A stretch of 64,000 nucleotides of DNA from Lichina pygmaea. Taxonomy: Eukaryota > Ascomycota > Lichinomycetes > Lichinales > Lichinaceae. Below, piece by piece: positions 1 through 64,000 of this stretch. The position numbers and the translations under genes are program-made. The notes under the pieces were generated by a model. It did not search any database, had not been told where the DNA came from, and saw only the letters and a program-made list of their open reading frames with translations. The stretch is taken from NCBI GenBank assembly GCA_963422465.1, contig OY730170.1:682001-746000 (forward strand). The letters are read 5' to 3'. Within the stretch, counting starts at the first letter, position 1. Every line of letters begins with the position of its first letter.

Positions 1-44
1 TTATGTAACAATAGTAATAAGACTCAATAGCGGTGCGGTAGATA

Positions 45-440
45 GCGATGAAACTGACTAGTATTTGGTGTACCACCCCTCAGCAGTGATGCAAGCTGCG
101 ATCCGTTGAGGGATAGAGTCGATCAGCTTCTGAAAGCGTGCTGGATCAATCTGGAGCCAGGCATCTGGTGCTGTCTCCTCAAGAACTTTTTCAGCCTCGG
201 TAGCAGTCATATCCTGCAGACCTGGAGCCAACTCTCGAGTCTTCTCCAGTCCTTCGATGGAAACCAGAGATTCTTGATGCAGTTGAGGTCTGGGGAGTAA
301 GGGGGGCCACTCCAGGAGTCAGATCCCAGTCTGCCGTAGCCATTCCTTCACGATCTTCGCTTTGTGAATGGGGGGCATTGCGACGGACAGATGTTGCGAC
401 GTGGACAGGTGCGGGCGGGAACCAAGTTGACGATAGTCTC
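45..440 (-). pseudogene. Tc1/mariner transposase relic (C-terminal part)
   Basis: Read on the minus strand, this stretch contains the end of a Tc1/mariner DDE transposase. It shows a NAPIHKAKIVKEWLRQTG-like stretch, then PPYSPDLNCIKNLW (the usual third catalytic-acid block, SPDLNPIENLW), and finally IPQRIAACITAEGWYTKY, which matches the typical family ending. The pieces lie in more than one frame and there is an internal stop after the RQTG stretch, so the copy is dead. Only about the last third of a normal 340-aa transposase is visible. No inverted terminal repeat was recognised. It is a plain DNA-transposon fossil and has no visible relation to the neighbouring genes. Confidence 0.75.
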
Positions 441-499
441 ATTGAATTGACAGCAACAGAGCGACAGTACATAAAATTCTTAGCGCAACGGTCAGCCAC

Positions 500-1890
500 A
501 CGCTAAGCGAGGTCACTCGCAACGCCACATTGCTCAAACTAATTGCACCTAATAGTACGTAATACTCGGGCTACTCTACCCGTACGAGTATGGTACTGGT
601 ACGTTACCTACGAAGGGTATCAATCGAGTACTCCCTCTATGAGGGTACGTCATGTCATGTACTGAGCCGTACAAGTACTCTGGGCCATGCCCCGGGCCAT
701 GCTCTGGGTCATATCCATTGCAACAACTTGAAGATACGTCAACAACCATCGATCAATCCGGTCGGGCCAGGCCAGGTTAGGCCAGGCCAGGTCTACCGTG
801 GTCGCCTGTCTGCAGTCCGAACAGAGAAATGTACAAGCATCGACAAAGTCTGATCGAAATCTCATTGTTGTGTGGGATCACAGTACCGTATCTGTATAGA
901 GTGCCAATACTGTACGGTACTGTACGGTACTGTACGGAGTACGTATTGATGACATGGACGGATCCATCTCCAAGAAACGTCCGGATCTCTTGTCCAGGAG
1001 AGTCCAAAATGACCGGGACTATCGAGAGCATCGTCAAAAAAGAAGTCAAGAAGACGTGACCCAGCAGGACGGACGACCTGACCCATCAAGAGGACCCAGA
1101 CCCCAATCAGAACAACGAAGAGGATCAAGAGGACCTCACCCATAACAAAGATCGAGAGAACTGGAGGGGAAGTACACTACTCGTTCGCCACCTCAACTAC
1201 ACATCAAACCCCATCATCACACCCCCATCACCATCATCAATCAATCAATTCAAGGACCACCACGCAAACAAAACTTATTATCATCTTTTTTTTTTGGGCT
1301 TGTCTTTTGTGGAGCGCTCAACCCTGTTCATCATCCGTATGTGTTAATAGGCAAAAAATTCAAAGACTGGGCAAAAACACCAGTTGAAGAGGCCAAGATC
1401 AAGGGACTTTTGTTAGGGTTTTTTTTGTCATCGTGATCATACGCCAAACAACGGCCCCCCTCTCCCCCCCGGCTCGTGCACGCATCTCGATCGTCATACA
1501 TCCCGTTTCATAAAATCAAGAGAAGAACGAGGAAAGAGAAGGAAGGAAGGGAAACCACAAAAATTTGAAATAAAATAAAAGGACGTGCTATGACATGACA
1601 TGACATGATATGAGAGACGCGCCTCGACACCTCCCCCCGGCCTCCCCCTCTTTCCCGTTCCGAAGATTTGTCCATCTGCTCTTATGCCCCCAGAATCCAG
1701 GTCATCTGCAGAGCGAGCGAGGGACTAGATCCATCGTGGCGCACGGCGAGCCGAGAACACCGAAACCTATCGCGAAGCGCTCGTGCCGTCCCAGTTGTTG
1801 GTATAAAGAAGACGTTGGGGTCGGTCATTCAAACTATCACGACGCCGCCGCAGAAGAGGGAGACGGAGAGAGACGAACAGAGACAGAGAG
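500..1890. other. Intergenic, GTAC-rich, no gene recognised
   Basis: Positions 540-960 are crowded with short GTAC-containing palindromes (for example the run around 905-945). The 680-800 stretch carries imperfect repeats of GGGCCATG and GGCCAGG. From 1150 to 1600 the sequence is A/C-rich with T- and C-runs. Small open frames here have no recognisable domain. The right end may include the 3' untranslated region of the velvet gene. Confidence 0.5.
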
Positions 1891-1895
1891 AGTGG

Positions 1896-3373
1896 CTACG
1901 GCGGACTACCTTCCTCGGCAGTGCTTTGACCTCGACCGGACCCGGGAACGCGCTCGTTGCCCTTCTTGACCGAGATGGCGCAGCCTTGGCGTTTCAAGGC
2001 CCTGGTGAGCGACGTGCTCGCCCTCATGCCCGGAAACTCCTTGGCGGTGTAGACGGTGAAGACGTCGCTCATGGTGCTGGCCAGGACGGGCATGAATCCG
2101 CCGGGCCGGAGGTTCGCCATGTCCATGCGCATCAGCACGAACTTGAGCCGGTACCGGCCGTGGGTCCGGCACGAGAGATCGGGAAAGCAGAAGAAACAGC
2201 CCTCGCGATCGTTCTCGTCCTTGCCGACGAAGGGCGAGGCCACGAGCGTGCCCATGAGCCGGCGGGTCACGCCTCGGTCCTGGCTCGGGATGGCCGTCTC
2301 GTCGGCGGAGCCGTCCTCGTTCCAGAGCGTGCAATGCACGACGTTGAACGGGTACCGCAGTTCGCCGAGTTCGACCGCACCTGGCGTCGCGTCTATTGGC
2401 ACGAGCTGGACGATCGGCGGCGGGTCGATCACCCTTCGGTCTCGCTCGCCGAAGCCGCAGGCTCGGGCCGCCAGCGGTTGTTGGCGCACCTCGACCACGA
2501 ACGGATGTTGTTGGCTTGCAGTCTGGTCAGTCTCGACCACGAGGGAAGGGGACGGGCGGCGGTTGCCAGCAAGAACGCGGGCGAACCGAAAAGAGACCTA
2601 CGCTGCTTGCGGCGGAGGTTCCGGGACCGGAAAGGATGGCTCGACCTGTAGCGACGCCGGGCCTCCTCGGCTCGCCGGCGGCGTGGCGGGCGAAGGCTCC
2701 TCCTCGGAGGCTCTGTACTCAGGATAGGCGGGGACGTCGCGGCTGCGGCCAGAGAGATTCTTCGCGTCAGAAAAGGGGAGAGACGATGTCGAGCTCGAGC
2801 GGGGATCGGAAGGACTCACCGGCCTTCGCCCCGCCGTGCGCGCTGCTCCAAGGGCGGGAGCAGCGGACGCGCCGCGACCTCGGCTTGCGGATGCAACGGG
2901 TGGACGTACTGCGGCGAGTATGACGGATCGGACCGCGGAGGGGTGTAGAGCTGACCGTACCCGAGCCGAGTCTGAGGCACCGAGTACCACCTCTCGTGGC
3001 CGGGCTGGGCGTGCACCGTAGACGAGTGATAGGGCGGCGGGGCCGGCCCCAGAGGGGCTACCGCTAGCGGGCCCAAGTGAGGGAGAGGCGGAGGACGCGA
3101 AGCGCGTCGGGGCTGGTTGTGGTGGTGGTGGTGGTGGTGATGGTGGTGATCGTGATAGCGGTGATGGTGCGCAGGAGCACGTATTGGTGGTGGCCCCGGC
3201 ACTAGCCCCTGCCCCGGCCCGGGCCCCGGTGGTTGCACCGGCACAGCGGCCGTCTGCAGCGCCGTCATCGTTGGTGGTGTCGACGCCGCTGACGGCGAAG
3301 GAGGTTGTACCGACGGCGGCGGTGGTGGCTCGCGCGGGTACACCGGCGGTGGAGGAGGTGGTCGCGAGGACAT
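1896..3373 (-). CDS. velC: Velvet-domain transcription factor (VelC-like)
   Basis: Velvet proteins are fungal regulators of development and secondary metabolism that bind DNA through an NF-kappaB-like fold and pair with each other. Proposed exons are 3373-2820, 2742-2602 and 2514-1896 (437 aa); phases agree at both joins. The first intron has GTGAGT/GCAG borders; the second has GTAGGT and a CAAG acceptor and is less certain. The start ATG at 3373 opens a proline-rich N-terminus (MSSRPPPPPP) with a histidine tract near 3115-3160. The velvet domain fills the last 200 residues: VRQQPLAARACGFGERDRR, DPPPIVQL, LMGTLVASPFVG, CFFCFPDLSCRT, AKEFPGMRAS and QGCAISVKKG. The ARACGFGERDRR and single-block domain point to VelC rather than VeA or VelB; VosA is the main alternative. 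The short tail after the domain suggests a complete C-terminus. Confidence 0.85.
3115..3165. repeat. GTG/GAT trinucleotide tract coding for polyhistidine
   Basis: A GTGGTGGTG/GATGGTGGT run on the plus strand codes for a histidine-rich tract on the minus strand inside exon 1 of the velvet gene. Such tracts are length-variable and mark the disordered N-terminal region. Confidence 0.8.
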
Positions 3374-6300
3374 GGGAGGTCCGCTCCCACATCGAGTAGG
3401 GCAGATGTGCTTGGAAGGGACGCAACCGGACCAGCGCGAGGCGGCATCGACGCCGAGTTCGTGGGCTGGATGCGCGCCTTTCGTGACCCCCTCCAAGCTG
3501 TAGACGGCAAGTTGACAAGGACGTCTCTCTCGTCTCGTCTCGCCTCTTCCTGTCAGCGTGCCCGTGAGGCCGTGAGTGAGAGTACGACAGGCAGCGAGAG
3601 CGTCAACGTGTAATGGTGAAAGTGAGTGAGCGAGAGAGGGTGTGTGTATGTGTATGTGTGTGTGTGTGTGTGAGTGTGTATGTTTATGTGTGTGTGAGTG
3701 TGTGAGTGTGTGTGCGTGTGTATCAGCGCATGTCCTCCCCCCCCCCTCCTTCTCCCTGTGGGTTCGGATCTGCGGCGTGCTGCGTCTTTGCGAACCAAGA
3801 CGTCCTCTTGCTCGACGTGGATGGATGGAGGCGTCAAGCGGATCGATCCAGAATGTTCTCCGTCTCCCGATCACTCTCTCGGAGCCCTACGGCGGACGTG
3901 CTCCCCTTCAAGTAGTCGGTGCCTCGGTCACGATGCCGGCCTGGCGTCTGGCGCTGCACCAAGCGTTCTCTCTCGGATCCTCGAGGCGGCGTCTGTTTCC
4001 AAACGATAACGGTGTCGGCGGACGACCTTAGGCGCCATCGATTCCCTCACGTCCTCTTTATCGTCGGCTGCAGGGTCTCAGCGCGCGTGGCGCCTCCTCC
4101 GGGGGGCGAGGAGCAGCAATCGACATGGGATAGCGCATCTCCAGGGCGCGGTCGACTAAGGTCATGTCCCGCACCGTCGAAGCGATCGCCGGAGATCCAC
4201 GTCCCGGGTGGTTGAGCCAAGGCCGGCTGGATCAGGGTGAAAAAACAAAGAGCGAAACAACACCATTTTTACCATCGTGCCTGGCTCGGACCCGAGCCCA
4301 GGACCTTCGGGGCCTCGGGGGGCGACCGTGGTCTTCTGGTCGCTATCCTCCTTCGCTCGCTTTCTCGCCGGGCAACGCGCCAGGAGGCGAGGGTGCGGTT
4401 GCTTGTTCGACAGGCCGATGACGGGGAAGGGTTGGCGCGCGAGGAAAAAGCAAAAGGGGCGAGTTTCCCGGATCCAGGACCGTCAGACCGGCCGAAGATC
4501 CTAACAGCCGTACTCCACAGCTGGCGACAGTCGAACATCTCCCAGTCCGAGTTAGGCCGCGTTCAAGGGCCCGTCGCGCGGCGCCGCTTGCGCTCCGGGG
4601 AGGGGGAGGGGGGGGGGGGGGGGGGAGAGGGGACAGGGAATAGCGAAACCGAATCGTCCGTATCGATCTGAGGCGCGTTACCGGCAAGGTCGACTTAAGC
4701 GCAACTGAAATAGCAATGCGCTGTCAACGTGAAACTCGAGGGGAATCGCGACCAAAAGGAATCCAGTGAGACACCGACCTATCTTGACGAGCCGAAGCCT
4801 TTCATCCCGGTACGTTATGTACGTACGGGTACCGGAGTTGCAGTCAAGACCAGGATGGAAAGCCAGCTGCGAATTGGTACCGGTGTGAGAGATGCGCCGT
4901 TGGCTTCTGTTCTGCTTGTCCGTGCCTCTCTCTCCTCCTCTCCTCCTCTCCTCCTCTCTCCCCGTCTCTCTGTGTCGAGGCTCAGCCGCATGTGGAACAC
5001 ACCGATGGCAAAAGTACATTGCGTAGACGTGCGATAGTGCTTTTTGGGACGGGCAGACCTATCGTCTGACGGTCGTTACTCGTTAGGTGTACCCGAGATG
5101 CAGCAGCTCTCGAATCGCCCTCGGCATGGTTTTGGACCCAAAACCCTCCCCGGCGAAAGGGGGTCTCGTGCCGTAGACGGTATCCAGAGGAGGAAGGCCG
5201 AGTCCTCCCAAAATAAAACACCTCCCGAGGGGCGTCGACGGCGGAGGGCGGAGAGGGATTGACCATGACGCTCGGTGACCGGTGGCGGTGACGGCGAGAC
5301 GGCTTCCAGGGCGGGAAACGGCGAGAACGCCCTGTGCCTCTGTTTCCGGTCAGACCGCCCAGGATGATCCCACGTCGGCCTCGTCCCTCCTCCGCCGCCG
5401 CGGCTGACCTCGACCGGGGATGGGGGCATCCTGGCCCGATCAGCGACCATGGCCGGAAGGAGGCGAAGGTTCAGGTGGGCGGCATCGTCGTCACGGCAGC
5501 AGCAGCGTGAGTGCGCGCAAGTGTTGCGGCATCGTAGGGGCGATGAAGTTTCTTCCGCGTCCGGATACCGTATGTGCACTGCGAAGCGGTAGATGGAATG
5601 AAACGACACCGTTGTTTCGGACGGGGGAGGAGGGGGGGGGGGGGGGGGGGGGGGTACCGTACTGCTACTGGAGGCCGACGGCGACGCTGGAAGGCGGATC
5701 CAACACGCTGTCGAACACTGACAGCTACGGAACCGGCCTTCGGCGTCCGTGCTGGGGCGAGAAGGCTGGCAGATGACGCAGCCTGTCGGCCTCGACCTCC
5801 CTCAGCTCGATCGGGCCCCTAGGCCATCCTCACCAGCATCCGGGACACAAGGTCCTCCTCGGTCGTCGTCAGCCTTGTGGTATCAGTAGCGATGGTTGAT
5901 ATTGCTACGGTACCGTAACGTTGTCTGCGTGACCGTTCGCTGACGTAGCCCAGTCGTTGCAGAAGTCATACAATTTCAATTCGACGTGGTTTTATGTGAC
6001 TCCCAAGTCCTTTATGCGGGCTTCAAGACACAGATCCCGACTGCTCTTTCCGTCGTAGACAGAAGCATCTTCTGCCAGAGCTCACGCTCCCTTTCGCCGT
6101 CTCGTTGTTTTGCTATTTTCCTTAGGCGACATGAGTGTTGCGCGGGCATACCGTCATCATCTCCTGCATAATATGAGTGGACCGCCCGCATAGCCGGTGG
6201 CATACCGTCGTCCTTGCCGGAAGGATGAAGGCAACACTGCCAGCAGGTCAGGCCTGTCAGTAATACGTACTCGTACGTCCTGCGAGGCAGTACGTACTGT

Positions 6301-9050
6301 ATGTACAGTACAAGCGCAACGTCCATACTTCGACTGCTCTCGAAGATGGCTCCGGCCGGGAGCCCTAGATCGTCGACACGGTCGAGATGCGGGACGAGGC
6401 GAAATCAGACGAGCCAAGCGGAGGATAGACTCTCTCGTCTCGATGCATTCCCAGCAGGAAGAAGAACTCCCGCCGGTGTTGCTACTAATAGCAACACTGC
6501 TGTCGGACGAGCTCCGACCCCCGCTAGCACGCTCGTCGTCCGGTAGGGTTGCCGGTCCCCATCCGAGAACGAGGTCTTCTGACCTCGTGCGCGGGTGGGG
6601 GGCCTGGCGGGGCCAGACAAGGTCCTGGATCCGGCCTCGATGCACTGCTGCGTCGCTGCCAGGACGGACCGAGGTCGCTGCAGCTTTGACGGCCGGGGCC
6701 CTGGTCTGGCCGAGAGAGACGCCGCATCGTGTTTGGAGCGCGTCAACGGTTCCTGCAGCAATCGGCAGGACTCCCGTCCCACTCGGCATGCATCTCATCC
6801 TGCTGCTGCGTCTCAAAGTTTACAGCTCTTCCATCGGCTTGTCTGTGCGCGTCTCCAACCCCCCCCCCCCCCCCCCCCCCCTGCCCTCCCTCCCTTTTGC
6901 CAGCATGTTGCTGACCCCGCCAACCGGTCCTTCCGCACTCTCATCAAAACTCCGAAGCCCTACATACGTACGTATGTACTTCCGTACTTTGGCGCAAATG
7001 CGCCACTCGTCAGACAGCGCTAATTACCGTTAGCTCCATGTTTCTTTTGGGAGATCTGAGACCGGATGAGAGCTGATGGTAGAGCTCTGAGGCTAGGTCA
7101 CCGCATTGCCAGGCCACGACGAAGGTCTTTCGACGATGCGCCGGAGCGTGGGAGATTGCGGCCTGGCACAGGTTTGAAGAGCGCAAGAGAGCATCGTCCG
7201 TGTCGCCTTGTCGTGGTTGATCTTCTCGTCGAGTGCTCACCCCCGGCCTCGGCCCCGGAAGGGACATCGCGAAGCGGGACGACCGCTTCGGCACGACCCG
7301 TCAACCTCTGGGACACGTTAGGGCTACCGTACCAGGCGTTCCGAGCCAGCGCGAGCGCATCGCATCCATCGATGCATCAAACCTAGCCGTCGATGCGCCC
7401 GCTGGCTTCTGGCTACCGCATTGCGCGACGAGGCCGAACCTTGCTCGGCAGTGCTCCGATCAGGAAGATCATCAACCAAGATCATCGTGGTCGTCGTCAT
7501 CATCATCGATGTCCTCACCGACGGTCACGGGCACGATATCGCCATCCAGTCTAGCACGACGTGCGATGCCGTGGATGCCACCGTGCTACTCTTCTGGCGC
7601 GGACCTCCGCCGCCAAGCGAAGCGGATACAAGAAGGCTGACGTCCTCGCTCGGCTTTCTGTGGCGAGCCTCCGCGGTCGCGGCCGGGTATCAGAATCTGG
7701 TCGTCCGGTGGACGAGGCGTACGTCATGTTCGCCGTCGATCGAGCCGAGGCGTCTGCGCGACCGCGGCGCGCCAAGTCCGGATGACGCGCCATTCCTGGA
7801 AGCGATGGGCCAAGGCTTCCCGCATACCTTTCCGAGACGTGCCTTCCCCGCGTCGCATCCGAGTCGCTACGAGGCCCGCTTAACCTTGAAAGTGGCGCGC
7901 TGGAGCCACAGCAATCGAAGGCCATGGGACCACCAACTCTGCAACCGCATAAGGCCCCCAACATACGCGACTGCCATCGGTTTTCGAGGCGATTGAAGAA
8001 GCCAAGCGCGGAGCATCTTACGGAGTACCGGTTTCCCATCCAGGAGCTCCGTCTCGGAGGACGGCCGTGGTCCTCGACCGTGGCATCAGAGAGCGGTCAG
8101 CTGCTCGGGCAGAAGCCGCACGCCCGTTCCTGACAGGTTCGGCTCGTCGAGGTCGAGGAACGTTACACCCACCGCCTGAGATGACTACGGCCTCCGACGT
8201 CCCCGGCACGGATCGACGCTCGTGCCGGGCTGGGTTTCATCTTCCCGCCGTGCGTGCCGTCGTGCCCGCAGCTCTACGAGTACGTCTTACGTATCTGGGC
8301 TCCTTCGACCTCCCAAACCCGAATCGAGAAGTGGGCATGATGCGACATCGAGGCCGACAGCTTCGACCTTGAGCCTCAGAGGCGATGGCCGACCCACGCC
8401 CGAACTCGATCGCCACACGAACTAGCATGCAGCACCATTCGCGCCTGGAGACGGTGTCGTCCTTCGTGCCATGTACGTACGTACGAGTACGTACGTACGA
8501 GGTACGAACGTTCCGTAGGTTGACGTTGTTGGCTCGGCCCAGCCGTGGCCAAAGATGCGACGAAGTACGTAGGTACGTACTACGGCACCGTCTGCTCCGG
8601 GGAACGTCCTGATCACCAGCCGCCACCGGCGCCGACCATCAAAGCTTGCGCTAGAGCTCTACCGGTACTGTAGATCTACCGTACAGTACGTACAGTACGT
8701 ACATCCGTACCTTGGTGCCTAACGTACTAGTACGTACTGTACAGTAGTATCATACGGTACGTATGTACGTACGTACGGAAGTACTCCGTACAGACGTACG
8801 TAATCTCACTCTGCCTCGCTCTGCCTCGCGCTCGTCCAGAGGTTTCAGGCGGTCGTTGCCGGCGTCGGTGCTGGCCGCGGAAATCGCAAAATCTGCGACT
8901 GCAGTTCGGCTGACTAGTTCGGGTTCTTTCAGCTGCATCCAAGTCTACTCGTACGTGTTACGTACAACAGCCCCTCGACAGGAAAAAACCCATGCCGAGC
9001 CTCCTGCCGCTCACCAGGACGGGCCAACGACGACTTCGAATTTTGAATCC
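3374..9050. other. Long spacer, no gene recognised
   Basis: This 5.7-kb stretch includes the velvet promoter side. It contains a TG/CA microsatellite at about 3640-3725, G-runs at 4608-4625 and 5632-5654, a C-run at 6860-6881, and a GTCTC/CTCCT low-complexity stretch at 4925-4975. It also has (GTAC)n-like palindromic clusters at 6250-6310, 6960-6990, 8465-8580 and 8670-8800. Many open frames overlap on both strands because the DNA is GC-rich. None shows a domain, codon structure or splice pattern that I can support as a gene. Confidence 0.5.
8465..8800. repeat. GTAC/TACG palindromic cluster
   Basis: Repeated TACGTACG and GTACGTAC words occur at 8471-8500, 8565-8580, 8675-8705 and 8755-8800. 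They form short self-complementary tracts in the spacer just upstream of the methyltransferase gene. They are not coding. Their role, if any, is unknown. Confidence 0.8.
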
Positions 9051-10297
9051 ATGTTCTTAGGCAACTACGATCGTACGAAGACCACCTTTTCTTTGCAGCT
9101 CCACATGCACTTTCGTCGCATTGGGTCATCTCGATTTATACGAGACGATCGAAGGGGCTAGATCACTGAGAAGCTGAGGTTCGTGTGACAGGCTATCAAG
9201 GCTCGACCCATCGCCATCAAGGGCTGCCGCCGCCGGCTGCGCATACCCTCGACCCGCGCCTTCTCCTGGCTGAAACGCTCCGGCCAGATGTTTTTCGAGG
9301 CCGTCGTGTCCTGGACGTCGGATGCAACAACGGGCAGGTCACGGTACAGCTAGGTCTGTCCTCGACCACATTCTATTTCCGGCCGGCAGCATTCGTCCTG
9401 CAACATGCCCTGTCAGGTCCCCCTCTGTCAGATCCATCCAGAGATCCTCGAGCAACGAGGCGTCCGCCAGATGCTCCCCCCCCCGCCGAATCGAGTCCGG
9501 TACGAGGCGTACGGTACTCGTACCTGGACCGCATGGGGCGCAAGGCTTGCCACGCTCTTTTAACCATAATTGCGCCCCGGCCGGCTGACTCGGTTCTTAT
9601 GCTCGCTCTAACAGCGTCGTCATTCGGTGCCGCGGCCGTCGCCGGAATCGAGCTCGACTCCAACCTTATTCGCCGAGCGCGAGATCATCTGTCGTTTCAC
9701 GCATCTCGATCGAGGCCGTCTCCGGCAGCTGACGTTCCGGCCCTCCCCTCGCCGGCCCGTGACACCGTCCTCTACTTTCCAATCTCGTCGGTGCTGGACC
9801 ACGGACACCGGCCCCCGCCCGACCCTCGCCGTCTCCGACGGCTCAGCCGCGACGGCAGTGGTGGCGAGCCCCTCGGCTTTCCAGACAACGTTGAGTTCCG
9901 GGTCGAGGACTGGGCGCTGGACGTCCCGGTTGCCGGTACCGACGGCCAAGGCGCGCCGCCTCAGGGCCCGTACGACACCATCCTTGCCTTGAGCGTCGTC
10001 AAATGGATCCACCTGAGCCGGCTCGACGCCGGGCTGGAGCGTTTCCTGTCGAGGTGCGGCACGAGCCTGCGCCCGGAAGGCTATCTCGTGATCGAGCTCC
10101 AACCGTGGTCCTCGTACCGCGCCGCCGTGACAAAGCCCCACAAGGCCCCGCATCTGGCGGGTAACCTGGCCAAGCTCCGCCTCGGGCCGGACGACCTGGG
10201 CCGACTGCTGCTCGACCGCGGCCTCGTCGAGCTCGCCCGCTCGGATGTCCTGCCGAGACCGGTCCACATCTACCGCAAGGTGGCGTCCGGGTCTTGA
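9051..10297 (+). CDS. Bin3/MePCE-type RNA 5'-cap methyltransferase
   Basis: Bin3-family enzymes transfer a methyl group from S-adenosylmethionine to the 5' gamma-phosphate of small RNAs (7SK, U6; fission yeast Bmc1 also acts with telomerase RNA). Proposed exons are 9051-9072, 9192-9353 and 9615-10297 (288 aa, all phases consistent). The first exon gives MFLGNYDR, matching the family's GNY start. Motif I is GRRVLDVGCNNG at about residues 45-55, followed after splicing by FGAAAVAGIELD. The family signatures ILALSVVKWIHL, LRPEGYLVIELQPWSSY and RPVHIYRK are all present. The second intron is 261 bases, a multiple of three with no stop, so an unspliced message would insert 87 residues just after motif I. 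The start is inferred from the motif, and a longer N-terminus in the same frame is possible. Confidence 0.88.
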
Positions 10298-10929
10298 GTC
10301 GATCTAATCGATACGCAACTACATACGCAGTCCGTACCGTACCGTGCACCCCTCCCACAGCAGCAACCGGTCTCTAGTCATTTGCCGATACTGCCAATCA
10401 AGGTACGAGGTATTCTGTCAATTTACCCTGTTCTTTCGTTTCTGGTTTGGACATGACATTTGCATGTCATGATGAAGGGTATACGGGGATGTGGGAATCA
10501 GCGAGCTGTCGGAGGGGTCTCAAGAGCCAGCTCATATTCATGTCGGGTGAGAGGGGTGAGGAGCTGTGGAAAGAGAAGCAAGAGGTCAAGCGTATTGCTA
10601 GATGGTGAACTCCAGTGCGGACGCCGTTCTCTCACTTCCCCTCAAGACCTACTCAAGTCTTCATCAAGTAGCACCAGTGCGAGGTCTCCTAGCTGGAGAG
10701 AGGCAACATCTGCAAGGGTCAACGCCTGCACAAGGCAACACCTGGAGTCGCAACATCCACAAGAAACAACGGTTGCGAGAAGTCATCATCAGGACTCGAA
10801 ACCTAGGGTTCCAGACAAGAGGGTTTCAGACCCAGGGCTTCAGATGCAGATCTCCAGATCCGGCACAAGCTCCTGATCTTCCACCGGTCTTCCTGCAGGA
10901 GCTCGAGTCCACAGGGGGGCCAAGCGCAG

Positions 10930-11015
10930 AGAAGCCCAAGTCCACAGGAGCCCAAGCCCACAGGAGCTCAGGCCCACAGGAGCTCAGGCCCAAAGGAGCT
11001 CAGGCCCACAAGTAG
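10930..11015. repeat. 16-bp tandem repeat
   Basis: About five imperfect copies of AGGAGCTCAGGCCCAC lie head to tail. The first copies vary (CCCAAG for CTCAGG). They lie in noncoding sequence. Confidence 0.85.
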
Positions 11016-11109
11016 CTCAGACAGATGGACTGGATCGAACCGGCCAACTTGAAAGGAATGAGCTGCATAGGTACGTATAGGTTACGCTCCCTTTTTTCTT
11101 TCTAGAACC

Positions 11110-11312
11110 CCAGCAGAGATGTAATATAGAGAAAGCAAGGCAGAGATGTTAGAAAGAGACGTCAGAAGGAGATGTCAGGAAGAGAAATAAGAAAGAGATG
11201 TCAGAAAGGGATGCTAAGTAGAAATCCCAAGCAGAGATGTGTTAAAGAGATACCAGGTGAAGATGTACCGGTCCGGATGCGGATGCGGATGCGGATGCGG
11301 ATGCGGATAGGG
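11110..11312. repeat. Degenerate GAGATGT repeats and GGATGC hexamers
   Basis: From 11110 to 11215 the word AGAGATGTCAGAAAG recurs imperfectly every 15-20 bases. From about 11276 to 11312 GGATGC is repeated about six times in a row. Both are low-complexity tandem patches. Confidence 0.75.
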
Positions 11313-11768
11313 AGGCGGATGAAGGTGGAAGAGTAGAGATGGACTTGAAAATCGAGATGGAAAAGCACGTAAACACACAGCAACGGCAGGCGAAAAGAGC
11401 ACGGTTCCTGATCATCTCGCCTCAGCATACGAGTTAGCCTGCCCCAGCAACACGTCGGGCCTCACCGGACGTAAACCCTACGAACTCGTGAGCGCAAAGT
11501 AGTTGAAAGCGACGGCCGTGTTCTCCAGTGGACTGTGTTTCTCTTTAGTATCTTACATCTCCTGCTGTAGGTCTGCTTTCACATGGCTTTGGTTGGCTGG
11601 CTTTGTATTGGTCGATGGGAGAGGTGCATGGGAGAGTTAGATGGGGAGGAGGAGATGGATTGGACCAGATGCGGTTGAAGGCCTTGTGGAAATGGGCTGG
11701 ACAAGGTGCATCGATAGAGCCTCACGGCGAAAGAAGAAGGATTCAATGGATAAAAAAAACAACCCATG

Positions 11769-13302
11769 TCATTGCCGTGCGACGATCTTTTCGAAAGCCG
11801 AGTCCATGTGCGCGCCTACCATGTCGACAATGTCCCGCAGGCCTCGGAGGCGCGCGTCGCCGGTGTCGCTGAGGAACAAGGCCGCCACGGGCCAGGCGTG
11901 GATCGCGCCGTGCTCTTCTCGGACGACGACGTCGACGCCGGCGCGTTGCATCAGCCCCACGAGCCGTCGCGTCTCCGGCGCCAGTACTTCTTCCGAGCCA
12001 AACATGAACGCGATTCCCCCGCTGGGCGCCGCCCGTCTCCACCACGCCTCGTCCCGACACATGCCCGGCGACACGATGGCGTCGTACAGACTCACCTTCG
12101 CACCCGCATATTGCCGGGCGTACTGGTGCAGGCTCTCGTCGTTGATGTAGTCGCTCGGCGTGTTACGATTTGCCGGTGATAGCAGTGTGGCCCACGGCGA
12201 TATCAGCACGGCAAAGCCAGGTTGGTCGTGCTCTGAGCGGTCGTCGTTCTTTTCGGTGGTGTTGGCGACGTCGTCCTGGTCATTGTCGTCACTGTCGGTA
12301 TCGCGACCAAGGTGCAGAAGGAGGCTCAGTATGAGGGTCGCTCCGGCGGAATCTCCAATGGGAATTATGCAGAGAGGATCAGAGATGATCGAGAGCACAT
12401 GCTCGTATCCGGCGCGAGTTTGTCGGAGCTGGGTTGGGAAGGTGGCGTCCGGCACCAGCGTGTAATCCAGGGCGAAAAGGGCCGGGTTACTGAGCTGAGC
12501 CGCCCGGGAACTGGTCCGTATCAGATGCACCAGACCGATGAGAAATTCTAGGTAGAAATACGGCGAGCCCATGGAGAAGCCGCCGCCTGGATCGAGACAG
12601 AACAGACAAGATATCAGATATGAGCGGTAAAACAGTGATGGCAGGCTGGGGTGACTGGCCTACCATGTACGTAGTAGACAATGACATCAGGCGACCTCTG
12701 CGGGTCTGCCACAATCCATAGCCCCTTCAAGTTGCCCTAGAAGTGGAGAGTCACGGTTCCAACCCTCTCATGCGATCGTGATTGTATAGAAGGTATGACA
12801 TACATTGTCCACCTCCCGCCAGTACATCGGCGAGGCAAGGTGTCCATGGCGGAGCAATCGAAAGCCGAAGAACGGCAAGGCCACGGCCTTGGAGAAGAAG
12901 ACCCGGCAGATGTCGGCCGGAATCTCAGCAAAAGCATAGCGTATGCATCTGATGGCCAGATCCTCAAAGTACGATGCTCGCTGGACGAAGGGCGAGCGTT
13001 GGGCCCATGTAGTGACATGGCGATCTCGGACGAGCTGGAAGGGTAAATGAAGAACTGCATGTGCAGAATGAGAACCACGGATCTACAGTCTCATGGAGAC
13101 CGTAGTATGTCGACAACGACGACAACAGTGATAGGACTGCGAGTAGCTTGAAACGAGACCGATGGGGTTACTGACGCAAGAAAGGAAGAGCGCGGGCGGC
13201 GTAGAAGCACGTCCGCCAGAAGCCTACATGGCCCACGAGCTGTGGTGCCAAGAGCACCAGGAACACGATGCAATCTGCCCATGACACTTGTCCTAGAATC
13301 AT
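11769..13302 (-). CDS. Alpha/beta hydrolase, steryl acetylhydrolase-like esterase
   Basis: The gene encodes a serine esterase of the alpha/beta-hydrolase-3 (hormone-sensitive lipase-like) group, to which yeast Say1 also belongs. Proposed exons are 13302-13176, 13054-12804, 12736-12664 and 12586-11769 (422 aa), and phases match throughout. Family blocks are PFQLVRDR and YAFAEIPADICRVFFSKAV in exon 2. The oxyanion-hole HGGGF at residues 150-154 is split by intron 3. The nucleophile elbow is GDSAG (Ser about 230), and the catalytic-His region is HGAIHAWP (His about 380). Exon 1 is rich in hydrophobic residues (DCIVFLVLLAPQLVGHVGF), suggesting a membrane anchor, as in ER-bound relatives. An in-frame ATG lies upstream at 13371; I prefer 13302. 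The substrate is not deducible. Confidence 0.88.
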
Positions 13303-13399
13303 GTCCGGGTACTTCTCAGCCAGCGAGGTGGTTACATATGTCCGATCCGTCGTTTCTTCGTACCAGTACAAGATTCCAGTACGGTAACCCCACGTGCCC

Positions 13400-14782
13400 C
13401 TCTTCCTACAATTCGCTCATCCACACTCCCAGCCACAGTCCTCTCGCACAGTTGTTTCCGGGGATGGATTTTCCAGGCTTCGGATCGGACCGTCGGCGAG
13501 ACTTCATAGCTCCAGCACATCCTTCAAAGGTCCTCCAGTCCTCTCTGACCTCGTCGCCTTCATCCTCGACTTCCCAATACCGGTACCGTACTCGCTGAGT
13601 CGTCAGCTTGACATTCACCACATGGACGACAGGAAAAGGCACCCGAAAGCTTGCTGTCACAAAGTCAAAGGAGCCGAAGGAACTGCCTGGTGTGATCGAG
13701 AAGGCAAATCAAGTCGACGACATCTTGCAAATGTTACCGTCGCAGTGTCCACGGATGCCATTTTATAATGAGATCGATATGGGGTTCAAAGATTTCCTAG
13801 TCCTCCAAGAAAAGACGGCTGGCCGCCGGTAAGACAGAGATGTGACTGGCTCAGATAGTTGATATGACTTACAAATTGGAACCAGGTGGCTTCGGCTGGA
13901 ATTCGACGGGACTAAAGGTCGATGCATCTCGCAACGAATGCCATCATCACCACATCAGACCGTAATGGACGAGGTCCGACGAGCGACTGTTAGCACCCTG
14001 GACGCAGCCCACATCAACAACATCCTCCGTGTTACAGATAGCATCGACAAACGCGTACCAGCTGGAGGCATGTCTTCGCTTGCCGCTGATCTGCAGATCA
14101 ACTCCAGAACACCTGTCGGGAGGGGCGTTCCAAGAATGATTGCTGAAAAGGCATGTCGCAAACACAGACGAAGGCTGAGATGATCACCAAGGCAGGCCTC
14201 TGCTTCAGCTCATCGACAGTACAGCTGGTTCTCTTGATACATGTACGAGAAGTGCCGAGATTCCGCTGTCCTACGACCAACCTCAGAGACCGAGAGGCCT
14301 TAACCAATCTACTTCGAGACGTGACTACGGATGAACAGTTTCGATACGTGGGAACGGATAACACCAATCGGCGATGGATGATTGGAAATTACTGCTTTGC
14401 AGGCGCTGTCGAGCTGGAATACTTGACAGTCCTACGCGGGACACCCCTTCCAGCACCGGCTGATTTTGTGGTACGCATCATTTCTCTTGGTCAGAAATAT
14501 GTTGTCCGGTCACCTAACCTTCCCTGTTATTCTGTCAACCAAAAATCTGACGTCAACGGTGGTGGTGGACAGAGAGGTATCCCCATGCCCGCCAGGGTAG
14601 ACCAGCTCCCTTCCATCTGCATTCCGCTTTCTCAGCTTTTAGGCCATCAACCGCTAGTTGGTCAGGAGGCCAGGGTACCCATAGCGAGTATTGTCGCGGA
14701 GTTCCGAATCGCCATGCTGGAGTTGGCATGGGAGAGATTCCAGGATGCGCGGAAAGAACTAGGTCTCCCGTTAATTGCCTGA
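13400..14782 (+). CDS. Hypothetical protein, only the last exon is well defined
   Basis: I do not recognise this gene. The best supported piece is 14153-14782, a 209-codon open frame ending in a stop at 14782. It has ordinary mixed composition (MSQTQTKAEMI... to RKELGLPLIA) and no known motif. Upstream, open stretches at about 13608-13832 and 13938-14183 read like protein (for example MPFYNEIDMGFKDFLVLQEK and ATVSTLDAAHINNILRV). They could be earlier exons, but no convincing splice joins could be fixed. A decayed gene is an alternative. The neighbour on the left, the esterase, is transcribed in the opposite direction, so the two would share a promoter region near 13.3-13.4 kb. Confidence 0.35.
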
Positions 14783-14879
14783 CGTGTGATCAGTTTCCTC
14801 ACCATCTCTTTCTTGCTTGTTGTCAGTCAGTCATTAGTCAGTCATCAGCGTGGCGAAGAGCTCTCTAGGTTTATGTGTG

Positions 14880-15295
14880 TTTATTATTGATTGAATTCCT
14901 ACACTATTCTAGCACTAGTGTAACTAGGCTATGCTGGGTCATCTACAAAATTGGGCTAGGAAAACTTTAAACAAGTAAAAAACCTCTCCCTGCAGCGCCT
15001 CACCAGCGCTATCCTGTCGAGTCACTGTAGAACATAGGGGGGGGTGGCTACCTAGTAGCCAGCTTCCAGCTGCTCCTGAGCCCAGGAGAACTGGGGAAGG
15101 ACACCGTGGCGGAGGATCCACGCTGTAAGGGCGGCGGCGGGCCGCGGTCGTGAAGTCATCACCTGGGTAGTCAGTAGTGGATGCTGCTGCATATAGGCTG
15201 CGGCGGGCCCGCTGAAGGTAGGGGCAGGCAACAGCTATGTGTTTAGCTGTTTCCCACTGTGCTCCGCAGCTGCAGGCCGGCGTCGGGAAATAGAA
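14880..15295 (-). mobile_element. LINE fragment (Tad/I-like), 3' end only
   Basis: The minus strand encodes FPTPACSCGAQWETAKH and, further on, TSRPRPAAALTAWILRH and LPQFSWAQEQLEAG. This is the same protein end as the LINE copy at 40687-41573. The CSC...H...C pattern is the C-terminal zinc-binding motif common after the reverse transcriptase of fungal Tad-type LINEs. The 3' untranslated part (GACCCAGCATAGCC, CTAGTGCTAGAATAG) also matches the second copy's 3' end at 59713-59770. The copy is 5'-truncated and frameshifted. Confidence 0.75.
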
Positions 15296-15299
15296 GTAA

Positions 15300-16155
15300 A
15301 GTAGATCTGTCGCTAATGTTAGTATTGTACATTACATACTTCCGTAGCTAAGGCAGGTATAGTGAGCAACTTCCACAACTTCTCAATAATACCACAAAAA
15401 TCAAGGAGTCTACAGACTCAGCAATGATAGTACAGACCGATGTAGAGGAATCAGATGGGCTCATAAAATTTACTATTTTATTGTTGTGTTGTGGATTTGT
15501 AGGTGTCCAGAATAAAGCCCACCAAAGGTCTATTAATTGGCTAGCAGCTACAACAGTTTCTCAGCCAACACTATAAAAATTAGTAGGCCTCTACCGGTAC
15601 GGGATTGTACTCCGTACTAGAGAAGTAGGGGAATCCAATAAGCCACTTACTTTTTGATTTAGTCATGGTGTTGCGGAGCTATAGGACTGTGGACTTGATC
15701 GTGACAAAAACATTGTGTACCGGTGATATGTTGTGTACTGGTGATAGACACCTTTACGTAGTAAAAGGTGTCCTGACTGAGCTTGCGAGAGAGTGGGTGG
15801 TACAGCAGTACGTCAGGGAAGCAGCTGCGAGAGGTACGGTAGGGCAGATCACGTGAACTCAGAGCCTCCACATACCGGTACGGTACGGTACCGTCTTTGG
15901 TCACGTGACATGACCCCATACGAGCTCGGGTCTGCCGCAAACTCGAACGTCAACCGCGACACATTACACCTGGCATCAAGCACCAACTCACCCAAACCAT
16001 TGCCGCGCTCCGTCGAAACAGACATTGGGAGGACGGGCTGAGCCCTGCTTCTATATCCCAATTCAGCAGGATAGCTAGAGCCTAGATGTAGTGATCTACC
16101 GCATCAACCCGTCCTAGGAGCTGCCCAGCCAAGCAGCTATCAGATTCCATCTGTC
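15300..16155. other. Intergenic, promoter side of the RING gene
   Basis: I see no gene here. The sequence to 15650 is AT-rich and resembles decayed repeat DNA. A palindromic CCGGTACGGTACGGTACCG word occurs near 15873-15893. The last 300 bases precede the ATG of the RING gene and should hold its promoter, but no defined element is recognisable. Confidence 0.45.
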
Positions 16156-19100
16156 ATGGCTGAAACCAAGCCGGCAGCGGCCACGGTGGACTTGACGAGG
16201 TACGCTCTTCTTGTCGTAAGCCTTCTCTATAGCACCGAGTCGCCTACTGATCATCCCCTAGCGCTCTGGTACCGGAGGATATTCCCATCAAGCTACGATG
16301 TGCCATCTGCAGCAGGCTTGCCGCCAACGCCTTCCGATTACCATGTTGCGACCAGTCTATATGCGAGGGCTGTAAGTGGCTCCTTCACGCTGCACCGTGC
16401 ATCCAAATACTACCCTACGTCACACGCCCTAACTTGCTCAACAGGCCATTCTAGGCTGCCGGCCCAATGCCCGGTCTGTGAGCATTCGCCGCTATCGGTA
16501 GAGGACTGCAAGCCGAACAAGGCTCTTCGTACGACCATCAAGGTCTTCCTGCGAACCGAAGAGAAGAAGCGAGAACAAGCGCGAGAGAAACAGAGGCCGA
16601 CACCCCCTTCCGCGCAGCCCCAATCTCCAACCGCTCCGCAAGAAGCAGATTCAGTCCAGGAGCCTGTCAATGGCGAGAGAGGACCTTCGGTCGATGAGGG
16701 CTTGGACGAAAGGCCCCAGAAACAGGAGGCTAGTGGCGAAAGTACCACAGAGGCAGCACCACAGGACCAGCACGATCGGCCGCAAAAGTCCCCGGAGACT
16801 CAAAACGATGAGGTCCAAGTCAGCATCCCCGTCGTGACGTCGATACAGCAGGAATGTTGCTGACGAATGCCAGTCCCACCAGGAGCAACCCCAAGCCCAT
16901 GCACCGCCCGGGGAGAGGAACCCTGTTCTACAGAAGGTCATGCCTGCTCATCAATGGGGCAGCGAGGAAAGTGGCGTTCCTTCGGCCGACGAGCAGATGG
17001 CCCCAATAGACATGACATCGAATCAGGCTGGAGATCCAAACGGGGTCAACGCGTTTGGCCCGGCCCCCGGGCTCCCTCAGGGCATGTTCGGTGCAGACCC
17101 AACGCAACCGAACTTCGAGAACGACGGTTGGGGTGGTCAGGACCGGTTCAATCCCATGTTCGGGAACGCGCAGAATGCCATGTCAAACGGCCAATGGAAC
17201 ATGTTGCCGAACATGATGGGTGAGCTGGAGCCCTATGCTCCGGAATAAAGCTCTGTCTGCTCACGTCGTTTCGGACAGGGATGACCGGCTTCAACATGGA
17301 CATGATGAGCATGCCGCAGAACATGTACGGAGGCTTTGGTGGGCAGAATCTAGGCATGAATGGTATGAACGGCATGAACCACCCAAACGGAATGGACGAC
17401 GTGAACATGGGCGCAGGGATGGGCATGGGAATGAACGCTGCTCAAGGCGGATATGACGATTGGAGCGGCCAACCCTCGTGGAACATGGGACAAGAAATGT
17501 TCAATTCCGGTGGAGGAGGAGCTATTGAAGCTGCTATGAATAGTGGTTTTGGAGCCAATGCTCCTTCTGCCTTCCATCCGCATCACTCTCATCATCATCA
17601 TCATCATCATCATCTTCCTCATCCACATCCACATGCTCATCCGCATCCGCATCCGCGTCGCCCTGCTGCTCCCGCTACTGGATATAACCTGACATCCACG
17701 CATCCGAATTTCAGTCAGATGCCTCACAACCAACATTTCCGTCCGAATCTTAATCATCGAGACGGTTTCCAAGGCCTGCCGGGCCGTGGCTTCCTCCCCC
17801 ATGGGCCCAGAGCCGGGCGGGGTGGCCGTGGATTTAGTCATCATGCCCCTGCCGGTCGAGGTGCCGGGAACTACGGACGTGGGCTCGGCGGAGGGGCCGA
17901 AGCATTCCACCATCAGCTACCTTCACGTCTGCACATCAACTCGACGGAATCCAGCGCCCACGGGCAGTCTCCCCACCTTCCAAACGGTAGCTTAGCCAAT
18001 GAGCAGACCGACGCAAAGACTCTGACCGGCCCCGGCGACACAGAAGATCAACAGCAGTCCACGAAGGTCAGCGAACAGGGCGCCTCCGAGGCCACCGCCG
18101 TCGATGGAGTAGTCAACGGTGAGCGCGGTGAGCCGACCCAGGCGACGGTACCGGGCACGATCGCCGCCGGATCAGCTCTGGCCAGAGCCGAGGTGACGCC
18201 CGCCGCGGCTGATTCGCAGGCGGGCAGAGACGCGAACTCCAGCAGGGATGCAGATCGGCTAGGACGGAGGGACTTGGGGAGAGTGTCGACGGATGGGTTC
18301 ACGGAAGACGAAAGCCGCTCTCCAACTCGGGGACCGCCTGGATCGAGAGCACTCAATGCGCCGCTGGGGCCGGCGGCGCTGATGCACGCGGAGCAGCCTC
18401 TCGCTGACTATCCAGGCAGAGTCCGGGGCATGGCCGCTCGCGGTGGCTTTCGAGACGCGCCTCTGCGTGGGGGTGGCGCCGGGCTCAGTCCCGGGCGAGG
18501 CCCAGGCCTCGGGCCGAGCGCGAACGGTGTCAATGTGACTCTTGCACGCCCGGCGGCGGCGAAATCGACCAGACCGGACCCTCTGCCGGCGACCGCTGTA
18601 GAGACCAAAGGCCCCGGCGTCGTAGGGGCTCCAACAGCACCCAGGGCTCTACGCGAGGGGCTACCAAACACCGGGAGCAGTGGTCGAGGGCTGTCCATCC
18701 TCGGACGAGGCGGCAATTCGGCGAACGGAGCAGCGGGCGCAGTGCATGCCGTGAATGGGAAGCGCAGGAGGTTCGTGTGGTGCTCCTCGACGGGCGCTTC
18801 GAATGCTTACTAATCCATTTCTGTGTTCGCGGGCAGCTCTTCGGCCCGGAGAGACCACGCAAGGGACCGAGGACGAGAGCGACAGCGGTCGAGGTCGCCG
18901 TCGAGGTCACCTGACCGGCGCGACGCACGCGACCACGCCAACCATCGTCGACGGACGAGAAGCCAACAAGGGGACGACCGAAGGGATCGCTACCGTCCTC
19001 GATCGCCGAGGCGCGAGGACGACGGTGTGGCTGGCGGCAGTCGCACGTACAGATACGATGCTACCGACCGGGGCAGACAGTCACGTGCGTCGTCCGCGGG

Positions 19101-20262
19101 CCAGTCCCGGTCGAGGTCGCGATCCCGGTCGATTTCTCGGTCGTCGACAAGGAAAGAATCACGCAGAGATCGACCGGAGCGCGACCGGCGCAGCTCACGG
19201 AGAAGACGACGGTCGCGTCGGTCACGGCGGGAGCGCAGCAGAGAAAGGCGGCCCAGACGAAGCTCGCTTGCGCGGACGTCGTCGCGGACGCGAGAGGCCG
19301 ACGACGGGAGGATAAGGCGCAGCAACGACGGCACAGTCGGGGACGCCCGAGACGGTAGGGACAGAGGTGCAAGGCATCTCCGGGACCCTAGAGACAGCAG
19401 GGATTCAGGGGATTACAGGGACGCGCGTTCATCCCGACCCGGCGATGGTCCCACAAGCAACCGTAGAAGGAGCAGAGAACGTCCTTTCGCGTCCAGCTCA
19501 CACCGGGAAGAGCCACGACGGACGCGGCGAGAAGCGTCGGCGGCGGGTTGTGACAACGAACGCGTTGGGCGAGCCGGCGGACGGCGCGGAGGCGCTCGCA
19601 CCGACGAGCGCAGCCTCGTCGGCCGCCCGCGAGACACCAAGGGCGCTACGGACCGAGCTGCGCCGACCGCTCCGGCCGCCACGGACGCGGACCTGCACAC
19701 GCGCGAGCGCGAGGAACGAAACCGCGAGCGTCTCGTCCGCGAGCAACAACGACGGGACGAGCTGGACCGCGAGCGCGAACGCAAGAACCGCGACCGCAAA
19801 CGGGAGCGTGACATGGACGATATCGACGGTGGTGGTGGTGGTGGTGGTGGCGTCGGAGGCGACCACCGCGACCGAGACCGTGGCGGTCTAGGACCAGGCC
19901 GATCCGGGGACGCCCACGACGGCAACAACATGACGAACGGCGCAGGTCAGGCAGGCGACAGCCGACGAAGAAAACGACCAAAACACCGTGGCAGCGGTGG
20001 TGGTGGTGGTGCTGGCGGTCGACGACGCAGTGCTCACGACTTGGAGAGTCCGACAACAGGCGGTCCTGTCGGCAGCATCGGCGGCGGCGGCGTCCACGCA
20101 CGTGCAGGTGCAGGGTCAGGGTCAGGGCCCGGCGCGAAACATGGTGCGAGCCTCGAGAGTCGCACGTCCCGACGCGTCAGATACAAGTACGAGGACGACG
20201 AGAGCGACGAGGCGCGTGCGACCAGGATCGAGAAGGAGAGGGAGGGTGGTCGATGGGGATGA
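16156..20262 (+). CDS. RING-finger (RBBP6/Mpe1-like) protein with large RS-rich tail
   Basis: Proposed exons are 16156-16199, 16262-16371, 16445-16833, 16883-17219, 17279-18770 and 18837-20262. All phases agree, giving 1265 aa. The RING lies at residues 28-63: CAIC, PCC, CEGC and CPVC (Cys 28, 31, 43/44, 49, 52, 60, 63), followed by CKPNKALRTTIKVFLRTEEKK. This cysteine pattern and the NKALR block resemble the RING of RBBP6/Mpe1, a pre-mRNA 3'-end processing ubiquitin ligase, but I see no N-terminal DWNN domain or zinc knuckle. The middle is Met/Asn/Gly-rich with a His tract (about 17590-17660) and RGG-like glycine-arginine stretches. The last exon is arginine/serine-rich (RSRSPSRSPDRR) and ends RRVRYKYEDDESDEA...EKEREGGRW. 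A role in nuclear RNA processing is inferred. Exon 6's donor (GTTCGT) is the weakest join. Confidence 0.82.
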
Positions 20263-20346
20263 GCACAGAGCTCTTCTACTCTTTGTCTACTTGCTCCTCG
20301 TGCTCTTCTTCTTCCTCCTCCACCTCCTTTGTGCCCTACACCTGTA

Positions 20347-20435
<89 letters not shown>

Positions 20436-23400
20436 TCTTTAGCTTCCTTTCTTTCTACTTCTCTTTCGTGCATCCCATCCTCGTTCTAATTCTTTGTTAC
20501 CAAGGCTTGGAGGCAGTTTTCAACAACAGGGAGTTGAGAAGATTGGCGTGGGGATAGTTGGCATGGGGGTAATCGGGGGTCCCGGTGGTGGTGGTGACTG
20601 GGTTTGGGAGAGAAAAGGGGGGAGGAAGGAGAGAGAAAGGGGGAGGGAGAAATTGAAAGGGAGACAAGCATCTGAGTATCTACACCTTGGTACTCGACTC
20701 TTCTTTTGCGTGTGTGCGTGTGTGAGGGAGAGAGGAATAAAGAGAGAAGAAGATGGTAATACTACTCCTGTGCGCATCCTACGAAGCCGCAAGCATACTG
20801 CTTCTCAGCAGGTACGTAATAACAGTACCATCCTTCAACGTGGAACGGAGAGAGATGGTTCTAGTTACCACGTACCTCCTCAGCCTCCTCAGCCTCCTCA
20901 GCCTCCTCAATCTCCTCAACCTCCTCAACACTACACCTCTACAGCCAAGACAGCCCCCACATCCATACATGCAGGATCCCATATTGTCAGAAGGCCCAAC
21001 CAACTCGGCCAAAAGACGCGACAGCCCTGATCAGGTGATCAGAACTGCTGTTGGCTGGTTATATAAGGCTGCACGTAACACATATCATCCCTACAAATCA
21101 AGACACCCCACATCCGCATAACCAAAGACACCGTACAGTACATGCACACGACGAAAAACAAACCCACCAATGACCACACATAAGCCACACACACACACGC
21201 ACACTACCTGGTACCGCACTCCATAAAATCCCCACGCTTCGCTCCTCGGTGGTTTGATATCACACCCCCCCCCCCCCGGATAGTGCTGCAGTGGGCCCTA
21301 CGCTCATGGTCGATGTTGATGGTCGAGACTTGCTAATCGAGACTTGACTAGTCAAGACTTGCTAGTCCCTGATCGATGCTCGACGCTCGAAGCTCAATGG
21401 CCACAGAGTAGCGGGAGTAGGGCTTCTGAGAGTAAACAAATGAATAGAAAGGGGTATCATTACATATGCACAGATGAGATGTGACAGGGCTACAGCGCAT
21501 AGCTTGTGTTCGGTGGGTGGCTTGGTGCGCGACACTCTGTACGTGTCAAATCTCGCTATAGATAGGAAGGAGGAAGATGTGCTTGTGAAAAGGTCGTGGA
21601 GGGGAGCTGTCGATGGTGGCGATTGGTAGGGGACAGCTGCTAGAGATGTTCAGGGCAGACCGGGTAGAGAGGTTCGAGAGGTGAGATTGTGGTTGTGATG
21701 TTTGTTCGGTTCGGTTGTCTACTCGTAGATGAAGATGTGCGGAGAACGAGCTAGATTGGTGTTGCTGCTCTGCGCGATTCAGCCCTATAAGCACAAGATC
21801 GTAGCAGTATCACTTTTAGGAAACGTAGTGGATTTCAATCGAGGGGCTGACGAGCGTTGAAGACAGGAAGGTAGAAAGGGAAGAGAAAGGGGAGATCATT
21901 GAGAAAATAGACACCCGACAGCAGGTCAGATTAGATCAAGTTACTCCGTCATGAACCTCTCAGCACAACAAGACCACGGCCGTCGATGGGAGGTGCGACG
22001 ATCGAGTCAAAACACCTTGCCCTCTCCCACCACGAACACCAGATCCCTCGTCCAAACCGCTCTCTCGACAAGCCAAAGACGTCTCCACCCGCCGCTTTGC
22101 CTCTCGTCCCCTGCATCCACTCCCTCGTACGCACGCGAGTCCAACGGAAAGTCATGACTTGATCGGTAGGGATGAAACCGCCGAGTAAGACGAAGAAGAA
22201 GAGCCGAGTTGCACCCACACGCTGGAGAGGTGCATGCTCGTGTTGTCCTCTCATCACCGGGTTTCAATCCCATACCGGACAAGACTTTGCTGTTCATGGC
22301 ATGCCGCGCCGGGAGGGAATCGGGGCAGAGGAAAGTGAGTGGTTGGTGGTTTTGGCTTTGGTGTGAGAGAACAGTGAGGATCAAGTACTAGTGACGAGGA
22401 GGAGAGAGAGCAGGGGGACACCAGTCCAACGGCCGAGTCTGGCTGTCCCGGTCATCTTCGCGTATAGGAAGAGGGGCTTGAAGTCTCTGGGGTGCTCAGT
22501 CTTTGTCATCATGTCTATGCTGTGTCTCTCTTCAGAGAGAGAGGGAGGGAAAGGCAAGGTTGGCAAGGAATCGTGGAAACGAGCAGCGGTAAACAGCCAG
22601 AAAGTGCCAGTGCACAGGGGATGCGGTAGATCAGGGCCCGTGCAGGTTGCTGCGGATGCAGAAGCCCACAGCTAGTAGGAAGCAGGGACAAGCCTCTTTC
22701 GTGATAGAGGGGACCGGTGTATGGCGTTGTACTCCATCCCCTGATGGTTTCATGACCTTTGCTCGGACCTGGAAGCCATTTCATCTGCAGTGGCCATGAT
22801 CTTGATAGCAAGCCGTTCAGACTCACATCGGGATGGTGCCGTCCTTCCTGGCATCTCTGACTGCCCCGAGAAAGGTCGTGATTGCAGCCTGCACGTCTGG
22901 TGCTCGCGCTTATCATAACAAGGATGAATATCGGGCTGGGGCAGCGGCGAGGTTGATGATGATGACGATGATGACGACGACTTCATATTGGAATATCGGG
23001 TTGGTTGGCTGACTCATCACAACCCCCTGAAAAGGCGGAAATAGGGTGCAAGTGATGTCGAAGGCATGTCAGCGTTGTTTACCGTACCGCCCCCGTGAGG
23101 CTTTGGACTCGCAACTCAAATTGACAGTCTTTCTTGTACCGGTGAACATGGCTACCATCCGTACGTCGCGTGCGTACGTACGGACGTTCGTAGCTAAACG
23201 CCATTCCCAACCATTGCTTCCGATCCAGGACGAGCATCGGCTTAGTCAGCGCGACTGTCCCTTGCATCACCACGTGATTTCGAGTCTTGCAGCAGCCTCG
23301 GATATAAAGCCTGTCCGATCCTCCCCGACGAAATTCGGATACATCAGAAAGTGGCTTGTTGAAGGGTCACGTGACAGGTAAGTACAGTACCCCAGGTCGC

Positions 23401-23584
23401 TCGTTTCATAAATCTCGTGATCCACCTTACTTGGCGGAAAAGGCATCATTCATCGGGGAACACTCCTGATTCAATATCTCCTGAAGATGGAACTCCCTTC
23501 TGACCGGCGTGAGAGGAAAGATGACATCGCCTGTCGGCGCGGTGAGGATTTGAAAGGTCTTCTTTCCTACAAAACCAGTCCACC
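20263..23584. other. Repeat-rich spacer, no gene recognised
   Basis: After the RING gene stop come a pure CT microsatellite, CCTCAG nonamer-like repeats at 20876-20930 and a short C-run at 21265-21277. Around 21330-21400 there are GACTTG/CTAGTC short repeats, and at 22955-22985 a GATGATGACGA tract. Open frames between 21900 and 22900 have no recognisable domain. The last 200 bases should contain the NC2 alpha promoter. Confidence 0.45.
20350..20432. repeat. (CT)n microsatellite
   Basis: An uninterrupted run of about 40 TC dinucleotides lies roughly 90 bases downstream of the RING-gene stop codon, probably in its 3' untranslated region. Confidence 0.97.
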
Positions 23585-24336
23585 ATGGAAGAACCAGACG
23601 GTTCCTACGCCCCGGAATCGCCGGACCTCTCGGCATACCACTCAGCGCCCGTGCAGCCCGTTCATCACTCATATGCCCTAAGGTCCAATCAGTCTTCAGC
23701 AACCCCAAGTCAACGTCTCTTCGAGACACTGCCTTCAAACCAGCGATATGGCGGTGCGCCGAGCGGCCAGATGCCCTTCAGCGAGGCACCCGACGCCATG
23801 GAAGACGGTCCCACCAGCGGCTCACCGGAACCCAGACTACTTCGAAAACCATCCAGACGCAACCAGAGCGAAGGGGAGATAGACGTGAAGACCAAGTTTC
23901 CGGTGGCGCGGATCAAGCGAATCATGCAGGCCGACGAGGATGTCGGAAAGGTGTCACAAGTGACACCTATTGCCGTCTGTGCGTTATGGCTGCCCCACCC
24001 TGATGACATCAGCACCTTGATGTGGTACTTTTTCTTGACGGCCGTGCCTGACCCAGCGACTCTCGGATTGTAGCCAAAGCCCTGGAGCTCTTCATGATCT
24101 CGCTCGTCTCAAAAGCGGCCGGCGAGGCAAGAGCTGCGTCATCGAAACGGATCACGACCAAGCATCTGAAGCAAGCAGTTGCCAAGGAAGAAGAGTACGA
24201 CTTCTTGCAGGAGATCATTTCAAAGGTGCCGGAAGCACCGGCAGGAGACGACAAGGGCGAGCAGGGTGACGGTGACGAACCCAAGAGAAGACGGGGCGCA
24301 GCGAAGGGGAAGAGAAAAGCGAGTGAGGAGTTTTAA
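23585..24336 (+). CDS. bur6: NC2 alpha (Bur6/DRAP1) histone-fold transcription cofactor
   Basis: NC2 alpha pairs with NC2 beta through histone folds and clamps TBP on DNA, blocking or tuning RNA polymerase II initiation. Proposed exons are 23585-23978 and 24074-24336 (218 aa, phase 1 join, GTGCGT donor, TGTAG acceptor). The histone fold starts near residue 102: [20 protein letters not shown], then VSQVTPIAV, and across the splice [30 protein letters not shown] and [12 protein letters not shown]. This order and the DFL ending match DRAP1/Bur6 better than the polymerase-epsilon subunit Dpb3. The 100-residue N-terminus is Ser/Pro-rich and looks disordered; the C-terminus ends in a basic [12 protein letters not shown] patch, a likely nuclear signal. 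The next gene, FHIP, is on the same strand. Confidence 0.9.
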
Positions 24337-24825
24337 TGTCGGCTCGTCGTGGCGCTTTAGCGAGGCTTCGTCTTCGATTCTTCCTCTTGTCTTCTGGCTG
24401 GCCGCTTTCTGGGAGTGTCATCTTAATTGGGAGCAACTTGCACCGCGGTCTTTGGCAATCCTGTAGAATCCGGCACTGGGTCCAATCTATGTTGCGATTG
24501 AGATTCTCATCCACCGTACGGAAGTAATCAAGTCCACAATCCGCGTTGTCGCCGAGTACTTCGTACAGCTTTGGGCATCCAGCCCGCATTGACTTTAGCA
24601 TGCAAACATCGACCTTGTCCGGCAAAGAATCCGCTGACGTCACGTGCGTCGGCCTGTCGGAAAGTTCACCTCAGCTTCTGCCGGCCACTCAAACTTCCGA
24701 GCTTAGATCTGCTACAAAGTCCTCCGAATGCTCTCTTCGACGGTATGTGGATTGCACTTGGCTTAGATCGATGCGGCTGCGGGTGTCGAACGTCGAACAT
24801 CGTCTGCTAACTGCCATCGTCTAAG
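24337..24825. other. Spacer between NC2 alpha and FHIP
   Basis: I see no recognisable gene. The stretch should contain the 3' untranslated region of NC2 alpha plus the promoter and a short first exon of the FHIP gene, which could not be pinned down. Confidence 0.45.
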
Positions 24826-27473
24826 TGGGCTCGACTCGTCGGGGGCATCTCGCCATCCGCGACGCCGACTAAACGGACAGACCAGCGGACGGGGCAACCA
24901 GTGGCGCGCTTCGCTCGTGTCCACAAACAGCTCCTCGTAAGCTTCACGTTGGCTCTTTACCAGCGACAGCCATTGACTGACAGCTTCCAGCAGTCATGTC
25001 GCCGATTGTCAGGAGATCAAGCAGATGCGCAGCTGGCCGACCATGTGCGTGGCCTTCTGGACCAACTGACGTCGATGCTGCGAGACGAAGTCCGGACTCC
25101 GGTTCCGCATCCGTGTTTCTCCTATGCGATCTCCCAAGGTCTAGCGGATACCGCGGTGGAGGCTACCCAGACCGTACACGATGAGGCTGTCGTTCGTGCA
25201 GCCACATACACGTTCAGCGCACTCATCAACGGCGCCGACGATCTCCTGGGGGACGAAGGGTTCGCCAAAAGTCTTATGAGCCTCACCGACACGATATCGC
25301 GGCCACAGTCGGTCGATTGCAGTTCAGACACGGTAGCCGCCGTTGTCGAGCTGCGCTTTGAGGTGGCCGCCAAGATGCGCCTGCAGCCAGACATCCTACC
25401 CGCCTGGTTCATCCCAGCTCGGGCAAGGCGGAGATCGTCGGAGGAAGCAAGACCATCATCGCTCGAACCCAACGGTCTGGACAGGCCGTCCTCAGACAAG
25501 GACGACTTCCCCCTTTTTTACTCCTTGATCGACCATGTGCATTACGAGAGCCCGATTGGAGATTTTGCGAGGACGGGGCTGCTTTACATCATCGAGGCTG
25601 CCTCCAGCAACGCTGAGTTGGAGCGTTGGGTGATCGAGTCCGATCTGGCAACGCTGATGGCCAGCGGTCTCGGAGCGCTGTACAGCCAGCTCAGCAGGTT
25701 GCGTTCCAACTCGCAGGCGATTGTCCATGGACGCTGACGGAAACAAGAAAACTCGTTGTGACCTTTTCGACGCCGGAGCTCCCTCCCATCTTGGCTTTAT
25801 CTGATTATGCGACACCGAGCCCGGCCCACGATGCGCAGGCTTCTGCCTCGCCCGAATATGCCGTCCATCTGAGTACGCTGCTGTCTGATCTGATGTTCTG
25901 GCAAGACGTGCTCGACCATTGTCCCTCGGCAGAGATCAAGCGCACCTTACTCGACCATTTTGAGATACTGTTCCTGAAACAAGTACTGTGCGGCTTTCCA
26001 ATGCCTGTGTGAGGGACGTGGAGTTGACCATGCATTAGGTATCCGTCTCTCATCGAGTCCTCTGATGACGACGGCGGCTCGTCCGTGGCCGCTCTGACCT
26101 ACCTCCATCGTATGCTCGAGTCGCTACGCAACCCAGAGCTCGTGAAGGTAACCCTGGAATATCTCCTGGCCGTGCCTGAGCCGGTCCAGCCAGAACGTCC
26201 GCGGACGCACAGGTCACCCAGCGTCCTGAAGAGACGGAAGACGTTGGACTCGGTCTCCAAGCTCCCGAACGCAGACGCTTATGCATCCCCGAAGCTGTTC
26301 AGCCTCGTCGACCTCATCAACGCGAGCCTACGATCGCCGAATCAGCAGGCCGTAGCTGCAACTCTGAAAGTAGCTTCGGTTCTGCTGCGCTGTCATCACT
26401 TTTACGCCTTGTCGACCTTGGTTCAGTGCTTCTCTACGGCGGACCACAAGCGCCGCACCATTGGCGGACACGAAGAAGAAATAGACAACCTTCTCTTGCT
26501 TGCCGCCTCCATCGGTGACGTGGACGACGGGGACGAGTCCTACCAAGGGTATGGCCAGGATGCCTTGTCCTCCATAGAGAACCACCCATGCTCCGAGTCT
26601 TCGTTCTTCAAGGAACGGCCGGCATTGGCGGAGTCACCACCTGCTCAGCGTGCTGCTCCGGGTAACCTGCGGAAGCCCTTCATCCACTCCATCCTGCCTG
26701 AAGACAGCTTCCTGAAAAACCTGGTTCGTTTGCTACGAGTCTTCTTCGGGAATACCGTTGAGGTCAATCTCGGCTTGACGGATGCAATCGTAGCGATTGC
26801 ATCCTGTAGCTTCACCAACCTTGAAGGATGGTTGCTCGTGGACCCGGTCAGGTACCAGTGCGACGATGAAGAGATCGAGCGGAAGAACGGTCTACATGCC
26901 GTGGGTCCAAGAGACGAGTCGTCTCGAGACTTTTTGGACCACCAGGAAGCGAAGCGGATCGCTGCAATGAGACGGGTACAGCAGAGACCATCGTGGCCTG
27001 CGACGGCCACGCCCCCCTTGATGGCCACCCTGTGGAACCTCGTCGACGATATCCGAAGGTACAGATCGGATGTTCCGCACTTCGATGCTCATCTTGCCCA
27101 ACGAAGGCTGCTCCTTCATCCTTTGAGCGAGTCGAAAGAGGAAACGACAGCCTCTCCACCAGTGGTCGAGACAGCATCATATCAAAGCCAGTCACCAGGA
27201 CTCGGCGCAGCGGAGGACGTCCTACGCAGGAAAATCACCATTAGACCAGTCAGCATGACGCTGTCGGACAAATCGCAAGGGAGTATGACGCAAAGTAGCG
27301 GCTCAGTTGAGCCTGATGCCGTCCCGGCAGCCCAGCTCGGGGATCCTGCCCCGACGACCGTCACCGTCAACCACCTCCTGACCAACGCCATCATTCTCCA
27401 AGACTTTATCTTGGAGCTGGTGGCCATCATTCAAGTGAGGGCCAGCGTCTTGGAAGATGTTGTGTTCTTGTGA
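24826..27473 (+). CDS. FHIP (FTS-Hook-interacting) family protein, dynein adaptor subunit
   Basis: FHIP joins Fts and Hook to link early endosomes to dynein. Supported exons are 24826-24936 (start incomplete), 24991-25697, 25748-25987 and 26039-27473; all internal phases agree, giving at least 830 aa. The first exon reads WARLVGGISP and FARVHKQLL, matching the family's WSRLIGG...F.R..NQLL N-terminus; the initiator exon must lie just upstream and is not resolved. Further matches are VPHPCFSYA, ALYSQLSRKL across intron 2, LPPILALSDY, and LYPSLIESSDDDGGSSVA across intron 3. Later blocks are SPKLFSLVDLINASL and LVRLLRVFFGNTVEVNLGLT. The first intron shown (24937-24990) is 54 bases and in frame. 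The acceptor used for 24826 (CTAAG) is a guess. Confidence 0.85.
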
Positions 27474-28023
27474 CAAGGAGAAGAACACGATGAATATTGT
27501 AGATTTTCGACCTGAGATGAGCGGTGACCCAGGAATGGATTCTTGGCAGCGTCAAGGTGGGTCTTGACCAATCTCAATTTCGAGGCTCCTCACGCAATCC
27601 TGGTCCTCCTTTGCCGTTTATCATACCAGATCTATCGCGTCGATAGATATGCAGTCTCGTGTTATCTCATAGGCCGCTCTACAAATTGTGTCTGTCCATG
27701 TGCTCCAGCGGTATTGACTTGAGGTGCGAAATGACGACTTGAGCAACATGCAATCACCAACACGTTGTCACAGGCGGCTGTGTTAGTGCTGCAGGCCTGT
27801 TATATATCCGCTTCAATAGCATCCAGACGTGTTAGATTTTCCATATCCTTCTTCACTATATCCTCCCTACCCCCTGAACCTATCGTCTGAACGAGAACTA
27901 AGATACTACACAGCCTGTCAGAGAATCGGGTGATCCCGCCGCCCTTCAACACGTCCGGTCAGTGGCAAGACGCCGACCCGGCCGCTACTCTGCCCCTTTC
28001 AGATCTCGCCACATTACAAGGAC
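27474..28023. other. Short spacer, nothing recognised
   Basis: AT-richer noncoding stretch between the FHIP stop and the next ATG. TATATAT-like words occur near 27800-27810. I see no other feature. Confidence 0.45.
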
Positions 28024-28806
28024 ATGGCGCGCCACGAATGGACCCGCTTCGAAATCAACACGCTTATCTGCCTCCTCGTGCGCCGACCGATCGAGGCATA
28101 CGACGACCCCATGGCCCTGCCGACGGCACTCAACCAGGCCTTGCATCGAGGCGATCACGCGTCCGACATCGACCACCGCGAGATTCGACGCAAGGCGAAA
28201 GAAATACTGCGAGTCCGACCTGAGTTCGTCGAGCTCATGCAGCGTCATAGGGTCCCGAAAATGACGAGGACTTTGATGAGAGCCTTTGAGCGCGGCTTGA
28301 GGACCGCCCGAGACAGATCGCCAAGTCGGGCCAGGGGTGGTCCTGCGAATGAGAGCGGTGGGCAGGGCGACGCTGGGGACGTCGGCGATGGCTGGGGAGG
28401 TGACGGTGACATTGATGACAGGTAAGACATGAACTGTCCTTTTGATCCATAGCCCAATAAACGCCAGAAACTCAAGCCCTTTCACAATCGTAGTGCCGAT
28501 TCCGGATCGAATCACGGAACGCAGCGGGGTTCTTCAGGCCGGCGACGAGGGGTGTTCACCGACCGCCTCGACTCCGCAGCAAGCTACGTCAACAAGAACA
28601 ACGACGACGACGAAGACATCATGGACGCGACCGCGAAAGCGGCAGCGCTCGAAGGCTGGGGCGAAGCCGACGCGGACGATGAGGGCGCAGTCAACGAGAC
28701 GGATCAGGCACAGTCAAACGGCCAACCCAACGATGTCGCGGGATCGTCGAATGGACTAGTCGACGAAGCTCTGCTCGAAGGGTGGGGTGAACAGGACGCC
28801 GACTAG
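28024..28806 (+). CDS. Hypothetical protein with acidic LEGWGE-repeat tail
   Basis: I do not recognise this gene. Two exons, 28024-28421 and 28494-28806, join in phase 2 with a strong AG|GTAAGA donor and a CGTAG acceptor (236 aa). The N-terminal 100 residues look like a compact helical domain (HEWTRFEINTLICLLVRRP, HREIRRKAKEILRVRP, MTRTLMRAFERGL). A Gly/Asp-rich linker follows. The acidic C-terminus contains two copies of a short motif, ALEGWGEADAD and LLEGWGEQDAD, the second being the very end of the protein. The spacing suggests a duplicated binding peptide. A longer N-terminus starting upstream in the same frame is possible but not required. Confidence 0.6.
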
Positions 28807-30341
28807 CATCAGGTATGGATGAGGCGGCGGATCAGGGCATGGATCAAGATACCATGGAGGCGGAAGGGAACCGGCTACACGGTCGCGATGAAACAGCTAG
28901 TCTTGCTTCCGGTGATGCTTCTCTTGATGCTTCCCGCGATGCCTCAGGTGATGCCTCCGATGAAGCTTCTCTTGATGGCAGCATTTGGTGATCGCAAAGC
29001 GAAGGCCGACCACCGAGCATGAAAAAGTTCTAACCATAGCACTTTCGTCGCTATCGAGCCGGAGAACTCTATTCCATGGCTTGCACTTGCTAAAGTTTCA
29101 TGACGGCGAGGCACAAAAGACCTTGGATTTACTGTAGCTACTTTGCGCGATGGTCTCGGGGCTGCTAATTTGTAGTGCCGATACGATCTCATGGCGGCTA
29201 CCTACTCGAAGTTACTTACATGATCGGATGGCTTCTACTTACTCGAAGTTCCTACCATGATCGAATGGCTTCTATTTCATCGAAGTGCTACCATCATCTC
29301 GTGGCTGCTACCGAATGCTAACATCATTCCCATGACTGCTACTTACTCGAGTCTACTAACATGATCGGATGTCCTTCTAGTTACTCGAAACTCTAATATA
29401 ACCCCATTGGCCACTATACACTCGAAATGCTAATATCATCTCGTCGCTGCTACTCAGCGCAGTGATGTCGTGATTGCTACGGTACCCGATGCTAACATCA
29501 TCTCATGATTGCTACTCACCGGTACTCGAAGTTACTAACATGATCCGATGCCTGCCATTCACTCAAAGTGCTCATATCATCTCATCGCTGCTACTCAGCG
29601 CAATGATCTCACGGCTGCTCCCTATTGCAAATATAATCTCATGCTCTCAAGGCTACCCGGACGTAGTACTCGGCACACTGATTTCCAACAGCTGCTATCT
29701 ACGTAAAGTGCCAATTCCCCTATCCCGCAATCCCATTCCCCCCAAAGCCCACCATCACCCCCCCCCCCCCCCCCCCCCCTCCTTTTTCAGGCACACAATA
29801 CCGCTACCGCCGACAAAGCGCAGCACGCTAACCAATTCCATGCTGCGCACCGATCAGTAGATGCAATAGTCTTGGACGAAGTGAGCCACTGCTAGTACAG
29901 TACGTATGTTGTTTTGTACGGTATCTGATCACCTACTGTACCTACCTGCGTACCGTACCTTACCTACCTAGATGAAGTACATTTACGTAGATGCTAGCTG
30001 GTGATGCTTCGGGAGAGGGACGGTACGGTATCTGATGATCCCGTTGCTTGTTATTTAAGGAGGCACTTGTTGTTTGAGGTACTTGTTGTTTTACTGAGTG
30101 GATACTTGCGAGGAACAGTAATCGACTCTGTTCGTCGACATTTCCCCCGAGTGGAATTACATTGGTGGTAGTGACGATGACGATGATGGCATGCTCGTAC
30201 TGTCATGTACTGAGATTGTAGTAGGGCTGCTATCAAGACACGGGCCGATCGAATGTTATCTGAAAACTGCGACTACAGCTTATAGCTACAGCTACCGTAT
30301 CAGGCACAAAAAAAAGCCACACCGGCTGACCCCATCCCGTC
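28807..30341. other. Spacer with degenerate tandem array
   Basis: From 28900 to 29000 there is a GATGCTTCTCTTGATGC-like repeat. From 29165 to 29640 lies the array described separately. A C-run occupies 29758-29779, and 29900-29990 is GTAC/CTAC-rich. I see no gene. The 3' end of coronin borders the stretch on the right. Confidence 0.5.
29165..29640. repeat. Degenerate ~45-60 bp tandem array
   Basis: The phrase GCTGCTACTTACTCGAAGT followed by CTAACATGATC or CTAACATCATCTC recurs about ten times with substitutions. Most unit spacings are 45-60 bases. The copies are clearly related but all differ, so this is an old tandem array rather than a fresh satellite. It contains no open frame. Confidence 0.8.
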
Positions 30342-32827
30342 TTACGTCTGCCCCTCGAGCTCCTTCTCCAACTGCTTGATGCGCTCGTCCTTTTCGTGCT
30401 CCCTATCGCGATCGCGGCCGGCAGTGTTCTGCGACTCGCTCATCCTCGTCTTCAGCCCGTCCACCTCGGCCGTCAACTGTCCGATGCGATCCGACTGTGC
30501 CGCGATAGTGCGGTTCTGCTGCTCCAACAGGCTGGTTATGCGTTGGAGCGACGACTGGAGAGGTTCATTGGCTTCGGGCGCGGATACTGCTGGCTGGCCG
30601 CCCAACCCAGAGGATGGGTTGCTGGTCGATGCCGTGGGCTGCTGGCGTGAGATCGAAGTATCAGCCTGCTGAGATGAAACCGCGTAAGGCCGGGGGAAAG
30701 AGGGGCGCGGGGATGCATCGCTGTGTGCGAGGCAGACGCTCACCTTTGCCTCCTTCGGTACATTCTGCGCAAGGCTGGCCTGTGCTACGGTCGGCTCAGA
30801 AGGCTGTTGCTCGCTCGCGAGGTTGACAAGGTCTTTCGCCGACGCCGCCGACTGCGTCAAAGGGCTCCTCGACGGTTCGGCTTTGGTTGGCACTGGAATG
30901 ATGCGGTGAGCACCTCGCGGCGGCTCGCGGAATCCATCCTCCTCCTCGCCCTCCTCTTCATCGTCATCATCTTCCTCGTCCCCCTTGTCCGCAAACTTGC
31001 TAGCCATCTGCGATATCGAGTCTTTGGTCTCGGTCAAGCTCGGCTTGGGAGCTCGGTATGCCGCTGCTGGAGCAGGCTGCGGGGCCTCCTTATCCTCTTT
31101 CGCAGAGGATGGTGACTCGCGCGTCTCCTGTCCTGCGGCTGCAGACATCGAACTCGGAGCCACGGTCGCAGGTTCTTGGCCATTGAAGACGCTCTCTAGA
31201 TCAATCCTGGGAGGAAGCGCACTCTCCCCGCTGAACCAATTGTCGGCCGACATCGCCGGCTGGGAGCCCACCGCGGGAGGATAGATATCGTCTTGAAAGC
31301 CTTCTGCTCGGCGGGGCACGATGAATGATATCGGCTCGATGTAGCTATCTTTGACGGTCTTGAATGCTCGCATGACCTCGTTCTCGTGCATCTAGAACGT
31401 CTCAGCCATCTGCTTTCCGTCGTGTCCAGTGTAACTTACGTTCACCGCTCGTTTGGGCAGGAAACCAATGCCCCTCTGCGGATCCGCCGACTTGTACTCG
31501 GACAGATACTCGAACTTGTCGTTCTGGTACTCGTAATAGCGGATGTTGCCGTCGCTATCGAGGATCATTAGCTTGCCTGGGGCTAGTCTGAGCGATGCCA
31601 CCCACCCTCGTCCGGCCAAATACAGGCACTGCGTCCCGTCATCCCAGAACGGTATGCATACGCCTGATATGGAATCAAGTGTCTGGAAACCGCCGATGGG
31701 CTCCTTGGGCTCCCGAATGTCCCAAAGGCCCAATTGGCGGTCGCTCATCCTGGAGAACCCTGTAGTAGCCACTCGATCATGCTCGCCCATCCACACTGCG
31801 CGGCTGTTCTTGGCGCCTGTGTGCCCGGGCACCTCCTTCACGGCCTTTTCTTGTCGGACGTCCCATATCCGAAGTTTCTTGTCGCGCGAGGTAGTGACCA
31901 GAAGAGATCCGGTAGCATTCCAGGACAGGCTCTGAACGATATCGGCATGTTTAAGGGTCAACTTGGGAGCTCCATGCTCGACGTCCCAGACCTTCAGAGT
32001 ACAGTCGCCGGAGGTTGTTGCGAAGACGTTTTCCGCGGCAGGATTGAACAGCACGTGGCCAACCTTTCTATGCATCTGGTCAGCATGGCCTCATAGGAGA
32101 GAATCTTCAAGCATACCGAGAATGGCCGGAGAGCTTGCGTAAGGGTGAGATGTCGGTAGGTTCTTCATCCTCTGTATGGAGCGAGAAGTCTTCTGGAACC
32201 CTCCAGAGAAAGATCTGCGCTGTTTCGTGAGTAAGAAAACTGACGGGAGCGAATCCAACATACTTTGGCGTCATCTGACGCTGAAGCAACAAGGTAATCG
32301 TCAAAGGGGCTCCTGTAGTGGGAGGTCAGCGGACTCCGCGGTCCACTTGCTTTGCAGCACCCACCAGTCGGTATCGAGGACGACGGAAGTATGACCCCGG
32401 AACAACGGTATACGCTCAGGTAGCCTTCCTTTCTCACGCAGAGGTACGACAGCGAACGCTCCACCGCCGCTCGCCTCCCAATTGACGGATAGGAAAAGAG
32501 GATTCGCCTGTCCGTTTGTTAGAGCTTCAACTGGCCCCTTCTCGATGGTGCAGAGGCTACCTTGACTAGATTCGTGTCCCAGGCATTGCCAGACACTCTC
32601 AAACCGTCATAGCATTGTTCCTGAGCACCTCATCGATGAGAATTCAGTCCCTTCAGCCTACGGCGAGGTGTCACGCGACGCACTTTTCGTGACGATCGAC
32701 CAAATATATGCCCTATGACGAGTCGATCGTCAGTCAAGGTTCAACATAGTAGCTACCGGTACCGTATGTGTAAATTAAACCGAATGCACTGACGATACTT
32801 TGAGGCACGAACAAAACGACCCGCCAT
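30342..32827 (-). CDS. crn1: Coronin (actin-binding WD40 protein)
   Basis: Coronin binds F-actin and Arp2/3 and shapes cortical actin patches. Nine main exons were placed: 32827-32794, 32712-32684, 32620-32561, 32507-32365, 32312-32264, 32214-32117, 32067-31606, 31554-31440 and 31391-30342. All phases agree, giving 679 aa. The start MAGRFVRASKYRHIFGR is the canonical coronin N-terminus and is spread over three exons, one of only 29 bases. WD-repeat landmarks are SGNAWDTN, EASGGGAF, RGHTSVVLDTDW, LKVWDVEHG, LRIWDVRQ, LGLWDIREP and DGNIRYYE, followed by MHENEVMRAFKT. A Ser/Pro/Glu-rich linker leads to a C-terminal coiled coil (LLEQQNRTIAAQSDRIGQL... IKQLEKELEG). A further in-frame 78-base intron (30743-30666) probably shortens the protein to about 653 aa. 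The divergent lipase and a tRNA lie upstream. Confidence 0.95.
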
Positions 32828-33044
32828 TGCGTGTTCAGACGCAAACTCTTGAGCAGATCGAGTAGTTGATGTTGAGCGGGTACAATAACGCTCGGCGTGC
32901 ACACGCGGTCGTCACCAGTACGTACGTGCCAGTGATACGTGCCGTAGAGCCCGCCGGCGCAGCTTTACTGGTAATTATCCCATACCGTAGGCTACGGGGG
33001 CACGTGGGGGGTCAAAGCCAAAATGAAACAGCCTGAGGGGCTGC

Positions 33045-33050
33045 AAAAAA
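33045..33050 (-). terminator. RNA polymerase III terminator of the tRNA
   Basis: Six T residues on the minus strand begin four bases after the tRNA discriminator base, the usual pol III stop signal. Confidence 0.85.
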
Positions 33051-33054
33051 GTTA

Positions 33055-33156
33055 TAGTCACACTGGGGTTCGAACCCAGGACCTCCGCTGCATTCCGCTT
33101 CCCTTCCAGGAAGGGCTCATGTGAAAGCGACGCGCTTCCAACTGCGCTATGCGACT
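33055..33156 (-). tRNA. Intron-containing tRNA, anticodon CAC as read (Val)
   Basis: The minus strand folds as a complete tRNA: acceptor AGTCGCA/TGTGACT with discriminator A, D arm GCGC-AGTTGGAA-GCGC, anticodon stem TCGCT/AGCGG, variable loop AGGTC, and T arm CTGGG-TTCGAAC-CCCAG. A 29-base intron sits at the standard place, one base 3' of the anticodon, and contains the hairpin CCCTTC/GAAGGG. Removing it leaves 73 nt. The loop then reads TT-CAC-A-C, so the anticodon is CAC (valine). Box A and box B promoters are intact and a T6 terminator follows. Oddly, the D arm and the A1-U72 pair resemble methionine tRNAs more than typical fungal valine tRNAs, so the isotype is less certain than the tRNA call. 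Confidence 0.85.
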
Positions 33157-33422
33157 TGTGGGGGAATTCGAAGGTATAGAGATATAAAATAGAATATCCA
33201 ATTCCTAGCCTATCGGTAGGCCGAGGTTGTTCCTAGAATAGCCACATCGAGGGCTCGCTGTCGCACATAAGACGAGTAGTTCAGGCACACACCCGCTTCC
33301 GACTACCGAGAAGACCAGCGAGCTTCGTGCAGACGTCGCCACGCACCTACCCACAATAGCTCTAGTCAAGACACGAAGCTCGACGCACGACCCGCAGACC
33401 TGCAATTTTGATCGCAACGACA

Positions 33423-35408
33423 ATGTTTTTCGGCGCATCGGACTCGAATCCCAAGCGACGGAAGCGCCCACCGGATCCAGTGTTTGTGGCGATAGGGTCA
33501 ATCCAACAGGCTCTCCAGTGCAACACCGCTCCGGCGGCGGGACGGGGGTCATCACAGATGCCACCAAGGCAGACCGGCCCTCCGCGGCCTGTCAATCCGG
33601 GCTGGGTGGCAGCGCCACCTCCACCGATGCCCTGCGCCGGTCCACCGCCGCCGCAGCCTCACTTTTCAACGTCGCAAGCGCCGCCACCGGGATATAGACA
33701 CGCTGCGACATGGCGAGTGCCCGCTCCGCAAGCACCGCCCCCCGACGCGCCGATGCACCAGACCGGGCCGCTCTTGAATCCATGGCAAGGAGATATCGGC
33801 GAGCCTATGGCGCCGCGAGATCCACTACTGGAGCTGATCACGTCGAAGTTTAACGCCGTGATCACTTCGATCGACGAGGAAAAGTTCAGCGGAGACGAGC
33901 GAGACTTGAGTAATGCGCCTTGTCATACTCGAAGGTGGAAGTTCTGACTAGGTGCAGTGGTACAGGAGGATGCGCCTCTTGACATGAGAGGTGGCGGATC
34001 GCAAGCGTTGGCCAGAGACATGTCCCGTGGAGCGGATCGAGCCATCACGAATGCCATCAAAAAGCACACAAACTTCTTCGTCAAGGCCAATCTGTACGCC
34101 AATGCTAGAGTTCGGGGAGATCTCGCGCCTCTCAGAGTGTAGGTCTCGCAAGCCTACGACACCGACGGCGGGATCCTCGGAGCTGATGATTTTAGGTTCA
34201 TGGCCACTTGGCCGCTTGTGTGCCTGGCCGTGTCGTACTCTGAGCAGGTATACACGAAGCCGAGGGAGAAGGAAGAGCAGACGTACATCGAGCCGGACTG
34301 GCTCATGGGGACCAAGGCAATGGTCATCAAGTCCGTTCCTCTCGAGCACCACGACACCTTGGTTTTTGCCATCCGAGGCAGTCAGACCTTTGTGGACTGG
34401 CTGACCAACGTGTGGTCGGCACCCGCTAGCCCAGACGGGTTCTTGGTGGGTGTCCGTGGCGTTCGGGGTCCGGCATGCCAGCTGACATGGGGCAGGACGA
34501 CCCTGGAAATCTCTGTCATCGGGGCTTCTTGTCCGTCGCGCGTCAGATGATCAAGCCCGTGGCGGCCCGCATACGGGCCCTGCTCGAAGAAGACCCGTCT
34601 CGCACGTCCGGCTCTCTGCTGCTGACGGGCCACTCTGCCGGTGGAGCCGTGGCTAGTCTGCTGTACGCGCACATGTTGAGCAGGGCAGTGGTATCGGAGC
34701 TGAAACACGTCACCGAATGTATGCATCTCGATTTTCCATTTCGCTGCAGGTACGTGCTCGGCTCATCGACCGCCAGGCTTCAGACGTATACACTGCATCA
34801 CCTTCGGTGCCCCTCCCATATCTCTGCTGCCGCTCCAGAAACCGCTCGAATACCGTAACCGACACTCCCTCTTCCTATCCTTTGTCAACGAGGGCGATCC
34901 GGTTCCCCGCGCCGACAGAGCATACGTGCTGGCATTGATGCAGCTCTACTCGACGCCTGCCCCGCGCATAACGTCGTCGGGGACGTCGACGGCGAGACCG
35001 CTGCCGCCGGCAAGACAGCCCCAGGCGACGACGTCGAAACGTGCCAAGGCGGCGAAACAACCGGGGGCAGCGGCGCCAGACTCGCTACCACCGCCCGCAC
35101 TAGCTTCTCGGCTCGTGTGGACCGTGCCGCCGAGCACGCTGTCGAACGCTGGACGTCTCGTGCTGCTGCGCAGTTCGCGACCATCGTCGTCATCGTCACC
35201 ATCATCCGGGGGGAGCGGCGGCGGCGGCGGCGGCGGCGGCAACGATGTCAGGACGAACAAGAACGAGGTCATCGAGGCGCTCTACACGTCCGACGAAGAG
35301 CTGCGCGGCGTCGTCTTTGGCGATCCCATCATGCACATGATGAAGATCTACGCCGAGCGCATCGAGACCTTGGCCACCAACGCCGTCTTGGCCAAGCAGT
35401 TCCGCTGA
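33423..35408 (+). CDS. Class 3 lipase family protein
   Basis: A serine hydrolase of the class 3 (Rhizomucor-type) lipase fold, probably intracellular since no signal peptide is seen. Proposed exons are 33423-33909, 33958-34138, 34196-34445, 34496-34718 and 34777-35408 (590 aa); every phase agrees. The N-terminal 160 residues are Pro-rich and disordered. Fold markers are FMATWPLVCLAVSYSEQVY, DTLVFAIRGSQTFVDWLTN, the nucleophile elbow GHSAGG (Ser about 353), then across the last intron RRIHCITFGAPPISLLPL. The acid is likely in FVNEGDPVPRAD, and a late DPIMHMMKIY fits the catalytic-His block. A Gly/Ser-rich insert (GGSGGGGGGGG) lies before the last block. The gene is divergent from coronin, and a pentanucleotide microsatellite follows it. 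Confidence 0.9.
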
Positions 35409-37230
<1,822 letters not shown>

Positions 37231-38476
37231 CTATTTCGGATAGTAGGGTTGATGATACCCCCCTTGTGGCGTTCCGGCCGAGGGCTTGATCTCGCCCATG
37301 GGATAGCTCGTCGGCAGCTCGTACATCGGCCCCGACGGCGTCATTGGGTGGGCGACCGTCGGGTTGGATGCGAGTTCCGGATAGATCGGAGGTTGGCCTG
37401 GGTACGGGGTCTGAGGGTCTGACGCCTGCATCGCTGGTCCGACGAGCTGGTGGTGCTGCTGTAGCCGCTGTTCCTGTAGACGTCTCTGCTTGGCCTTGCG
37501 GCGTCGGAAGAGGACAAAGGCGCCGATGAGCAGAGCCAAGACGGCGAGGGTGATGCCGACCGTCATGCCGACGATACGTGGCGTGTTCGACTGGTCGGAG
37601 TCGCCATCCGAGGAGTTGGATCCGCCCGACTCCGAAGCAGCATTCGCGATCCCTTGATCGCGGCCGGTAGCGGATGAAGACGACCGACCTGAAGAAGCCG
37701 TTGTCGGTTGGATGCCGCCAGTGGAGGAGAGAGATGAGGAGGACGAGGACGAGGACGAGGATGAAGACGAGGACGACGAGGACGATGAAGACCGACCTGT
37801 GCTTGTCGCCTCGGCTCCCGAGTCTTCCGACGAGGGGGGATCGGCATTGTCTGCGCCGTTAGATGGAAGACCGGCGCCATCGCCAAAGGTGGCCTGCGAG
37901 ACGTCCTTGTCGATCGCCTTGATCCTGACGGCCTGAGCGGTCACCTTCGCCGGGTCTGTGATCGTGACTGAATCCGAGTCGGTGAAGTAGTTGCTCAGGA
38001 CGGTCGAGGATGGCAGATCGCTGTAGCACGAGTACGTCGCCCACGACGTCCTCAAAACGCCCACGGTCTCAGTCGGGTACGTGTCTCCGCCGACGGTCAG
38101 CGTGGTCGTCAGACTGCTGGTGTAGGTCGAGACCGTCGAGGGTCCAGCCGCGTAACCGCTGGGGCAGGAAACACTGCGTCAGAGCGGGAACCTCGTCGTA
38201 TGATGGGACGCTGGCCGCGACTTACATAGGACAACACATGCGCGTCCCCCGTGGTCCTTCTCGATCGGTCGCTTCAACCCAGGCGTCGTCGTAGTGGTAA
38301 TTGCTCGGGCAGACGCCCTGAACCGAGTACGCCTTACTGACGCTAAATGTTTGCCATGGCCCACATTCTGAGGTACCCGGCAGGAAGACGTCGGTGTCGG
38401 CGCTGCCAGCGCTGATGACGGGAAAAAAGCAGGACGCAGGGATAGGAGGAAGAATGACAAGCTCTTCGTCGCTCAT
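37231..38476 (-). CDS. Single-pass membrane protein with Ser-rich ectodomain
   Basis: Two exons, 38476-38226 and 38173-37231, join in phase 2 (397 aa). The N-terminal part has spaced cysteines (ECGPW, GVCPSNY, MCCP, VSCPSGY), a pattern seen in fungal cell-surface proteins of unknown function. Next comes a Ser/Thr-rich stalk with about 20 consecutive serines (residues about 212-231), likely O-mannosylated. The transmembrane segment follows (about 284-306, IVGMTVGITLAVLALLIGAF), then a basic stop-transfer RRRKAKQRR. The cytosolic tail is Pro/Tyr-rich. The layout resembles Mid2/Wsc-type wall sensors, but no WSC domain is present. No classical signal peptide is visible at the chosen ATG, so the first exon may be incomplete. 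Confidence 0.75.
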
Positions 38477-39496
38477 GACTGCTGAATAGAAGCTGGTTCG
38501 CGAGACAGCGGCGATGGCGAGGTGATGTTCTTCTCACGATGGATCAACGGCGGAAAGGAGCGTATATGGGTGGATTCTGGCCGTTGCCACGAGATCCAGG
38601 GAAAGAGAGATGTGGAGAGAGAGAAAGCAATGGGGGACGAGGACGATCCCGGTCCCAAATCTCGGCCCCTGGGGTTTCTTTTTTTCGTGCCTGTCGAGCG
38701 TGCGTTGTATGTAATCGTCCGTATGTACGAAGGTAGCAGTCCATCTCACAGCTGAAGATGGGAAATTGAAGCGATGCGCGTCCACAGCTGAGGCGCCTAA
38801 GCCGAATTCGACAATGGGCGGCGGTTTCGGGGCCATGCCGCGTCTTAGGACAGAACCTTCCCCCGACGCCACGGGAGTCGTCCTTCAGTAACTGTATGGG
38901 ATCTCCTGGCGACGAATGATCGCACCACAGTCGCGAGCTGTGGTTTGTTTTTCGACGTGATTGCCGTGCATCGTGGACCCTGCAGGGACCCGGAACCCGC
39001 CACGTCCGCTTCGACTCGTGTTTCTTGTTCTGGGTTTGTCAGCCTTACAAGCTGCTTTCAATCCAGCTTCATTGGCTTCAAGCAGCGCGATCGCGGACCT
39101 GCGTACGTGCGGAAGTACCTATCAAGCAACTGATCAATGTCATGATGCCGGTAGTGACAGACTCGCAACCGTTACCCACAGATTCTACGGACTTTGTTCG
39201 AGTCGCATATAACCGTAAGGGGATGATGTGGTGGCGTCTTGGCGCTTACGATACGCAGGCACGGCAGGTACGGTCTGATCCCGTGGATACGTACTGAAAC
39301 TCATTTCGGAGAAGCAATTGACCGGCAGGATATCCCCTGGCCCCCTCCGTCCCTCTGCCCCTCCCCTACAAGCCACATACAGTGGAGAAAATTCTTAGCG
39401 CAACACGAGCAAAGATCTGTTGCGGGAGCCTCATGTCCAAAATATCTGAAGCTGGATACTCGGATATAGCAGGTCAGAGAGGCTCAGTAATTATGG
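38477..39496. other. Intergenic, nothing recognised
   Basis: The region upstream of the membrane-protein gene and left of the transposon stack shows no gene, tRNA or repeat that I can support. Confidence 0.45.
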
Positions 39497-39890
39497 AGTA
39501 CCGTAACCGATCACGTGGCGCTCAGTATCACCCAACGCTCAGTATTCCGAGATTCTGCACCTCGACTGCCTTCTTTATTTTATCGCCATGGAGAAGTCTT
39601 ATGAAGACCGAATGAGTGAGGCACTTGCTGAGCTTGAGTTGGCAGATCGACTCAACTACTTAGCCACTGCATCAAGGCACAATGTCGGTCGCCACGCCCT
39701 TTCTCGTCGCCATCAGGGCAAAAGCACCTCCCGAGAAGAAGTCACCTCAACAGTTATTAAAGCTCTTTCCGATGCCCAAGAATCAGTACTGGTAGAGCGT
39801 ATCAGTGCTCTAAGCCTTAGGGGATAGCCAATGACCCCTCAGATCATCCGAGATCTAGCGGACTTTTACTACATTCCCTAGTCACTCCCA
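39497..39890 (+). mobile_element. Left inverted arm of a DNA-transposon-like element
   Basis: This stretch reappears in inverted orientation at 60170-60563, starting from the common end AGTACCGTAACCGATCACG. It encodes a short protein at 39588-39827 (79 aa): ADRLNYLATASRHNVGRHALSRRHQGK and later VERISALSLRG, with PQIIRDLA visible after the stop. This is the helix-turn-helix N-terminus of pogo/Fot1-type DDE transposases. Only the N-terminal part is present. The two arms flank the whole retroelement stack, so they were the original ends of one element before the insertions. Confidence 0.65.
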
Positions 39891-40672
39891 GTCTTCAGTT
39901 TTTATTCCTCTAAAGGTTTTCTGAAGAAACTCACTCTTAGCTAGAAGATCTGCATGGCTGAAAAGCTAATATCAGTGTAAGAATCAAATTAAAAAATATT
40001 CAAGAAAAGAAAGATTAACATGACTGGAATAACTATCAACTATAAGAAGATAACAACAGCTTTGTCCTACCTGAGCTTCAGTACACCTGTTGAAGACTTT
40101 CTGTAACTATTGAAGACCCAGATTATTATTTGTCCACCTTTTCTCAGAGACAGCAAAGTATGCCTCAGTGTTATTCTGATCTTGTACCCAGGTGTCAAGA
40201 AGGTTATATAATTAACCTTGATAGATAAGAGTTGGAGAGATGTATAATCCAGTTACTGTCGCGCGGTGCCGTACGGAGTAGGCTAAAGCGGAACTGAGCC
40301 AAAAGACTACTATGTCTGGGCTTAGTGCCCGACATCTCCGTACTAGCGATAGATAAGTGCGGCTGCACCCGCCTGCTTAGTCAGGTGACGAGGCTGACTA
40401 AGCGCCCGGTCGGGCGACTAGCTCCTGACAGTTACTCAAACACAAGTAACTAGAGTCACAAACTCCCAACTTCTATCTTGGTTAATGCCTAGAATCTTGC
40501 TAGTTTTCCATGCCTTCTTGTTGATAATATGTTGTGTGGCATGCCCCTGGCCAATAAGGAAACTTTTCTTGTTGATATTGTAGATGTTATCAGCTGTGAT
40601 ATAGTATTTCTCAATAGTGTCAGATAACTATGTAAGAATTAGCAAAGTTTTATGAATAATTTTAGAGATAGT
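39891..40672. other. Interior of the inverted-arm element, left part
   Basis: Noncoding AT-rich sequence continuing from the left arm up to the LINE target site. It contains a small insertion candidate at 40258-40428. No transposase catalytic region was recognised. Confidence 0.4.
40258..40428. mobile_element. Possible small nonautonomous element (MITE)
   Basis: A 171-base GC-rich block is flanked on both sides by CAGTTACT (40250-40257 and 40429-40436), an 8-bp duplication as made by hAT-type transposons. Its right part (CTGACTAAGCGC to CTGACAG) recurs in the same orientation near 60122-60163, in the other half of the host element. Clear inverted ends were not found. Confidence 0.4.
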
Positions 40673-40686
40673 GATACCAGCTGGTA
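40673..40686. repeat. LINE target-site duplication, left copy
   Basis: GATACCAGCTGGTA here is repeated exactly at 59772-59785, directly after the LINE 3' end. The core is itself palindromic, so chance identity is slightly more likely than for an ordinary 14-mer. Confidence 0.65.
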
Positions 40687-41573
40687 TCTACAGGCGTGTG
40701 CCCGGATGGAGGCCTCCGGGGTACAGACCGAGATCCAGGAGGCCTGTGCCAGAATTCAGCGTCAGCTTGCCCCGAGGTGAGGCCGCCGGCGCCACCCTGG
40801 CACCACCCCGGGCCAGAACCGCCAACAGTGGGCCAAAACAATCCTGTGGCCACGAAGAACCATGGAGGACTCGACGGCAAGGCTCGGCATCCCCCCGTGG
40901 TCTGATGGACCACCCCCGCCCCCCGCCGTCACCACGCCGAACACCCCCCTTCCGCGGTCAGTTTGGCAGGCATACCAGCTGGCAGAACAATGGTGCTGGG
41001 AGAGCTGGCACCAACTGCATGGAGGCCCCCCGCCAACAACACCGATGCTGGACCCGGACCCCGGAGGCGGAGACAACTGGAAGCCCAGCAAGATGCCGTA
41101 CTGGTCGGCCCTCCGGCTACAAGCTGGCCTCTCGAAGGCGCAGAGCAGTATTCTGAGGCAGGTCCGCACAGGCAAGATTGGACTGGCGGCATTCCTCTGT
41201 AAACAACGGGTACCTGGCTTCCCCACACCGGCGTGCAGCTGTGGAGCGCCGTGGGAGACAGCCAAACACGTGGTTCTAGACTGCCCACGCCTTCTCCGAG
41301 TGCGGCGAAGCCTGTATCTAGCAGCTGCCACCACTGACTACCAGGCTTTGACATCCCGACCACGGCCCGCCGCCGCCCTCACAGCGTGGATCCTCCGACA
41401 AGGCATTCTCCCCCAGTTCTCCTGGGCTCAGGAGCAGCTGGAAGCTGGCTGCTAGCCAGCCACCCCCCATGTTCTACAGCATCTCGACAGGATAGTGCTG
41501 GCCAGGCACTGCAGAAGGAGGTTTTTCACCCTAGCAGGTCTAGGGTTTTCCTTGCTTAATTTTCATAGCTGAC
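40687..41573 (+). mobile_element. LINE (Tad/I-like) 5'-truncated copy, main part
   Basis: The plus strand codes for the C-terminal end of a LINE protein: LRQVRTGKIGLAAFLCKQR, then PTPACSCGAPWETAKHVVLDC (a CxC...H...C zinc motif), and QFSWAQEQLEAGC before a stop near 41453. The upstream part is in other frames. The 3' untranslated tail is interrupted at 41573 by Gypsy A and resumes at 59716-59771. A sister fragment lies at 14880-15295 on the minus strand. Confidence 0.78.
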
Positions 41574-42197
41574 TGTTGCAGTCCGTACCGTGCCGTCCTA
41601 ACCGAGTATAGGATTAAGGGCGAGATACGGAAGGCGGGTTGGTTCTCGCAGGAGAGGAGTGTCAAGGAGCGCGAAGGGGTTTGGTGGAACGTGGTGGTGG
41701 TGACACCTGATCAATGGCTTCGTACAAAAGGATTGTATTGAAGTAGATCTAGTTGTCTGGATCACAACATGAGTTGAAGACGATCGTTCCATAAGGGAAC
41801 TATCGCCGGACTATATAGTGCTCAGTTCGTGAGCACAGTGAGCTCTGCTCACTTTGCTCACTCAGTGAGATCGGTGAGCTCTGCTCACTTTGCTCACGGT
41901 TCATGCACGCTGTGGCGAGCTGGGTGAGCTCTGCTCACTTTGCTCACTTGTTCATGCACGCTGCAGCGAGCTGGGTGAGCTCTGCTCACTTTGCTCACTG
42001 TTCATGCACGCTGCGGCAAGCTGGGTGAGCTCTGCTCACTCTGCTCACGCATATGCATGCTGCGGCGAGCACCCCCTGGTTTGTCTCGCCGGTCACGTGA
42101 CTGGTTCCCGTGTCACGCTGTCTGGTACTTCCATCCAGTATCCTGTCTGCTGCTTTCTGTGACTATATAAAGACTGTGTTCCTCCTGGGTCGTAACA
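41574..42197 (-). repeat. Gypsy A 3' LTR (left, complete)
   Basis: 624-bp LTR bounded by TG...CA. It carries about three copies of a ~51-bp unit containing GAGCTCTGCTCACTTTGCTC, whose GTGAGC/GCTCAC words can pair as hairpins. A minus-strand TATATAG lies near 41810, and a plus-strand TATATAA at 42164-42170 points into the antisense gene. A CACGTG palindrome sits near 42095. Confidence 0.92.
42164..42170 (+). promoter_or_regulatory. TATA box for the antisense gene of Gypsy A
   Basis: TATATAA within the LTR lies 77 bases upstream of the ATG of the antisense open frame. A TATAAAT sits at the equivalent place, 80 bases upstream, in Gypsy B (46482-46488). The shared spacing supports a real promoter. 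Confidence 0.55.
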
Positions 42198-42240
42198 CTA
42201 TCCTCCTCTCCATCTTTCATCGTCTTGATGAAATCTGGTC

Positions 42241-42645
42241 ATGCCTCCAAAGTCATGTGCGACTGTTAGCCGAACTCAGCTTGCTGCTCAAATCCGTGAT
42301 CGGGGTTTTGTTTCACGTACGCCCTGCGACTTTTGTGTTCTCCGTGGTCGTCCGTGCTTCCAGATGCCGGGAGAAGACAATAAGTTGAAATGTGCTGCGT
42401 GCACTCGGCGCGGAAGGTCTTGTGTCTCTGTGTCCTGGGAATCTCTGAACATATCCCGGGACAACCTCCGTGAGGATGTGGCCGCTGACGAGGCAACACG
42501 CGATGCACTCTTTGAACAACTTGCCACAGTGCAGGCTCGTCTGTCTCAGAAGCGAAAGGTGTTGGAGGGCGCCGAGGTCTGTGCGAGGCAGAAGCTTCAG
42601 TGCTTGGTGAAAGAGATGGAGTCGGATGGCGAGGATTTGACTTGA
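42241..42645 (+). CDS. Antisense Zn2Cys6-like small protein carried by Gypsy A
   Basis: This 134-codon frame runs opposite to gag-pol, between the end of pol and the 3' LTR. Cysteines at residues 29, 32, 39, 51, 54 and 61 give C-x2-C-x6-C-x11-C-x2-C-x6-C, exactly the spacing of a Gal4-type binuclear zinc cluster (CDFCVLRGRPC ... CAACTRRGRSC). Residues 75-130 are heptad-like and rich in Leu, Ala, Glu and Lys (LFEQLATVQARLSQKRKVL), as in the dimerising coiled coil of such factors. A related, no longer whole copy lies at the same place in Gypsy B. DNA binding and any role for the element are inference. Similar small cysteine proteins are, to my knowledge, common among fungal hypotheticals. Confidence 0.7.
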   Translation: MPPKSCATVSRTQLAAQIRDRGFVSRTPCDFCVLRGRPCFQMPGEDNKLKCAACTRRGRSCVSVSWESLNISRDNLREDVAADEATRDALFEQLATVQARLSQKRKVLEGAEVCARQKLQCLVKEMESDGEDLT

Positions 42646-45600
42646 TCAGTCATTGACGCGTCCCTCCTGCAGGCCGAGCTGTTCAGTCCTGCTCCTGCCG
42701 AAACTATCGCAGAAGAAGCTGGCAGTTCGCAAGGTTCTTGAGTGGTTCCCAGGTATTTTCCGAGTCTGGGTATCCTTTCCACTTGACAAGGTATTGCTGA
42801 CCTTTCCTAGCCAGGATCTGTTCAACTTCGAACTCTTGTTCTTCTTCAGGTTGATAATGGAATGTTTCCTGCAAGGGTGTGCTCTGGTCGGCTGGTTCAA
42901 TCATTGATATGTGAAAGTTTGGATGGACTCTGGCATCCCTTGGTAGTCGTATCTTGACGTTGACTGGTCCTGTTTTTTCTTCGACTGAAAATGGTCTGAC
43001 CTTGATGTTGTCAAGTTTCTTTGTCTTTGGTTTTTTCGTTTTCCAATTTCTTGTGAGGAGGTAGACTTTATCCCCCTTCTTTAGCTGAGGTGCCATTTTC
43101 GATTTCTTGTCCATTTGACGTTGCATTCTTTCTGAGGTCTCTTGAAGGTAGTGCCTCATCATCGTGTGTGTTTGTCGTAGGAGCTTGTCATGTTGGAGTG
43201 CTTTCTCCGTGTTTGGTGAAGCTCTGCTTGGCATCCCGATGTTCGCATGTTGTCCAAAATTGGCAAAAAATAGCGATTCCTTTGTTAAGTCTGATCTGTG
43301 CTGGTTGATTGCTAGCTGTGCCACCGGTAATAACTGTACCCAATTGCTGTGGGTCTGGTTGATGTAATGCCGTAAGTAAGTCTCCAGGACTTGGTTTACT
43401 CGCTCTGTCTGGCCGTCAGTTCGTGGGTGATAGGCCGTAGACATTTTGGGTTTTATTCCCATGGCTGCACTGATTGTCTTCCAGTAGTTGGATGTGAAGA
43501 GTTTGTCTCTGTCAGTAATGATCGTGATCAGAACTCCGTGGTCCCTGACCAATCTGTCCAGTAGGAGGTGTCCCAACTGTTCTGCTGTGTGGGTCTCCTT
43601 GAATAGTACTGCTATTAGGTATTTTGTGAATCTGTCCACTATCACCATAATCAAGTCGTAGGTGATTCCTGTGACTGGGTCTTTGGACTTGGGTAGCTTG
43701 GTGATGAAGTCCATTGACACATCTTCCCACAGGCCTCTCAGTATCGTGTTCGGGTGTCCTTCTCTATATGGCTTGTGTCTTCCGTGTTTGTTTTTCTGGC
43801 ACAGTAGACATTTGCTGATGTAGCTTGTGACATGTTGTCAGAGGTTGATGACATTGTTCCCTGCCTGTTGGATAAGGTCTGTGGTTTTGGAGATTCCTGG
43901 GTGACCATGTGCTGGGTTGTCGTGGTAGTTCCTTATTAATTCTTCAGTGTCTTCTGCTGTGAGCTTGTTGATCTGTGGTCAAGGTACCAGGTTTCCTCGC
44001 TGGTCCTGCTGTAAGATTGTTTCTTGGCGTTCATCATCTTCCATGTGGTTTTTTCATCAGCTTAGTGTGTCTGCTCTCCCATTGTCCTGTCCGGGGGTGT
44101 ACAAGATCTTGAACTTGTGTTACCCTAGGAGTTCAGCCTATCTGACTTGTCGTCTGTTCAGCTTCTTGGTTGTTGTGAACGTTGTCAGATTCTTGTGGTC
44201 TGTGAGAATGGTGAGTTCAGAACTGCTTTCCGCGTACACTCTCCAGTGTTCAAGTGCGTTGACAACTGCCAGTAGCTCTTTGTTGTGGATATCATAGTTC
44301 TGTTCTACTTGTGTCATTTTTCGTGAGTAGTAGGCAACTGGGTGCCACTTGCTGTTTGCCTGTTGGCATAAACATGCTCCCACTGCCTGATCTGAAGCGT
44401 CTGTCTTGATTTGTGTTGGTTGGCCTGTCTTGAAGTTGAGGAGAACTGGTTCCTTGGCGCAAGCATCCTTGAGCTGCTGGAATACTTTTTGTTATCTCTC
44501 CGTCCACCAGTACTCCACGTCCTTCTTTGTGAGTTCTGTCAGTGGTGTTACTGTCTGTGAGTAGTTCTTGATGAACTGTCAGTTGAAGTTGGCAAATCCT
44601 AGGAAGGCTTGTACTTCCTTAACTGATGTCAGTGTTGGCTATTGCTGAATCACTTTGATTTTCTCAGGGTTGATCTTGATCCCTTTGATTCCTATGATAT
44701 ATCCAAAGAATTCAACTTCCAGTTTGTTGAACTTGCATTTCTTCAGGTTGAGCTTGAGCCCTGCCTTTTGTAGGTATCGTAGAACATCCTTCACATGTTT
44801 GGTATATTCCTGTTGTGTGTTCAAGTAGACAAGAATGTCATCCAAGTAGGCAATAGCTGTTTGGTCCAGGTGTGCTCTGATGATGTTGTTGATCAATGCT
44901 TGACATGTTGCTGGTGTGTTTGTGAGTCCGAATAGCATAACCAGATACTTGTAGTGTCTGTATCAGGTTCTGAAGGCTGTCTTCCATTCTTCTTCTTCTT
45001 TCATGCGTATCAGGTTGTATGCTCCTTTCAAGTCCAGCTTGGTGAAGATTGTAGCTTGGCTGATCCTGTCTCGCAATTTGTTTGCATTTGGCAACAGATA
45101 TCAGTTCTTGATGGTAATGTTGTTGAGTTTCCTGTAATCCACACAAAGTCAAAGACTTCTGTCTTTCTTTGGTGCAAATAGTATCAGGTATCCTGCTGGC
45201 GATTGAGATTCTTGAATGAAACTCTTTTTCAGGTTTTCCTCCAGGTACTCACAAAGTACTTGGAGCTCTTTCTCTGATAACTGGTAAATTGGTCCAAATC
45301 CTGGCTCTGTCCCTGATTGCAACTTGATCTCATAATCCCAAGGTTGGTGCTTAGGCAACACTGCTGTTGTTGTCTCTTCCTGAAAGAGGTTATCATACCC
45401 AGGTCAGTACTCTTCAGAGATCTCCAGAGAGTTAACAACTTCCTCTCTCTTTATCTCTGACTGTTTGGCCACCTGGTTCTGGGGTGTGCCTGTCAAGGCA
45501 GACCTCTTCTCTTGAGAGTTGTTCTTTCTGTCAGTGAGATTCCACTGAGGACTCCTTCCCTTATCTGTCCACGCCTTCTGCGGCTGGTAACAGGTCTGAG

Positions 45601-45860
45601 CTGTATTGTTAGTGTAGTTCCTAAACGTGAGTACTCCTGTCCTCCAGTTAACAACTGGGTTGTGCTTCTTTAGCCAAGACATCCCCAAATAGATATCCTG
45701 AGTGGCCAACTTGATGATATCAAGGTGGATCCTTTCAGCATGGTGTCTGGTAACTATTTCTATTGGCTGCGTCTCATGGCAGACTAGCTCTGTCTGTCCA
45801 TTTGCCATTGCGAGCTGATAGGGCTGCTGCTTGCGTCTCCTTCCAGTGCTGAGGGTGTCG

Positions 45861-45865
45861 TAAAG
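45861..45865. repeat. Target-site duplication of Gypsy B (left)
   Basis: TAAAG here and at 52512-52516 flanks Gypsy B. The Gypsy A sequence on either side joins cleanly across one copy, as the homologous uninterrupted stretch in Gypsy B (around 50180) shows. Confidence 0.93.
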
Positions 45866-46517
45866 TGTTGCAGTCTGTACTGTACTGTCCTATCCGAGTA
45901 TAGGATTAGGGTGAGAGGTGGAAGGCGGGTTGGTTCTCGCAGGAGAGGAGTGTCAAGGAGTGCGAAGGGGCTTGGTGGAACATAGTGGTGGTGACACCTG
46001 ATCAATGGCTTCGTACAAAAGGATTGTATTGAAGTAGATCTAGTTGTCTGGATCACAACATGAGTTGAAGACAATTGTTCCATAAGGGAACTATCACCGG
46101 ACTATATAGTGCTGGCCTGTCAAGACAATCAAGATTGTCTTGACAGTCTCGACATCAAGACAGGTGAGATTGTCTTGACAGTCCCACCATGTTATGCACT
46201 CTGTGTCAAGACAGGTGAGATTGTCTTGACAGTCCCACCATGTTATACATCCTGCGTTGAGACTGGTGAGATTGTCTCAATACTTCATGCATCCTGCGTC
46301 AAGACTAGTGAGGTTGTCTTGATACTTCATGCATCCTGCGTCAAGACTGGTGAGATTGTCTTGATACTTCATGCATCCTGTGTCAAGACTCCTGTGTGTG
46401 TCTCGACAGTCACGTGACTCCTTGTTGGTTGGTCACTTGACTTCCATGGTGTCCTCTTGCCTGGCCCGTGGCCTGATTGCCTATAAATGAGTGGCTCCCA
46501 TCCTCTGGGTTGTAACA
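45866..46517 (-). repeat. Gypsy B 3' LTR (left)
   Basis: 652-bp LTR, TG...CA. The first ~260 bases are close to the Gypsy A LTR. The rest has different tandem units of ~42 bp built around TCAAGACTGGTGAGATTGTC, with TCAAGAC/GTCTTGA inverted words. Confidence 0.92.
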
Positions 46518-46561
46518 CTACCCTCCTCTCCTTCATTCATCGTCCTGATGAATTCTTGAGT

Positions 46562-46980
46562 ATGTCTGCAAAATCACGTGCCTCTGCTTACTGAAACCAA
46601 CTGGCAGCCCAGATCTGTGATCATAACTTTGTGTCGCTTGCTCTGTGTGACTTCTGTGTTTTGAACCACAAGCCCTGCTTCCAAATGTCTGACAACAACG
46701 ATAAATTGAAGTGTGCTGAATGCACTTGTTGTGGGAAGTCCTGTGTGTCACTTTCTTGGGAGTTGCTGAACATGACTCAGGATAACTTTCGCGAGGATTT
46801 GGCTGTTGATGAGGCCAAGCGGGATGCTCTTGTTGAGCAGCTTGCCGAGCTGCAGGCTTGTGTGTCCCAAAAGTGAAAAGTTCTTGAAGGTGCTGAAGGC
46901 TGAGCAAAGAAGAAGCTCCAGTGCCTTGTTGCTGAAATAGAGGTGGATGGTGAAGACTTGTCAGCGACAGTCATTGACAC
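46562..46980 (+). pseudogene. Antisense Zn2Cys6-like gene relic of Gypsy B
   Basis: It occupies the same position and orientation as the antisense gene of Gypsy A. The six cysteines keep the same spacing (CDFCVLNHKPC ... CAECTCCGKSC), although many other residues differ. The copy is not whole. Retention of the cysteine pattern suggests it was under selection before this copy decayed. Confidence 0.6.
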
Positions 46981-49900
46981 GTCCGCACTGCAGGCCAAGC
47001 TGTTCAGTCCTGCCTCTGCCAGAACTGCTGCAGGAGGAGCTGGCAGTTCACAAGGTTCCTGAGTAGTTCCCAGGTATTTTCCGAGTCTGGGTAGTTTTTC
47101 CACTTGACAAGGTATCGCTGACTTTTTCTCTTCAGGATCTGTTTGACCTTGAATTCCTGTTCTTCCTCTGGTTGGTAATGAAATGTTTCCTGCAAGGGTG
47201 TGCTCTGGTCAGCTAATTTGATCATTGAGATGTGAAAGTTTGGGTGTACCCGAGCGTCTCTCAGTAGTCACAGTCTGATGTTGACTGGTCCAGTTTTTTC
47301 TTCAACTGAAAATGGTCCAACCTTGACATAGTCAAGTTTCTTTGTCTTTGGTTTCTTTGTTTTCCAATTTCTTGTGAGGAGGTAGACTTTATCCCCCTTC
47401 TTTAGCTGAGGTGCTATTTTTGATGTCTTGTCTATTTGATGTTGTATTCTTTCTGAGGTCTCTTGAAGGTAGTGCCTTATCATCATGTGTGTTTGTCATA
47501 GGAGCTTGTCATGTTGGAGTGCTTTCTCTGTGTTTGGTGAAGCTCTGCTTGGCATCCTGATGTTCGCATATTGTCCAAAATTGGCAAAAAATAGTGATTC
47601 CTTTGTTGAGTCTGATCTATGCTGGTTGATTGCCAGCTGTGCCACCAGTAATAACTGTACCCAATTGCTGTGGGTCTGGTTGATGTAATGCTGTAAGTAA
47701 GTCTCCAGGACTTGGTTTGCTCACTCTGTCTGGCTGTCAGTTCGTAGGTGATAGGCCGTAGACATTTTGAGTTTTGTTCCCATGGCTGCACTGATTGTCT
47801 TCCAGTAGTTGGATGTGAAGAGTTTGTCTCTGTCTGTAATAATCATGATCAGAACTCCGTGGTCTCTGACCAATCTGTCCAGTAAAAAGTGTTCTAACTG
47901 TTCTGCTGTGTGGGTCTCCTTGAATAGTACTGCTATTAGATATTTTGTGAATCTGTCCACTATCACCATAATCAAGTTGTAGGTGATTCCTGTGACTGGG
48001 TCTTTGGACTTGGGTAGCTTTGTGATGAAGTCTATTGACATGTCTTCCCACAGGCCTCTTGGTATCGTGTTCGGGTGTCCTTCTCTGTATGGCTTGTGTC
48101 TTCTATGTTTGTTTTTCTGGCATAGTAGACACTTGCTGATGTAGTTTGTGACATGTTGTCAGAGGTTAATAATATTGTTCCCTGCGTGTTGGATAAGGTC
48201 TGTGGTCTTGGAGATTCCTGGGTGACCATGTACTGGATTGTTGTGGTAGTTCCTTATTAGTTCTTCAGTGTCTTCTGCCGTAAGCTTGTTGATCTGTGGC
48301 TGAGGCACCAGGTTTCCTTGCTGGTCCTGCTGTAAGATTGTTCCTTGGTGTTCATCCTCTTCCATGTGGTCTTTTCGTCAGCTTAGTGTGTCTGCTCTCC
48401 TGTTGTCTTGTCCAGGGGTGTATAAGATCTTGAACTTGTGTTGCTCTAGGAGTTCAGCCCATCTGACTTGCTGTCTGTTCAGCTTCTTGGTTGTTGTGAA
48501 TGTTGTCAGATTCTTGTGGTCTGTGAGAACAGTGAGTTCAGAACTGCTTTCCACGTACACTCTCCAGTGTTCGAGTACGTTGACGACTGCCAATAGCTCT
48601 TTGTCGTGGATATCATAGTTTTGTTCCGCTTGTGTTATTTTTCGTGAGTAGTAGGCAACTGGGTGCTACTTGCCGTCTGCCTGTTGGCATAGACATACTC
48701 CCACTGCCTGATCTGAAGCGTCTGTCTTGATTCATGTTGGTTGGCCTGTCTTGAAGTTGAGGAGAACTGGTTCCTTAGCGCAAGTGTCCTTGAGCTGTTG
48801 GAATGCTTTTTGTTGTCTCTCTGTCCACCGGTACTCCACGTCCTTCTTTGTGAGTTCTGTCAGTGGTGTTGCTATCTGTGAGTAGTTCTTAATGAACTGT
48901 CAGTTGAAGTTGGCAAATCCTAGGAAGGCTTGTACTTCCTTAACTGATGTCAGTGTTGGCCATTGCTGAATCACTTTGATTTTCTCAGGGTCAATCTTGA
49001 TCCCTTCAATCCCTATGATGTATCTGAGGAATTCAACTTCCAGTTTGTTGAACTCGCATTTCTTTGGGTTGAGCTTGAGCCCTGCCTGTTGTAGGTATCG
49101 TAGAATATCCTTCACATGTTTGGTATGTTCCTGTTACGTGTTCAAGTAGACAAGAATGTTGTCCAGGTAGGCAATAGCTGTTTGGTCCAGGTGTGCTCTG
49201 ATGATGTTGTTGATCAATGCTTGACATGTTGCTGGTGTGTTCGTGAGTCCGAATAGCATAACCAGATACTTGTAGTGTCTGTATCAGGTTCTGAAGGCTG
49301 TCTTCCATTCTTCTCCTTCTTTCATGCGTATCAGGTTGTATGCTCCTTTCAAGCCCAGCTTGGTAAAGATTGTAGCTTGGCTGATCCTGTCTCGCAATTT
49401 GTTCGCATTTGGCAACAGATATCAGTTCTTGATGGTAATGTTGTTGAGTTTCCTGTAATCCACACAAAGTCGAAGACTTCTGTCTTTCTTTGGTGCAAAT
49501 AGTATCGGGTATTCTGCTGGCGATTGAGATTCTCGAATGAAACCCTTTTTCAGGTTTTCCTCCAGGTACTCGCAAAGTACTTGGAGCTCTTTCTCTGATA
49601 ACTGGTAAATTGGTCCAAATTCTGGCTCTGTCCCTGGTTGCAACTTGATCTCATGATCCCAAGGTTGGTGCTTAGGCAACACTGCTGTTGTTGTCTCTTC
49701 CTGAAAGAGGTTATCATACCCAGGTCAGTATTCTTCAGGGATCTCCAGAGGGTTAACAACTTCCTCTCTCTTCATCTCTGACTGTTTGGCCACCTGGTTC
49801 TGGGGTGTGCCTGTCAAGGTGGACCTCTTCTCTTGAGAGTTGTCCTTTCTGTCAGTGAGGTTCGACTGAGGACTCCTTCCCTTATCTGTCCACGCCTTCT

Positions 49901-51859
49901 GCGGCTGGTAACAGGTCCAAGCTGTGTTGTTAGTGCAGTTCCTAAATGTGAGTACTCCTGTCTTCCAGTTAACAACTGGGTTGTGCTTCTTTAGCCAAGG
50001 CATCCCCAAATAGATATCCTGAGTGGCCAACTCAACAATATCAAGGTGGATCCTTTCAGCATAGTGTCCGGTAACTATTTCCATTGGCTGTGTCTTATGG
50101 CAGACTAGCTCTGTCTGTCCATTTGCCATCGTGAGCTGATAGGGCTGCTGCTTGCATTTCCTTCCAGTGCTAAGGGTATCATAAAGTTGTCTTGAGATGT
50201 AGTTTCCGCTGGCTCCAGAGTCCACAAGTGCGTATGTCTGTACTGGCGTGTTGGCGTGTAGTGACACAGGCAATCACAGGTGCTTTGCGTTGCTAGGGGT
50301 CATGTTGTTGAGCTCCCGATGTTGCCCCTTGACAAGGGAGTTCAGTCTTTTCCTGATCGAAGTGTCTTACCACTGACTGGGCAATGGGTCCAGCCATTCC
50401 CATCAGTTCTGAGGAATCTGTTCATGAATTTGTCTTGCTGATGCTTGTCACATCCAGGCTTGAGGCAGTACTGCCAATTGTCAACGTAGCAGTTGTAGTT
50501 GTTGCCTTGCTGTAGGAACATGAGGTGTTTGTGCCAATCATGTGTGTGCCCGGGGAATGTGGTGTGTTGGTGTTTGTCTCAAAGATGGGTCTCACACACA
50601 TCCTTCTCGCAATTGACCCAATGCTTGTGGCAGGTGGTGTGGTAGGGTGAATGTCCTCCATACCTTCATAGTTGTTCGTGGTAGGTGCAGTAGTGCTTTG
50701 TGCAAAACCTCCACTGTAGTTCGCCGTACTGTAGATTTTGTAGGTCTATGCTGTAAGTATAGCTTCCTCATGGTATTTCTTCTTTGATAGATGTGGGTTT
50801 GTCTTGGTCCCTATCAGAGGTAGTTAAGGGCTCCTGTCCCTTGTCCTGACCTGTCTGTTCTGGTAGGTCCTTGCCTCCTGATGTTGCCAGTTGGTGGGCT
50901 GCTTCCAATGTCTGATTGTAGTTGTCCTATTGTTTGAGAGATAGCTAAGCCTCTCCTGGTGGGTCCTCTGGCTTGATGATATTCCAGTCTCCGTTGAGCG
51001 TATTAAGTTGCTGTCAGTGCACCTTGTTCTTTGAACAACAGTCTTTCGCCATGTGGCCTAGCTTGCCACAGGCATAGCACTTCAGTGCTTTCCCCTTTTT
51101 GTTGTTCCTTCCCTTCGTGAACCTTCCCTTGTGGTGGACTGCATCCAGTTCCATGGGTGCATAGCCATATAGGTCATGTGGCAGTGCTTTGTTAGGTGGC
51201 TTGTAGTGGTTGCTCACATGCCATGCGGGGTGGCTGTATCCTCTGTCGTGGTGTTTCTCCATCACTCACTTGAATAGCTTGTCATCGATGTTGATTGCTT
51301 GTGCGATGAGTTCGTCCAGTGTATTGACTGCTTGTCCGTCGAAGGTGATTTCATCCTTCATGTTTTCCTTGAGTCCACGTCAGTACATGACTATCAGGGT
51401 GTTGTTGTCCCAGTCAGTCAGTACTGAGTATTGTTTGAACTGCGTGGTGTACTCTGCGGCTGAGCGTTGTTGCTTGATGTGCTGGATCATTTGTATAGCC
51501 ACTTTGTCTTTGTTAGATGGTCCAAGGATCCTTTTGATCTTGTCCTTGAATCATGTCTATTTTGTCATCTATTCTGTTGTGCTGTTGTGGTCTCTGTTTC
51601 CTGAGAGATGTTTGTTGACGTAGGGCTTCATCCATTGATAAGCATTGCCTCTCATGTAAGTGGTTGCGAAGAGGGGCCACTTGTCCTTAGGCAGCTTTGT
51701 CTCTGGTTGGAATTGAAAGTAGACTTGGAGTTACATGAGCCAGTCGTCAACCTTGTTTCTTTCGCCGTAGAATAGGTCTGGCTTGGTAACGCTAATCTTT
51801 CCATCTGGGAAGTTGGGGTTGGTTGCTCCTGAGGTACTCATCCTTGAGGGTCTTCAAAG

Positions 51860-52511
51860 TGTTGCGGTCTGTACCATACTGTCCTATCCGAGTATAGGAT
51901 TAGGGCAAGAGGTGGAAGGCGGGTTGGTTCTCGCAGGAGAGGAGTGTCAAGGAGTGCGAAGGGGCTTGGTGGAACATGGTGGTGGTGACACCTGATCAAT
52001 GGCTTCGTACAAAAGGATTGTATTGAAGTAGATCTAGTTGTCTGGATCACAACATGAGTTGAAGACAATTGTTCCATAAGGGAACTATCACCAGACTATA
52101 TAGTGCTGGCCTGTCAAGACAATCAAGATTGTCTCGACAGTCTTGACGTCAAGACAGGTGAGATTGTCTCGACAGTCCCACCATGTTATGCACCCTGTGT
52201 CGAGACGGGTGAGATTGTCTTGACAGTCCCACCATGTTATGCACCCTGCGTCAAGACTGGTGAGATTGTCTTGATGCTTCATGCATCCTGCGTCAAGACT
52301 GGTGAGGTTGTCTTGATGCTTCATGCATCCTGCGTCAAGACTGGTGAGATTGTCTTGATGCTTCATGTATCCTGCGTCGAGACTCCCGTGTGTGTCTCGA
52401 CAGTCACGTGACCCCTTGTTGGTTGGTCACTTGACTTCCATGGTGTCCTCTTGCCTGGCCCGTGGCCTGATTGCCTATAAATGAGTGGCTCCCATCCTCT
52501 GGGTTGTAACA
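51860..52511 (-). repeat. Gypsy B 5' LTR (right)
   Basis: 652 bp, same length as the left copy, and mostly alike apart from scattered C/T-type differences. It is followed by the TAAAG duplication at 52512-52516. Confidence 0.92.
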
Positions 52512-52539
52512 TAAAGTTGTCTTGAAATGTAGTTTCCAC

Positions 52540-54123
52540 TGGCTCCAGAGTCAACAAGTGTGTATGTCTGTACTGGCGTGTTGGCGTGTAGTGACACTGG
52601 CAATCGCAGGTGCTTTGTGTTGCTAGGGGTCATGTTGTTGAGCTCCCGATGTCACCCCTTGACAAGGGAGTTCAGTCTTTTCCTGATTGAAGTGTTTTTC
52701 CACTGACTGGGCAATGGATCCAGCTATTCCCATCAGTTCTGAGGAATCTGTTCGTGAATTTGTCTTGCTGATACTGGTCACATCTGGGTTTGAGGCAGTA
52801 CTGCCAATTGTTGACGTAGCAGTTGCAGTTGTTGCCTTGCTGTAGGAACATGAGGTGTTTGTGCCAATCATGTGTGTGCCCGGGGAATGTGGTGTGTTGG
52901 TGTTTGTCCCAAAGGTGGATCTCACACGCATCCTTCTCGCAATTGACCCAATGCTTGTGGCAGGTGGCGCGGTAGGGTGAATGTCCTCTGTACCTTCGTA
53001 GTTCGCCGTGCCGTAGATTTCGTGAGTCCATGCTGTAAGCATAGCTTCCTCGTGGTATTTCTTCTTTGATAGATGCGGGTTCGTCTCAGTCCCCATCAGA
53101 GGTGGTTAAGGGCTCCTGTCCCTTGTCCTGACCTGTCTGTTCTGGTAGGTCCTTACCTCCTGATGTTACCAGTTGGTGGGCTGCTTCCAATGTCTGATCG
53201 TAGTTGTCCTATTGTTCGAGGGATAGCTGAGCCTCTCCTGGTGAGTCCTCTGGCTTGATGACATTCCAGTCTCCGTTGAGCGTATTAAGTTGCTGTCGGT
53301 GCACCTTGTTCTTTGAACAACAGTCTTTCACCATATGGCCTAGCTTGCCACAGGCATAGCACTTCAGTGCTTTCCTCTTTTTGTTGTTCCTTCCCTTTGT
53401 GAACCTTCCCTTGTGGTGGACTGCATCCAGTTCCATGGGTGCATAGCCATATGGGTCATGTGGTGGTGCCTTGTTAGGCGGCTTGTAGTGGTTGCTCACA
53501 TGCTATGCGGGGTGGCTGTATCCTCCGTCGTGGTGTTTCTCCATCGCTCGCTTGAATAGTTTGTTATTGATGTTGATTGCTTGTGTGATGAGCTTGTCCA
53601 GTGTGTTGACTGCTCATCCGTCGAAGGTGATTTCATCCTTCATGTTTTCCTTGAGTCCACATCAGTACATGACCATCAGGGCGTTGTCGTCCCAGTCAGT
53701 CAGTACTGAGTATTGTTTGAACTGCGTGGTGTACTCTGCGGCTGAGCGTTGTTGTTTGATGTGCTGGATCATTCGTATAGCCACTTTGTCTTTGTTAGAT
53801 GGTCCAAGGATCCTTTTGATCTTGTCCTTGAATTGTGTCTATTTTGTCATCCATTCTGTTGTGCTGTTGTGGTCTCCGTTTCCTGAGAGATGTTTGTTGA
53901 CGTAGGGCTTGATCCATCAATAAGCATTGCCTCTTATGTAAGTGGTTGCAAAGAGGGGCCACTTTTCCTTAGGCAGCTTCATCTCTGGTTGGAATTGAAA
54001 GTAGACTTGGAGTTGCATGAGCCAGTCGTCAACCTTATTTCTTTCGCTGTAGAACAGGTCTGGCTTGGCGACGCTAATCTTTCCATCTGGGAAGTTGGGG
54101 TTGGTTGCTCCTGAGGTACTCAT
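52540..54123 (-). other. Gag region of Gypsy A
   Basis: The minus strand begins with MSTSGATNPNFPDGK about 20 bases after the LTR and includes the CCHC zinc knuckle CYACGKLGHMVKDC near 53320-53365. It is homologous to the gag of Gypsy B. It is part of a broken fossil element. Confidence 0.85.
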
Positions 54124-54141
54124 CCTTGAGGGTCTTCAAAG

Positions 54142-54702
54142 TGTTGCAGTCTGTACTGTGCTGTCCTAACCGAGTATAGGATTAAGGGCGAGATGCGGAA
54201 GGCAGGTTGGTTCTCGCAGGAGAGGAGTGTCAAGGAGCGCGAAGGGGTTTGGTGGAACGTGGTGGTGGTGACACCTGATCAATGGCTTCGTACAAAAGGA
54301 TTGTATTGAAGTAGATCTAGTTGTCTGGATCACAACATGAGTTGAAGACGATTGTTCCATAAGGGAACTATCACCGGACTATATAGTGCTCAGTTCGTGA
54401 GCACAGTGAGCTCTGCTCACTTTGCTCACGGTTCATGCACGCTGCGGCGAGCTGGGTGAGCTCTGCTCACTTTGCTCACTTGTTCATGCACGCTGCGGCG
54501 AGCTGGGTGAGCTCTGCTCACTTTGCTCACTTGTTCATGCACGCTGCAGCGAGCTGGGTGAGCTCTGCTCACTTTGCTCACTGTTCATGCACGCTGCGGC
54601 AAGCTGGGTGAGCTCTGCTCACTCTGCTCACGCATATGCATGCTGCGGCGAGCACCCCCTGGTTTGTCTCGCCGGTCACGTGACTGGTTCCCGTGTCACG
54701 CT
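54142..54702 (-). repeat. Gypsy A 5' LTR, larger part (split by Copia)
   Basis: It begins TGTTGCAGTCTG like the left LTR and carries about four of the ~51-bp GAGCTCTGCTCAC units. At 54702 the Copia element interrupts it. The remaining piece is 59633-59710. Confidence 0.93.
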
Positions 54703-54897
54703 TGTTGGGATAATCGGTGTCGGTGACACTTCAGAATGACGAGGCACTTAGAAGACAATAGGATCTTGTATTCAATAGGATGTACTAAGACATTCGTCTA
54801 CAATGAAAAATGAGAAAACCTTCCTTCCTCCCAATCTAGGGTTAGCGCCCTTCTGTAAGTCACGTGGTATGACGTTGCAGATCGCCCAACTTCAACA
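54703..54897 (-). repeat. Copia LTR (left, 3')
   Basis: 195 bp, TGTTGGGATAATC to ACTTCAACA. The first bases inside the element (54898 on) are a run of C, the polypurine tract on the coding strand. Confidence 0.95.
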
Positions 54898-55001
54898 CCC
54901 CCCCTCGAGCTGCACCTCCACTTTGCAATTTAGCTTCCCCAAGGTGAGTATGTGGGCCCACCGTCCTCGTCCGCTGCTGCTTCCATTAGCTGACATCTCG
55001 T

Positions 55002-58000
55002 CTACTGTGTCAGACCAAGTCCCTGCAGCTTCTCCTTCCGTGCCTGAGTGCTGAGTGGCTTCGTGAGCTCGTCCGCGAGCAATTCCGCAGAAGGCACGTA
55101 TTCAACCTGCACTTTATCCGAGGCAACCTGCTCACGAATATAGTGGTATTGGACATCGATGTGCTTGGTCCGTGCGTGGAATTCCGGGTTCTTCGTCATC
55201 TGGATTGCCGATTGATTGTCCATGTCAATCCTTGTGGGTCCCGTCTGCTTTATCCCAAGCTCCGCTAACTGTCGCGATACCCAGGCTTCTTCTCGTGCTG
55301 CTGCCGTTGCAGCCATATACTCGGCCTCCGTACTCGATAGGGCGACAACGGGGGTCTTTTTGCTTGCCCAGGTGATTGCACCTCCGTTCAGCAGGAAAAC
55401 GTATGCTGCAGTCGACTTCCTTTCGATCAGGTCATCCGCGAAACTGCTGTCTGACGCTCCTGTGAGTCCTTCGTCCTTCCCAAATTGAATCCCTCGCTCA
55501 GTTGACCCTTTCAGGTATCGGAACACTCGTTTGGCGGCCTTCCAATGCACATCCGTTGGATTTTGACAATAACGGCTGAGTCTTCCCACTGCATACGCAA
55601 TGTCTGGTCTCGTACTGACCATCAAGTGCATTAGTGACCCAATTGCCTCTTGATATCGAGTCTTGTCCACTTTTGATTCCACCGGTGAGTCTTTCACCTC
55701 CTTATACGCCCTGTCTAACACCTTTATTGCTCCAGGTTCCATTGGCGTTGCGACTGGGTGGCAATCCGTCATGCCAAACCTCTCGAGAACCTTCCTGGTG
55801 TATCCGGGTTGTGACAAGGTGAGTTGTCTCTTCTTCCGGTCCCTCGTTACCTGCATGTTGAGGATCGTCTTTGCCTCGCCGAGGTCTTTGATTCTGAACT
55901 CACTGGCTAACAGCTTCTTGACCCAGTTGATCTGCTCCATATGTGGACTGATAAATAGCAAGTCATCCACATAGATCAGTATCGTGAGTCCTTCCTTCAT
56001 CCCCCCCTTCGTGAGGATACTGAAGTCTGTTGACAGCTGTCGGAAACCATGTTTCAATAGGAAACTGGTAAGTCTCCTATTCCAGAGCCGGGCTGACTGC
56101 TTCAGTCCGTACAGTCCCCTCAGCACCCTGCAGACCTTCCCTCTGGTCTCCACCCCTTCCGGTGGTTCCATGAAGATCTCCTCGTCAAGATCTGCAGCCA
56201 GGTAAGCGCTCTCAACATCACCCTGGTGGATCTCAAGGTCCTCCGTTGCGGCAATTGCTAATAGCATCCGCAGGGAGTTGTACTTCGCAGTCGGGGCAAA
56301 CGTCTCGATGTAATCGATTCCTTTCTTTTGTGAGAAACCCCGTGCGACCAGTCTTGCTTTGAATTTGGTGACCTCCCCTTGCTGATTCTTCTTCAGGTCA
56401 AATACCCACCTGGAACTAACCAGGTTCTTTCCAGCAGGTAGGTCTTCAAGTCTCCACGTCTTGAAGCTTGCTAACTGACTCAATTCCTTCTCAGTAGCTT
56501 TCCTCCATTCGTGTCCGAAAACCGCGTCGTTCACCGCTTCTTCGTACGACCCCGGAATCGTCGGTACGGGCGCCACAGCACCTCGCTCTTCTGTTGCAAA
56601 GGCACCTTCCTTTGCCTTCCCTGTTGCCTTGCGGATCCGCGTACTCCGCCTCGCTGGCTCTGTTTCCTGTGCCCTTTCAGACCCTTCCTTCGTGGCCTTG
56701 CCTGTGGCCCTGTTCTCTTGTGGACTTCTTTCAGGTTCCACACGACCTCTTCCTTCTGACTCGTTCGACTCCTGAGCTCCTTCCTCAGGTGCTTCAGCTG
56801 GTCCTTCAGCCACTCCTTGTCGGGGCTGCCAAGGTGAGTCTTCCGTCCCTTCCGCGTCGTATCTTACTGACTCTTCGTCACTGTCTTCTTCGTCCGGTTC
56901 GTCCGACCGATCAGGTACGCCTTGCACCTGTCTCTCTGTCCTGGTTTGCTCGGGCACTGAGGTGACCTGTGGCCACCCCCCCTCAATGCTGTGCTCGGGC
57001 CCTGAGGTGACCTGTGGCCACCCCCCCTCAATGCTGACCTTCTCCTTAGGTCGCACCTGCGCTCGTTGTCCCACGATCTCTTCCATGAATCGTACGGACG
57101 CTGCAGCCGCAATCTTCTTCGTCTCCGGGTTCCATACCAGGTAAATGTGATTACCCCGGTACCCCACCATTACTCCTTTCCAGGCCAGTTGATCTAACTT
57201 CTTCCTCTTCTCCTTCGGTATATGCACGTATGCGACACACCCAAAGGCTCTCAGATGGCCTGCGTTGACGGTCCGTCCCGTCCATTCTCCTTCCGGCAAG
57301 TCCTTCCTATCCCCGTGTGGCAGCTTGTTGTCCAGGTACGCTGACGTCTGGGCTGCTACGGGCCACAGCTGCATCGGCAGCTCCGCGTCCGCCAACATCG
57401 CTTTCACCCGACCGATAATCGTTCGGTTATACCGCTCGGCAACCCCGTTTTGCTGTGGGTTGTACGGCACGGTGGGTTCTTCTCTTACTCCCTCTGGCTT
57501 CAGACGCTTCAAGTACTGACTGATGTATTCTTTGGCGTTGTCACACCGTATCCTGCACAGCTTCTCGCCGGATTCCCGTTCCACCATGGCTTTCCAGCTG
57601 CCAAAAGCGACGGGTAGCTCACTCCTGAGCTTCATGGGATACACCCACGTCATCCGGGTCCAGTCATCAATCATCGTCAGCAGGTACCGTGATCCGTCGT
57701 ACCCTTCATCTTGCAGAGGTCCGCACACATCGGTGTGCACCAGTTCGAGCTTTCTTGTCGTTGTTGCTTCAGCCTTCTTCCGGAGAGTCTTCTGCATTTT
57801 GGCTAATATGCAGTCCTCACAGTTCTCGACTTCCTCCTCATCGTACTCGAACCCTTCGAGTTTGCCGGTGAGTGCTGCCCTCTTCATGACAGCCTTGCTT
57901 GCATGCCCTAGCCTCCGGTGCCAGGTCTTCTTCTTCGCGTCTGCAGGACTCTCCTGTCCTGCCCCGCCGGTCGGGCTCTCCTGTCCCGTCGCGAGGACCA

Positions 58001-59270
58001 CCTCGCCATTTGCCTTCAAGTGGTACGTGCCCTTTTCTCTTCTGGCCGTTACCCTTCTTCTGCCATTCTTTATTATGGCCATCTCCCCATTCTTTGTTGT
58101 TGTCTCGAACCCCTTCTTGTCCAGATCTGAAACTGACATCAAGTTGGCAGTCAATCCAGGTACGTACAGCACTCCTGTGACTGTCGCAACACCGCTCTGC
58201 TGGTTGAACCGGGTCCGTACAGTTCCTACACCTTTGATCGCAAGCCTGTCTCCGTTGGCTACTGACAGGTGGCCTCCCATGGGTTTCAACTCAACGAATA
58301 GTCCGAGGTCCCAGCTCATGTGTCGGGTCGCACCGCTGTCAACGATCCAATCGCTCGTCCGTGGTTCCCCGATCACCAGATCTGGTACAAGGCAAGTGAG
58401 GTAGGTCTTCTCTCCTTCCTCATCCTCCCGGTACGTTGCCGCTCTTGCCTTCTCCCCTCTCTTCCTGGGTTTCACCGGGGGTTCGTCCTCCAATGGGGTT
58501 CCGTCTGCTGACCGTGTCGCGAAACATTCAGACTTCCTGTGCCCTGTCCGGTCACACCGGAAGCACTTCATGTCCTTTCCGTCTCGTCGGCCCTTGCTCC
58601 GTCCTTTGCCCTCTTTACGGACAGCCAGTGCCTGCTCCGCTTCTCCCTTGATGATCCGTGCCTCTTCTCCTGCTAACTTCTGCAGGACCTTGTCCAGTTC
58701 GTCGATCTGATCCGTCGTTATGAGGATCTTCTTCATGGTATCGTACTCTGGCGTCAACGACTCTAGGAGCAGGATCACTAATGTCTTTTCCGGCAGTTTC
58801 AGCGTCGAGTCGTAGCTCTCTATTTCGGCATTGAGCACACGGATCCTCGACCCTCTCTCTTCTATCGTTCGGCCGAGGTCCTTCGAAAACAGCTGTACCA
58901 TCGCGTTGTGCAGCTTCTCGTTGTTCGGCCGTTCGTGGATCCCTTTCAGGGTCTTCCAGATGTGGTAGGGGTGCTCGATCCGTCTGACGTGTTTTTGCTG
59001 CTCTTCACTAATTGACGACAGTATGATGTCTGCTGCCTTTCCTTCTTCTGCCTTGCTATCCTGCCACTCCTTTGTGGCCTCGATCCGTTGACCTTTGGAT
59101 CCTGTTGCTGACGTTTGGGCAGGCTTCATCTCTGACTCTTCTGGCTCTACAAGGACGGTGTGCCAGACTCTTGCGGCCAATAGCCGCATCCTGATAACTT
59201 GTGCCCAGTCTTCATAGTTCTCTGGGCCCCGGAGCAGGACCTTCCTGCCCTGTTCCTTCTTGTCTTCCAT
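55002..59270 (-). CDS. Copia Gag-Pol polyprotein
   Basis: One frame of 1422 codons with all Ty1/copia parts in family order. It has a UBN2-type Gag N-terminus (residues 1-230), a CCHC knuckle CFRCDRTGHRKSEC near 236-249, and protease DWIVDSGATRHMSW near 307-320. The integrase zinc region is HRRLGHASKAV...CEDC, and its core starts HTDVCGPL near 515. Reverse transcriptase includes LVARGFSQKKGIDYIETFAP, VESAYLAADL and YVDDLLF. RNase H contains ALSSTEAEYMAA. A short tandem duplication (SIEGGWPQVTS twice) lies in the integrase-RT linker. The frame looks whole, and no Gag-Pol frameshift is needed. Confidence 0.95.
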   Translation of the reverse strand: MEDKKEQGRKVLLRGPENYEDWAQVIRMRLLAARVWHTVLVEPEESEMKPAQTSATGSKGQRIEATKEWQDSKAEEGKAADIILSSISEEQQKHVRRIEHPYHIWKTLKGIHERPNNEKLHNAMVQLFSKDLGRTIEERGSRIRVLNAEIESYDSTLKLPEKTLVILLLESLTPEYDTMKKILITTDQIDELDKVLQKLAGEEARIIKGEAEQALAVRKEGKGRSKGRRDGKDMKCFRCDRTGHRKSECFATRSADGTPLEDEPPVKPRKRGEKARAATYREDEEGEKTYLTCLVPDLVIGEPRTSDWIVDSGATRHMSWDLGLFVELKPMGGHLSVANGDRLAIKGVGTVRTRFNQQSGVATVTGVLYVPGLTANLMSVSDLDKKGFETTTKNGEMAIIKNGRRRVTARREKGTYHLKANGEVVLATGQESPTGGAGQESPADAKKKTWHRRLGHASKAVMKRAALTGKLEGFEYDEEEVENCEDCILAKMQKTLRKKAEATTTRKLELVHTDVCGPLQDEGYDGSRYLLTMIDDWTRMTWVYPMKLRSELPVAFGSWKAMVERESGEKLCRIRCDNAKEYISQYLKRLKPEGVREEPTVPYNPQQNGVAERYNRTIIGRVKAMLADAELPMQLWPVAAQTSAYLDNKLPHGDRKDLPEGEWTGRTVNAGHLRAFGCVAYVHIPKEKRKKLDQLAWKGVMVGYRGNHIYLVWNPETKKIAAAASVRFMEEIVGQRAQVRPKEKVSIEGGWPQVTSGPEHSIEGGWPQVTSVPEQTRTERQVQGVPDRSDEPDEEDSDEESVRYDAEGTEDSPWQPRQGVAEGPAEAPEEGAQESNESEGRGRVEPERSPQENRATGKATKEGSERAQETEPARRSTRIRKATGKAKEGAFATEERGAVAPVPTIPGSYEEAVNDAVFGHEWRKATEKELSQLASFKTWRLEDLPAGKNLVSSRWVFDLKKNQQGEVTKFKARLVARGFSQKKGIDYIETFAPTAKYNSLRMLLAIAATEDLEIHQGDVESAYLAADLDEEIFMEPPEGVETRGKVCRVLRGLYGLKQSARLWNRRLTSFLLKHGFRQLSTDFSILTKGGMKEGLTILIYVDDLLFISPHMEQINWVKKLLASEFRIKDLGEAKTILNMQVTRDRKKRQLTLSQPGYTRKVLERFGMTDCHPVATPMEPGAIKVLDRAYKEVKDSPVESKVDKTRYQEAIGSLMHLMVSTRPDIAYAVGRLSRYCQNPTDVHWKAAKRVFRYLKGSTERGIQFGKDEGLTGASDSSFADDLIERKSTAAYVFLLNGGAITWASKKTPVVALSSTEAEYMAATAAAREEAWVSRQLAELGIKQTGPTRIDMDNQSAIQMTKNPEFHARTKHIDVQYHYIREQVASDKVQVEYVPSAELLADELTKPLSTQARKEKLQGLGLTQ

Positions 59271-59432
59271 CCTATTGGCTTGCCTTCTGCTAACGTCGTG
59301 GCTAGCCCTTCCTTACGGCCTTTTCCTCTAGGCCCTTCTTTGCAGCCTTTTCCTCTAGGCTCTTCTTCTCTTCTTCTTCGACTTCTTCACAGTCGATTCA
59401 ACCTCGTCAGCGGGATTCCCGGGCTCATAACC

Positions 59433-59627
59433 TGTTGGGATAATCGGTGTCGGTGACACTTCAGAATGACGAGGCACTTAGAAGACAATAGGATCTTGTA
59501 TTCAATAGGATGTACTAAGACATTCGTCTACAATGAAAAATGAGAAAACCTTCCTTCCTCCCAATCTAGGGTTAGCGCCCTTCTGTAAGTCACGTGGTAT
59601 GACGTTGCAGATCGCCCAACTTCAACA
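59433..59627 (-). repeat. Copia LTR (right, 5')
   Basis: 195 bp, reads the same as the left LTR by eye. The adjacent element sequence to the left (GGGCTCATAACC before TGTTGGG) is the primer-binding site on the opposite strand. Confidence 0.95.
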
Positions 59628-59632
59628 ACGCT

Positions 59633-59710
59633 GTCTGGTACTTCCGTCCAGTATCCTGTCTGCTGCTTTCTGTGAGTATATAAAGACTGTGTTCCTCCTG
59701 GGTCGTAACA
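59633..59710 (-). repeat. Gypsy A 5' LTR, remaining part
   Basis: It carries the same end as the left LTR (GTATCCTGTCTGC ... GGGTCGTAACA) including the plus-strand TATATAA. It is followed by the CTGAC duplication and the rest of the LINE tail. Confidence 0.92.
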
Positions 59711-59715
59711 CTGAC

Positions 59716-59771
59716 CCAGCATAGTCTAGATAACTAGCACTAGAATGGAGTAGGAATACTAATAACCAACC
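59716..59771 (+). mobile_element. LINE 3' tail, right of the Gypsy A insertion
   Basis: CCAGCATAGTCTAG, CACTAGAATGGAGTAGGAAT and AATAACCAACC match the 3' untranslated end of the sister LINE at 14880-14945. The 14-bp duplication GATACCAGCTGGTA follows at 59772-59785. Confidence 0.7.
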
Positions 59772-59785
59772 GATACCAGCTGGTA

Positions 59786-60169
59786 AAAAGTCTTGATTTA
59801 AGCTATAGACTCTGCCTATTTGTGTTTCTTGTCTATAGGCTTTAGGTAGACACTTTCCAGAGTGTCCAAATAATATTGAACAAACTGTCAATGTTAGGAT
59901 CCCGGCCACCTAGCGGAGTCTGGGCGGCGTCCTATCAAGGGTTCTAGCCAGCAGTGTGGCGGCAGAGGAACAGAGGAGATCTTTCGGGCCCTGGAGAGGC
60001 TCTAGTAGAGCTGTGGGACCAAGTCGGAGCAGGGCCGTCAGGCGCCTGCAGGTGGATGCGTAGATTGATCGCTGAGGATCCTAATCCTCAGCGAGAAGTG
60101 CGCTATGTTAGCTAAGCAGCTGACTAAGCGCGGTCAGGTGACAGGGGTAGCTCTGACAGTCAAGTCCAG
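59786..60169. other. Interior of the inverted-arm element, right part
   Basis: Noncoding. Near 60122-60163 it repeats the CTGACTAAGCGC...CTGACAG block seen at 40395-40430. An inverted CTGAGGATC/GATCCTCAG-like palindrome lies near 60070-60092. Confidence 0.4.
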
Positions 60170-60563
60170 CACTTCCCACGTAAGCAGTTTTCCAGTGGTG
60201 TGTTCTGCTAGATCTCAGATGATCTGAGGAGTCATTGGCCATCCCTAAGGCTTAGAGCACTGATACACTCTACCAGTACTAAATCTTGGGTATCAGAAAG
60301 AACTTTAATAACTGTCAAGTTGACTTCTTCTTAGAAGGTGCTTTTACCCTGATAGTGATGAGAAAGGGTGTGGCAACTGATATTGTGCCTTGATGCAGTG
60401 GCTAAGTAGTTGATTTGATCTGCCAACTCAAGCTCAGCAAGTGCCTCACTCATTCAGTCTTCAGAAGACTTCTCCATGGCGATAAAATAAAGAAGGCAGT
60501 CGAGGTGCAGCGGAATACTGAGTGTTGGGTGATACTGAGCGCCACGTGATCGGTTACGGTACT
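60170..60563 (-). mobile_element. Right inverted arm of the DNA-transposon-like element
   Basis: Inverted copy of 39497-39890, including a diverged version of the HTH-transposase N-terminus. It ends at GGTTACGGTACT. It is less well preserved in coding sense than the left arm. Confidence 0.65.
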
Positions 60564-61359
60564 GTACGTACTCCGTACGCACCTCGTACCCTGGGGATAT
60601 GTACCCTCGTACTTTCACACGGTCCTCGGCACGGGGCTAGGGCAACACTTGGGCGGTGTAAGGCCAATGTCACGTGTCTTACCCCCAATCAGGACTCCAA
60701 TCTCAGGCCAGGACGTACGTACTGTACGAGTACGTGTACGTATTTAATTCACGTCTCTTGATGAAGTGCTCTCAGTCATGACTCTGGACGTGGCCGCATT
60801 GAAAGCAGAAATACGGAAGTAACGACACCATAACTTGACATCGCTTGAGACACGACCAACTTCAGCCTTGTGCGAAAGACGAGTGTGGAGTCAAAAGACA
60901 TAGCAGGTCGTAAGCTCCGACACTACGGCACTGTGATGCTATGACGCCGAATGGTATTTGTACAAAGTCATCCCAGACGAAGACGACGACGACGGCTTCG
61001 TCAGTTGACGCAGCTCCTTTTTCTAGAAAGAGAAGCAGAACAGTTCTCAAAAACTCTTTTCATTCCCTTCGTTCACCTGTCCCCAGTCTTCCCCCCCCCC
61101 CCCCCCCCCCCCCAATCCAGTCTACTCCACCACTGAAGAAGTATCAAGTTCCTTTAGCTACAGTAAACTGATTGGACGATACCAGTATGATTTTCTGTGC
61201 GAGACAAGTCTGTCCCATTCCTTCCTTTTCTTTCCTATTCTCTGCCAGGCGAAACTGTCGAAATCAACAACCGAAGCAAAAGAAAAACAAACAAGAAGCA
61301 AGGAGAGACTTGACGGCGGCGCCGGCGGCGCCGGCGGCCGCGGCTGATGGCAGCGGCAA
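60564..61359. other. Spacer with poly-C tract, 3' side of kinesin
   Basis: GTAC-rich words at 60555-60580 and 60710-60740, and a C-run at 61091-61113. The part near 61200-61359 is probably the kinesin 3' untranslated region. No gene was recognised. Confidence 0.5.
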
Positions 61360-64000
61360 CTACGAGGAAGAGGAAGAAGACGAATCCTTGATGCGCGTCT
61401 GTCTCTTGGCGGTGCCGATGTGCGTGTTGTGAACCTGATCAGATGGGGTTCCTTTCGTCAGCGAAGTGTGCGGGCTGATGAGGCGAGGCATATATGTTGA
61501 GTCGTATATACGTCGCTCTTTCACTTGTTCTCTTCACTCGTTCTTGATGAATGGAAGGGCGGAGTGATGGTGGCGGAGGATCATGGAGGAGAACGGTGGA
61601 GGAGCAGGGTGTTATCCGTGAGAATAGAGGCTCATCATCCTACCTTTGTGGCAAACTTCAGACTGGTCAACGTCTCGCTGAGATGGGCCTGTAACGGGCT
61701 GACCATGACAAACATCAGGGTCTTCGAGTTTCCCCCGAGAGAGAATTGGAGGAGGTAGGTCAACTGCATGGAACATGTCACATTAGCGGGACAGCACATC
61801 GCCGCGACGCAGGGGATGCTGACGATTGAAGAAAGCAAAGTCCGGAGGGGAACGGGGAAAGGTGATGGGTTGGCGGCGCAAACCTTCGAGTTGCGGTACG
61901 GCACGTGACCGCCCTCCCTGCCCTGCCCGAGAGCTCCGATAACGTCGCCCAGACAGCTCAGGCTGCGGTTGATGTTCTGCGTCTCTTTCAGTCGCTCGCC
62001 CGTGCTGCCGGAGTGGCTCAGACGCTCGCTGCCGGCAAGATCGACGAGATTCAGGGTACCCTCGCTGCGCTCGCCCGTAGTCTGGTTCTCGCCCGTGAGA
62101 CGCAGGATGAAGACGCTGTGGCTGCGGGAGCTGCGTTCGTTGGCCTTGGTGGCGGCGACGCTGCGGTTGCCGCTGGCTCGTCGCAGGATCGACTCGACCT
62201 TGGCCGGCGAATCTAGCGTCTCGACCGACAGATCCGACACGTGCGTGCGGCTGCGCTGCAGGTCGTGCCGGATCTCGTGCTTCTTCTTGTCAAAGTCCTC
62301 GGGCCGGCCGAGCAGGTCGTTCAGGTTCTCGTTGTACACCTCGACGAACGAGCCCTCCATCGAGTACCGCCATCCCTTCTCGCGCAGCCGCTGCGTCGTG
62401 TCGTAGATCTGGTGCACCGTGCGCGGGATCATGCCGTCGTCGGCGCTCATCGTGTACGTCTTCCCGGATCCCGTCTGGCCGTAGCAGAAGATGCAGACGT
62501 TGTACCCGTCCAAGGCGCTCTGCACGAGCTGGCTGATCTCCTCGAAGACCTCGTCGTTCCGCGAGCACGGGCTGAAGACGCGGTCGAAGGAGAAAGCGCT
62601 CCTCTTGGTGCTGACAGTGCCGAGGCTGCTTCTCTCCTCCGGTCCGAGGATCTCAATCTCCTTGCAGTCCCTGTCGGTGTCTGGAAACGCGATCCTGGCC
62701 ACGTCGTCCGGCGGCTCGCTTTCGAGCGACGGCCGCACTCGACAGAAGACCCGGATGTTGCCCTTCAGCTCTTGCACCTGGTTGTGCAGCTTCCGTCGTA
62801 GCGACTCCTCGTTGCGCAGCTTGTCGTGCGCCTCTGCGATCTGTCGGTTCGCCGCTTCGAGCTGCTGCTGCAGCTCGTCGATCCTGGCTACGTAGGCACA
62901 GACGTCGTTCTCGAGATCGCTGACTCGTAGGGTAGCGGCTCGCAAAGACGACTCCAGCTTCAGATTATTGCTGGTGGCATCCGCGAGGCTGCCACGCAGG
63001 CTCTGGTTCAGCATCTTTTCTTGTGCGAGATTGCTATCCGTCTGTTCCAGCTCGCTCTTCAGGTTCCAGGCTTCCCGATCTTTCATGTCGAGTTCGATCT
63101 GCGCCTTTTGCCTGTCGAGCGCCGCCTGAGATGTTAACGTCTGAACCTCCTTGGTCCTCTGTGAACGCTCCTCGTCAACTTCATCCTTGGCCCGTTTCCT
63201 CAGGTCGCTGATCTCGTCTACGTGAGCCTTCTTCAGCCGATACTCGTTGTCCTTCGCCTGCTGTTCAGCACTTTCATACTGCTGCCTGTGCTGGCGGACT
63301 AGGTCGTCCTGGTCGCGGCGGTACCGACGCCGTTCGTCATCCAGATTGTTTATCGACGTCGTCAAGCGAGATTTGCTACTCTCCAACTCGGTCTGCAATG
63401 ATGCATTGCTTGCCGTGAGATGTGTCTGGCTTGCCTCTAGTTCGATGACTGTACATGGCGATCAGGTGTCCGGGTCATCAGTCAACAGATCCGCAGCGAT
63501 CACCCCGAAATCCTGAAACAAGAGCGAATGCGCGCATGTCGACGCTGCGGGGGAAGACATACTCCGAGACTTGTACTGGCTGGCCGTTTCCTCCAGCCCG
63601 TTTCTCTCCCGCGTTGTTCCGTTCAGTCTCTCCTGCAGGTCGGAACAGAAGAGTTCGACGTCTTCGAGTCTGCCCTTGGTGTCCCAAGCTTTTGTCCGTG
63701 AATCACGTGTCAGAAATGGAAGCTTCACAGGCGACGCAGAGCGCTTGACGACTTTTGAGGGGGAAAATGTGATAGGAGAGACAGGCTTTGAAGCGATGCG
63801 CGGCTTAGGAATGAGAGACGGGGTCGAGCATGTCAATGAGCCTTGGTTGTCTGCGCCGATACAAGAGTCTGCTGTGATGTGCAGGTTGCGCATCGCTGTG
63901 CTGAGTGATACATCTCTGGACCTCGGGGTAAACAAAGGCCGAGTCAGCCCAGATGGAGAACTCGAGCGCGTTGTCCCGTGAGGGTCGTGGCTTTCATCGC
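61360..64000 (-). CDS. klpA: Kinesin-14 (C-terminal motor, Kar3/KlpA), 5' end off the window
   Basis: Minus-end-directed microtubule motor acting in spindle assembly and karyogamy. Exons on the minus strand are 64000 (open edge)-63563, 63448-61884, 61763-61644 and 61434-61360; all phases agree. The visible N-terminus is basic, Ser/Pro-rich and disordered (GLTRPLFTPRSRDV). A coiled-coil stalk runs from about 63448 to 62770. The neck ELKGNIRVFCRVRP precedes the motor, which shows P-loop GQTGSGKTYT, switch I NERSSRSH, switch II LVDLAGSE and VPYRNSK|LTYLLQ, the intron falling between K and L. The last exon adds VHNTHIGTAKRQTRIK and seven serines. The motor's C-terminal place and the neck mark it as kinesin-14. 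The reading frame stays open to the right edge of the window, so the initiator lies beyond it. Confidence 0.95.

Follow-up and report, generated by a model that had tools for sequence, protein, structure and literature searches.

The antisense frame and its setting

Why does a Gypsy retrotransposon carry, between pol and its 3′ LTR and on the opposite strand, a reading frame with the cysteine spacing of a fungal transcription factor? The question is raised by a locus on contig 2 of the Lichina pygmaea assembly (32.47 Mb, 8 contigs), within a stretch of 64,000 nucleotides that was analyzed as a whole and is termed the window here. Element A lies on the minus strand, with its 3′ LTR at approximately 41574–42197, element B nested in its body, and element C in its 5′ LTR. 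Its pol follows the Gypsy order (rve, SH3_Tf2-1, Chromo, with RVT_1 and RNase H pieces upstream of the integrase), and by this order and the C-terminal chromodomain it is a chromodomain Gypsy element (chromovirus). The features of the layout are:

41574–42197, minus strand: 3′ LTR of element A (left edge from BLAST, approximate)
42198–42211, minus strand: presumably the polypurine tract of element A, beside the LTR edge (read by eye)
42241–42645, plus strand: Zn2Cys6-like/coiled-coil frame, type A window copy, 134 codons plus stop (open reading frame list and translation)
42324–42423, plus strand: six-cysteine cluster region, about codons 29–61 (translation; positions computed from the ATG at 42241)
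42704–43837, minus strand: 3′ part of element A pol, with integrase core, SH3 and chromodomain (domain matches)
44138–44962, minus strand: RNase H and reverse transcriptase pieces of element A pol (separate open pieces)
45862–52511, minus strand: nested element B, related to A (LTRs 45862–46517 and 51856–52511, 95.6% identical)
46562–46963, plus strand: B-type relic of the antisense frame, with three in-frame stops and all six cysteines kept (translation and genome search)
54142–54702, minus strand: first part of the element A 5′ LTR (remainder at 59628–59712, past element C)

The type A frame begins with an ATG at 42241, 44 bases beyond the LTR edge at 42197; its last codon ends at 42642 and its stop occupies 42643–42645, giving 134 amino acids antisense to the pol frame that ends at 42704 on the minus strand. 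A preliminary description had assigned such a frame to 42198–42704, which is the span from the LTR edge to the pol stop, and had reported an exact Gal4-type cysteine spacing; both are present, the translation reading C-x2-C-x6-C-x11-C-x2-C-x6-C followed by a long helix. The related six-cysteine relic that it had placed in element B was likewise recovered. Its length of 134 codons requires amendment: the frame exists, but its end is shortened. Sibling frames reach 166 codons, with an end that overlaps the last ∼12 pol codons on the opposite strand, and the window copy is a shortened, degraded copy of this 166-codon gene.

Copies and families

The A-type frame occurs in at least 150 places in the genome (the best 150 of 503 candidates), as do the B-type frame (the best 150 of 516) and a third type, named after locus L076 (the best 150 of 279, at 73–100% identity, about 115 of these 150 being stop-free). 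For the analyses below, the 30 best matches of the A and of the B search were used (L001–L030 and L045–L074), and stop and cysteine counts in these 60 loci are therefore optimistic. The position of the antisense frame is common to all 60, which were found by the frame itself. Among five loci fetched around other Gypsy pol genes, three (L076, L078, and L079) carry a frame in the same place, with the cluster and coiled coil; six later L076-type loci were chosen for divergence. The frame was not found in the other two fetched loci, L075 and L077, which belong to a different Gypsy family and whose flanks, not resolved into LTRs, may be chimeric. Homologous elements devoid of the frame, which the preliminary description had named as evidence against a function, were encountered only as this different family.

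The L076 and A-type proteins, at 22% identity, both have the six cysteines and, behind the cluster, a tryptophan; the cysteines are invariant across four proteins aligned. No relatives were found in viral_contigs (alignment A1, pol) or genome_contigs (pol); as these collections are viral and prokaryotic, the result says nothing about distribution in fungi.

Conservation as a protein

Over codons 1–134, the A and B frames are 0.68–0.70 identical; 30–32% of bases differ, without a gap in any of five pairs. The comparison of substitutions across copies that the preliminary description had called for reveals purifying selection, with dN/dS of 0.11–0.15 for the antisense frame in all six A/B pairs (picked among little-decayed copies, some of which were reused between pairs). 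In these same pairs, dN/dS is 0.99–1.97 in the other plus frames and 0.21–2.07 in the minus frames. In the pair L003 and L074, 62 of 132 changes are nonsynonymous, against a neutral expectation of 76% (binomial p = 8e-13), and between L076 and L078 the whole frame has a dN/dS of 0.177, and its cysteine region one of 0.087. Codons 1–154 are free of stops in the antisense frame of 6/30 A and 6/30 B copies, and all six cysteines are kept in 60/60 copies of this similarity-ranked, biased sample; the random cysteine loss that had been proposed as contrary evidence was thus absent among them, with one cysteine lost in L079, from another family. Codons 135–154, which sit where the divergence between A and B fades, have dN/dS of 1.0–1.4 on few changes and low dS, and give no evidence of selection.

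The alternative that the frame opened by chance, or mirrors a frame on the sense strand, would draw on the minus frames of 110 and 127 codons in the window copy and on the low dN/dS (0.21–0.25) of the one minus frame that shares third positions with the antisense frame. This minus-frame ratio nevertheless exceeds that of the plus frame, and neither a minus frame nor any other frame is stop-free over codons 1–154 in any of the 60 copies. The dN/dS contrast and the stop-free counts rule this explanation out for practical purposes, and we give it a negligible probability. The antisense frame is a real gene, conserved as a protein and accessory to chromodomain Gypsy elements.

The copies also bear a distinctive pattern of decay. 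C-to-T changes in A and B copies fall mainly at CpG, in preference to CpA (in A copies, 96 CpG sites account for 367 changes, and 150 CpA sites for 153), a preference unlike that of classical repeat-induced point mutation. Stops are mostly TGA in A and B copies, and mostly TAG in L076-type copies.

A Zn2Cys6-like protein

The spacing rule of the Zn2Cys6 family (PF00172) is C-x2-C-x6-C-x5-12-C-x2-C-x6-8-C, and it holds in the window copy, B, L076, L078, and 60/60 of the biased A and B sample. In a Pfam search, the window protein had no match to Zn_clus (PF00172), and L076 and L078 scored 16.0 and 15.7 bits (E 0.013 and 0.017), below the gathering score of 21 bits. By profile, GAL4 is matched at E 0.047; the L076 model has short helices in the cluster and then a long helix, and 19 of its 21 Foldseek rows are Zn2Cys6 proteins, below the formal cut-off. 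Sequence profiles and fold alike suggest a Gal4-type Zn2Cys6 protein, albeit below formal cut-offs. The product is probably a small, Zn2Cys6-like, predicted DNA-binding protein with a long coiled-coil helix, and a putative dimer. The layout of cluster and helix in the preliminary description is thereby upheld for a coiled-coil-bearing protein under purifying selection.

Membership in DUF3716 (PF12511) was considered and rejected, at 13.4 bits and E 0.077, below the gathering score of 22 bits. Nine other places in the genome (L031–L039) pass the DUF3716 cut-off; these are host-type matches with a cysteine pattern that resembles the present cluster yet is distinct. An NCBIfam search returned nothing relevant. 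A six-frame search of the whole genome (G000) located Zn_clus (PF00172) in at least 27 places, a low number for a filamentous fungus, vs. at least 450 retroelement frames of the Zn2Cys6-like kind in the same genome.

Inverted-word arrays between facing TATA motifs

Along the direction of the gene, the LTR presents, in order, a sense TATA motif, inverted words in a tandem array, an antisense TATA motif (A and B), the LTR edge, the polypurine tract, and the ATG. In the window, these elements are:

41812–41819, minus strand: sense TATA-like motif of element A, directed towards gag-pol when in the 5′ LTR (motif search)
41829–42048, no strand assigned: U3 array of the element A 3′ LTR, with the inverted words GTGAGC (6) and GCTCAC (10) (word counts)
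42164–42171, plus strand: antisense TATA-like motif of element A, 77 bases before the ATG (motif search)
46119–46407, no strand assigned: B-type U3 array, GTC[AG]AGAC / GTCT[CT]GAC, between sense TATATAGT (46103–46110) and antisense CTATAAAT (46481–46488)

Outside 41000–60500, GTGAGC and GCTCAC together occur 20 times in 44.5 kb. The array words differ among A, B, and the L076 type: in 7/7 L076-type loci, a decay-tolerant pattern made for these units finds GGACGAGC-N16-GCTCGTCC or decayed forms of it in 1 to 4 units (beginning with GGTC in L080 and L085), and the words of L078 are GGACGAG and CTCGTCC. A loci contain 4–21 A words and 0–1 B words, and B loci contain 4–18 B words and 0–2 A words; the array word agrees with the gene type in 60/60 loci, which represent few independent events, since array and gene are linked neighbors. 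Each of the two TATA motifs occurs in 58/60 loci, and the antisense motif lies within the LTR. With this motif as a candidate promoter, the gene may be expressed from its own LTR, as the preliminary description had proposed.

The strength of the array signal varies among types. An inverted-word metric reaches 6 in three A loci, 3, 6, and 4 in three B loci, and 4 in L078; among 242 background tiles, 63 reach 2, 9 reach 3, and 4 reach 4 or more. Values of 2 in L076 and L079, and of 1–3 in six decayed L076-type loci, weaken the array argument. Single-unit shuffles (1000; units chosen by eye) gave 0 for the A word count (201 for the dyad arm alone), 0 for the left B unit, and 2 for L078, and gave 55 for L076 and 102 for the B 42-base unit. 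Statistically, A, the left B unit, and L078 are thus well supported, and L076 and the B 42-base unit weakly. In the flanks of L075 and L077, from the family without the gene, an inverted array was not seen (metric score 1 each).

A divergent block on a shared backbone

Identity between A and B is 0.95–0.98 over 200 bases on the R-U5 side, 0.54–0.56 over U3, 0.84–0.86 from codon 134 to position 2300, and 0.95–0.96 in the next kilobase of pol. Transversions per site in four windows of the frame are 0.108–0.153 across 900 A–B pairs, vs. at most 0.004 within types; beyond position 2300 in pol they are 0–0.017 between types, 0–0.005 within A, and 0.001–0.029 within B. Taken together, these profiles indicate that the array, both TATA motifs, the gene, and the chromodomain end of pol diverge jointly, as a single block, while the backbone is shared. 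At oriented positions ∼1963–2300, the divergent block takes in the pol C-terminus with the chromodomain, and targeting could thus have been exchanged together with the regulator.

The distribution of amino acid changes in the gene is no more than suggestive. Between A and B, whose words differ, 0.19–0.21 of nonsynonymous sites have changed in the cysteine region and 0.16 in the helix region; for L076 and L078, which have similar words, the values are 0.09 and 0.20. Change in the cysteine region is at least that of the helix in the first comparison and below it in the second.

Lambdoid phages switch immunity when repressor and operators are swapped together while a common backbone is kept. The A/B block resembles these immunity regions in that regulator and candidate operators would swap as a unit; this is an analogy, without homology. 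We tentatively raise the possibility, itself rather doubtful, that the LTR retrotransposons have an immunity-like cassette comprised of an antisense regulator, an operator array, and two facing promoters, swapped as a block between elements with the same pol, with A and B as two regulatory groups on a shared backbone in one genome. Since each round of reverse transcription places the 3′-end U3 in both LTRs, a single exchange near the 3′ end would rewire the whole element to a new, orthogonal group.

Proposed function and alternatives

The explanation that we favor as a whole, with a probability of roughly 0.6, is that an LTR-driven, antisense Zn2Cys6-like putative dimer acts on its own U3 array and sets the transcription of gag-pol and of itself. 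The gene, its conservation as a protein, the array, the TATA-like motifs, and the A/B block difference are the observed parts from which it is built. The antisense promoter in the U3 of the 3′ LTR would drive transcription of the gene into the element; the protein would dimerize via its long coiled-coil helix and bind the family-specific inverted-repeat array enclosed by the two TATA motifs; and this binding would set gag-pol transcription from the 5′ LTR along with the gene's own. The joint divergence of array, promoters, and gene, set against an R-U5 and pol that A and B have in common, supports an action between array and gene. As to the direction of the effect, we lean to activation, at about 60:40, since activators predominate among Zn2Cys6 proteins and the tails look, by eye, acidic and hydrophobic. 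If this explanation is true, retrotransposons would have turned a fungal transcription-factor fold into a self-regulator driven by the LTR, in a layout comparable to a retroviral one.

A sub-case with the opposite sign is that the protein represses the U3 of its own family and limits copy number, a new block then serving as escape. The regulator gene, candidate operators, and both promoters do differ between A and B, with R-U5 and pol nearly identical, and each type has spread to at least 150 places; but the tails, as read by eye, suit an activator, just one A/B exchange has been seen, and repression itself is a reading from analogy, which leaves this sub-case fairly unlikely. A nuclear helper of another kind, acting for example in nuclear entry or in target choice by the integration complex, with the U3 arrays as unrelated tandem repeats, would fit the inclusion of the chromodomain end of pol in the divergent block, where targeting may be what was exchanged, and tandem arrays near antisense genes are described as common in plant Retand elements (PMC11963269). 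We judge it unlikely, as it leaves unexplained both the inverted words between two TATA motifs and the joint difference of array and gene. That the antisense transcript works as RNA, through double-stranded RNA silencing of the element and with the frame incidental, would agree with the antisense TATA motif in 58/60 loci, and such a role for antisense transcripts is discussed in PMC7264820; selection at the protein level, seen in the amino acid constraint and the lack of gaps in the frame, argues against a purely RNA role and makes it very unlikely. For the favored self-regulator, the protein class, the candidate words, and two natural gene–array pairs on one backbone combine to make the question directly testable by binding and reporter assays.

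Relation to known systems

GAL4, PUT3, PPR1, LEU3, and HAP1 resemble the present protein in cysteine spacing, in cluster helices and long helix (L076 model), and in having inverted-repeat candidate sites. Unlike fungal Zn2Cys6 factors, the present protein falls below the Pfam cut-off, is small, lacks a large regulatory domain, and is carried by a mobile element; unlike the sites of those factors, the candidate words also contain no CGG.

Among fungal elements, Zhao et al. 2011 (Virology) reportedly described an antisense gene, brtn, in the Boty-like retrotransposons of Botrytis cinerea, and this study may hold part of the Zn2Cys6, array, and block findings. BRTN may be of the same protein family as the present protein. 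Among the literature titles and abstract openings covered, none described a Zn2Cys6 antisense gene in an LTR element, U3 arrays of this kind, or an exchange of such a block. What appears new is a family of fungal retrotransposons with an antisense gene for a probable DNA-binding regulator beside mirror-image word arrays, which the protein may bind and through which an element may control its own activity. Boty is, like the present element, a fungal LTR element with gag-pol, a CHROMO domain, and an antisense gene between pol and the 3′ LTR, according to PMC4227169, PMC8365987, and PMC7264820. Antisense genes at this place are already known from plants and Boty (PMC7264820, PMC8365987, PMC4227169, PMC11963269).

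In PMC7264820 and PMC11963269, the plant aORFs (Grande gene23, RIRE2, Retand, PvRetro13) are, like the present gene, antisense in LTR elements; gene23 of Grande is nuclear, and Retand ORFs have a TRP28 domain for which DNA binding is predicted, and are often accompanied by tandem repeats. These repeats lie between pol and the LTR (PMC11963269), while the present arrays lie in U3. The plant aORFs also belong to other protein classes, without Zn2Cys6. HBZ of HTLV-1 is a bZIP protein, with a different DNA-binding fold and in a retrovirus, and the comparison concerns only how it works. It resembles the present gene as an antisense nuclear regulator with a promoter in the 3′ LTR (PMC7264820 and PMC11963269). 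In Blumeria, zinc-finger proteins have been newly annotated (PMC10648671).

Other features of the window

Element C (54703–59627, minus strand), inside the 5′ LTR of element A, has 195-base LTRs that are 100% identical, is flanked on both sides by the 5-base repeat ACGCT, and contains a single open frame of 1436 codons (55002–59312); in our own reading of its domain order, it looks Copia-like. At ∼35770–35960 on the plus strand, a short tandem repeat, with an ALLCS-type reading in several frames, is probably a minisatellite.
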